Shown: positions 1-64,000 of the stretch, piece by piece
Layout of the letters: the number at the start of each line of letters is the position of its first letter
Numbering within the stretch: the first letter of the stretch is position 1
Source of the DNA: Apostichopus japonicus
Lineage: Eukaryota; Echinodermata; Holothuroidea; Aspidochirotida; Stichopodidae
Reading direction: 5' to 3'
Length of the DNA: 64,000 bases
Assembly (NCBI RefSeq): GCF_037975245.1
Contig: NC_092568.1
Location: 26,718,501-26,782,500 of the forward strand
The notes under the pieces: model-generated
Seen by the model: the letters and a program-made list of their open reading frames with translations, nothing else
Databases searched by the model: none
Told to the model about the DNA's origin: nothing
Translations under genes and position numbers: made by a program

Positions 1-801
1 AGTAAAGAAACACATCCGACTGCATTGTCGAATAGATCTACTGGCTCTTTACTTCTTCTCCGGAGTTAATAACTAGCATGGCAACATGAGAGACGCTAAA
101 TGTCTCCACAAAGTCCATTTCTTATGATGTTCAAATATTTAGTAATTTATATTGAAAGTGATTCATTGCAATATCTTTAATAGTTGTGTACCGCTTCAGG
201 GAAATCGGGCCCACGGGGACTGACTGATTTGTTCATCTGGCTTCGCCTACTTGTCTGCAACTTTCGTTTCTGGGGAGGCCCCCTGTACACGTCTTGATGA
301 AGTAATTCCGGATGGGCAGACTACAATCACGCAACTACACCTGCCCAATAACTCTCTCCACCCAGTGCCACTTAGCCTGACATTTCCCAGAACCAGTACA
401 ATTCCCCAAAATTGAAACGAAATAAAGCGATTGGATGGTTGCTTTGCAGGCAGCTATCTAACTGGTGCATGGTTTGAACAGAACCCTACACCTGCTCACT
501 CTACGTTTCAGTCCAATTAGACTGGAACTTATAGGTCTTGCATGAGTGCGGTACTTGGTTGTCAGTGAACATCACTAAGACGTCACTACTACCTTGCGCG
601 CTCGAGTATTCACCCTAAGTCTCTATATTGTCGCTTTAAGAAGCTTCTGGTGCATGCTTTCATGCCTCCCTTCACACCAACATTTTCAAGTCAATATTTG
701 TGATTGTGTTAGACTAGCTTATCCAGATTTTGCGGTAAACGCACGTTACCGTAGTAACATATAGAGTTGCAGACCCTACCAAAGTTGCTTGGGAATACTA
801 A
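1..801. other. Non-coding stretch, nothing recognised
   Basis: No convincing exon, RNA gene or repeat was seen on either strand. Open frames are short and have no recognisable protein signal. The stretch ends at the left edge of the TIR element at about 802. Confidence 0.5.
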
Positions 802-1462
802 ACAATTATTGGGGTGTTACTAAAACGAATGACAATTGCGTTACACATAACGAATGACAATATGTTGTACACACTAAAAAATTGCGTTGACTAAAACGAA
901 TGACAGTAATGACAGCACAGACATTTGCTTCAACCGGATATCACAGTTCAGACTTCGTGGGTATCTAGATCTAGTACGGACAAGATAAAAACGCACCTTA
1001 TAGCCTAGCGAAATTGTAAGTCTGATTTTAAAAAGTAAATTTAACGTCATTTTTCCGATATTATTGTTAGAAACTAACAATACTATAATCTTGAAACGGC
1101 TTCAGTTATCTTTCTATATAAATCTACAGAGGTAAAAAGCACAGCACTCAAGCGCATTCTCACACAAAAACTTTCCCTGTGGTTTCTATCCGTAAATTAC
1201 ACCAAAACCCTACAACCACGTAACATGCGTTTTTCCTCAAATCATTTTTGCGCAGAAAACCAATAACCGCATTTACTCCACTCCGTTAATCATTCTATCT
1301 CTTCTCAACACTGTCCTTCGTTGTCATTCGTTGTCATTCGCTGTCATTCGCTGTCATTCGCTGTCATTCGCTGTCATTCGCAAATGAAAATTAACCCTGT
1401 ACAAAGTCAATTGTCATTCGGTCATTCGCTGTCATTCGTTTTAGTTTGTCCCCAATTATTGT
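802..1462. mobile_element. Non-autonomous TIR element with TGTCATTCG subterminal repeats
   Basis: The left end (CAATTATTGGGG then ACTAAAACGAATGACA) reappears inverted at the right end (GTCATTCGTTTTAGT then CCCCAATTATTG). The 9-10 base motif TGTCATTCG is repeated about eight times near the right end (1318-1383 and 1410-1440). It occurs in reverse complement three to four times near the left end (826-906). Opposed subterminal motif arrays inside inverted termini are typical of a MITE whose short repeats bind a transposase. There is no coding capacity. I could not define a target-site duplication (TSD), so the exact ends are approximate and the superfamily is unassigned. Confidence 0.6.
1318..1440. 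repeat. Short tandem array of TGTCATTCG
   Basis: Six near-perfect 10-base units at 1318-1380 are followed, after a 30-base break, by three more units. They form the right subterminal part of the surrounding TIR element. Confidence 0.8.
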
Positions 1463-2260
1463 ATGCATATACTTATATGCAAAGATACTGTAGCTCCAGC
1501 GCATCGCTCCCTCCCAGATGTGGATGCATGAGAATATGTGGCCCTGGCATCGTTCAAACCGAGGTTCCATAAAGGTGGGTTCAAGTGGGTTCAAGTGTAC
1601 ACCCTACCCCAGGGATCCGCTCCTGCCTCATTATGTTGGTTGTGTGCTCGCAACTTCGGAATTGCTTATCGGGGTATACATACATGCACGCAGAGTATTA
1701 GCAAACACGTTTGCGATAGGGTAATACCGTAAATAAATGTTATGGGTCTTTGCGAAGCCGACATGCACTGTGAAACGAAACCAAATTGTTTATAGATACT
1801 TCAGGTACAAACCTTGTTCGTAGGCTAAACAAGGAATGACGCAAGTTGCTTAGAGTTTAGAATTACAACCTTATAGAATTTCAACTTTGCTTTCTGGCCG
1901 TGGGTATGCCATCCATGTATCAACAAAGTCAGTTTCATTAGTGCCAGTTTTCTCTTATGGCATCAGCAGCATCCGTTGTGTATGGAAATATGGGTCGAGT
2001 AGTATTGAATGTATCTATGTACAGCATATAAACCTACCTAGTTCAATAATCTTCACTATAGATCAATTTAAGTTGAAGAACAAATAAACGATAGAAACTA
2101 TAAACCCAGTTTCGTGACGATTGCAACGGAATTCTAATTGAAAGTTTTCCCTATAGAATTCTTTACAAGAAGTCCACGATATAGCTTACTCTAAAGAAAG
2201 TCATGTCGTTTGTAGGTATATAATAGCCTGCATACCCATGGAAGTATCTTACGACGACGG

Positions 2261-2304
<44 letters not shown>

Positions 2305-5300
2305 AATATAATAAAGAGAAGTATAACAGACAGGCACAATAACAAGAATTATTATATAGACTACAGATAAAATCAATGAGACTTGTTGTAGTGACTGAGT
2401 AGTTTACCATCGTGGATAACACATTGGGCATAGACCGTGCGAAACCTATGCATATAATTTATTGAATACGAAATTTAAAAAAGACTTTCGCCCCTTTGAT
2501 GTAAGTCTTTGACCCAGTGGAGCATGCACCTCTACTACCCCTCCCGTTGAATGAAAATCCGAAGTTTCGCCACCGCCTAGGAGAACACAGGTGGGCAGAT
2601 TGGCGCCCTCCGAAAATTCTTCAACACTGCCCTCGGGACAAATTGCAATATCGGAGCAACCGAATTATAATCACCCGAAACAACCAAATTGTACTAGCCG
2701 ACATTCTGAAAGGAAAAACGTACAATATGATTAAAAGAGCCTGTATATATAAGACCTTGTCGTCCCTGGGATACCGGGTTATTTCAACATAACAGATTGA
2801 TAATGCTTATGTATAGAACTTCATGCTCTTTGATTTCCAATTGTTATTGTTTCATACGGGAGCAGGTACATCTTTGAATCATGTCTATTCCCTCGGAATT
2901 TGGGCACAAATTGAAAGTTCATTTTAGCCTGCAAGATCAGTTTCGTCCTCACCGCTCATCTAGCACAAAACACTGTACGCATGCATTCATCATTTTACCC
3001 GGCACTTGCTATTCCCATGAGGTAGGGTCAATCGACACACTCAATATAAGTACTAAGTAAAAACCCCAACCGCCATATGAAATCACCTGAATCATATTGA
3101 AATCAAAAGGTACGTGAATCCAGGGTGGTGTATGCAACCTAACACACTCATTGTTATCAGCATAACATTGTATTTAGTTCTAATTGTACATCAAATTTTT
3201 AGTCTAAATATGTCTCAGAATGTACACCATTTTATGTCGAGACCGGGGGGTGGGGGGGGGGGCACGGGCCGGGGACTGAATGATCGACCGGGAGGCAGAC
3301 CGTTACACGTGATTCCATTTCAAATGCCTTTCTAAGGTCCTGGGTCCGCCGCTGGCATTGGAACGTCTTATAAAACCTCCTCAATTATTTAAATCAACTT
3401 CTACGAAATATATTCACGCACCTAGTGTTACCTAGAGCGTTTCCACAGGAGATGGGCTGGTGGGCTCAAGTAGAAACCGAAGAAGGCGGTATTGATTAAA
3501 TGAGAGCAGAGCCGTACGGCTCTGAATTGGACGGTTCATGTCTGTTATAATTAGTGAAGGCTTGTCGGCACCACACATCTTAGGTGTTCACAGTTTCTAA
3601 AGAGGTAAGCCTTAGTAAAAGTAAAAAAACTACAAGTATCTTTGGAAGTACAAGTTTCGTTCCTTTGATGGATGAATACCTTGTGGAAATTGTCACAGCA
3701 AATTATAAACAAAACTTATTAATTCTCTTTGGTAGAAAGTTACAAGCGTGTTATCCAGTCGCAGTACTGCGACTGTGTTAGTAAAAAAAAAAAAAGGTAA
3801 GTGTCCATGTCTGTCATTTGAAGGTTGTTATAGGTGATCCATCTACCTGTTTCCTCCTCACAGAAGGCATATGTCGCCTCCCTCCTGTGTTGTGGAAAAC
3901 CTTACAAGTGTCGACCTTTTTCATAAATTAGAAGTGCTGGTGTTTTGGTGATTTAAGTAACTTTTCCATATTTTTGTAATTAAATGGTTCGCATTTGTTA
4001 TATGAAAAGTGCTATGTTGATCAAAAACTGAAATGAAAATGAAATTCTTTTTTTTCCCCCGAAGGCACGGGGCATCAGTTTTCTTGAATTCCTTTAAAGT
4101 AATTTTTGGTTTGCCCAGACTCAAAGCCAGGAGGTTTGAGTTGCACCAACAATTGAAGTAGCGGCACAACACTCGCGTCCTGCAGTGTGAAGTTTCTTGA
4201 TACATGATGGTACCCCCCCCTCTCCGTGCCCCGGCCTAATCACGGTCTTGTTCTTGCTTAGTCAAATCAAAGTCACATGTCCCACTGCCGCTTGAATCTT
4301 GTACTCCTGTACATTGAACGCTTCTCCGCTGCCCCTGTATCTTTCTTCAATGCTTGGGTAAGAAGACCCTAGCTGGACCAATAGACACATACCTGCGGCT
4401 CTTGAACTTCAGGTCCGCTGATTTCCTCTCACCTCAGGATAAATAAGTAACATTTGTGATGCGTTTTCATCTCCATGTACTCAAAATCTCTCCCCTTAAA
4501 ACCACATTAGCAGAGCGTGCGGTAACACGTATGGTGCTCTTTTAAAATGAAATGCTATTTATTAATATCACTCGCCCGATTGTCACATGGACGCAGCCTC
4601 GTGCGTCCTACTTACGGCCAACGGTATTACTGTATCTCTTCCATAATGGATACGGCAGGCGATGTTTTATTCCTCGAGTTATTACAGACGTCTGTCTGAA
4701 ACGGTATTATTTACAAATCACAGCTTGTGAAAAAAAGTGGAAAAAGTGGAAAACAAGAGAAATGTTTACAAGATTTTTTACAATAAAAGTAATAAGAAAA
4801 TTAAACAGACATGAAAACAATTCAGCTCAAAAAGAATGATAACGTTTGCTTTGTTTCTGAAAGACTAGATTATGACAGATCAACCACAGACCTATTAATG
4901 TATTCACTGAGCACAAACATTGTGAGAGGATATAACAATCTTAAATGAAAATGTTTGATCTAGAAGGATAATCACTACCATTATTTGTTTCACTATAAAT
5001 ATGAAGAAACCAAAAACTGACTTGTTTTGGGCTTTTTCTGGCCCTTTTTTTCTAATTCAAACCAATGTGTCCATCCTGGCCCTCATCGAAAACAAACTTA
5101 AGAACCCCTGATTTATACCATCACGATGGACGTTACTATTATTTTCTCCACTCTCACAATAGAATTCACTTCTTGACACAACACAGGTGATATTTTCATC
5201 CATGATTTAGTTCCCGAGGTCGCTAGAAGCTAGGAGTTCATGATACTGAAATATTGTAATTTCAATGGAATTTAGATCTCTCATAAATCAAAATACAGAG

Positions 5301-6103
5301 AAATGTTTCTTTCTCCTAAATTAATCTCCATGTCATTTGTATATCCTCATGAGGATAAGACGTGTGAGGAACAAGGATTTGGGTTGCCACTACCACACTC
5401 TGCTTCCATTCAACTTCTAGATGTCATTGAATACAAACTTCTTTGTAAGGTTGTCTGTTTCTGCAGCACCCAAAATGTTAACAAACTTTCTGGATCTGCT
5501 GTGTGGTCACACACAGGCAAGAACAACTATGAGAGGTAAACAAGTTTTCCTTCAAGCATCCGGTCATTTTACGACATTACGACACTCACAAACCAATATT
5601 CTTTTCCCACCTTATACATATCAGTAAACACGGTTTTAATGCCCCGGTTGAATAATACAAGGTATTTCGTCCTACCCAAAATGTGCAATGACCTGATAAT
5701 TATCCTATAATATTTCTCTACACCATTCTCATTTTCAAATTAGACTTGTGATGTATCTACTAAGGAAGTGACTAATGCCTGTTTTCCACTGTTTCAGAGC
5801 ACCATGGTTTTACAAAATTTCAAACTTGGGCAGACAACTGACTCAAAAGTGCATTTTCGTGGAAGCAGATGTTATACTGTAAATATAATTACTGGCTTAA
5901 AGACTTAACAATAACATGGTTGAATTACATGACATTCACTATGGCTTTAAAATTAATAGTAATCAAATAAACATATGAAAGGAAATAACACAGAAGCTTC
6001 TTGTACTAAAGTACTTCAATCGGTTGCAATTCATATTTAACCACTGCAGTATTCAATGTACCCACTAACCTAAATACAAGTCAGTAATGAGTATATTTCA
6101 ATA
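1463..6103. other. Long non-coding stretch, no gene recognised
   Basis: I found no exon with a recognisable protein signal. It holds a (TA)n run at 2262-2301, a poly-G patch near 3245-3260, a C-rich run near 4209 and otherwise AT-rich unique-looking sequence. The longest open frames (about 90 codons, near 2517-2792 and 4552-4839) do not resemble known families and lack exon-like flanks. Confidence 0.45.
2262..2301. repeat. (TA)n microsatellite
   Basis: About 20 uninterrupted TA dinucleotides. Confidence 0.95.
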
Positions 6104-6111
6104 GCCTAACA

Positions 6112-6526
6112 CAGTGGTTCCCAAACTTTTCAAGGCGGGGACCCCATTTCATGTAGCGCCATCCGAGCGCGACCCCAAGTTTGTGTCTCCGGAATAATGA
6201 AGTTGTGCAGGCCCACATGTACCTGTAGTACAGTACTTTAGTTGTATGTGAAAACAATATAGTGAATATACAGAAGCAGGGTGGCCAGCGACAATTGAGC
6301 AAAAAACGCCAGATTCACTCAGGAAAAACGCTAGAACGGCCGCTAATAAAACCCTAAATATGAGTTTTCAGGGTGAATTTTGTAGGATTTTGACTGCGAA
6401 CGTTCAAATTCGGGTAAATTTTGGGTACCCTCAGATTTTTTATATATTTTGAAACAAGCCTGCGACCCCACAAGAATTGCTTCGCGACCCCAGTTGGGGT
6501 CGCAACCCCAGGTTTGGGAAACCATG
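6112..6526. mobile_element. hAT-like MITE with 8-bp target duplication
   Basis: The element starts CAGTGGTTCCCAAACTTTT and ends with the inverted form GGTTTGGGAAACCATG. It is flanked on both sides by the same 8 bases, GCCTAACA (6104-6111 and 6527-6534). A CAGTGGTT... terminus with an 8-bp TSD is the signature of hAT-superfamily elements. The inside is rich in GACCCC/GGGGTC blocks and codes for nothing recognisable. It lies 3' of ERLEC1. Confidence 0.85.
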
Positions 6527-6534
6527 GCCTAACA

Positions 6535-7209
6535 AGTTGCAATAAGCTCAAATCTGTGGATACTAATCCATCAACTAATCTAAAAAAATGTCCAGGTTTA
6601 TTACATTAAGAAATACAAAACAGTGGTTTCAATATTTTTTTATATTGCAGAACTTATATGTGATTATTCCTAAATTAAAACTTAAGAATTGGTGTAAAAT
6701 TAATAGATTAAAGTGCTCTAGTTAGTGATCTCAGAGAAAACAACTACTTAGTTTTAACAACTGCAGGAGCTTAAAATCTTGTACCATGCCGGAGCAACTC
6801 ATCAGTGACAATTGCTATGCATACCAGCTGACCAAGGACCAAAGGATCAAACCCAATTCCATTCAGTACATCTTAGGAAGGGGCTGGGAAAGGATTTCAA
6901 GTCTTAAATACACCTGGAAGAACTTTCCTTGTCAGCGTGCTAACCTATATAATAGTCTATCAAACACAGACACTTTTCACTCATAGGAAGTTTAATGTAG
7001 GTATTAAGAAATACAGCAATACCATCACCAAACAAATCCACCAGCCCTAAACACACCTCATTTATAAACTTAGCTCCAGGTAGAAGAGTAAAAAATTCGT
7101 CACTCTTGCGATCTTGCAAAGTGTGCACCAACGTTGAATGTGGAAGAATTAAAATGTATCTAAAATGTAAAATCCTTGTAAAGAATAAGTTATATCACGG
7201 TCTAGTCAC
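6535..7209. other. Non-coding stretch 3' of ERLEC1
   Basis: This is probably the 3' untranslated and downstream region of ERLEC1, which is transcribed leftwards. On the minus strand an ATTAAA-type poly(A) signal lies at 6996-6991, about 215 bases after the stop, and an AATAAA at 6602-6597. Which one is used, if either, cannot be told from the sequence. Confidence 0.35.
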
Positions 7210-10200
7210 CTAGAAGAGTCCGAATTCATTCGCAGATAAAAACAATGGACATAGTAAGGAAGACTCCACCTGCAAGGTGAAAAGAATAATGTTATTTATA
7301 ATATCATGTAACATATAGGCGAAGAAAAACAAGACCACAGGAACAAATTTACTTTACCAAATATATATTCCTTTCGAGGATAGGAACCATTTGGAATGTC
7401 TATTAGGAGTGCATGTCCGTTTAATATCATCAACAATACATTTAGGTTGTGATCTCCATGGAAACGGCCAAGGAGAGTTACAGCAATGATATGCCATATT
7501 TGGGGGACTGTTAACACACTGCACTTTACACATCCTACTAGATCCGTGCTATTCAAACCATTTTGCTCAATGACCCCAATTTCACCTTCATCGTCATGGC
7601 AACCAACCCTCCAGTGGTGGTAATTGTCACCTGGTGAAAGTGGTCTACGGGGATTTCGTTATTTCTTCCCAAATTTTTATTTTTTGGGGCTACCATCCAG
7701 AAGTTTTTTGGCAACCATAAAATGGCTTTGGACTCCAGTACACTAGACAAAATTTTGGTTTTCACTCAATCAACTACTAGGGAACAAAGAATATCATGTA
7801 CCTTTCATTGTTTAATGATGCAACTAAACTTGTTGACAATAAATACCCTCAGTCTAGACATTCCTCAATGCATGGCTAGGCCCATTAAAACAATGTATTA
7901 TGATAGTTGTTTTTATTAAAGCCTAAGTAAGTGTTCACCTTTCTTTTGAACATTTAACAGAGTACTATGTTGTATCAAATATCTGTTGTGATCATACTTG
8001 CATAGAGTCTTGTACTCATGCTGGTAGCTTTGGACGCATACCCACCATCATGGATTTGTGCTTTCACTCAGGGAATAATGGAAATGTAGTGAAAGGTACT
8101 CCTACATCAGCCTTGAATCTCCTACTAGCAACTATTTCCAAGGGGACGTTTGAAATTTGACTTGTACTCAAGATGCTGTTGTTCTCGACATAATACAAAC
8201 ATAACTAGCAATAATACTCATGTATTTTGATTGGTCGGATACATTACACAACAAAACATGATCAGCCAACTTAAATGACATACCATCGCCGCAGAGGGTT
8301 TCAAATGATAGATAATAACATCACATGAGCAGGGAATGGAGAATGTAAACGATAGCACGCTATGAAATCAACTCATGATGCAATCTCATCAAACTCACCC
8401 CCAATATATAATTACAGACAACTCATGATGTAATCCCATCAAACTCACCCCCAATATATAATTACAGACAACTCATGATGTAATCTCATCAAACTCACCC
8501 CCAATATATAATTACAGACGGTTGGTTCGATAAGATACAAGGACACGGCACTCTTTGGCACATTTTCTTTGCATTTCAGTTTCACTTGAACTTGTCTTGG
8601 TTTCCCTGTAAGGTCACATATATCTCCATTGCTGTAAAAATGGGTTAAAGTTCTGTGTGCAAAACCAAAGAAAGAAAGAAATAATCAACAAGAAATAAAA
8701 AGACAGGATTAAGTTTACACGATTGTGAATGCAAACACGAGTACTTCTACGGTAACGGAATACAGAAATGTCCGCCCAATAGTGTCGTATTTTTCTTTTC
8801 TTTCATAATATTCCTTTTACGACTGTTGTGGAAGAAAAAAAACAAGAGCAGTTTCAAATTAACAAAGGAGGTTTGTAGAAGACACATTGTAAGTAACAAG
8901 TTAGGCGTAGGTTGAGAAACAGATTTATTCTTTTGGACGTAAAACCCAAACATTACTAGATGATGTTGCTTGTTGGTTGACTGACTTAAATCCAAACTTG
9001 TTGGTTTACTTCATGACAAGCAAAGTATTGTATTCTGATTAGAATATACTCCGCCTCTTGTAAACATGCCAAAAATATTTATTAACCACATTTACATTTT
9101 TTTACCTTACAGAATCTGAATATCTTTTATTTTTACAATTACTGATAACAAATTGAAAATACTGCAAGCAAATGTTGTACAATGCTTCACCATATTCTCT
9201 GATCAACTGTGAAATATAATAAAAATATGCAAATGAATGGATATACAGAAAATTGCAAAATGGCTAAGAAATGTTATAAAGGATCAAAATATGGAGCTCT
9301 CCTAATACTTGGTTCCACTGAAAGTATGCAAACGAATGGATTAATGGAAAATTGCAAAATGGCTAAAAAATGATATAAATGGATAAAAATATGGTATTCT
9401 CCTTACTTTGTTCCTATTACCATTTTCTTCTTTGCTGCTGTCCACCATTCCTTATGATTATCTTCATTCCACTTTCCTAATAATACATTAGTTCTTCCAT
9501 CTTTATCCTGTAAATTAATCAGTCATATTCATTGATTTGAATGTCACTAATTTACATCATGTTGGCTGGCACAGCGAAAAGGATACCAAACTCCATACAC
9601 AGGCTAATATTTTGATATTTTTCAAAAGTTGACAATGAAATGGTTAACATTGGTACTTGTAACTCCACCAAATAGATAACTTTTTTGTACTTCATGTGAA
9701 TTTTAGTACCAAACAGAAAACTGTTTGTACCTCATGTGATACTTAGTCCCAAACAGTCAACTTTTGCCCTTCATTATCTGAAAATCAAACTATTCCGTTC
9801 AATATTTGTTCTGAACTAAAACTACCTAAACCATCCTTTGTGAAGAACATATTGGTGTTCAAAACACCAAAGAACTAATGAACCAACAGTACAAACTAGT
9901 AAACAAAAGAACAAACTTATAATGAGAGTACTGATTCTTCTATTTCCTCTCAAATTTTGAGACCTTTGTAAGTTTGTAATCACTTGCAGGGTTGGCTATC
10001 ACTTCTGACTGATGTTGAAGAACACCATAAGCATTGTGGAAGACATGAGAAATGAAAAAAAAATTTTCAGTCTGCATTTCAATCGACTTAAATCCATTTA
10101 AGTTTACATATACCAATTAAGTCAATCTGGAACAATTTAAATCAACATCTACAAAGTACTCAAAACAGTTTTTACCACAATAAATTAATTTTCACCACTT

Positions 10201-13200
10201 AATATAAATTCATATGTTTATTTTAAATTTGACCCAGTCAGTGAAATATTTTACATCATGAAAAATTGACAGTTCTGCAGTTACCAATGCTGCAACCAAA
10301 ATGAATAATACCATTTTGGCCTGCCATACAGGGTAGCTAGACAGAATGACCTATAAACATTACTATCAGGCACTTTGTTTCCACAATCTTTATTACCATT
10401 AAACACATCCTTTGAACAATTTTTAGACAAGCAGTGCCTCCTTGTTATTACAACACATCAATTTAATTGTATGAAGACAAAATGAATTTCCATGAACAAA
10501 AGAATGCATTTCCCTTGCATATATAGACACATATATATTTCACAAATAAAATCATTTTTTAATGGATATTTGCAAGTGAAGGTGGAAGACCAGTCATGAA
10601 TACGAAAAACCAAACACCTGAGTTTTACAAATGTTAAAGAATACTGTAAATGAATACTCACTAAATGGTACTGTTGAGCATATTTTTGGTAACAAAATTC
10701 ATACTTCCACCATCCTTTTCCCTACAAAGAGCAGGAAAAAATAACAAATATAAAGGTAAAGTGACATGCATGGTGGGGTGAAATAAAGAGCTCTTAATAC
10801 TTACTAACAATTGTACTTACTACAAATTAAATTCCTCAACTTATTATATGTCTAAATTATACATCTATGATACCACTACGTTGTAGTAGTATCTTTGCCA
10901 ATGTTGGTTGCAGAAGTGGTACAAATTACAGCTCTGTCTTATTTCATAAAGTGTCCTGCCTCTAAGGTCCTACACATGAGGACCTTTATTATTATTATTA
11001 CACTAATATGACAAATACTACAGGGAAGGTTTAGTGAGAATTATTGGGCGACATGTCTTCATTCTGTTCAGTGAACACAAATAAATAACAGTACAGCAGC
11101 TGTAAGTTAACTACGAAGGAAATTATGAAACTGACTTGAAATCTTTCGGTTGTCTCAGGAAGAGGTCAGATGTCTACAGACAGAAAAAATGTCGAAAGAA
11201 AATGACAGAAACATGGAATGACATCATGAAAACTTTCATGTCAGTATTTAAACTCACAGAGGAAGTAACACATTACTTTCTCCAGCTAAACAGTGCTCTC
11301 CCCTCAGGAACTACTGAGCGAGTTCTTCATCTACGATATGAGCTGGATTGGTCGGAGGGATTGTCTTAGTGGGTGGAGTGGTAGCATGAGTTACCACCAT
11401 GTGGAGAGTACAACAGACATGAGTATTACTTACCCCCGTTAAACAGTGCTCTCCCCTCAGGAACTGCTGAGCGAGTTCTTCATCTACGATATGAGCTGGA
11501 TGGGTAGGAGGGACTGTCTTAGTGGGTGGAGTGGTAGCATGAAGGACCTGAGATGTAGCCTCTGATGTGGAAGCAGTCTGATGTGCAGGAAATGTGCTAC
11601 CAGCCGTGACCTGAAAAAGAAACAAATGTAACACTTTTGGTTTAAACAGATGCATACCATGCTGAATGACCTGCAATAACCTCTCACACAATTTGATTAG
11701 GAGCACATTATCTCCTCTCACACATTTGAAATAATCTTGTACCGGATACATAATTTTTTAATCCTCCAGCTTGATTTGATCAGTTTTAATTATTTAATGA
11801 TTAATTTTAATGATTGATATGTTTCCAAGGTAACAAACTCTCTATTAAATAGCTTTTATCTTTGCATCATATCATGTATGTTCTTGAAAATACACAAAAT
11901 GATGCCACACTGTGGCAAGCAACAAGGGGCAATGAGTTGCCATCAGGTAAGTGACAAATAACTCTAATGGCAACTGCTTCTATTAAAACAAGTACACTAC
12001 TGACCTTGACTTTCCTTGCATTACCATTTTCTAAGTTCCTCAAGGCATCAGGCTTGGATGGTGCACCATTTACCGGATGGCAGTTGATGGTGTTGATTGG
12101 AGTAACTTTGGTTCTAAGAAGTGATGAAAATGTTTTTAAAAGAAAACTGTAAGTTACAGATTATAGTAATCAGTGGAGCTTAATGAAACAAGTAGAGTTT
12201 GAACAGATGTCCAAGTTAAATTCTGTTGTGTTGTTTTGGGTTCAATATTGAAACGAACATGATGTCTGTGGTAGTTCATATGACGGTGCATGGATGCATG
12301 ATGACAACCAGTTACTGGTAACTGTGATAACGGATTGACACTGACCGAGTCACATCAATGTTTAGACGTTTTAAGCCAGTACATTCGGATCATTCCTCTA
12401 AGCTATGAAAGTGATTATTGAGTGCTATAAAGAAAGAAGGAAATTGCAAAAAGTTTTCAGTGAAGTATTTTTTTCCATCTCCATTATAAGAGCTTCCTAA
12501 TCGTTATCAGAGTATCCCTCTGAAAGTATCCTACTGTTTAATCTCTGGCAGACAAAAATGCTTCTGTAACAGAGACACAAATAGCTACTTTAACCACTCA
12601 GATTTCAAATTCTCCAAAACATAAACCACTCATAGGATCATCAGCAAAGCTTTCAAATGACTGAAAACTCACATTATATATACTATGCTCAAGACTATTT
12701 GCCTCCTCCCCTATAAATTGTTTATAAACATTCTTTCCATAGAGAGTGTATATATATATATATATATATATTAGTGTTTGCACGGGTTATCCGGGTATCC
12801 GGGTACCCGCCCGACGCGATACTACCCGGTTCCTAATTTGTTACCCGAATCCTACGTAGTGTGATTTAAAAAAAAAAAAAAAATGGCAAATCGACGGTTA
12901 GGCAGATTTCCCATTGACTTAGTGTGGTGTTAGGCTATCATGTGTCGAAGATAACAGCAATAACGAAATTATTCCATAGATATCTTATAACTGCGTCACA
13001 ATTTCAGCGGTATAGGCTAGATTTCCCTCATTGACTTAGTGTGGTGTTAGGCAACCATGTGGTCGGACGTAACAACAATTATGAAAATATCCATGGATAT
13101 CTTATAACTGCGTCACAATTTCAGCGAGAAAACATGGTTAGGCCTAGCTAGATTTCTCATTGACTTAGTGTGGTGTTAGGCTACCATGTGGAAGAAATTA

Positions 13201-16200
13201 TTATTTATTCATTCGTTTGTTTCATGGAAGGAAAGGCTGACAAGGAATTTTACGAGATGTTTACGGATTAAAGACGGGATAACTAAAATATAATAATCGC
13301 AAGTGGCTGTTTACTAATCGTTCATTACAAATGCGATGAAATTGCGCGAATCGCGAAATCTCGCGGCTTATGCGAACCCTGGGCCTGCATAATGGATAGT
13401 AGTAGAAACAACTGTTTACGAGCCTAAAATTGGATATTTATATGGTGTGATCAATAGACGCGGAGAGCAAGCATAAGCAGCGACGGCAGTGCGATGTTAG
13501 TAGTAATGTTAATTATATGAAGTTATTAACAGGTTAATGAAAGAAACAATAGAAAATAGAAATTATTAATTGAGGAAGGTTTTATACCTTAACTTACACT
13601 TACATTTTTGAATATGAAAACATTGTCAGTAGAGAATATGATTCATTTATAATAGCATCCAATTTGTCATTTCTTGAAAATCGTGATACTCGAGGGTAAA
13701 CAATTTTTTCCGGGTACCCGGATACCCGACGGGTAACGGCTCTCGGGTACCCGGTTCCCGATTTTTGGACCCGTGTAAACACTAATATATATATATGTGA
13801 CATGGCATAGTTATTTTTGTTTCTTGAATCACAAACTTACTTGTACAGTGGATGTGTACAGAGAATATTGGTTGCTATGACAACTCTGTACTCGCAGGTA
13901 CTTGATTCTTCCTGAAGGATCATCTCATTCCTGCTTCCCTCCTCACAGATGTAGTGTACCCGTGTCAATCTAGGAGTAGCTTCTTTCAGGTCGCAGGGTG
14001 TGCCGTTTCCCATGATGACCTCAAAGTAAGAGTACTCTTTTTCCCTTAGGTAAAATGTAGGGACCTTGGAGGGAAGGAAAAAAGAAAACTGTCACTTGCC
14101 AAAACTTGGAATGAATCTACTGTTGTTCAAATACATCTTACAAATATTATTATCTGGGTAGATATAAATTGGAAATACAACAAATTCTGCTTACTGCTGC
14201 TTTGTAGCCTGTCAAAAGAAGAAGAAAAAAATTGATGGCTTTATATTGTCATCTTTTGTGTTATTTATATCTTCAGTTTGGCACAATTAGCAATGTTAAG
14301 AGCAGGTTTATGTACAGAATGGAGAACGTAACATTCCCCCCCCCCCAGTTTTTGCGGGGAGCCTTTCCATCAAAATCATATCTAACAGATTACATCAATA
14401 AACTGGTTAAATTTGTTTCTCCTTTCAAATAATCCACTATGCATGTAAGTCTGGAAATATGCCAATTTCCATATCAACTGATAAACCTTATTCACAGAAT
14501 TAAAAACAAAACAAATTTTTCAAACTCTCACCTTTAAGTTTTCTCTTGAGTCTATGATCAATGTAGCATTTTGCAATGCAAATTTAGGATCTGTTGGGTA
14601 TTTGTAATCTCTGCCGAGGAAGAATTCTTGCAGCTTGGTTTGCTTCAAGTGAAAGAAAATAAAATCTTGTCACAAATTTTGATGAGCAATTCAAATGAAA
14701 CAAACAATTAAATAATTACTACTAAATCTCCAGCAATATGCTACAATGGGCTTTATGTAATCAAGTGACGATCTGTTGGATGATAATAATGAATAATGTT
14801 TGGAATTGGAGAGAAAATTATTAGATGGTTGAAGGGTTGTATCTATAGCACAGTTTTGGCCCTCTATGAATAATTTTTTTTGTTTTTACAGTGAAACAAG
14901 GGTAATTTATAGCAGCCTTGCAGTGAGTTCATACTCATACATCTAGTCTTGCATAGCTACATGTATTCGTACTCAGCCTTTTTCGAATTTGTACTTGTAC
15001 TCGGGGCATTTTGAACAGTAGCATAGGAACTAGTGCCAGATTATGCACTTAGAGCCTTGAACTCATACCAAAGGAAATTCTACTTGTACTCATTCTGTTT
15101 AACTTGTACTAAATGTCTGATGTATTGTACACAATGAAATATTAATAATCCAGAAAGTATGACAACATTGCGCACTTTAGATATCAGGGTTACTTAACCA
15201 TGGTATGTTGTTTTCTTAAACACAGGATAGAGTAGCAGTTGATATTGAGTGTACTGTCACAACATTGTACTATCACAACAGCGTACTGTCACAACATTGT
15301 AAACCAATAATGTACTTACAGTTCCTTGCGTCTTTGATTCATGAAATTGTCTCACGTGTTGACCATGGCAGAGTTCATAATTCCAATACGTCTCTAGCTG
15401 TAGGGATAAGGTGCAGATCATAGTAATAAAACCTTTATCAGCCATGACTAATGCATCCTCATGATGAATTCCGGTTTATATGTCTTCACTTGACAAAGTA
15501 ACCATGATGTTTACTGATAAAGATTATGAAATGAAACTGCACTTACATTGTTACAGCAGTAACGAAGATCACATATGAGAAGTGAGAGTAAAACCATTTT
15601 TGCATTTTGAATGAAACCATCAAGTTCTCGGATTTTCCTGTTCTTTGGTTAATATTTGTTACTGACTTCTCTTCTACAGTTATAATAATAGAGAAGGGAC
15701 AGTTTTAAGTTTTAGTTTGGCAGTTGACACAAACTACTGTAAATGTTTTCAAGCCCTGGAATACCCTTGTCCTTGCTGGTGAAGCAGTTCAAGCACTTTA
15801 GATTATATTTTAAAAACAATGGCCTAGAAATGGTCCCTACATTTTTTTAAGGAGAAGTACATTTTTAATCAACCACACAGAGTGATACTTAAAATAACTA
15901 CCAACTTCCAATTTCCTGAATATCCCAAAAAGGCCATCACTCAAACATCTTTGTGTTGATGTTTTACAAAATGATCAATGCTTTTGCAAACTGAAGTATT
16001 TCTTTATTTTGTAAAAGGGTCATCTAGGGTCACCAGCTTTTCTGGTGTCAGCCCCAAGGTGGAGAGAGAATGAGATAGAGGGAGATCCAGAAAGAGAAAC
16101 ATTATGTATTGTCTTTGAAAAATAACTAGATCTTTTCATACGTCTTGTACTCATAACATATTTAAGTCCTCCTCACCCTCATTGTGCATGCATGTTTATC

Positions 16201-19200
16201 AAGAAGAGGTTGCAGAAGTGCTCTTGCTGAGGGTCCTGTGTAATGGACTGAATCAGTGAATTCGTTAGGTGACTCATCTGGTAGAAGACATTGGTACTGC
16301 TCATCTTCTGCTGTGGTCATGAAGAGAATGTTGTTGCTTTCTGGAAGCTGTAAAAAAGTAGACGTTGTCACAATGTCTGGATACAAAGATAACAAATTTC
16401 AAACTTGCTAAATTTCTACAAATCCAGCTTATTGAGAAAGACGGTAATATATGGAAACCATAAATGGAAACCATATACTACTTATTTGCTCATATGGAAT
16501 TTGTTGGGTGAAAGTTATCCAATCCTTCTGTAGTAGATTTACTAAACAACTGGTTACTGTTCACTCCCACATCCCCACTTGAATCCAGACCATCGAAATA
16601 AACAGATGTATTCTCCAACAGCCTTTTTTGTATTGAATGTGTTTTCCATGTCTCTTCTATAAGTAGTATCTATGACACCTAAATGTAGTAGGTTTAGGGA
16701 TGTGCTTTGAGAATTACTAACCATGATATGGTTTTCCATTTGCATCACAGATCCTGCTCATCTGATAGCCAATCTAGTCTTCCCTTGGTAACCTATCTCA
16801 TTTGCATAAATTGCATAAAGTTTGCAGATTTGATCAAGATACTCTGGTTCTGAGTGGATTTCTACCACCACAGGAACACAATAATGCAGACATGCGGAGA
16901 TGATGATTTGACTCTGAATCAAACCTTCATGCAAAATGAGAATTTTTTACATTTAGGAGTTACATTTTTTCCGAAACTCATTGAAACCAGTGAAAGGCCT
17001 GTTTACCACATTGTATCTAGATACTGTGCCAAACCACTGACCAGAAAAATATTTGTGTCAGTAAATGATGCATACTTTAATTATGCACTGTTTTGCAAAA
17101 TATGGTATTAAATATGTTGATGGAATTGCTTTGGCTTGTGAAACATTTAGGTAATGTGGTGACCAAAATGAGCAATGAAGTTATGAAATTCTGCCAATTT
17201 CCCCAGTATTTTCTCACAAGATGTCAAGGTGGGTATATTTACCCTTTTAGTGAAAGTTAGCTGTGCAAGCCTTCAATAATTCCAGCAAATATAAGGATGA
17301 CATTGCTCAGTGAGATGGGAGATTAAATTAAGAGTTCAGGCCATGTTCAAAATGGTTCCCCTGATCTTGAACTTGCTTGTCTCTATTTTGTTTGCACCCA
17401 TTTGATTATACAGTAGTTCTTCCTATGTACCCCTATGAGTCATGGATGACCCTGTCTTTGTTTTATAGGATCTCGCAGAAAGGGAATTCATGACCATTTC
17501 TCCATAAGGCTCTGCAAGTGATGACAGACCTGTTTGATTTGCTTAAATACCTGTAGTATCCTTTTGTCTTTGCAATACCCAACTGGAAATACGTATTATG
17601 CTTGGAACTTACATCGTCACTGAAGATTCTATTATCGAAAAGTTGCAACCTTCTATATTTCTTACTTTCATATTATTTCTGTTTACATTTTTGATGATCC
17701 CCTTCACCAAGGACTTTGGAAGATCATCTGTAAACAGTCAAGAGGCCATCTAAATTGTATTCTGAGGAGTTACTGTTAAACTACTCAAAAGCATTTTTTT
17801 CTTTCTATTATATCTACTTTATTCTCCACAAACTGGTGCTTGCAAACCACACATATTTGACACCTCCAACTCCTTAGACGTGAACTAACATTTGATCACC
17901 AGTTTTTTTTAGCACCCCCATGGGGTCGTACTAATTAGCGTCAACAGGCCCATTTCCCGTCAAGCCGCCATTTCCCATGGCCCGTCAACACTGTGGAGTG
18001 TTAGCTCAGTGGTTACCACCGGTGCCTTTCAATCATAAGGTCCCCGGTTCGAGTCACTCCCAGATTAATGTATGTCGTCCAGTTACAGAGTTGTTGACAA
18101 TTAACAATTCATAATCATGGACGTTAAATATGAATGTGAGAGACTGACTTCGGTCAGCTTGCGGCTTTGATAAGCCAATGATGGCTTCTTCGCGAGTTCC
18201 TGCTTGCAGGAGGATCTAATATATATATTTCACGACAACTCAAGAAAACTCAAGACAACAAGTTTAAAATACCATCAAATACAATGTTTGTAATCAGAGT
18301 GTATCTGGAAGCACATTTAACACTGACTGGAACCATCGTGCATTCATATTTTTCACAGGAAAAAAATGCTTTTTTCGTAAACATCGTCAACTTTCTCCGT
18401 CCGTAGAATTGGACGACGTAATACCTTTGCGCTTGCGCAATGACATTGACATTGATTGCCATCAGATTTTGATGACAAAGTTTGTGGTGAGCACATTCTT
18501 ACCTAGAATACTGATAAACAATAAGAAATATTCATTATTTTAAAAACATTCAATGATTTGATTTGGAGTTCATTCATCATACTACTTTGGTGCTTTCTTA
18601 CTACGTCAACCCACCTTACCGACACTGTACACAAAGGTAGTTCCCAAACCCTAACACAAACCCACCCATATCATAATGGTGCCATCCAAAGTCATTGCAC
18701 AAGCGCAATAGCAATATAGCATCACGTCGTCCAATTCTACGGATGGAGAAAGTTGACTATATTTACGAAAAAAACATTTCTTCCCGTGAAAAATATGTAT
18801 GCACGATGGATTCTGTCAGTTTTAAACGTGTTTCCAGGTACACTCTGATTACATCCATTTTATTTGATGGTATTTTAAAGTTGTTGTCTTGAGTTGTCGT
18901 GATATGGGCCTGTTGACGCTAATTAGTATGAGCGCCCCCATGAGTTGACTAAACAGGAAGTTAAAATATTATTCACTGGGTCACACAAACGCTTCATTGA
19001 CTATTTTGAGCAAATGATTCTCAGTTGAATTACTTTATGGATTAATCCTCTGCTTGTACTTTAGTAGCCTAGACCTATATCCCGTATCCATAATACCAAT
19101 GTTACATCCTCACCAAATGCTTGTTTTCCGAATAATAATTTCCTCTTACTTCTTAAGCTATATTTTACCACAAATTGGTGTGTCTTGTGGTCTAATATTT

Positions 19201-19486
19201 TATGATCAATACGGTAATGTAAAGAAAGACCAAGTTAAAGCAACATCTTCAACAGAAACTCTTAAGTTTGACAGTAAAGTTAGACTTTGTTACTAAGTCT
19301 AGGCCTAGCCTATGATTATTTCTAACGCACAGTCACATTTAGACCCTAGGCCTATCTTAGCACTGCGCTTACCATAACTTCGTTTCCAGGCCACTGGAGC
19401 TGGAACAGGACATCATCATTTATTTGGTTATTGGTTGTGTATGGAAGAAACAAAATGGCAGCAATGTATACAAGTAGTTGCGGCAT
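7210..19486 (-). CDS. ERLEC1: Endoplasmic reticulum lectin 1 (ERLEC1/XTP3-B orthologue), 11 coding exons
   Basis: Coding exons in transcript order are 19486-19373, 16347-16177, 15397-15320, 14642-14532, 14064-13841, 12113-12005, 11610-11434, 10721-10662, 9507-9407, 8652-8499 and 7269-7210. They total 1359 nt (452 residues plus TAG), with GT/AG borders and matching phases throughout. The ATG has an in-frame TGA five codons upstream (19501-19499). Residues 1-19 form a hydrophobic signal peptide ([17 protein letters not shown]), followed by [14 protein letters not shown], which matches the mature N-terminus of vertebrate ERLEC1. MRH domain 1 spans roughly residues 53-240 ([32 protein letters not shown]). 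MRH domain 2 spans roughly 325-447 ([53 protein letters not shown]). The Q, R, E and Y that bind mannose in MRH folds are present in both domains. In the known family the protein reads trimmed high-mannose glycans and hands misfolded glycoproteins to the SEL1L-HRD1 complex in the ER lumen. The protein is about 30 residues shorter than the human one, mainly through a shorter loop after exon 9. Several exons have tandemly copied 3' ends (see findings). Confidence 0.95.
8370..8519. repeat. Three 50-bp tandem copies spanning the exon 10 5' splice site of ERLEC1
   Basis: Units are 8370-8419, 8420-8469 and 8470-8519, almost identical. On the minus strand each unit holds the last coding bases of ERLEC1 exon 10 (TGTAATTATATATTGGGG), the donor GTGAGT and about 25 intronic bases. 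The donor positions are 8498, 8448 and 8398. Only the first is needed for the standard protein. Confidence 0.9.
9225..9420. repeat. Two tandem copies (about 99 bp) around the 3' end of ERLEC1 exon 9
   Basis: Both units carry ATTGCAAAATGGCTAA and a diverged copy of the exon 9 end plus donor. The gene-proximal unit has the good donor GTAAGG (9406-9405). The distal one (around 9310-9300) reads GTATTA at the same place. Confidence 0.75.
11287..11542. repeat. Direct duplication of the 3' half of ERLEC1 exon 7
   Basis: A segment of about 103 bp at 11440-11542, which is the 3' part of functional exon 7, is copied at 11287-11389, a shift of 153 bp. On the minus strand the copy has a TAG where the exon has CAG, and the donor GGTAAGT has become GAAAGT, so the copy is a dead pseudo-exon. 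Confidence 0.9.
12771..13785. mobile_element. TIR element with CGGGTACCCG-rich ends, in an ERLEC1 intron
   Basis: The left end TTAGTGTTTGCACGGGT is matched inverted by ACCCGTGTAAACACTAA on the right. Just inside both ends are runs of overlapping CGGGTACCCG/CGGGTATCC palindromes. It sits inside a (TA)n tract present on both sides, so the target duplication is masked by the microsatellite. It codes for nothing recognisable. It lies in the intron between ERLEC1 exons 5 and 6. The end sequence resembles hAT-type termini, but the superfamily is not proven. Confidence 0.75.
12912..13190. repeat. Internal tandem repeat of about 117-129 bp
   Basis: CATTGACTTAGTGTGGTG recurs at 12912, 13029 and 13158. 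The first two units share TATCTTATAACTGCGTCAC and the third is truncated. The array lies inside the CGGGTACCCG-ended element. Confidence 0.8.
17912..18943. mobile_element. Foldback element with long inverted arms, interrupted by a SINE
   Basis: The outer left arm (ACTAATTAGCGTCAACAGGC) is inverted at the right end (CCTGTTGACGCTAATTAGTA). The inner left arm at 18228-18440 is inverted at about 18690-18900, including CGTCGTCCAATTCTACGGA and ACAACTCAAGACAACAA. The left arm is split by about 240 bp containing a tRNA-derived SINE. The right arm joins directly (GTCGTGATATGGGCC), so the SINE came later. There is no coding capacity. It lies in the first ERLEC1 intron. Confidence 0.8.
17993..18225 (+). 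repeat. tRNA-derived SINE, full-length copy
   Basis: The head has an A-box-like TTAGCTCAGTGGTTA and a B-box GGTTCGAGTCAC. The body ends GGAGGATCTAATATA. A second copy lies at 44488-44690, sharing AGATTAATGTATGTCGTCCA and the same tail. The tRNA-like head is too degraded for a working tRNA gene. Confidence 0.8.
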
Positions 19487-19501
19487 ATCTAATACTTTTC
19501 A

Positions 19502-20394
19502 CCAACTTGGTAATATGATAGTTTTTCATAATTCACAATTGTAACATTCGAGACACCTATCAATTTGTCTAGGACACGTCTGCAATATCAACGTACGTGC
19601 AACGTATAACATGTACTAACACAGTAACAGTGCTAGTTTTGCTTGTCGCTCACACACGGGGGTACGTTCGTCAAAAACGTAAACAATTTCAAGTTTACCT
19701 GACCATTTCGAAGATACTAAAATATTCCGAAGTTGATGTCTACTGGCGAATTTTCATTTTCTATTCGTCGTACTGCGAGTAAGGTGACCAGACGTGTTCC
19801 AGATTTCATGTCCCGTCCTCGGATTAAAAATGTCCTGTCAAATTGTCAATGTCCCCCTATTTTTTTAATACTGTCCCGAGTGAATATCCTCGAATTTCAT
19901 CAATCACGCAGGCACAAGTTTACATGAGCAGAGACTTACCCAAGTTTGAACTTGATTCGAATTACGGTCTAGGAGCTAGCGATACAATAAATGTTCACTC
20001 AATTTAGGCCAGTTTGACCTCAATTGGCCTTTGAAACCGACTCTAAACACCTGGATCTGTCCTACTTTAAAATTTTCTCATTCTCTACATATAGTGTGGT
20101 TTAATGACTTTTTCTTACATGCTTACAAGCAGAGAACGACTAAAAACAACTTTTTAGGTTACTTGACCTTTGACCTCTGACGTCATTTATTACGCAGGCA
20201 TGCGTATAGATGGTCAGGCACCTACCCACCAAGTTTGAACTTGATCGGACTTAGGGTCTAGGAGTTCACAACACACTTTTGTGTCTCACTCACACCTGAC
20301 TCACCAGAGAGATCAGCATCAAGTCCCAAGATTTATTGGGAAAATATAGACACCTTGTCATAGATTCCAGCCTGAAAAACATTTTTTAATACCT
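19502..20394. other. Upstream region of ERLEC1, no other gene seen
   Basis: The region holds the likely promoter and 5' untranslated region of ERLEC1 (transcribed leftwards from about here). No TATA box or other clear element was identified. Short open frames show no homology that I recognise. Confidence 0.4.
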
Positions 20395-20770
20395 AATGAC
20401 AGAATGATAGCTATAGATATTGGAAGGCGCATTGAAGACTCGCCCCGAACAGCGTGCCGCCATCTTTAAAAAGTTAACTTTCCAGTTGCTTGCAAGTGAA
20501 GTTTTTCTCTTGTTGCTATTAAATGCAGACAGTAATGAAACGTGATACCTTGTTATCTTTAGCTGGACCTGAGATGTCCATCGCTGTATCATCTGTACAC
20601 TGTGCTGTGGGTATTGACTGCAGCTGTATGTACTGACTGTACACTAGTGTCTTATTACCGACGGCAGCAAGCTGCGTATTTTCTGGGATCGATGGTGGTG
20701 TCTAACACTTCTGTTACACCTCATTCGAACAGATTACCAGCATTAGACATTTCTTTTTGCTCATGTCTTC
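20395..20770 (+). repeat. Dispersed repeat, copy A
   Basis: About 340-370 bp, including CTTTAGCTGGACCTGAGATG and GGTGGTGTCTAACACTTCTG. It is present in inverted orientation at 24215-24590. There is no coding signal. The family is unknown. Confidence 0.75.
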
Positions 20771-21299
20771 ACACCCTTTGAAAGCTTTGTGCAGATATTT
20801 CTTTATAAAAGTCACAATTTCAATAGAAAGCTGAAAGGACGATTGAACTATAGGGCCAATATAATATATATATGAAAGATAAAAAGACTTGATGATAGAA
20901 AGTTTCTCTCTCATTCTCTCTCTCTCTGTTTGCTTCTGTCACATTTTACTGTTTTCTTCTTACATGAACATATCCTTTGAAAAGAGACAAAGAAATAATG
21001 AATGCAAGTAAAACAAAGGGTATGATTGTGCTTATGTATTCCAACATTTCTGTGACAATGTCTAGCAGGGAGTCTACTTACTAGTAAAGAAACATTACAC
21101 ATTCATCACTTTACTGTTCTTACGACCTCTAAATGGAGCTCTACTCATTCAGTGGCTACTGTCACGTACAAATAAACATATATCTATAGAGTCTTCTTAC
21201 AGAGGTCCCCTAAAGGTGCTACAAACCCCCACCCCCCTCACCCCAAAGCAAATACAAATAAAAAACCCTTCCTCCAAACTTTACAAAGTCCAGAAACAC
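20771..21299. other. Non-coding stretch 3' of the TPR gene, nothing recognised
   Basis: AT-rich, with a short CT microsatellite near 20905-20930 and no exon-like signal. Confidence 0.4.
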
Positions 21300-22100
21300 A
21301 TAAAACTCAAACAACAGCACACAACATTTGACACGCAAATTTCGATACTACCTCAAGGTGACTGGAAATGAATGGTAAAGTCAACATCAAGTTTTCTAAT
21401 AGGTGCTATTAAATTCATTCCTCCAAACTAACCTCCTTCTCCCCCTCCAAAAAACTATCTATATATGGTTCAAAAACGTTGAGAAACAGATAATACTCCA
21501 ACAACAACAACATAGACGTTTGTCACACACAACATTAAATAAAACCTCAAGATGAACGGAAAATGGACGGTTAAGTCGACATCAAAATAGTCACTTTGAA
21601 TGCATATATTTTCACACAATAATATCAATGGATGCTACTCTGCTATAATTCTATATATATTTGACTGTTCCACAATCTAATTATATTTTTCTATACATAT
21701 CAAAATCTATCAAGACTTCATACAAAGGTTTCCAAAAAGTGCTACAAAGTACCTTTCCTACCTACACACTTCCACCTCAAAGAACAAAAAACAAAACAAT
21801 AAAACACCAAAACCATAACTACTCCCTCTCCCCCCCCCCCTCCCCCCCATAAAAAAGAAGAAAAGATCAAATTAATTCTCATTGTCATTCTGTCTATGGC
21901 TTACAAAAGTTGAGAATCCTCAAAACAAAAGCACAGACATTTGTCACACACAACATTAGATAATACCTCAAGATGGTAGGAAAATGGACAGTGAAGTCAA
22001 TATCAAAATAGTCACTTGGAATGCATAAATTTTCACACAAAAGTAGCAGAAGATGGGACTCTTCTATAAATCTATATATTCCGCATAGCTATAAAGATCT
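21300..22100. repeat. Three degenerate repeats just 3' of the TPR gene
   Basis: ACACAACATT followed by ACCTCAAG and ATGGACRGTRAAGTC-like blocks recur near 21320, 21530 and 21950. TCAAAATAGTCACTT and AATGCATA..TTTTCACACA recur in the last two. The spacing is uneven, about 200 and 420 bp. This is probably an old local duplication in the 3' flank or 3' UTR. Confidence 0.6.
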
Positions 22101-22132
22101 ACTAATTCAAAATGTCAAACAAAGTATTTAAA

Positions 22133-25100
22133 TTACAGCCACATCTTAAACTTGAAGAAGTCCTGCAAATCTGGATCATCGACGCTTTTACGATTTACGC
22201 CAGCGTAGACGTTCTTCAAAAGCTCCGACTTAAACTTGCTGTCCAATATTTCTACATACTTTTCCAGGCATCCTGCAAAGAGAGAATATTAATTGACAGG
22301 TTGAGAGATGTCTATACAAAACGAAAATTTTTGTTTTGTTTTGGACAGCAGCAGCAATTTTCCCTTTGCTGAAAGGAGACTAATGAGTGCATTCGACATA
22401 CAACAATACTTTCACTTTGACATACCTGACCAAATTTCTATTGTAGCAATTTTGCAATGGATCAATAATAGTAACAACAAAATTGAATCTACGGAAATCT
22501 GATTAGCAAATTATTAATGATGGTATTTAGCACTAAATTGCACCTGACAAGTTTGGTTGACATCAGTGCAAACCATCTCCATGTTAAAGCATCATACTCA
22601 TTACAAATTTAAAAAATGAAATCAGTTCATTTCATTAGTAGTATAACATAACACTAGGGTTGAACTCACAAATTATGCAAAGCTTGTTAAATCTACTTCT
22701 GAAGTACTGTAGGCTGAAACTTACTGGCGATACTTGTTTTCAAAGGGTTTGCAGAATTTTTTTATGGGTTCAGTGTTGTGTGCATTAATTCATCAAACTA
22801 ATAAAAAAAAGTGGAAAGTTTGTGCTGATGTCCTTTCAGAGCAATGGATCAATCAAGCAGTATACATAAAGTGCTGATATCATGGAACACTCCAAAAGCG
22901 CCTTGAAAGAGAAAGGTTTTAAGGTGTTTCTTCAAACTGTTAAGTGAGTGGTAATGTCTGAGTTCATGTGGCATGGAATTCCATAAACGAGGGCCAAGTC
23001 TAGAGAAAGCAGGACCACCACGACCACTGTATCTATTGAATTTGAAGCAAGGCTCAATAAGGAGATTATCACGTTGAGAGCGGAGAGAACGAGTTGGCTC
23101 GTAAGGGGAAATGAGATCACACAAATATTGAGGTGTTTGCCCATGAAGGGCCTTCCAAGTCAGCAAAAGAATTTTGTAGTTGATTCTTTATTGAATTGGA
23201 AGCCCTGTGAAGGTGATATAGAGCGTCAGTAAAGAATGCAAACACCAGAAACTCACCTAGTCCCATGACCCTACCCCAGGCAATCATATGTCTCTCTAGT
23301 CTGGAGTCATCAAACTGTTCCTGCTTCATCAAGATCCTGACGATCTCTCCGTGGAGGTAGGCATCATCAAAGGTTGATTCTTCCTTGAAAGGATATTTAG
23401 CATAAACATCTACTGCTTTGAGAGGCTCTGTCTTGAGCAGACTGTCAGCCAACTCAATGTACGCATCGTGAACCTTACAGGGAAACAACAAAAGCAGAGT
23501 AGGTTACAAGAGTGTTTACCAAACTTTGAATAATTGTATCCTGCTCACTACATTGTATGCCACTTTAGCATTAGAAAATAATACCTATACGCTTTCAGAA
23601 AACGTAGTCTGCTACTCATTCCCGAGTGGATAAAGTTGCCAGTTATAGCACTGACCTAATCCAGGCTAGTCATGTTAGTCACACACAATGGACGGGAAAA
23701 GGTGCTTATGTGGTACCTTAAAACAAGCATATTGAAACTTGAATCAATAAGGATCGCTGATAAACCCAAACATTCTGATCTCACACAATCATGAAGTTGA
23801 GATGGGCAAATAGCTGCGAAAGAGACCTTCTTTTGGCATCGAATATGATGATTAGGTTCAATAACACATAATCATCACATTGTTAAAACTTTGTCAAAGT
23901 TTCAAGATTTTTTAAGCTTCAGTTCTTCCAGTTGATCAGAGTACCCAGACTATAAGATGAAAAACATCTTTTGGGTGGCTTTTTATAAAGTGTTTAACGG
24001 CAGGAATTTATTACCTGTGGTGCCATAATGATGACATCACCGTACAACAGCTGTGGCTCCTTAAAATCTTCAGTTTCCTTACAGAGTGCTCTAGCGAGAC
24101 CCAATCGTGCAGGATAAGTCATCCTATTGAGTGGTGCGTTAGCAGGTACGGGAGTTGATTGAGGCTTGGCATCTGAAAGAGAGACAGTAAGGTATTGGCC
24201 AGGCACTTAAAAGGGTGTGCAGACTTGCCCACAAAGAAACATCTAATGCCGGTAATCTGACCTAGTTTCGAATGAGGTGTAAGAGAAGTGTTAGACACCA
24301 CCATGGATCCCAGAAAATACACACACAGCTTGCTACCGTCAATATAATTAGACACTAGTGTACAGGCAGTACACATACAGCTGTGGTCAATACCCACAGC
24401 ACAGTGTATTAACGATACAGCGATGGACATCTCAGGTCCAGCTAAAGATAACAAGGTATTGCGTTGCATTACTGTTTGCATTTTGTACAAAAACGAACAA
24501 ACCGTCACTTGCAAGCAACAGAAAGTTAACTTTTTCAGATGGCCACATGCAGTTTGGGGCAGGTCTTCAATGCCTTAATGATACCTTAATAACTCCATCT
24601 GTATAGCATTATAATATATGCATTTTCCTGTAATGTTACTGTTATGTATGGGCAGCTTTGGTATCTCCTTCACAAGATAAGTTGTTTTGTCCTTTGTGCT
24701 GAACAAAGTTCTTTTTTGTTGTTGTGAATATTATTAAAATTTAATTTACACAAGAATGCAAATAAAAGACAAAGGCGAGACAGCTGAAATTTTTTTAAAT
24801 TCTTGCAAGTGTGACAAAGGTGGGAAGGGATATCACTCACAGTCATTTGGTTTTTGAAAACGTTTTTCTGTAGATTCAAATTCCATATAACCTTCTTATT
24901 TGCTGTGGCTAGGTCAGTTTGCTTCAAGCATTACATAAAACATTTAATCAATGCAACAATTTTCAGAATATTTAATCTCCATCCTTTATTGATTGAAGAG
25001 ATACATGGATCCATTTCAGCAAAAGACTAGTTGAATAAGAAATATAAGCAAACTCACGTTTATTGATCGCAAAGTAACAGACTACACTAATAAGACGCTT

Positions 25101-28100
25101 ACCTTCAGGGGCTGGTTTTTTAGCCTCATCTGTAGCAGGCAGCTCCTTCTTCTTAGCCGATGTGGTCATCTTTGGCTGGCTTCCTCCTCTACTTACAGGG
25201 GTACCTTGAGCTGGAGCTGAGGTCTTCCCTCTCACAGGCTTAGCTGCTGCACCACCTCTTATTGCACCACCTCTTGTTGCACCACGCGAGGAACCTCTGA
25301 CTGGTGTTTTAGCTTTAACAAGAATAATCGATAATTGTTTTGACAAGTTGATATCTTATTAGAGATGTCTTATTAGAGGGCCTTGTGGAAGATAAGCTAT
25401 TGCTAAACGAGCTACCCTCTTAAAATAAAGTTTAAATAAAAAATAAAAATATCACAAAACACCGAACAGAAAAGTAGACATATTATCATATTTTAGTTGC
25501 ATAATGCAATACAGTTCTCTTTACAAACAAAGCACAAATTGTCAAGAGTGTAAACATTTTTTAAACAATTAAACTCTAAGCTCCTCTATTCCTAGCACAG
25601 CTTCTCCTTGTCTTACATTCTTTGTCCTTTCCTCACTTTGTCTTAAGGTTACATTAACTATTTTATATGTTTCATAAACTCTCCAGTATTAAAATATATA
25701 TATTGAGAAGAAAAAAGAAGCAATATGGCGACCTTTCCCTATCTACTCTCCTGTTTCTTTTCACAAAAAGGGGGGCTTTAAACAGTAGAGATATGATTTG
25801 ATCTTGAGTATGTTAGGGGTGGAAGTTGAATATCTGCATTTGTTCTACCTCCTTGTAATATGAGTGACAGTTTCTCTGCTTTCACAGGTCATACCTGCTG
25901 TTGCGCCTCTGGCGGCACCACCTGTGCCCCTGGTACCCCTGTTGGTTGGGGTACCTCTGCTTGCAGGTGCACCTCTCTTTGTATTGGATGGTAACCCTGT
26001 ACTTCCTTTACTTTTATCAGCTGCTCCAATCTTCTTGTCAGATTCCTCTTTTTTCAATCTCTCCTGCCACCATTCCTGTTCTGTAATAATATAATAGTAA
26101 CAGATGGTCTATTCTCAAGTGACATTTATCACAGGCTTGGAGTGACCATATAAAACAGTTTTCTGAGTTGATATTGTTTTATTTGTTTTGATGCTAGTCC
26201 CATAACAACATAGTTACGTAACTCGCCTAATCAAGTTTCATATCGAGGTCAAATGGTCGAGTGAAAGTTGAAAATGATGGAACTTTTCCAAGTTAATAAT
26301 ACAAGTGATTAATACTAATAGGACAGGCCATTGCAAGAATGTCTGGGTGACAAAATATTCAGTATCACATGAGATCATTAAGTACTAAGGTTTTGATCTG
26401 ACCAATCACCAAACTTATTTTGACTACTCTGCAGTTGGTTTATTAACAATTTCAAAACACTGCTAAATAAAACCAGAATATTGGAACTGTCATAACAATT
26501 GAATCATTTTTATTAGAAAGTATGATTTGCATCACTGATACCTTCAAATAGATCCTATTCTAGCCCCAACTACTGATAAAAAACAAAAAGCATTGATTAT
26601 ATAAGGGCCAAAAACTGACAGATTTAAGTCATTTGAGTTACTCTCAAATCTCACACCTCAAAATGCAATATACCAATTTGAAGTTTTATAGCAGCTGTGT
26701 TTGCAATGTAATCCCCCTCCCCCCTTCCCCTCCTTATTCTTTACTCCACATATGTACCTGAGTATAAAATGTATGTTAAATGTTGTGTGACAGCAGATTT
26801 ACATCTAAATCAATTATTTTGGGGGAAAAATTGGGATAATTGGTGCCCCAAACTTATTTTGCAACATTTTTTATCATTATAACACATATTCATGTGTAAT
26901 ACTGTCATTGTGTATGGTCCCTGGAGCTAATTATGAAACCCTGATTTCTACATTAAAATAAAACTTACTAATCAGCTGTGTTGGGATATCTCCTCCAACT
27001 AAAAGCTTACTTGTCACATGTTTTGGGATATCTCTTCTAATTATAGCTTACTTGTCAGCTGTCCTGGAATAGCCCCCTCCCCCCAATCCCCTCCCCCCAA
27101 TCCCCTCCCCCCAATCCACCCCAAATAAAGAATTTGCTTTTCAGATGTTCTGGAATAGCCCCCTCAAATAATAACTTACTTGTCACCTGTTATGGGATAT
27201 CTTCTCTAGTTACAACTTACTACTTAAATTAAACGAGACTTAGAATCAGTTGCAGTTTGATTTGGATTCTACCTACTCATCACACAAACAGATGGAATAC
27301 CAATGTGTAGTGTGATGAGTGGGTAGAAGAACATCTCCTCTAATAAGAACTTCCTTTGAGATGTGTCCTCTCTAGAGCAATGTGTCCTCTCAGATTTCGA
27401 ATAAATGGAGGAAAAAAATATTTTGTCACAATAAAATTTTGTTAATACGTAACGGCAGTTTGTACACGATGTAGTGGAGTTCAACGCAATCACAAATATT
27501 CTTATTTGTTTCAATCGAAAGTTTGGCGAAGATAGAAGTTATGTAACCGATATCAAACAAGAATAGGGTGATAGAGGACACATTGCTCTACTCCGTGATG
27601 TGTGTCGCACTACCTAACTATATTTATTACTAAAGATAATTTATTTTAAACATTTCGTTAGTACGTAACGGCAGTTTGTACACGATGTAGCGGAATGTTT
27701 AGAATAATAAAGAAGTTATGTAACCGATATCAAACATTAAAAGAGTGCTAGAAGGGACTCTTCTCTGTCTCGTTATTGCATATTGCACTTCTTATCTATT
27801 CCTGTAAGAAAGATTATTAATTATAAACATTTCATTATTTTGATGAATTGTCTTAAATTTGATGTACAAACAATTATTGAGTACCACTGCACCTTCACCG
27901 TTGCTTATTGTCCGCTAGATAATTGATGGCGCTCTCCGCTTTTCTCCTTGTTGTCTGCTCTTATTGTCCACTACTAATGTCCGCTACTAATGTCCGCTAC
28001 CTTCAAGCAGGTACCTGTTTTGGGATATCTCCTCTAGTTACAACTTACTTGACAGCTGTCCTGGAACATCTCCTCCAATAAGAACTTGCTTTTCAAGATG

Positions 28101-31100
28101 TTCTGGAATAGCTCCCTCAAAGTATAACTTATTTGTGAGTTCAATCTCTTAATCTAACTTACTTGTCAGCTGTCCTGGAATATCACCTCCAATGCTTGGT
28201 TTTCCTTCTTGAGCTATGCTTGCTCTGAAGGAGAGTATAGCATCTGCCAATCCCTTCTTCCCCTCGTCTGTGTTGGGAGCATTCTCATACATAGCTAATT
28301 GAGAGTTACCCAGCAGGTACAAAGCATAGCTATTGGTTGGTTGGGCTATAACACCTTTTTGACAGGTCTGAAGGACAGGAATTGTTAAAGATATGGTTGT
28401 AAGACTTCATGCTTACTAGAATTCAGAAAGTTTAGGGATTTTAACATGAAATAAACCAGTAAAACTATCTCATTTGAAGTACTCTGGCAATCTCCCTCCA
28501 TGGAGGGTATTTATTGCTATGGTAACGGCAATAATATTGTGCCACTCACATCTCACTAATACACAGAAGCTGTCTGAAATGAAAATCTAAGAGTGAGGGG
28601 TGTGATAGTAGGACACTGGTCTAAAATTATATTGAAAGAAGGGATATAAAGTGCCCTTTTAGAATTTTTTGACAGTCACCATTATATGAAATTTAAAAAA
28701 TATCACTGTTAATACTATTTTCTAGCAAAATTGGCTTGTCTGTTATCTTGATATAGAATACTGCTGAGGACTAATATTCTAGTGTTAACACTAAATGTAA
28801 CACTACAAAAAAGTCTGACAATCCAAACTATGTTTTTTCCCTACAGATCGATAAATCCTTATAATTTTAAAATTTCAGACTTACAACCTCTTCAGTCGTT
28901 GGAAATGACACCAGCTCTCTTTCAGAACATGTGACATGCTATGAATGACAAGTCACACAATTAAAGCATATTGAAATAATTGATAACCACATGCATAATT
29001 CTCCAACATAGAATATAACACAGATGGAGGCATATCTTTGATATCTCGTCAGGGATTTGTGATGTATCTTACCTTCTCTTGTAGTTCGAGAACCTCTCGA
29101 CTTTGCGGAATGATCGATGCTTGGATGATGGAAGATATGTAGCGGCATCTCTTGGAGATCCACTGAGCATTGCCAACCTCTTCTTCCATCATCATCTCCA
29201 AGAGATTGGTGTGAGCATCCAGGAGCAGCCACTGCATCGACTCGTACGTGTCCCCTCGATGAACCAGTCCACAGATGTTCTGAGAGGCCAGCAGACTGGC
29301 ACTGAAGTAGAAAAAAGGATGAGATATAGAAAGAAGATTAGAACAGGACTCAGGAGAACTGCTATTTGACAAGATTATCATTACTTACTTCTGCAAGTAT
29401 TTGACAGGTTGAAATGTAAGGCAGTCATGTGTATCATGAAGCTTGTCATATTCAGCAATGCCGCGAAAATATTAATCTATAGGGACAGAGAGAGGTCAGC
29501 TAAGAGACGCAGACTTTGGTATTCTTTAAATTTACAAAAGAGATTTTTTGTAGCATTATAGATATATTTTAACAGTTTATTTATTGGGAATAAGAAGAGA
29601 AAATTTAGGAAAAGGAAACTGTAAAACCATTATTACAGTATAAGTAAGGTCTTGGTGAACCTCACATTATGGAAACAAACAGAGTACTAAAGTTTGTCCA
29701 ATGAACACCAAATACACAGGAAATACACTGCAAATTAATAATGGTTTAAGAAGAAAGTCAAATCTTCTGCAGTGTCGGTCATCAAAATAAAAAAAAATAA
29801 AAAAAATACATAGGAAATGCACTACGAATTAATAGTGTTTTAAGAAGAAAATCAAATCTAGCATTAGTCATCCAAATATACAACATTTCATGAAGCTTTA
29901 TTGGTCAAACAATGTACCAAACCTCTCCTAAGATTGTGCAATTTACCTATGGAAAGCTTGTTTTGGTGAGATAAGTTTTTCCTGTGGAGATTTCAAGAGA
30001 AGTTTTCCAAGGTGAATAAAGGCCCTCAAGAGATGACTGTTGGTGGGTCGAAGCATATCCTCAGCATCCAGGTCTGAAATACTGTTCCGATAAAGTTGAA
30101 AATGGATTAAATTTGCAAAACAGTTAAGAAGTATCATCCTAATTTTCAATAACTGTGCAATATTTAAGACCAGTAATAAGGACAAAAATTGCATATTCAA
30201 GCATGAAAGCTAACATTTCTATCCAATTTTTACGAAGAGTAAACAATATGAATTATTTGCATTATGGAAACTGGTTGTGGACTACATTTATCCACCCATT
30301 GCCACCCTTTTGAGTATTTTTAACAAACTTACCTGCTAGGAGATTTTTCCTCCGCTCTTAAGATAGACAATCCTAAGATGTGTTCCACACCATCATGGAG
30401 GTAGTGTATAGCCTCTTTCAGTCTCTTACCCGGCCTCTCCATTTGCATTGATAATGCTAGTCCGAGGTACAGTCTACATGACAAAAGGAGAATAAGAGAA
30501 GATAAAACATATTAATGTTTCATCAATTTTATTTTAGCTGTATTGAGGATTTCAACATTAGTCACATACCAAACTTGATTGTTAGACCAAGCCTATTCAT
30601 CCACCCACCCATGTAAACCAACTTGCTCACTCTCACCCACCCCCCTCCCCCACCCCAGCCCTGATTAAAATATAACAGAAACATATATAGAATGATGCAT
30701 TCAAACCACACACCCCTGGAAACTGAGTCCTATTCCCCCAATCACCCAAGGAAAAATTATGAACAATAGCTTGAATGTGACCAAGTCCTGCACCCACCCA
30801 CCCACCCACCCACCCACTCACCCAGCAAAGGTGGAAACAACTTATATTACAACACAAGAAGAAAGTATTAAAGTCAGATAAGCAACCAAGTCAGGCCAAT
30901 CTTACTTAATAAAGTTAGAAAATAAAATTAAGCAACACCTTTGTCTGTACGACATACAGACAAAGAATACAGAATTCTGTAACATGAAAGGCCAATGGAG
31001 AATAATAAGTATTATACTGCTATTCTCCAATAGCTTTTAGAAGGTATAACCAAACATGCCTCTATATAGTTCATGACGTACATGACGTCATCGCATAAGA

Positions 31101-34100
31101 CTTTATACAGCAAAGTAAGACAGTATGGCAAGATGTGTGATTAAAACAAAAATAAGAAATACAACTAAGTGTTCTAAGTAGTTTACCCAGTTACCTTACA
31201 ATCGCCATAACAGGCTTTATGCTTAATGCAACCTGAAATCTCTCTATGGCTTCGGCTAACTTTCCTTGCAGTAGGAGCACTCTGCCGGTATGAAGGTTAT
31301 AGGTGAGGTTGTTTTGCTGGAGAGATAATGCATCCATGTACTTGAGACAAGCCTTACCCAGCGGAGTCTCCTGATCGGAGGCGGCTTGAGCCGCCTTACC
31401 ATCCTACCGAGAAATATATGAAAGGAGGACATAGCGAATAAAATGAGAAATCAAAATACGGAATGCTCAAATTTGTGTAAAAGCTAGACAAAATATGTAT
31501 ACATCATAGATGAAGAGGTTAAAGGAAGAGTTAAGATCCATCATGACATAGGGATTCTACAGTCTACACAATGGACATCAATAATTAGCTATGCTTCAGT
31601 ATTTACAGTAGTATGCTTCAGTATTTATAGTGAGAAATCAAAATACGGAATGCTCAAATTTGTGTAAAAGCTAGACAAAATATGTATACATCATAGATGA
31701 AAAGGTTAAAGAAAGAGTTAAGATTCAGCATGACATAGGGATTCTATAGTCTACACATTGGACATCAATAATTAGCTATGCTTCAGTATTTATTGTAACT
31801 GATGATCAAATCAATTAATTTTATCTAGCAATTACCGTGTTGCTATGTAAACCGATTATCATAAACCCATCCCGTTTGGTTGGACATAAAATCTACGAGA
31901 TATATTCCAAATTTATTCTTTTGTGAATTCTTTATACTTGAAATTTAACAGATAGCAGATCTGTTTAATTTCAGTATGGTGCATCATCTTTCTTTTCGAT
32001 TGATTAAAACCTAGATCTGTAGCACTTAAAGGAAATATTAAATAGCCTACTAGCTCACACTGGCTGTAGATGAAACGTACAAGTAGATAAACTAACCTGA
32101 GTGGCTTGCTTTGATTTCCAGACATAGAGCCCCTGGACGTAATCAGCCTTCCCGGACTGACCAGAATCCAATAGGAATCGATATTCCTCATCTAGAGCCT
32201 GGAGTTGTCTGGAGAGGGATGGATTTGACCCACCTCCTCTTTGCTGACAGATGGCTTGAATGTCATCCTCTTTGGACGACTCCTTGGCGTTTGAATCCAG
32301 AGAAAGATCAGCAAACCCTTCATCAATGTCATCACTCTTTAGAAGGCAAATTAAAAGGTATAAAATAAGCAATATATGATTCAGAAAAGTTTCTTCTGTT
32401 GAACATGTTAAATAATGATGAAACACTGAAAGACAATGCATATATTAGAATATGTTGAAGAGATGAATAGTGTGCATCACCAACATTTGAAAATTATGTC
32501 ATCTCCATTACAGCAAACAAGCACAAGGAATGAATAAAAAAAAAATGAAATTCAGGAATTAGTCTCACCAGTTTAATATCTACTTCCACCTTCAATAATG
32601 TAATATCTTAATCAAGTCATCACAGAGCCCATTGAGATATGGAGGGGGCTTAGAGAATAATGGATGAAGAATGGTGTATTTCTCATATTCATATTACTCA
32701 AGGAAAGGTGAAGAGGGCCAAAATGGGCCCGGTGACGTACTTGCTTGACATGAATTCTATAAAGTGTCAGATATGATAATCTGTAATGAATTGCAATATC
32801 TTTTTTCTCAAAAAATTGCATTAAATTTGTGCTTCCTTTCCTTTTCTATTCATTAGAAGTGAAAAACAAAACCCCATCTGTACTGATTACCTCTTTTGCA
32901 ATGCCAAACAAGTCCTTGGCACAGTACTGTTCTTCAAGCACTAATCCTAACTCATAGTGCAGCTTAGGATCCTTTGGGTTCTGTTTAATAGCACATGAGA
33001 TATTAACAGCTGCATCATGTAGGAAGTCTACTGGTGAACTCCCTGAGGCAAACTTCTTGGTTTGACCTTGAGGGTAAAAAAAAAAAAATAATCATGACAT
33101 ATGATAATGACATTTGTTCACATCCATCAATAACATAATTATTATTGCTTTATGCATGAATTTTACAAACTGATATTAGTTTTACATGATGCTTTATACC
33201 CTCCCCCTCATTCACCCCCTCCATCTGAAACCTGTCAGACATGGGTAAAATTATAAATAAAATTTAATTTTAATAGAAAGAGACATAATGAAATATATTT
33301 AAAATTATTTCTACATTTGTATTAATTTTTGTTTTGTGGAACAGCACTTGGAGAGACATGTCTGTTTTGAAACTGTAGTATACTACATAGTACATAAATA
33401 TTTATTTATTGCATTCAGATAAAATTTATTTTCAAACAATGCTTTGAGGTTACCTTTCTTTGGCAGGGCATCTCTGTATTTCTTACATAACTGTTTAGCA
33501 TTTTTCATCAAGGTTTCAACATTTTCAACTATTCCTGTCTCCTGCAGCTTTTTCTGCCAACTGTGTTCCTATTGTAGGATTGAAAAAACAAAAGTAGGTA
33601 AAACAAAAGTAGGAAAAAACAAAGGATGAATGGTTATAGGAGAAAATTGAAAGAAAACAACGTAACTGCTATGTGAGCTGGAGATGATCACCTTCAAGCA
33701 TAAATAGTTGAACTTGTTTTTAAAACATTGCCTTTTCAACAACAAAAAAAAATGTAATTGCTTTGTATGTTTCGAATGGGTAGTAGTATCATTGAAGTGT
33801 TTGATGTTAATAATGTGGTACAACAAACAATTAATAATGTTATTGCAAATTCTCTCAATGTTACCACGTTGTAGTAAAAATGGCATACAAACATCACATA
33901 TAAAGTCTGCTGCCAAGTTGTTCTTATCACCTGTTTGTTCACAGATTCACAGGTTGCTAAGGTAGACTACAGTTATTCCACGATAAATAGTGGTTATCAG
34001 CTGTATCAGTTTCTGTAGTATGTTAATGTACCTGTTTTGTAAACCTATGCGGGCATGGCATTTAGAGCAAAACCTTGCAAAAAATGACACAGCTTCTATA

Positions 34101-37100
34101 TAGTCACACAGACAGAATTAAGTGCTGCACCAATAACCAGCAAGTTAACTGAAAGCGATGACATATCACATCAAATGACAAATGAAAGACCAGCACATAT
34201 ATGATTTTATTTCAATTTTTTTCCCTTTCATTTTCATGTAGTATATATTTAATACAGGGATACAGAATGTACTCTAATATTGACTATGATACATGCTGTG
34301 TAAGACCACTCAGCAGAACTCTGGCGGGAGAAATAACCCAAAGTTTTCATTTTTAATCAATATTCTCATGAAAATGCATATATAATGATTGAATGTGAGG
34401 TTCACTTTTTTTTTTTTCCCTTTTCTAACAGAGTAAAGACGGACAAGTGGAAAATGGGCACATTCGGGGGGGGGGGGGGGGTGTGAATTCCATTGATTGA
34501 AAAAATGTCAAGTTTCCTTACTTTCAGACTGTGTTTGATGTCTCTTCTGCTGTGCTTGCTACTACAGACATAATCCTTATGCCAATCTTCCTCGCCCTTG
34601 ACAAACTTGCAGCTACACTCCTTACACGAAATAGTGTCCTAGAATATCAGAAACAAACAAATAAGACAATTCAGCAACAATTTTTTAATAACTCGTAACA
34701 TCTGCCGATCATAAACATGGACAGGTAGAAATATTATCAGGGAAGAGAAAGGTAAACATGAATAGATCCCGCCACTTCCTGACGTAGGAACTGTAAATAG
34801 TATTTTACAAGAGAAAAATTTCAGAGTATGCAAAACTGTTACACAAAATTTCAACACTACATTATTCCTTTAATATGGGCATAAATGGTAGTAATTAGGG
34901 CAATCAGTATTTTATTAATCATAAGTTGCATGTAAAAAGATGAAATATGGCTTCACCTCTCTGTCCTCTAGAACCTTGGGTCTGAAGGTGCACTGCTGTA
35001 TATGACTACCAAGTAAACTGTACTTTATCCTCTCCGAGCAGCCTGTAAGATCAAAATTAGACCAATTAAACATGTAAATTTTACACTTTGTGAACTCTAT
35101 AAATGTTTACTCTTTCACCAACGAAATACAGTACTTATGCAAATTTGGATAAACATATATACTGTGAGTCTCGTAAACTAGGATGTGACACCGTTCAAAT
35201 CTCTGTAAATGTTGGAAACAAATTTTCCCTTAGGGTGTTAGTAAAGACTTCTAATGTCTGAATCAAAGATTTTCTTTATTATAGGTATAAGGATTACAGC
35301 TTTTATGTGTTTTCAATACAACTGGTATGTGTTTAGAATTATCAATTATGTTAAACACATTTGCATGTGCTTCCAGCTTGATGAGCTAAAGTATCTTTAA
35401 AGGCTTTCCTAGGGGAGATGGAGCCTTGGAGAATATATCAAAGCATATATATCGGCAACAGGAAAACTAACTGGGAAATCATAAACAAATTTGAAAATAG
35501 CAAAACAACTTTTGCTGGAACAGGATGCAAGCCAATCGATTCTGTATTGTTAGATTTAGAGTGAAATACAAGTTATACTGTTATAAGTGAGAAATGAGAA
35601 ATAAACATAAACTCAAATCGATTAAATTCATCAAAAATACTAATGATAAAATGTAAAAATAAATCGTATGCCCTTTTCCTTCCTTCTTGTTTGTCTTCTC
35701 CTATCTCTGCTGCTGCTTCTGGGCACAATTAAACCTGAGAGCAGCTTTATTCATTTCTAAATTTGTAGACTGATATTTCAAAACAGATGAATATCAAACG
35801 CTCTGCCTTTATCAGTAATTAAGGCTTTAATTAACAAAGTGCATTTTCATCCAAAGGGCACTCTACTTTAATGATACAGTGCTGAAGTGAGTAACAAATA
35901 ACACATTTATCTACCTTAATATTAGCATTGGGAGTTTTCAGTTCTTAAACTAAATATTATCTTTTTCGTAAATAGATATGAGGACTCAGTTACAACTCGC
36001 AAAAGAGAGTACTATCAACACATTTTTTAAGTGCAGTTAAAAAACCTACGGAAAGGAGTGTACTTAAACTGTTATATTGTTCTTTGATACACATTGAGTC
36101 ATTGAGCATTTTACTAACTTATAGTTTCGAAAATGCTTAAAAGCAGGTAACTGTAAAGCAAAGATTCCTTATAATTCCTGGTATGTTTTTGCTTGATGAC
36201 CCTAAATTTCACTTTCATCATCTTCACGACCCTCCAGTGTTCATCGTTGTGGGTTTGGGAAGGGGCCTACAGGGAGCAGTTATCCCCATCCCCTGTGAGA
36301 ATTTTTTTATACAATTAAGGGTACTTAGTTGCAAATTGAAGTTATATATTTTTCAAGCCTTTGATATAATTTATGTTTAAGATATTCCCACTCCCCCTCC
36401 CCCAATTATAAAATATGGGTCACCACCCCCATTTTGAACACCAGGGCTTTCAAATGAGCAAGCAAAGGTTGTCGCTCAATATATTGCATTGGTGAAAAAA
36501 CAAATATCATGTTTTATGCTCTTCAAAAGATATATGAAACAATAAATATATATATATTGAATTCATTTTATTCAACTTAATTTTATACATATTGCATTAA
36601 GCAACAGAATATGTATACTGATCAAATCACATTATTTAGTTATTTAATTTAATGATATTCATTTAGTTGACTGATGGCACTCCACAAATACATCTAATAT
36701 ACTATCGTACTAAATCTTGTTTAAGAACAACAAACAAATTGTCAGTGGCGGAGCGTCCATACAGTCAGGGGGGCGGATGCCCCCGCCTGACGGACTCAAA
36801 TGGACTGCTGGCGCCCTTTTCAGCTCTTTACCACTTTTTACTTATTCGCGATTATTGACTATTTTATTGCGCTCTCATCTACCTATTGACATTTGTCACA
36901 TTTTGTTGGTGTAATTTGGCGATGACACCTATTTATTCTTCGTTTATTTGCCAATTAGCCAGGCCCGGTAAGAGTCATTTCCGGTGATCTAGGGAATATC
37001 TTTACTCAATTTTTGTTTGTACGCTACGCGCCAACCTGTGGTGGCGCTCCGCTTAAATAGTGTCAAAAGCGCCCCTACAGATCATTCTCGTGTTTCTGCG

Positions 37101-40100
37101 GGCTGCATCTACTGCCGATTTCTTGGGACTTGCTGGTTTTTATACACATCTATCAAGCCTTTATGATACCATCTGGAGATGAGTAATCAGTTACTTACCT
37201 CTGTGTGAGAAAAGACATAAAACAACTACAGCTGACATCTCTGTCTCTAGACCATTTTCGCCAACTTTCCAGTCACCCTCCAGGACTGAACTGTCAAGAG
37301 GGTCTTGTTTACATGTCCTTGTCAGCTCTTCGATGATTGGTTCGCTGAAGACGTGCTTGGGATCGGAGCCAGCAATACTCAGAGGTCTGTAACATGGAGC
37401 TAGACTGACAGGACATTCAAATCTTGTTTGGTGTTCTCTATCTGCAAACTCTACAGCATGACCTAACCATTGTTTCAGTAAAGTCACAGAATAAACCTAA
37501 ACCAAACAGAACAGAAAAAAATAGTTAAAAATCCTGATTTTGTGGAAAATGGTGTAGAATTTATTTATGCATCACAACCTGGAAATTAAAAAAATAAAAG
37601 TAATTTAAATTAAGAAGTAATATAAATTTGATGGGATCTACAAGGATAATTTTAAATATTTATCACATAATGAAGATTCCTCTGTAGCTACTATTTCTCA
37701 CATAAAACAGTTTACATTAATCACTATGCTCTCAGGCTTTCCAATTACAATTTTTTTTTATGTTTTATTTATTCACTTTTCCATTGCATTTTGGAAGAGG
37801 AAAGACAAGCATTGGCTAGAAACAGTTAGGATATGAATCACTGGTACAAATTCCATTCTATCCCAATCATTAGTGATGACTTTTAAAGTTAATTAGCAAA
37901 CACAATTTTAGAATTACTATCGTACTGATTTTGTTGAGCCATCAGCTGAGGTTACTTCCAGGTTCACAGGGGTTTGACCAATATTAAGACTGATTTCTGC
38001 TAAGCTGGGGTCTTGACCATTCACTGTTACAGCTGTCTTCTTATCCAGTACTGATGGAGTTATCTTCATGGAACTTAAATGGTAAGGGACAGTGCCTTGA
38101 AAACAAAATGAGAGAATATATGTAAATGATGCATAATTTACACAAAACATGACACTATGAATGTTGCTTGTACTTCTACAAGAGACATCTAGTAAGATCA
38201 CCACAACAATATGCCACTATAGAGCCTTTTACACAATTATTTCCTTCCTTTGACACCTGTGGAATTAATTGCCACGTCATTGATAAAGACATTTTTTCAT
38301 GTTTAATTCCCATCAAATTTGGGACTTTCAACTTACTGGCTTTGTGAGCATATAGTATGAGAAGGTGTGTCACTTGCTTGGATTGCACAACAGACAGGAT
38401 ATATAGATAATGTCTGAATGAATTTGAAAATTCCATCTCTTGTATATGAAATAATAAAATAAAGAAAACACATTTATTAACAGGTAGGATATTATTAATC
38501 TTCCCACTTATGTATACCTTTATATCTTTTGTGTGGTAATAATATTCCTCGCTAGTGGCGTTGCCAAGGGGTGACCTGGATGTGGGGGTCACATGCCCTC
38601 CCCCAAAATAACCAGATAGCACCAAATTGCATCTTTAGACCCTTAATTATTTAAAACCATTATCCAAGCAAAAGGGTTAATTTCCATTTTTGTATAACTT
38701 TCTTATCTGCCTCAATTAAAAACATGAATATCGGACAGACTAAGCCTGAAAACTCTTATACATAAAGTTACTTCAATTTGCAAAATATAGCACCGGATTG
38801 TATCTAAGGACCCTTAATTAATTGCCCCCTACCCTAAGATCCCTCCCCCACGATGACATTCAAAAATAACATTGTGCCCCCCTAATTAAGTGCTGTGTCC
38901 TCCCTGTGCCCCCCAAGATTGAAATGTCTGGCGATGCCACTGTTCCTCGCAAGGCTTATTTTGACCTAAATTGATGGTTAAAGCAACAAGCAAACTTTCA
39001 TACGGAAGAGAGTGATTATTTGTTTTTATCCTTACAAGTATAAAGCAATTGACTGGCATCAAATACTGGTACTAATTCTCCAACAGACAGCTGGATTCCA
39101 CTGAGTGTAGCATCGCTAGCTGACAGTCTCTTGGCATCAATCTGGTAAATTTTAGTAGTACCATCTTCTGCAGTCACCTCAATCTTTATGACAGTGGTGT
39201 TTCCCTCCTTAAGGGATATACTCCTTCCACCATCATGATGCTAGGAATGAGCAAATTTGAACATAAAAACAGTCAATACAGTTTTCAACTTTTTCAAAAT
39301 TGTGCCAATATTCTTCCATTAAAGCTTCGTGCCTAATTTCTGACCAACCTGTTTTCCCCTTTTGCAATCCTTGTATATTATACCTCCATTCAGCATAGAG
39401 TAAGCCTACTCTACCATCCTCCCTAGACCTAGCTATTCCATCTTCAGTCTCTTTTCTCTTCATGGGCACTTCTTCTTACAACTGGTCCATGACAGAAAAC
39501 CAAGATACAGAGGCAACGATAGACAACAAATTGTCAAGTGGGAGCCTGTGAATACTCATTACTTCTCAATTCCTCACGTACCAATCTAACTTCTTGAGAT
39601 TGAGAGGTTGTAGTCTCCCACTTTCAGTCATCAATTTTGTATAGGCCTAGCTGCTACCACTTTGGACATCTGATTGGAAGTGTTATACCTCCTCCCATTT
39701 GCCATTTATGTAACATTAGCTGACATTGCTAATCTATAGCTGGTTTGTTAGGCCGAAGTTGGTTAAAGTACACTTACTTTTACTTTAGGCTGTTAGGCTA
39801 GCTATAGGCCTGACAGAACTTTATGAACAATTAGCCTTGGCTCAATTTTAAATTGATATTAGGATTCAAAGTCTGTAGTGTAGTCTAACAAAGTAACCGT
39901 GACTGTGAGGGATAGGCTCACGCCCTAGCCTGGCGTATATAACTTCTAACGAGTAACGTTATACTGCTAGGCGATATCGTAACTCATGTGCTTACTAAAA
40001 TTTGAGTTGAAGCATTGCTGTCACTTGTGAAGTAATCCAATGTCAACTTGTCAACATTACTTGCGACTGTTACTTTGTATTCAGTAACACTACGATCAAA

Positions 40101-40157
40101 TTTAGGTTTCAAAACGCCTGGTTTTATGGTTAACTTTTCAAGGTCAGCATCATCCAT
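22133..40157 (-). CDS. Large TPR protein with cadherin-like, U-box/TRAF-type zinc and RG-rich regions (unrecognised gene), 19 coding exons
   Basis: Exons are 40157-39996, 39240-39036, 38095-37926, 37496-37199, 35042-34957, 34638-34522, 33568-33454, 33066-32891, 32336-32097, 31403-31195, 30473-30333, 30081-29947, 29301-29073, 28367-28163, 26080-25895, 25312-25103, 24172-24015, 23473-23257 and 22272-22133. They total 3399 nt, 1132 residues plus TAA, with all phases consistent. An in-frame TGA (40181-40179) lies eight codons before the ATG. There is no signal peptide, so it is probably cytosolic. Residues 1-90 and about 95-180 are two cadherin-like beta-sandwich repeats (Pfam PF12733 type). Residues 180-278 hold a U-box/RING-like part starting RFECPVSLAPC. 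Then comes C-x6-C-x11-H-x3-C, a TRAF-type zinc-finger pattern (CSERIKYSLLGSHIQQC), and a second Cys/His cluster (SCKECSCKFVKGEEDWHKD) at about 308-346. Residues 347-830 are helical TPR repeats, clearest at NLTYNLHTGRVLLLQGKLAE. Residues 850-945 are an RG/TRG-rich basic linker. Residues 965-1132 form a compact domain (VYAKYPFKEESTFDDAYLHG). An E3-ligase-like scaffold is a guess from the domain order, not shown. Confidence 0.9.
22849..23190 (-). mobile_element. Non-LTR retrotransposon fragment (C-terminal end of ORF2)
   Basis: An open frame of about 105 codons reads LTWKALHGQTPQYLCDLI, PYEPTRSLRS and LGPRLWNSMPHELR. This is the familiar C-terminal tail of LINE reverse-transcriptase proteins of the CR1/L2/Rex type. 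It is truncated at its 5' side and sits between exons 18 and 19 of the TPR gene, in the same orientation. Confidence 0.85.
24215..24590 (-). repeat. Dispersed repeat, copy B (inverted relative to copy A)
   Basis: It is the reverse complement of 20395-20770, with shared blocks CATCTCAGGTCCAGCTAAAG and AGTGTTAGACACCACCAT. It lies in the intron between TPR-gene exons 16 and 17. Confidence 0.75.
26964..27225. repeat. 41-42 bp units resembling the exon 14 donor region of the TPR gene
   Basis: At least five units start with CTTACT-like blocks (26964, 27006, 27047 and others). On the minus strand they read GGAGATATCCCA..ACAGCTGACAAGTAAG, matching the end of exon 14 (GGTGATATTCCAGGACAGCT) plus its donor GTAAGT. 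The array continues at 28010-28200 after about 780 bp of other sequence. A C-rich CCCCTCCCCCCAAT triple lies inside at about 27068-27118. Confidence 0.8.
27430..27860. repeat. Tandem duplication, about 216 bp unit
   Basis: AACGGCAGTTTGTACACGAT at 27451 recurs at 27667, and GTTATGTAACCGATATCAAA recurs 3' of each copy. The duplication splits the exon-14-like array. Confidence 0.8.
28010..28200. repeat. Exon 14 donor-like units next to the true exon
   Basis: On the minus strand, downstream of the real donor (28162-28161), a close copy at about 28080-28042 reads GGAGATGTTCCAGGACAGCT and then CAAGTAAGTT. Two weaker units lie around it. The real exon end is the rightmost member of the array. Confidence 0.85.
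30792..30818. repeat. (CCCA)n microsatellite
   Basis: Six to seven CCCA units in the intron between TPR-gene exons 10 and 11. Confidence 0.85.
31443..31800. repeat. Tandem duplication, about 187 bp unit
   Basis: GAGAAATCAAAATACGGAAT at 31445 recurs at 31632. The two copies agree over most of their length, with a few substitutions (GAAGAGG versus GAAAAGG). It lies in the intron between TPR-gene exons 9 and 10. Confidence 0.9.
36739..37082. mobile_element. Non-autonomous element with CAGTGGCGGAGCG end
   Basis: The left end CAGTGGCGGAGCG is followed by a G-rich hairpin (CAGGGGGGCGGATGCCCCC). The right part carries the core TACGCTACGCGCCAAC then GGTGGCGCTCCGCTTA shared with three other places in the window (51270, 54851, 56069). 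No clear target duplication was found, so the ends are approximate. It lies in the intron between TPR-gene exons 4 and 5. Confidence 0.6.
38553..38942. mobile_element. hAT-like MITE with 8-bp target duplication TTCCTCGC
   Basis: The left end is TAGTGGCGTTGCCAAGGGG and the right end GTCTGGCGATGCCACTG, which are imperfect inverted repeats. TTCCTCGC is present at 38545-38552 and again at 38943-38950. The element is 390 bp, has no coding capacity and contains AGCACCAAATTGCATCTTTA, also seen in the element near 48,950. It lies in the intron between TPR-gene exons 2 and 3. Confidence 0.9.
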
Positions 40158-40510
40158 ATCTGTTGCAGCTTTCGCGTATCACTACCAATGTAGGTGCAGA
40201 ATAACCTCACTGTTAGTGTTATGGGAGTATAACGTACCCGGGCCTGACATATATCACACTTTTGAATTACACGGGAAGTCTGACAATAAATGTTACTTTT
40301 GGTTCAACTCTATAGTCAGTAGTATTGAAATGCAATGCTGGGAGTGTACAAGGGACTTTGCCTTTAGTGAACTAGAACAAGCGAATTTGTTGTAGAATGT
40401 AAATTTACATTGTTAACATAAAGCAACGATTCGGAGTGTAGGCCTTATTTTTTAGTTTCTCATGTTTATTAAAAAGTGATATTGGTCACCAGGCCGGGAG
40501 CACATGTTAT

Positions 40511-40540
40511 GACCATAGAAATTTTCATTTCTATGGTCAT
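40511..40540. repeat. Short hairpin
   Basis: GACCATAGAAAT, a few bases, then ATTTCTATGGTC: a 12-bp perfect stem. It lies upstream of both the TPR gene and the transporter gene. No function is evident. Confidence 0.7.
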
Positions 40541-40693
40541 GATCGATCCTAGTCTGTGCCTTCAGTACTGATGGATGTAGAATAAAGAGAGACGCTTCAC
40601 CATGGCAACCGCTTCAATTTGATATTATGGCGCGCCTTTTGTGCCATCTTTATTTACGTGAAATTCATTCGATGAAGGCTATTTTCGCATAGT

Positions 40694-40760
40694 TGTAGCC
40701 TTAATCCAGGTTCGAATCCCGGTGGAGGCTGGAAGTTTATTCACTGTTCTGGATTTTCCA
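40694..40760 (+). repeat. tRNA-like SINE fragment
   Basis: GGTTCGAATCCCGGTGGAGG with its downstream CTGGAAG..TTCACTGTTC is the 3' part of the tRNA-like unit found complete, in the opposite orientation, at 41021-41092. Confidence 0.65.
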
Positions 40761-40904
40761 ACTCATTACGATTTCAATTATATATATTCATTTGCCTTTG
40801 TCGTTTACCTCCATTTCATAAACAAAAGTCTGCTCAATGTTTGTCTTTCGAGATCCGGCTTTAGGAATCACAAATGACTTCGAGTTGGTTAGAATCATAT
40901 TTGA

Positions 40905-41220
40905 TCACTAGAGTATAAGGCAAATATATCACCATAACAGAACTAGTATTGTTGGATACAGGTGACAAACGCCTACAGTGGAATTACGACCTTCCTTACC
41001 GGAACAGTGAAAAAACTTCCAGCCTCCACCGGGATTCGAACCCGGGCCTCCCGCTTTATATGCGGACACACTAACCACTAGGCTATGGACGCTGATTGTA
41101 TGTCCAGAGGTTCGAAACCGGTAAGGAAGGTCGTAATTCCACTGTAGGTGCCTGTCACCTGTACCCGTCGAACAATACTTGTTCTGTTTTGGTGACTTTT
41201 TTGCCTTACTATATATGTGT
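40905..41220. repeat. Foldback element with a tRNA-like core
   Basis: Inverted arms of about 100 bp (left 40905-41003, right 41118-41220) include GGAATTACGACCTTCCTTAC and its reverse complement. They enclose a tRNA-like sequence on the minus strand. The arms are highly similar, so transcripts could fold into a long stem. It lies between the divergent TPR and transporter genes. Confidence 0.85.
41021..41092 (-). repeat. tRNA-like sequence (SINE head, not a confident tRNA gene)
   Basis: Read on the minus strand it starts GCGTCCATAGCCTAGTGGTT and ends GGGTTCGAATCCCGG then TGGAGGC. The acceptor stem pairs 6 of 7, the anticodon stem and T-arm pair well, and the loop ATATAAA would give anticodon ATA. 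The D-arm is poor. A second partial copy at 40694 and its position inside a foldback favour a SINE head over a true tRNA. Confidence 0.55.
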
Positions 41221-41234
41221 GTGTGTGTGTGTGT

Positions 41235-43156
41235 ATTTATACCCGAGTGGATAGTGATAGACTACTATACTAGATAGTGCTGGACTACTAGTGAATACTG
41301 CGTAGATAGAAGAAAATGATGATTTGTAATCAGCCAGAATTAGATTTGAAATGGTCTCAAATTTAACCTTCTAGAAGTTATCCTATATATACGTTTTGGC
41401 ACCACTTGGCGCTTACTTATTTATTTATTTTGCGTAAACTGTTACACTGTCGTTTCTATACCGTACCATGATTTGGCTCCCTCTCTTATATTCATATACA
41501 CATGGAAGAAAATAAGAAACATTTTGAGGAAATTGCGAAGTTGCTAAGGGAGATGTTTCATCGGCAGTTCCGTATGTATCATCAGGAGTAAGATTGACAG
41601 GTGCATATATAAGCAATCGCTGTCTTTTACAGGCAAGATTATGTCAGCTATCGTAACATTCAAGCAAAATAAACCAAGGGCAAGCATACCATACTTGTCT
41701 CCAAATATGTTCATTAGTTAGTCCAAGGGCAGAGGCAGTGAAGCAGCGGCTGTGAGATTAATAGCTGGTGTGGCCATATTATGTGCAAATAGAAAGCACT
41801 GTTTGAAAGTGGTTTTCATTGAAGTTACTGTTACTACGTTGAAAGACTTTATATCCAACACCTAAATAGATACAAAGTGTGTTAGTTATCTTATGACATC
41901 GGCAACCAAGCACGACACCAGAAAGAAAAGCTGGCTGTAAAGTTGTACACGAACACAAGCAACAGAAGTAACAACAACATCGAAGGACATATATCAATGA
42001 AGCCAGAACACCTCCAGGAATCGCTAAAAGTCGGTCATCGAATTTGCTTTGAAGTACACGTACTATAATGGTTCTGTTTAATGAAATTAAAAGTTCAAAA
42101 TGTATTGGTCAAACTAAGTAGCAAAGTAAAAGAGATTGCCACGCCTGCACACGCTCAAACTTCGAGGTTTTATACTGCGCACTCTCAAACTTTTACAGGG
42201 ATGGGCCGAATCTCCAAAATAACTCTTTTCACATTTTTTGTCAACTTTTAATACGCTTATATTGTTGGTCAACAAAGATGTCATTTAACGCCTATAACCT
42301 TTAACTCCATGATGCTATAGTTACTCCTCTATAAAATCATCAATTCGCCTCTGGCCCTTCCATAAAGGTTACCATAATGCTCCTATACTTTAATTATTCG
42401 GGAATATCGATGAATGGCTTGGGTGAATTTTAGTAATAAATAGCGTTTCCATGTAATTAATAGCTCCTACAACATTATATAGCTATCCTTTCTTTTGCTC
42501 CACATTACGACAAGGTCAACGCAAATCATATATAATTATACGGAAAGACAATAACAATGTCACAGTCTTCAAACAATTTTGAAGATTGTTTGCTCTAACC
42601 TAATTGTGTGTGTTTTTTCTCATATATGGTCAATCTTATATTCGTTTGATTTAAAAAAAATCAATATTATGATATTTAGTGTGGCTTTACAATTCAGTAA
42701 GTTCCCGAATGTCCATGCAGCTGAATTAAAAAAGTCTTGCCTTAATACCGTAATAACTCTTTGAAATCGTGATGATTGCATGCACTCGTGCTCCTAGAAT
42801 GCAAAGTTCCATTTCCAAAACGGATGAAAATATAGTTACAGCAGAGTAATCTGATAAGCCGTTTTGATTTTTGTTTTTGCTTTGTTTCTTAATCAATCGA
42901 CGCGGTCCGGTTTGATCTGGTTTGAAGATAAACCAAAGTACAATCGAAACGTCAGACATACATTTGTGCATTTGTAGATAATAGATATGTCTCATTAATT
43001 GCTCCACTGCACTCAATTCGTTACGTTGTGTGTTGTGATATCAAGTATTAGTACTACATAGGTCCGTCCTTCATAATACATATTCGTACATAATTTAAAA
43101 CAACGTCCAAACGAAGAGTAGGCTATAATTGATCTCAGGTTCTGTTGCTTGTTACA
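41235..43156. other. Non-coding stretch upstream of the transporter gene
   Basis: Nothing recognisable apart from a short (GT)n at about 41213-41234. It must contain the promoter and any untranslated 5' exon of the transporter gene. A plausible acceptor (TTGTTACAG) ends at 43156, just before its first coding exon. Confidence 0.4.
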
Positions 43157-43168
43157 GGTGCTTTGATA

Positions 43169-46100
43169 ATGTTGTCAGTAAACCAGTGGAGAGCATTCAC
43201 AGCAAGATGTGTCTTTTTATTCTTTGCTGCTGGGACATATAAATCTTGCGGTGTTTTAGTGAATAATACAGTCTCTGATTTAAACACCAATTATATCATT
43301 GTTGCGTGGGCCTTTTCGTTACAAATTGGAACGTGCTATCTCATAGGTAGGTCAACTCACATATTTCACATTATACAATGCAATGGCCACCACCCATCCA
43401 CGAAACATTATTGACTTGTCTTGAGCAAGTTAATACACAAATGTAGGCAATTTGAACTGCAGAATGAATGTCTTTTTCGGATTAAAGTGAATGTTTACAT
43501 CGAATGCGGAGATTCGAACTGGGTATATGTGGTGTTAAGGTACGGTAGGGAGGGGGGGGGGGGGCGTGCGCGAGTGGATGCGTTGGTGCCGGGAATGTCG
43601 TAGAATGGGAATTTCTGCTGCGCTGTATGGTGAAGGCAAATTTCATGGTGAATGCAAAATGGTGTCCCACTCATTGGTTATATATAGCCTGGTACATTTC
43701 ATGTCAGCGCAGACGGTAACGTCTGCAAACTATACCTGTTCCAAAGAGTGATTTTCAATCTATAATATCAAATATTTCATTTTTTAGCTCAGATTTAGTT
43801 GTCGAGAATTCGTGCTATATATACTAACACAGCAGGCTAAGTATATGCATCTCACCCTGTTCCTTCGGAACCACCATACTAACATGTGATAAATTCATAG
43901 TAAATCCGTAACGAAATTGAGAGTTAACACTACTAATCTGAAATTTTTTAACTATTGCCTCAATGGGTAAAATAATTTCCACCTGTTGGGTTTCGTATAC
44001 TATTCTCCCGAAATCTCAGTTCATACTCATAGAAATCGTAGGTTGAGTATAGAATTCTGTATTATAATAATTTTACTGGAGACTGGCTTCCAAATGATAA
44101 GATAGTTAAACGAGCATGATGCGTTATGATAGCGATAGATCATTCAGCAGTCACCAAATTTCCTGCTTTTTTTTCATCCTTATTATGTTGTCATATTTAT
44201 AGTTGTTTTTTAGAAAGGATAAAGACAACACAATTGTTGCCAAACTGCTTATCTACTGCAGAAAGCCCATGTACTAGGTAAACACTGTATATGTGACATC
44301 TGGTTTCGTTGGTGCACGGTTTTCAGGATCTGTCGTATCTACAGGGAAAGGGATTCTGTGGGATTGAAATACACGTTACTATGGCTATATAGATCCACAG
44401 TCAAGACTTCCAAGACTGAAACACCCAGTTGGGCGATATTAAACCTTCCTAACCACACTATTTCAATCATAAGGTGCCTTAAGGATTGAAATTTCAATCA
44501 TAAGGTCGCCGGTTCGAGTCACTCCCAGATTAATGTATGTCGTCCAGTTACAGAGTTGTTGACAATTAACAATTCATAATCATGGACGTTAAATATGAAT
44601 GTAAGAGACCGCCTTCGGTCAGCTTGCGGCTTTGATAAACCAAAGAGGCTTCTTCGCGAGTCACTGCTTGCAGGAGGATCTAATATACATACATTTCGAA
44701 ATAAAATCCTTCAATTTTACATTGGACTTCTATAAGTATATCCCCCGATACAGTTCGCCTCAGCAGAGAACGCATATGGAGCTAACGCCTTCGCATCATT
44801 CTACCCACATGAACTTAACATCCAAGAATGGAACACCTAACCCCCCCCCCCCCCTTCTCTTTTTCTTCTCCTCCTTCCTCTATGAAGGCTTATCCTAGCC
44901 TAGCTCATCTTTCTATCCCACATTCACAGAGTTTCCTTTCTAATCCCTAAAAACCTGACATTGTTACACCCCTCAGCCCTTAATCCTCTCATTGCTCTTT
45001 CCTTTTATCTTACCCCCCCCCCTTTTTTTGTATGTTGTTGTATACATTGCTCACTTGTCTAATTCAACTGTTTGCCCGTCTATGTCGTTTAATGTTTCCG
45101 GTGGTAGTAAGCCTGCATGTGAAGAGATCCTACTAAGATCATAAAATTAGCCATTCTGATTTTTATACCATTTTGAGATAGCCAGACCAATTATGAGCAT
45201 TAACATATGAAGACAATTTTCACAATTTTGACATGATTCGATGATAATATGATGTTTAGAAAATTAGCTTGGTTCACCGGATGTCTATACTTTCGGGAAA
45301 ACATGCAGTTAAAAATAAAACGTTTTAAAAATCAGACTCAGTAACTAGTATTGTGTCTTTTCGTGTGTAATTTATTTGGCACCCATGATTTGGCTCCAAC
45401 TGCCGTGTATGATCTATGTAAAGTATACTATTCGTTAGCACGCACATAATATATATACTGGTATTGACCGATCATTTCTCTGATGTTAACGTTAATAAGT
45501 CTTTCATGTTTCTACCTGTACATGCATCGTGTTCGTATGTACAATTCAAAATTCATTCAATCCGATCGTAATTGTCTAGTCCAGGGCTCGAAATAAGCCA
45601 AGGCCAGTGAGGCCACTGGCCTCAGTGCCCTTGGAGTTGGCCTTGGTGCCCTATTCACTGGCCCTGGTAACTGGCCTTGGTGCCCTGGTCAATATGCTCA
45701 TATGCACAACAGTAAATAACCTGTCCTGAGGCCAAACTGGCCTGCCCTAAAAATTACGAAATTCGAGCCCTGGTCTAGTCTGTCTTATTTACCTTGTGAA
45801 GTGAAGAAAAAAGGAGTGTACATGAGATATTTGATTTTGTTAACATGCGTAGTGATTAATCGCTTAATTCACTTTCATATCATGGTATTTCGATAAGATT
45901 GTACTTGACTGATGTAGATCCACATATACTGCAGTAATAATGGTTTAGCTGAGATTCATTTCTTGAGATATTATATCAGGGCTGTCCTACTGACATACTT
46001 GTGGCACACCCCAGACTTGTCTTTCCCTTCAGGACCACAGTACCACGGTACTGTGACGTCATAATTATGGTATGTTCCATCAAGTTCAGAATTCACAACT

Positions 46101-49100
46101 GCTACATAAGAAACGTTGCAAAATCGCTTCATATGAAGTGTCGTAAAGACCTAACTCCGAATGCGACACTGTATAGGCCAGAGGTTCCCAACAGGCGGGC
46201 GTCGGGCCAAATCCAGCCTGCAAGAGGCCCCACGATCTGCACACAACCAAAATTTATCGGGCAGACGGGCCCTTAAGGCTTTAGCTTATATACTCAGTCC
46301 TGGCCTACTCGATGCACATCGCTCAATGTATATAGTTGTAATATAAATAATGGTTGTCCGGATACGATTAATGACGGAGAAATATTCACTGCGTTCACCA
46401 ATTTTCTGTTACAATTCCTAATTCAATCGGAAAATTCATAATTAAGCAATATGAAGGAAGAATTGAAAAGATATTCAATTAACTTTAAATTCTCTTTGGT
46501 TATGTACATATACAGCTCCGGTCGTCCACGTGCTCCTCAACGTGACAAATGGACGTATACTGACTCTCCTGGGAGGAATTCTCCTTGCCTTAGTTTATGT
46601 TCTTCAAGGAGGTATTCGATTAACATCTACATGGCAACTCTTTGGGCTGTTAATTTCATCCGGTTAGTATACATAACATATCAAAAGATATAGCTTCAAT
46701 TGTGAAACTTAATGAAGGTTATAACTCTTCCACTTGCAGTTGCTGTTAGAATACTCAAGGTTATCTGACATTGTTGCACTTGTCCATTCATTTGATACCA
46801 TGAGACAATCTAGGATTAAAGAAACAAAAGGAGTTGATATGGTCATGGGTTCGTTGAAGCCGACTCTTATACAGGGGGGTCTAGGAGACCGCTCCCACAC
46901 CATAAAATTTAGATTTGAAATGGTATACATTCTGAGGCATATGTATAGGCTATCAGTTAGGTACTCAATAAGGTATATAGCATGTACAGACAAGGGTTTG
47001 CTCATATACAACGTTCCCGTCTTTTTTGTGGGGTGTTTAAAAAAGGGGTGGATGTATACCCCACCTCCACTTGGATCCTAGTCAGCATACTATAAGCGTA
47101 AATACCCACTTATATACTAGATAGTCTAAAACAGTTTTCATAGTGAGTAATTTACCAATTATTTTTGTGAACTTTGTGTTTGGCAATAATTTGGATGATC
47201 AATGCATTCTGGGAGAGTACATACTTCCGGTAATAAGGGGCAAGGTTTTAAAGATCTGCTTTATTGGCTCCAATTATAACACGCTATATAGCTAGGAAAG
47301 TTTTGTGATTACGTAATCGACCTGCCACTATCGCAAATCGACCCAAGGCTCTACAATTAGCCTGCATAGCTTCTTAACACCATTAGGCTCTTTTTGTAAA
47401 CACTGTGTGGAACTATGTTCATGTCTACAGTGTAGTTAACCATAGAATGTTCACACATAGACCCTCATACAAGAAAAATATGTGGCAGGCGTTGCAGACT
47501 GATAAGTAAAAAGAGGTTATTTTACCACCAAGGCAGGTCGATAACGTAATCTCAAGAAACTTGTCCATGATAGCGTGCTATAGTTGGGGTCTATACAGCA
47601 GACCTTTAAGCTGTATAGGAATTAACTATTAGCTATCTTATTTGTTGTAACTTTGTTATAGGTTACGGGTGTATACTGAGAGGAGGTGTAAAACTCATTT
47701 GTTTGTTTTCTTTCTTCTGTTTTTGCATGCATGGGTTTTATCTCCTTCGTTTATCTCAAACTTCATTTTCGCAGCTAACATAATGTTGTAACTTGTAAAT
47801 TTGATTAATTAAACTTGTATCAACTTGTGAAAAACAAAAGAGATATCAATGATGGTTTAAAATCGTTCAAATATCTATCTCTCTCTCTCCACCTCTCTCG
47901 CCCCTCTATATTTTTTTCCTTAGGAATCGGACTTGGGTTGATCAACATGACCACAGTGGTGCCTTTAAAGGATTATTTCGGCAAAGAAGATTATCTCATG
48001 GCGTATTTGATGAGCACATTTTCTAACAATGTCGGTGTTGCATTACTTCCTTTACTATTGGAACACTTGATATCTATATTTGGCTATCAGATTGGGAAGT
48101 TCGCATATGGTTTTGTTACATCTGGTGCTATAATTATATCTCTGATTATACCCAGTCCTAAGCCCGCCACATTGAACGATGAATTTTCAGATACAGAAGT
48201 TAAGCCCGAAGAAAAGGAAACGTTGCCATTAATCGACGAAGATTCACAACTTCAATCGAGTTGTGACGATACGAACAAGTTTCTGGAATACGCACAACTA
48301 GTATATGAACTCTTTAAATGTCATCCGGATTTCTTCTTCTTACTTTTAACAGCTGTCTTTAACGACGTTCAGTACACAACTTGGTCGATGTTTCTAGTTC
48401 CGTATGGAGAGTTCTTTCAGTTACCCTCAGAAACAGCCGTTTTGTTATCTACTTTTGGAGGGGTGTCTGGAATTTTTGGAAGGGCTTTTGCAGTCTGTCT
48501 GATATATTTTGAGATTCATAATGTCATCATATTATTCGGTTTGCCATCTTTCCTTGTTACGATCGCTTACTTAATCAGTCTATTTTTCGGAGACTTCGTT
48601 AGTTTGGCGTTAGTTTCTTGCTTGAGTGGCTTCGGTATTAGTATGCATCTTGGCTTGTCTTACAGCATGCCACCTTTAACCGTATGCGAACATCACATGA
48701 ATACTGCTGTTGTACTGACGTTTATGGCGGGCGGGATATTTTATCAGCTGGGTGCAGTCATTGCAGGTGAGAATATACATTATGAACAATTCTTTATTTT
48801 GATCAATATATGTGACCATGCTGGCGCCCCCAGTGAAAAATATGGGGGGCGGAAGTATCATTCCGCCGCCCCCCCCCCGCTTCGCAAGTCAGAAAACCCC
48901 TTTTTCATTTCCAAATGAGAAAAAAATCTCATTTGGAGCACCAAATTGCATCTAAGTCCAGGTGAAAATGCAAAATTATTTACAAAATGGAGTGGGTGTT
49001 GAAGTGTTCTATATTGCACTAAATTGCATCTGAGGCCACCTGGAAATGCAAAAAAATTCCAAAGGGGGGGAGACACCCCCTTCCCGAGGCCGGCCATCAG

Positions 49101-52100
49101 TCTTCAGCCCCCCCCCACTCAAAAGTACCTTCCTACGCCACTGCCATATTCTACTGGATATGCCGCATTTCATAATGTAGTTGTGGCATTTGGCGTGGCC
49201 CACGGTAACTGGGAACAGAAACACGCCATTGTTTTCAAGTAAATGCTGATTGTCTACAAGTCTGTTCACAATGTGGTATCTTTATACATCGCTGATATAT
49301 GCTTCAAGAATATAATCCGACCCGAAATCTTTGCTCAAATGATAAGTTACTTCTCAGGGAATCTAAATCCAACCATTCCTGGGGTGGGGAGGGGGGGTAG
49401 ATCTTTTTCAGTTGCTGCACCGCCATTGTGGAACATGTTACCACTTGAAATTAAGACGGCTAAGAGTGTCTCCTCCGTTACAAAGAATCTTAAAACTCAC
49501 CTTAGGAGACGATCTTTTGCGCATTGAGCGCCCTTCTCTGGGAGGATACGTGCGCATGATAATTCTTTGTTGTTATTATTGTTATTATTATTATTATAAT
49601 TATTATATTGATAATTCTTTGTTGTTATTATTGTTATTATTATTATGATTATGATTATTTTCATTATTATCAATATGCACTGGTTGTAGTAACCAAAACA
49701 GGAATATGCACTGAAAATACAACCCCAACATTGGAATATGTATTGAAGGTATACATATATCCATAATAGTAAAACGAATTGAAAGTACATGATATGAATA
49801 TATACTGAAAGAATACATTATAACAGGAATGTTTACTGAAAGTATACTACACAACATGAGTGTGTACTGAAGGTATACTCCAAACAACATAGAGAGAGCC
49901 TCAGTGGTATACGTCATATCGTTATTTGTCCATATTTACACGCCAATGTCAGTCTTACATTTAATACAGTCACAAATGACTTGGTTTCAAGATTAAATCA
50001 CTGGTATTTCATTTCATTTCTTTATTCCAGTATAAATTTACAGAGAAATTTATAAATAGGATAAAAATATAACAATATACAAAGCGTCAAAATACAGGTT
50101 AAGACATATAAAAGTTTATGAGACTAAGTTAATAGTGAAAACATAGTGGTATAGTGACTAATGCGACGATATGCTTAGGACTTATTCGTTGTATTGGGCA
50201 TCCAATCTACACAGAATCACACCATCTGTTTATAAATGATAATACATAAAAGCTGTCCATGATTCCGACGGGTATATTTTAAAGATGCGGGTATACAATT
50301 AATCAGGGACAGGAACCAAACCATGACAGACAGAAGATTGAAGAACATGATAAAATCCTAGTCTACACTACATAACTTGAATAAACAGTATAAAACTGAA
50401 CAGTTTAAAAGACCTTTGTTTCAAAACTTGCAAACTATACCAACGTGTTTCATATAAGAACCTTTTATTTGATAAACTCTCTCACAGCCAGTAACGTAAC
50501 CCATATGGGCTCGGACCGTACTGAGCTGGGGTCCCGACCAAAAGGGGGCCCCGCTATACTGATGCACAGAAAAGGGGTGCTGATATGTTTTGTTGAGAAA
50601 AAGAGCCAGGCTTAGTAAATTCAAGGTCTAAAAAATTGGGATTGCACCTGCAATACTCCATACTTCGGTAATGGCAATGAACATTGAGTTCATTCATTGG
50701 CCACATATCAGTAATCAGTTGTTTCAGTACCGTTTGTTGTTTCTCACTCATACAACTTGTAAGATGTATCCAGAAGCCGAATTCCTCAATCCTCATTCCA
50801 TGGTATATAGTTACAAAGAATTTTTATAGCTATGTTGATAGTATTGTTCTGTCATTTCTCTTGAAGTATTTTAGCATTTGTCAGCTGGAAACAATGTGTA
50901 AATGCCAAATGACCATTCAAATGATCTAAACCAAGACCCCTGCATTGATTCTGCATAAATCCTTGGACCTTGGACCCATGGGCGTCAGCAGAGAGGGGCA
51001 AGGGGGCACTTGCCCCCCCCCCCCATAGAAAATCAAAAGTTGATTAAAAAGTTAAACATTTGACATTTCAATGATTTCACCCAACCAACAGTTCTCTTGT
51101 TATGTTCATTGCATACGGACCCATAATGCATTACTGAAATTATTGAAATTCAAAATCCTAAGACATGAGATCTCAAAATAACCGAGGTGTAAATGCAACT
51201 TGAGACACCCGGGAAGTGTCTTTTCCGACAATCTAGGAGTATTTATTGGCCAAAAAAAAAAAACACGTCGTACGATCCGCGCCAAATGATGGTGGCGCTC
51301 TGCTTAGATAGTATCAAGTAGTGTGTTACAACTACATGACCTACTGATTCCGCCCCTGTCCCCACCTTCTGCGGACGCCCTTGCTTGGACTTCCTGATAA
51401 AGGGCCCATTGGGCCAGGAGCCGGGTCCCCATGCTCATCGTTACGTCACAGCTCACAGCGGCGGAGCATACCCTCCCTCTGGACCCTGCAGTACCATATA
51501 ACATGTATAACCCTCATCCCTCACCCCGATAATAAAAAATATCGATTGCTCCCTTGGGTCAAGGAAGTATATTATACATATGAAGAACCAACAAACAGAG
51601 AGCCTTTGAAACAAAATGCGTTGCCGCCTGTAGGTTACACTGGTTTCTATATCATTGATCCAATCCATCAAATCGGATAAGATCGAACTAGGGAATTATC
51701 TTGATCTGTTCTGTGCAGCTCAATGTTACTGTTACCTCTGATTCCCACTGACTATTTGTCAGCCGTCATAATCGTGTTAATAACTTTGAGGTTTCGGTTT
51801 GAAATTTTTGCCATCCCGATGGATCTTTGATCAAAGAATGCTAGCAGGAATTATCATGCAATGGTTCAAAACATTTAGGAAACGCACAGACTCTCTTAAA
51901 CTGGCTACGATGTATATATGATATTGTAGGTTTTAATTTCCAGACGTTTTAATATCAAAGTCCTGCAGAGTTATATGTTATCAGCAACGCGCGTTATTTG
52001 TGGTGCTTTTGGTTATAACTTATGTATCTTTATATATAGCTTTAGTAATATTCTATATAAACACGTGGACGCTTTTAGCATTTATGTGCAGAGAGGTGTT

Positions 52101-52615
52101 AGTTTACATGAATAAAATGCCAATCGCAAGATTTGAACCAGAAAATGGTTAACGAATTCTCAAGCAGGCCTACATATTGAGCTAGGATGATAGGGTTAAA
52201 ATCTTAAGGGATCGTTTTTGTTGCTCAGTCTGTAACACCTCTCCGGTTAAATATATAAGCATCGATATATTGATATTGTATCATTATTGCTTTGACGCGT
52301 TGAACAATTAGACGCGCGATTTTGTTGTGTGCATGTGATTTCAATGATATTTATGTAGTTGAAATATCATTGAAATCGGTTAGCTGCACTGCTACAAATA
52401 CCATACTTAAAAATGAGTTTTTTTGTAATTAATAATATTTTCTTTCTTTTGTAACCCATTGCCCAGGTACCATAGCGGAAGTCACTGGATCACTCCGATA
52501 TACTTTTGCGTGGTTGGCTGGATGGGGACTTTTAGAAATCATTATTGTTGTCATTTGGTCATGTTTATCATTTTCGAAATCAGTTTGTAACTACCACATT
52601 AAAGGTAAAAAATAA
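43169..52615 (+). CDS. Monocarboxylate transporter-like (SLC16/MFS) protein, 4 coding exons
   Basis: Coding exons are 43169-43346, 46516-46662, 47924-48766 and 52467-52615. They total 1317 nt, 438 residues plus TAA, with GT/AG borders and matching phases. All twelve membrane helices of a major facilitator can be read. TM1-2 (VFLFFAAGTYKSCGVLV; IIVAWAFSLQIG) are in the first exon, TM3 (ILTLLGGILLALVYVLQGG) in the second. TM4-6, an acidic cytoplasmic loop (about residues 190-230) and TM7-11 are in the third, and TM12 (FAWLAGWGLLEIIIVVIWS) in the last. The layout and the TM3-4 region (TNGRILTLLGG; GLLISSGIGLGLINM) fit SLC16, whose members move lactate, pyruvate, ketone bodies, aromatic amino acids or other small acids with protons. 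The family motifs are weak. The DG-W-GW motif before TM1 is NQWRA here, and the YF-KRR stretch after TM4 is DYFGKED, so the substrate cannot be guessed. The start could differ if an untranslated or additional 5' exon exists. An AATAAA at 52855-52860 is a possible poly(A) signal. Confidence 0.88.
44488..44690 (+). repeat. tRNA-derived SINE, 5'-truncated copy
   Basis: It shares GGTTCGAGTCACTCCCAGAT and the tail GGAGGATCTAATATA with the copy at 17993-18225. The A-box part is missing and has been replaced by a short local duplication of TTTCAATCATAAGGT. It lies in intron 1 of the transporter gene. Confidence 0.8.
45582..45772. mobile_element. hAT-like MITE with 8-bp target duplication GTCTAGTC
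   Basis: The left end CAGGGCTCGAAAT is matched inverted by ATTCGAGCCCTG. GTCTAGTC lies on both sides (45574-45581 and 45773-45780). It is 191 bp long and the inside is made of GGCCTTGGTGCCCTGG-type short repeats. It lies in transporter intron 1. Confidence 0.92.
47246..47610. mobile_element. Foldback element in transporter intron 2
   Basis: Arms of about 80 bp (47250-47328 and 47532-47608) share GATTACGTAATCGACCTGCC-like and AACACGCTATA blocks in opposite orientation. There is no coding capacity and no clear target duplication. Confidence 0.7.
48790..49146. mobile_element. hAT-like element remnant with CCTACGCCACTG end
   Basis: The right end CCTACGCCACTG is the inverted form of the CAGTGGCGTAGG terminus type. 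The inside has G/C-rich hairpins and two copies of AAATTGCATCT, shared with the MITE at 38553-38942. The left end is eroded. It lies about 25 bp after the donor of transporter exon 3. Confidence 0.6.
49240..49527 (+). mobile_element. Non-LTR retrotransposon fragment (ORF2 C-terminal end)
   Basis: The translation contains LIVYKSVHNVVSLYIADIC and FSVAAPPLWNMLPLEIKTAK, the conserved tail of a LINE reverse-transcriptase protein, with a frameshift between the two blocks. It is followed by a TTATTATTG microsatellite, as is common after LINE 3' ends. It lies in transporter intron 3. Confidence 0.85.
49558..49670. repeat. TTATTATTG-type microsatellite, duplicated
   Basis: GATAATTCTTTGTTGTTATT begins each of two units about 54 bp apart, each followed by ATT-rich repeats. 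Confidence 0.85.
50980..51358. mobile_element. Non-autonomous element with GGCG-type ends and shared GCGCCA core
   Basis: The left end CATGGGCGTCAGCAGAG and right end CTGATTCCGCCCCTG are imperfect inverted repeats. Inside are a G/C hairpin and the core GATCCGCGCCAAATGATGGT then GGCGCTCTGCTTAGATAGT. No target duplication was found. It lies in transporter intron 3. Confidence 0.6.
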
Positions 52616-54119
52616 AGGTGAAAGGGAAAAAACATTGGCGGAATTACCTAACGGCATAAAGACTGGGAACCGACGTGCCGCTCCATGGGTCAGAGGCACC
52701 GAAGACTGACGTTTGGTTGAGGTTTCGAAGGTGCCTCTTGGAAGTGCAAGGTGCTATTCGTCCGGTCGCCAACTGTGTCGCTTGTGTCAAGAACCCAGCA
52801 CTGCCGGTAGCAATATACTTGAATTTACTATTATCTCCGGCAACACATTCATTTAATAAATACAACTTGGATTGTCTCAAAGAGTGGTAATTCTGTGTAA
52901 ATTGTCAGATTCAAAGTGGTTCCACGAAACTCGACTTACGCACATAGAACTTAGTGATCTGCGGACCCGACTAACACTAAGATGCGTCTTAGTAAAGTAC
53001 TGTTTGGATCTCAGTTTCAATAAGTTCTTCACCAATAAGACGTGTCTTAAGATGCGTATACATGTTATTTTTGTTGACGTGAACGATGCTGTGACCTTTG
53101 ACCGCGAAGAGTTTTAATAGTTCATTGCACGAACGGTCTCGACAATTTCGAAAACGGGAAAGGTAAATTCCAAGTAAAAATGCATTTTATATTCACTATA
53201 TTTGGCCAAAACTTTTGTAATATTAATATTTTTACGTCAAATAGAAGGAGGGACTTCTCGTGCCGTTATCGAGACGTAAAGTTGTCCCCTTCGTTGTAAT
53301 TAATAATCTACAGTACAGACTTAATGGGACCAAATAGCCAACCACATTTAGCGCATTAACCTTAATCCAGCATAGGCCCAGTGTTAGCAATAATTAGTAT
53401 TAGGCCTATACTATGCTTATGTTTTCCGAGTCTGGAAGCCGCTAAAGGCTGATCGCGTGCGAATCGGCAGAGAGAGACTGTGGATGCAACGTCTTTGCAC
53501 CGTTCAACCTCATGGGCTCAACATTCAGGAAGGACATGACTAACCTTTCTTCTGCCCCCCCCCGTGTATCTACCCTTGTTTCCCCCTGTCACCACTCTTC
53601 TCGTAGCTCTACCACATTTTTTTTACCTGAAATTATTACGTAAAACGTTGCAAGTCTTCGCGCGCTATCGAAGACACCACAAATTTGTTTTCAGCATGTG
53701 TATAGTTGTTGAAGGAATCGTTTATTAATATGAACTGTAAAGACTTCGTATATCAATGAACTATACAGCGATGAATTCACGCTTTTCCTATGTTGCAGAT
53801 GTTCGCTATAATATCCATGTTCGATTTCCTGTTTTTTTATTCAAATTTGGCCGGAGCTTTTCATTTCTATTGGAGACAATGTTTATTTTGATGTAGACGA
53901 ATTCATCTACGAACGAGTCGATATTCGTTAACAGTGTCAGTTTCAGATTATTTTCCTCTGCGGAGGGTGAAAGAGGCTAGTAAATACAATCTTATATGTA
54001 AATATCAATTAACAAACCGATATGTACGAGCAAGCATATATAAATAAATAAAGAAAGTACAATGTCGAAAAGTGAGTTTGAGAGTTATTTGTTTCACTCT
54101 AGCCACGAACTGTTTATTA
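52616..54119. other. Non-coding stretch downstream of the transporter
   Basis: The first part is presumably 3' UTR, up to the AATAAA at 52855-52860. At 53465-53541 the plus strand reads ERLWMQRL and VQPHGLNIQEGHD before a stop, which resembles the C-terminal end of GIY-YIG retroelement proteins. This is likely a short Penelope-like scrap (moderate confidence). Nothing else was recognised. Confidence 0.45.
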
Positions 54120-54247
54120 TAGCTAAAATATACGTGATTGATATAACTTCACATATGATATGTCATGGTTTAGTTGAGATTCAGTTGTTGAGATGTTATA
54201 CAGGTGCGTATCCAGGGGGGGGGCGTTGGGGGCGCGCGCCCCCCGGG

Positions 54248-54374
54248 CAAGGAAAAGAGGAGAAAAAAAAAAGAGAAGAAAAAAGGGAAAAGGAGGGGAA
54301 AAAAAGAAAAGGAGGAGAGAAAGGAAGGGAAAAGAAAAAGAAAAAAGAGAGAAAAAGGAGAAAAGGAGGGAGTA
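54248..54374. repeat. Long purine-only (GA-rich) tract
   Basis: About 125 bases with essentially only A and G on the plus strand, within the TIR element. Such tracts can form triplex DNA. Confidence 0.9.
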
Positions 54375-55044
54375 GAAGATAGCCAAGACCTCGGGAAGAG
54401 AAAGAGGAACAGTCATGGTTAAAGCGCTGATCCCTATTATATACACAGGGTAGCCAGCGACAGATCAAGGATTACGGAGCGGTGTGCGCCTCACCCTACC
54501 CCTTACACCGACAACTCCATTTTTGACGTTTCCATTTTTCCTCTGTCACTAATATATCTATATAAATACTATATATGGTCTATCATAACGCGTGTGTGTA
54601 TGGACGCCTTAAACAATTGTACAATTGTGCTATATGGAACCAACTGTGGCTGGTCTTGAACTCGACCGAGTCGTCGGGGAACATGACGCATTTCGGGAAG
54701 GGGGCGACCGCACTCCCCCCCCCCCCCGAGCAAATTTTCTTTATAACATCGCTAGTAATTTCAAAATAGACAATGCTTAGATGCAACTTACAAGGCCTGG
54801 GAAGTGTCATTTCCAGCGATCTGGGAGGCATTTTCGGCCAAAATTTTTCTTGTACGCTTCGCGCCAACTCATGGTGGCGCTTCGCTTAGATAGTTTGCCT
54901 ATAGGCTTCACCCCTCCCTTGGCAATTACTCGCTACACTCCTGTTCGAATTTGTAAAGCAAAGAGCAGATATAACATCATATCAGTGAGCATTGAAATGC
55001 ATGTTCCACGATGAACAGCCTAAAAAACTGTCTATGTGTGTAGT

Positions 55045-55475
55045 CAAAGGCGTAGGAGCCCAATTGGATTTGGGGGCTGTAATGACTCGCCCGAAAAAAA
55101 AGCCAAAATTTTTTCGCGCGCAAAGCGCGCGTCCAACACATCGATGCCGATATCACATAAGCAAGCATCGGTCATTACATCAAATGGCATCGTGTACCGC
55201 ACGGTCCGTCAAAGTTGCACAGTATACCGCCGGATGCTTATGTAGATAGAGAAAAACCATACAGATCCATCTATGTCAAAATTCTCTTTTACAGTAGTAA
55301 TGTCGGCCAAGCTTACAACTTTATTTTAATTACCAAGGAGATCATTTTTAAGCTATTCGTTGCTATTTATTTTTCTTTCATGCAGTAGGTGCCCGAAAAA
55401 ATGGGAAAAATTTGGTTGCGGGGGAGGGGGGGGGGGGGGGCTGCAGCCCCGCCTCCTATGGGACCTACGCCTATG
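55045..55475. mobile_element. hAT-like MITE nested inside a larger element, TSD TGTGTAGT
   Basis: The left end CAAAGGCGTAGGAGCCC and the right end GGGACCTACGCCTATG are inverted repeats. TGTGTAGT lies at 55037-55044 and 55476-55483. It contains a CGCGCGCAAAGCGCGCG palindrome and a long G run. Confidence 0.92.
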
Positions 55476-56695
55476 TGTGTAGTGCTCGGTTTCGATATAC
55501 CTGATATCGGAGGAAATATCTGCTATTTTTCATTTCCTTCAACCAAGTTTCATAATAGCCATTATAACAGGTTGCAATATTTCTACACCAAGAAATTAAC
55601 TGTGTCGGAATTTTCCAAAATTTCCTACCCAACATTCTTCATCATACTTCCTCTACTCGTGCAATTTTGACCTGTATATTAGGGGTTCAAGGAGTTTTTC
55701 TATATTGGTTGTCCATAGATTGAATTTTCTGCAACATTATGGGTATGTTTTCAAGTGATTTTTATTCACGAGAAATGTGAATTTTCAAATTCTCAACAAA
55801 TAATGGGCTTAAAACCTTCAAAAGTGGGGCTTTCGGGTATTGTTGGCCGTGACGTAGAAACACCTACAAAAGCAATGATCCATAGGACATGCAATCAGGT
55901 CGAACATGATGTGTGACTGGTGACAATCTTCAAAAAGGTTATGGATGGAAAAAAACTTTTGGGAAATACTTGCTTCTCAGGCAAAAGTGTACATCTGGTT
56001 GCTCATTTTCAAGCCCGAGAAGTGCCATTTCCGGTGATCTGGGGGGTATCAAAACCAGAAATTTTCTTGTACGCTCCGCGCCAACCGATGGTGGCGCTCC
56101 GCTTAGATAGTAATTCGCGCCCCCCGGGTTAGAAAATCCTGGATACGCGCCTGTTATATGTTATACCAGGGATATGTAACCATACACCTATAAGATATCC
56201 CTGGTTAGGCTGGTTATACTAACACTATAAGTCGATACATCTGATCTTTCTCTTCGGGTTCGTAGTACGATATTGTTACGTATATGTTCTTACGAAGTTC
56301 AGAACAACGACTACCCGGCGTACTTTATAAACGTTTCAAAATCGTGTCCTATGGAGTGTCGCATATATAAACCGGAGAGCCAAGACCAGTCCTCGAGATG
56401 TTTTAATGGGGCCCACGATCTGCCCACAACCTAAACTTATCGGGCAGGCGGGCCCTTTAAGGCTTTAAAATACTCCCGGCCTACTCTTTGAACATTGCTC
56501 AATCAATAGTTTTAATATAAATACTGGTTGTCCGGATACGATTTATGAGAAATATTTACTGCATTCACCAATTTTCTATTAAAATTCCTAATTCAATCGG
56601 AAGATTCGTAATTAAGCAATATGAAGGAAGAATTGAAAAGATATTCAAGTATCTTTAAATTCTCTTTGGTTATGTACCTATACAGCTCCGTTCGT

Positions 56696-58050
56696 CTACG
56701 TGCTCCTCAATGTGACAAATGGACGTGTATACTGACTATCCTGGGAGGAATTCTCCTTGCCTCAGTTTATGTTCTTCAAGGAGGTATTCACTTAACATCT
56801 ACATGGCAACTCTTTGGGCTGTTAATTTCATCCGTTCAGTATAGAATATCAAAAGATATACCTTAAACTATGAAACTTAATGAAAGCAACTAATATGCTA
56901 GAAAGCATGACATAAAGACATCAAATGCTGTCTAAAAACATACCGTATTGCCTATTGTGTGTAATTTATTAATTTATTCTAGTAAACCAGTACATACCGG
57001 CAGAGTACAGTTGTGTCTTAAGTAAGTGACGAGATATTCCAACCGATTCACACAGAGATTACAGTAACTACTGTAAATCTTAAAGTTTTGTACCAGAGAA
57101 AAAAACTGGATCGTGTTTATACATATGATAAATTGGTGGCATGTGCTATTAGGATAACAGTAAGAACTGAGGATATGTGTAATCCCAACAAATGCATCAA
57201 ACTGGATTTGTTGGGGATTACACGTATCCTCAGTTCTTACTGTAATCGTAATAGCAAATGCTACTGATTTATAACACGATCCAGCTTTTACTTTGGTACA
57301 AAACCTTTTGCAGTTGTTTCTCAGGTGTTCTTGTGAGAAGCTGACCTTTAGCCCATCTTATTTTGTTGTAGGTTTGTTATATGTTATTTGTGTATATAAA
57401 AATGTACACACATTTTAATTGTTGGTATATGTTTTCTTATTTTCCTTCTCTTGTTCCTGCATGGGAATGTGTTATTATTATCTTGTGTTATTATTATATT
57501 CATGCTTTTACCAAATCCTATCCTCGCCGAATTTGTAAATGAATTTTCAGAAAGAGAATTTAACCCCAAGAAAATGAAACGTTGTAATTCATGGGAGAAG
57601 ATTTACGATTGTAATCGAGTTGTGATAACACTGAAGATGATACAAACAAGATTCTGGAATACACACAACTAATTTTTTCTTCTTACTTTTAACAAATGAT
57701 TTTATCGACGTGCAATACTCAAGTTGATCAATGTTTCTAGTTCCGTATGGAGAGTTCATTCAGTTACCCTCAGAAACCACCGTTTTGTTATCTACGTTTG
57801 GAGGGGCGTCTGGACTTTTTGGATCAATTCCTACAATCTGCCCGATTTATTTTGAGATTCACCACGTGATCATATTATTCGATTTGCCGTCTTTGCTTGT
57901 TACGGTCGCTTACGTCATTAGTCTATTTTTTCGAAGATTTCGTTTATTTGGCGTTAGTATTTTTTGCTCGAGTGGATTCGGTATTAGTATGCATCATGGC
58001 TTAATTGTCAATGCTATCGTTTTCGAAATCAGTTTGCAACCAAAGTAAAT
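56696..58050 (+). pseudogene. Broken copy of the monocarboxylate transporter-like gene
   Basis: 56696-56834 matches exon 2 of the intact gene but carries a 2-base insertion (GGACGTGTATAC for GGACGTATAC) that leads straight to a TGA, and its donor has lost a G. The first half of exon 3 (TM4-6) is missing. From about 57,500 the acidic loop and TM7-10 are recognisable (MFLVPYGEFIQLPSET; FGGASGLFGS; GFGISMHHGL), but a Trp codon has become TGA (57725-57727). Exon 3 is then joined directly to the end of exon 4 (FEISLQ) by deletion of intron 3 and TM11-12. No copy of the first coding exon was found. The gene cannot make a full transporter. Confidence 0.9.
57066..57322. repeat. Near-perfect hairpin of about 255 bp
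   Basis: The arms (57066-57185 and 57198-57322) share AGTAAGAACTGAGGATA, GTAATCCCAACAAAT, TGGATCGTGTT and TTTTGTACC in inverted orientation, with a loop of only about 10 bp. It is absent from the parent locus, so it is likely a small foldback MITE inserted after the duplication. Confidence 0.85.
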
Positions 58051-58099
58051 GTTAAAAGTAATGGTTAAAACAAAAAGGGAGAAAGAACTCTTACAAAAG

Positions 58100-59500
<1,401 letters not shown>

Positions 59501-60259
59501 TTTGGTAAATATGTACAAGTTAAAGTCTGTGGTGTTTTCAATTTTTTTAATATATATATATATATATTGGTACGGTTTATCCGTTATATCATACGTGCGT
59601 CACGTGATAGTCTTTTGCTGTTTAATGAAGTAATGGGTACTGCTTCTCAGCAATACCTCAGAGAATTTCCAGTATAATAATTTTTACTTCATCGCCGCTT
59701 TTTCATCAGTCAACCTAACGTGCCTCTTCACCATAAAAAAGCCCTATTTCATGTACATGCTAAGTGGTTCAATACCTGCAATTTAACAAACACTACAAAG
59801 TGAGCTGTAAACAAGGACCTAAGAGAATTGCTTCGTGATTTTAGCGAAGATTAAATGCAACGCCTCAAGTTTCAAGAACAAGACTCACCAGTCACTATTC
59901 CGGTGCATGACAAACGGATAATTTTGGTTTTCTATATTCTGTATTTAGTGATCTTCTTTATTTTTTTTGAACTATTTGATTGTCGAGTGCAGGAGCCCTT
60001 TAAAGTGCTTCAAGAATAAGTAAGAATTCATCCCAGCCAAAATGCAAAGTATAGGTCCTAGCCAGGCATCATGATGGGGCACCTCTGGGTGAGACCCTGA
60101 CGAATTTGTATTTTCAAACCACTTGTGCACAATTTGGGTTCTCCTTTAGAACTCTAATTGGTCCCAATTCATGGTCTAAGTTAGAAGGGTATCACTTGAG
60201 TGACAAATTGGATAAGAATGGGTTACACGAGGGCGTTGCATCGGCAGCGTTGTGCTGTA
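59501..60259. other. Non-coding stretch, nothing recognised
   Basis: It contains a short (TA)n at 59551-59566 and AT-rich sequence without exon signal. Confidence 0.4.
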
Positions 60260-60560
60260 ATTTACTAGTTTGCTCAAATCAAGTCAAGCCTAAAAGTCAA
60301 GCCTTGAAGTCAACAAACATTTGTCAGCTGAATTCAGCTGTCTGCTCGAGTCACCACAAGTCAGTAGCCTTGACTTTACCAAGTCACATAGAGTCAGTAG
60401 TTGACTTAAACAAGTCACATTGAGCCAGTAGTTGACTTAAACAAGTCACACAGAGTCAGTAGCTTGACTTAGCCAAGTCACCACGAGTCAGTAGTTGTCT
60501 TAACCAAGTCACATTGAACCAGTATTTGATTAAACAAGTCACCACGAGTCATACATCGCG
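60260..60560. repeat. Minisatellite, about 36-bp unit
   Basis: GAGTCAGTAGTTGACTTAAA then CAAGTCACA recurs about six times with variations (AGTAGCTTGACTTAGCC; AGTAGTTGTCTTAACC). It begins in looser GTCAAGCCT repeats. Confidence 0.85.
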
Positions 60561-63500
60561 AGTCGGTAATTTCCATGCAACACTTACATTCTCTTTGTAA
60601 ACCCACACAGAGATATATAACTAAAGTCAAACGATCTTTTTAAACTTGTTTAAGAGACGCAGATTTAAAGAGATTAACGGTCTCCCGATCTTTGCAATTA
60701 TAAATTCCACGTCCAAATGTATGAGTAGAAATTAAGTATTGACAATACGTGAAAGGAACTGCTTAAATTTATAGATGAAGTTTGAACTACATATTTGAAA
60801 CAAGGTCGTGGTCATGTAAAGATGGTAACATTAATGTTTTAGAGCAGAGCGTTACCCATGCAGAGTTGACAAATGAGTCTCTATTTTTGAATCAGTAAAT
60901 ATTACTTCTAAACGTTATGATCAAATCTCCTTCTCTGTATTCTTCATGTTGTGATCATTAATTTTAACGGTATATGTAGCCTTCAAGACACAATGTAAAC
61001 CCTATCTTGACAAGAAGTCAACAAATCAAGATTCAGATCACGTGACCCTCCAATGAGTAAATGACTCATACATGTATGAATAAGAGAGAGTTTCAGCTGA
61101 AAGTTGTCGTCTACCGCAACTGACTGCAAGAAATCACCTCTAGGCGCTGATGTTTTTTTTTTATATATTCATAACACACAGCTTGTGTCATTGAGGGTTT
61201 CCTTTCTTGATGTAACAACGCCCCCTGTTAAGGGTTTGAATTTCCTACAGGCATTGCTATTATTGCCGCGTTTTGAAGGTCAATTTTGCTAGCGAACCAT
61301 GTCGTTAGATGAACAGTTTCTTTCTAAATTAAGGTGTAGTCATCTTCGCATGATTTTATCAAATTTGCGATGACAACTCGGCATATGAAAGAAACAATAT
61401 GTACAAAAGTAAGCTTTGTCTTTTTTTTTTAATGATGCCTCCTTTTCAAATACTTTTTTTACAATCAGAGAAAATTTCGTACAGATGTTGCTTGTGAAAG
61501 AAAGATACTTAAATGTTAAAGTTTACATACATCATGATGACGTAATTTTAATTTAATTTTAATTTTAATGAATAACGTAATTTTATTCTTATCTACTTGG
61601 ATCACAAAAGCTCATTTTAACTTGAAAATAAATACATTAAATGTAGTCCTCATCTAAGAGCATAAAGTTACCTCTTGGATGAACTTAGTCTGTCAAAAAA
61701 AAAAGAAAAAAAGAAGAACAAACATGCTCGAAATTTACTGAATTTAAAGGTACAGCTCGTCTGCCCATATAGCATGGATTTTCCTTATGGCAGTTGCTGC
61801 ACGATTGAATATGCATGGTTATGAATGTATCTGGCAACCCCCACAGGATAGAATGAGTGATTTTATCATGCCACGTGACTTATCTTTGTTTCATTGCAAT
61901 TTGCTTTCTAACAACAATATGTTCAAGTTTTCAAGCTACCTGTCAAACAAACTGAATGCAATATTTCACGTATCTTGTGAAGCCATGTCGTCAGCCATCC
62001 CTGCAAGGTACAACACCACTTATGTGATTGGCTTATAACAGTTAAACAATCACGTGATGCTCTATCCTTATAAATGTCTCAATTCATATGTCACTATTTC
62101 TTATGGCTTATAAGAAAATGTATCGCAAGCATGCAGGGAGAAGGGCGGGGGGGGGGGTTAGAGCTATGGTCAGGCCCGGGGCAACTATACGTCACCGTAG
62201 CTCCTCTTGAAGTGATATATGTTTCCGTAGGCAGTATATGAAACAGATATTACATTATTCATGTCTCCCCGGACCCTTAATTGACCCCAGGCCCATGGGC
62301 TAAAGCCCCTGACTCCACCCCACCCCCTCATCAGGACTGATCCAACGTATGTATGATATGTAAATGAAAACGACCAGTATCATAAAAGTAGCACATCTAA
62401 AAGTTTGTTATGATGTACATATACGGTATATGTATAAAATATTGTATCGCACATATGATAAAATATAATTATAAAATTGTTGATCAGTTACGCAACGTCA
62501 TGAATTATAGACTACCGATAAACATGTACAAAGACGGCGAGACATCACAATACTTGTTACTGCACCAATGTTAGCGTTTCCCTCTTGATGCCCTTAAAAA
62601 AAAGGGGTTTTGTGTTCTTATATCTCACACAAATAGTGATATCTCAACTAAAAGTAACGACAACATTGTTTCAGTGTGTAAGTGTCTTAGTTAGGGGGGA
62701 AAAAACTGTCATACCAAAAGAAATATTGAGCACAGAATCATGTTTTAACAATCACAGTTGAATAAGTTAAAAGATACTACCTTCGACCTATCATATAACC
62801 TATATGATAGAGACCTATGTTACGATCAGCCTCACCAAAAGCTAAGGGACTTAACCGCTGTCACATTTACCAGTGTTGACGGTTGACGGGTTTCTACCTC
62901 CAGTGCTTACCAAGAGGATATCTTCACACCATATACACTATTTCTATTTTGAATGGTACTTTGCTTCATGAATTCTACTAAATTCTGACTAGTTTGTTTA
63001 TTTCTTCCCATCATTAAGATAATAATGGTAATCTCGATTATACTTTTATAAACAAATCAAAAGTAAGCTGGGTAATTAAGACTCAGCATTCATCAAGTTC
63101 TTATGTAATTATCATTCATATCTACTCAACTATTCGCGGAGTGTATACCGGTTGTGAACATCTAATTAATATATTCATGTGCATTCATCACAATGTTTTA
63201 GCCCAAGAGACAAGATAACCTGACTTATTACAAGCATCTTAATATGGAGACACGAGACAACGTTTGTTCCTTATGGAGATAATCAATCGGATTTTGATAG
63301 CTCTTCGACTTTCAAGAAGTGGACAAAAAACAATTCTACCGTGTACCTACAAATGAGCACTCCACATTTTGTAATTGAGTTATCATGACTGTGCGGGAAT
63401 GATTTAGTATATTGTATTCCAGGGATTAAAAATCAGTTTTCCTATTTAATACTTGCATGTATGTAAGAAAAGATTGATTGAAACTGACAGATACGCGTGC

Positions 63501-64000
63501 ATATACATATATACATATAATTCCTTAATATACGCATGTATGATTAGCCCGTCATGTACGTTCATACGTGCTGTAATGAGCTAGCTATATCTATCATTTC
63601 GCTTGCGTTTTTAACAATGTTTATCCTGAAAAAAAAAATTTAAAAAATAAATATCAAACTTGGAAATTGTGAACCTTAAGTCTGCAAGGAATTTCTGCAA
63701 GACATAAACGGCGCCTCGTGTATACACTTTGCATAAATAAATTCGAAGTTCTCCTCTATACCAATTACTTATCCAAAACTAATCCGAATGAGGACTATAA
63801 TTAAACCATAACCAGCCAGGAACTCTTTCTCATATTGTTTTTCCTTCAAAATCCGATGTTTTTATGTCATTTTTTTATTTTATTATTCCACTGAAACACT
63901 AAATTGATGTGATAATTATAAATTAAACGAATTGTACAAGAAAGTGTCCGTTGAAACGTCGGTCTTACATACCATAATCTTTATCATATAAAAAAAATGA
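60561..64000. other. Non-coding stretch, no gene recognised
   Basis: AT-rich sequence with small homopolymer runs. The one longer frame (61787-62038) has no recognisable features. No splice-bounded exon with protein similarity was found on either strand. Confidence 0.45.

Follow-up and report, generated by a model that had tools for sequence, protein, structure and literature searches.

Gene structure and genomic setting

The analysed stretch of DNA, hereafter the window, comprises 64,000 nucleotides of the Apostichopus japonicus genome and contains a gene on its minus strand that runs from the ATG at position 40157 to the last base of the stop codon at 22133. When the protein was assembled from the exons listed in an earlier note on this DNA, the 19 joined exons (3399 nt) gave 1132 codons, as that note had claimed, and one terminal stop, with a single open frame throughout and GT-AG ends at all 18 introns. 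Upstream of the ATG, an in-frame TGA is present at the eighth codon, and the first copy of the N-terminal cadherin-like domain (PF12733) is matched from profile position 2, suggesting that the N-terminus is probably complete. Exon 1 (39996..40157; all exons lie on the minus strand) carries the start codon and the first half of PF12733 domain 1, exon 2 (39036..39240) the remainder of this domain and the start of domain 2, and exon 3 (37926..38095) most of domain 2. Exon 4 (37199..37496; residues 180-278) encodes the end of domain 2, an entire RING-like or U-box-like domain and C273 of a first zinc finger, which is completed by C280, H292 and C296 in exon 5 (34957..35042). A second TRAF-type zinc finger motif in exon 6 (34522..34638) is followed by a linker in exon 7 (33454..33568), the first TPR in exon 8 (32891..33066), and an acidic linker and then a stretch without a family match in exon 9 (32097..32336). 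Exon 10 (31195..31403) encodes a canonical TPR that continues in exon 11 (30333..30473), and, after exons 12 (29947..30081) and 13 (29073..29301), another TPR is found in exon 14 (28163..28367). The RG-rich linker begins in exon 15 (25895..26080) and continues in exon 16 (25103..25312), while the C-terminal region begins in exon 17 (24015..24172), extends through exon 18 (23257..23473) and ends with the stop codon in exon 19 (22133..22272).

The exon joins from exon 1 to exon 5 and between exons 10 and 11 are supported independently of the gene model, since protein domains cross them: PF12733 copy 1 lies over exons 1-2 and copy 2 over exons 2-3-4, the first zinc finger crosses the join of exons 4 and 5, and a TPR_11 match (residues 563-602) crosses that of exons 10 and 11. 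The end of the second sandwich, the RING-like domain and the first cysteine of the fingers all lie within exon 4, so the fusion of sandwich and RING-like domain is not an artefact of the gene model. In a leave-one-out test, in which codon usage was trained on the remaining 18 exons, the chosen frame was the best of six for 17 of the 19 exons and was not top-scoring for exons 5 and 13; the model being taken from the same gene, this is a check of internal consistency and not an outside test. At the level of sequence, the observation of a real eukaryotic gene is confirmed.

Other features were noted in the window. Two duplicated blocks, the longest of four matches found on comparing 44-52 kb with 52-64 kb, lie at 46226-46716 and 56409-56884 (87.9% identity) and at 48120-48656 and 57480-58002 (75.9% identity). 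An open frame at 47809-48915 matches MFS_1 (4.1e-15), and since the second block overlaps it, a transporter gene seems to be partly duplicated. Another open frame, at 59041-59361, matches GIY-YIG (3.8e-5; 24.3 bits, cut-off 22.6) and may derive from a Penelope-like element. Within intron 18, a 112-aa open frame (22852-23187, minus strand) gave no Pfam match at 0.01; it resembles the end of a LINE reverse-transcriptase ORF.

Alternative exons and the integrity of the gene model

From exon 5 to exon 10 and from exon 11 to exon 19, the support for the joins consists of splice sites, phase and coding score. These joins, together with the frames of exons 5 and 13, which did not score best, speak for an alternative in which the gene model is partly wrong, either because an N-terminal gene with the sandwiches, RING-like domain and fingers was joined to a separate TPR/RG/C-terminal gene or because exons are missing or alternative. 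We scanned the 18 introns for cassette exons that were phase-compatible, had a donor with at least five of six letters and passed a pyrimidine filter, with at most two shown per intron, and found at least 10 candidates. The top candidate (score 10.4) and the second (6.4, intron 16) cannot be dismissed by score alone, because accepted exons range from 2.5 to 44.7; the better of the two, however, lies in intron 14 within a stretch that is repeated. Against a faulty model there also stand the 18 GT-AG introns with their single open frame, the domains crossing the joins named above and exon 4, which links sandwich 2 to the RING-like domain. On balance we consider a partly wrong model improbable and retain the single 19-exon gene.

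At the end of exon 14 and in intron 14 (28192-26961, minus strand), the final 30 nt of this exon together with its 5' splice site occur seven times, the real site included. The occurrences are equal at 28 to 38 of 38 positions, and six of the seven retain gtaag; elsewhere in the window no occurrence reached 24 or more equal positions (shuffled mean 0.0). The decoy donor sites of intron 14 may alter its splicing. In intron 12, an 88-nt stretch (29476-29389, minus strand) runs from a tatag acceptor to a gtaagt donor and would be a poison exon if ever used, because a stop is reached at the ninth codon when it is read from exon 12.

The protein begins with two PF12733 domains and appears to be encoded by a single-copy gene

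The two tandem cadherin-like domains that had been read from the letters proved significant when scanned apart (E 3.3e-14, 53.5 bits; and 8e-15, 55.5 bits), both exceeding the curated cut-off of 24.2 bits and covering positions 2-88 (copy 1) and 4-86 (copy 2) of the 89-position profile. Aligned over 88 columns, the copies share 32% identity (pairwise E 7e-10), which suggests an internal duplication. Matches of the sandwich pieces to DUF3509, DUF5110, DUF7489, DUF5018 and DUF6242 were under their cut-offs and were set aside.

PF12733 is otherwise known chiefly from bacterial surface proteins, a point made in the earlier note and one that speaks for an extracellular or surface adhesion protein. 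Against this, a Kyte-Doolittle scan of the whole protein found neither a hydrophobic N-terminus nor a membrane-like stretch, the highest 19-residue mean (1.66) falling inside a TPR, and TPRs, RG-rich linkers and RING-like modules are typically intracellular parts. The intracellular look ascribed to the protein is thus plausible, and we regard an adhesion protein as very improbable indeed.

A six-frame search of the genome (671.6 Mb, 35 contigs) with the whole protein, at an E limit of 0.01, gave 19 matches, one per exon and all at this locus; the counts are lower bounds, with all 21 candidates scored. No second copy was found by this search, and the gene is apparently single-copy in its genome. 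With the PF12733 profile, exon 3 was the only match above the cut-off in the genome (E up to 0.001, among four candidates), and no match was obtained in 14 control genomes; this search runs exon by exon and missed exon 2, so that split domains elsewhere may be missed too. Close-relative searches with single sequences returned no relative in virus contigs (pieces of 188 and 332 aa) or, for an 816-aa piece, in a genome contig collection of prokaryote and virus sets.

A zinc-poor RING-like domain is followed by two TRAF-type zinc finger motifs

The segment behind the sandwiches had been described as a U-box-like CPV segment. A likeness to RING and U-box domains was recovered, with the RING of TRAF6 as the closest match found: residues 180-346 matched TRAF6 chains comprising the RING and first zinc finger (5vnz, 4.4e-6; 5vo0, 2.3e-5) and, more distantly, TRAF5 (0.14), whereas the reversed piece had four matches within an E limit of 10, none better than 0.26. 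The TRAF6 match covers residues 191-299, that is, the RING and the first zinc finger, and 33 of 103 positions are identical in the 5vnz alignment. U-box, RING and zf-TRAF were not among the Pfam matches listed for the 167-aa and 74-aa pieces at E up to 10, a scan in which HMMER filters may conceal very weak U-box matches. A match to NME5 over the RING-like region (0.0076 in a PDB search at E up to 1; 0.011 with residues 180-346) lies in strength between the best reversed control and TRAF6; NME5 is not known to have a RING, and we judged the match to be chance, as we did antibody light-chain matches (0.12 and weaker). A single-sequence structure model of exon 4 alone was unusable (pLDDT 49.5).

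A TRAF-type RING finger has eight cross-brace zinc ligands. On the TRAF6 alignment, three of them are retained (C207, H227 and D247), and the other five positions hold S210, P225, S230, I233 and D244. The aligned TRAF6 chain is presumably the construct of the study of ubiquitin contacts considered here. We set the zebrafish TRAF6 numbering as chain position + 49, which agrees with the residues that this study names (I, L, V-D-N and both R; PMC5702613). According to the study, a TRAF6 I72/L74 double mutant shows no interaction with Ubc13, and R126 of the linker and R147 of ZF1 contact ubiquitin (PMC5702613). In the present protein, V209 and L211 stand where TRAF6 has I72 and L74, and P245 preserves the loop-2 proline, so the residue types at these E2-contact positions are retained; the positions of R126 and R147 are T264 and S287. 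With few zinc ligands left but the E2-contact residue types retained, the domain looks U-box-like in kind. TRAF6-type activity may be lost, because five of the eight RING ligands are replaced and both ubiquitin-contact arginines are absent, and the loss of the arginines is evidence against a TRAF6-like mode in particular.

The C-x6-C-x11-H-x3-C finger of TRAF type named in the earlier note is present as C273-x6-C280-x11-H292-x3-C296, and all four ligands align with those of TRAF6 ZF1. A second intact motif had been overlooked, C312-x2-C315-x11-H327-x4-C332, encoded by exon 6, so that at the level of motifs two TRAF-type fingers stand behind the RING-like domain. In the finger piece, FlhC (best value 0.02) and Sina_ZnF (best value 0.038) stayed under their cut-offs and were set aside. 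The zinc-binding fold expected at residues 180-346 is possible for the fingers and hardly so for the RING-like part, given its five replaced ligands, although a single zinc could still be bound there by H227, C241 and D247, perhaps with D224.

These residues bear directly on whether the RING-like domain would be active. In one reading, with the same gene and fold, it is a dead pseudo-RING and the protein an adaptor built on TPRs and zinc fingers, scaffolding a complex but without ligase activity. The three remaining ligands of eight, the loss of both ubiquitin-contact arginines and the lack of a Pfam RING or U-box among the matches listed all favour such an adaptor, while the residue types kept at V209, L211 and P245 argue the other way, and U-boxes are active although they lack zinc ligands. 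We take the adaptor to be a possible reading, albeit a somewhat doubtful one.

TPRs, an RG-rich linker and a helical C-terminus

The TPRs reported from the letters were recovered in the whole protein, where TPR_11 scored 41 bits (cut-off 26.8) and TPR_17 34.9 bits (cut-off 24.4), with a TPR_17 match at residues 410-431 (exon 8). Another TPR_17 match lies at about residues 763-786 (exon 14). When the two TPR pieces were scanned apart, TPR_11 scored 20 and 26.6 and TPR_17 17.2 and 25, so that one of the four piecewise scores was above its cut-off (25 against 24.4). A crude motif scan with TPR consensus letters found one strong repeat at residue 556 (score 10.2; 0.04 expected per shuffle at 10 or more) and, at 8 or more, three repeats against 1.75 expected. 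Five families were listed in NCBIfam, every one of TPR type and far under its curated cut-off. The linker at residues 831-965 contains 11 RG and merits the description RG-rich. The matches and motifs together reproduce the order that had been proposed, from the sandwiches through the CPV segment, finger and TPRs to the RG linker.

The last 171 residues, which to the earlier note looked like a conserved domain of their own, matched no Pfam family and no PDB sequence better than 0.39. Exon 18 alone was predicted to be all-helical, with four helices modelled at modest confidence (mean pLDDT 72.1), so that a conserved domain here is no more than putative. Of the 193 PDB matches that Foldseek returned for this model with E up to 10, none had a value of 0.001 or less; among the best 50 of the 193, the first was a TPR structure (E 1.1) and many were other helical proteins. 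Because no Foldseek match was significant, the description is limited to helical and TPR-like at best, and the model suggests a C-terminal end that is helical and possibly TPR-like.

Comparison with known families

Like TRAF6, the protein has a RING-type domain, then a TRAF-type finger, then a second finger. Unlike TRAFs, it retains three of the eight RING ligands, lacks the ubiquitin-contact arginines of TRAF6, and carries sandwiches in front and TPRs behind, and MATH/TRAF-C is absent from the eight Pfam families listed for the whole protein. TPRs and a zinc-poor RING-like domain within one protein recall CHIP/STUB1, described in PMC4017836 as having three TPRs, a central coiled coil and a C-terminal U-box. 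The order of TPRs and U-box is, however, reversed here, sandwiches, zinc fingers, an RG linker and a C-terminal region are added, and the 24 PDB sequences that matched with E up to 1 do not include CHIP. Judged by its domains, the protein thus fits neither a TRAF, in view of the lost RING ligands and the lack of a MATH match, nor a CHIP, in view of the other order and the lack of a U-box profile match.

Two further proteins share single features. CPED1, a named vertebrate gene that occurs in the literature together with the terms cadherin-like and PC-esterase domain, carries PF12733; no PC-esterase was among the eight families listed for the present protein, and the architecture is otherwise unrelated. 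LONRF1-3 are intracellular proteins with RING, TPR and LON domains and thus likewise combine a RING-type domain and TPRs; no LON match was listed in the Pfam scans of this protein, and LONRF1-3 are not known to have cadherin-like domains. The domains found do not fit either CPED1 or LONRF. No paper on this architecture was found by title in the open-licence literature, which is weak evidence. Compared with Pfam, NCBIfam, PDB and the prokaryote and virus sets, the protein is a new combination of known parts; that it is undescribed, as the earlier note had supposed, is unproven.

Proposed function and significance

We consider a ubiquitin-linked TPR scaffold the likeliest reading of the protein, which would then be an E3 or else an inactive adaptor. 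An intracellular location, E2 binding, ligase activity and clients are what we infer for it. The N-terminal pair of PF12733 beta-sandwiches would hold a partner, and the RING-derived domain, U-box-like with most zinc ligands gone, would dock an E2 via V209, L211 and P245. Behind it, the pair of TRAF-type fingers would stabilise the RING-derived module or bind ubiquitin or partners. The recruitment of clients or RNA-protein complexes to be ubiquitylated would fall to the TPR solenoid, the RG-rich linker and the helical C-terminus. That this apparently single-copy gene encodes such a soluble, probably intracellular scaffold of the ubiquitin system, docking an E2, recruiting clients and acting as a ligase, seems to us an even prospect.

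Tentatively, the protein may represent an unnamed eukaryotic family in which tandem PF12733 domains serve as an intracellular substrate or partner module before a zinc-poor RING, two TRAF-type fingers and a client-binding half of TPRs and RG linker. If this family is real, a beta-sandwich of bacterial style would form part of a ubiquitin-linked scaffold in eukaryotes, and the protein would offer a natural test of how a RING can persist once its zinc sites are lost while the zinc fingers next to it stay intact. Since no paralogue was found in the genome, the gene would be a simple knock-out target.
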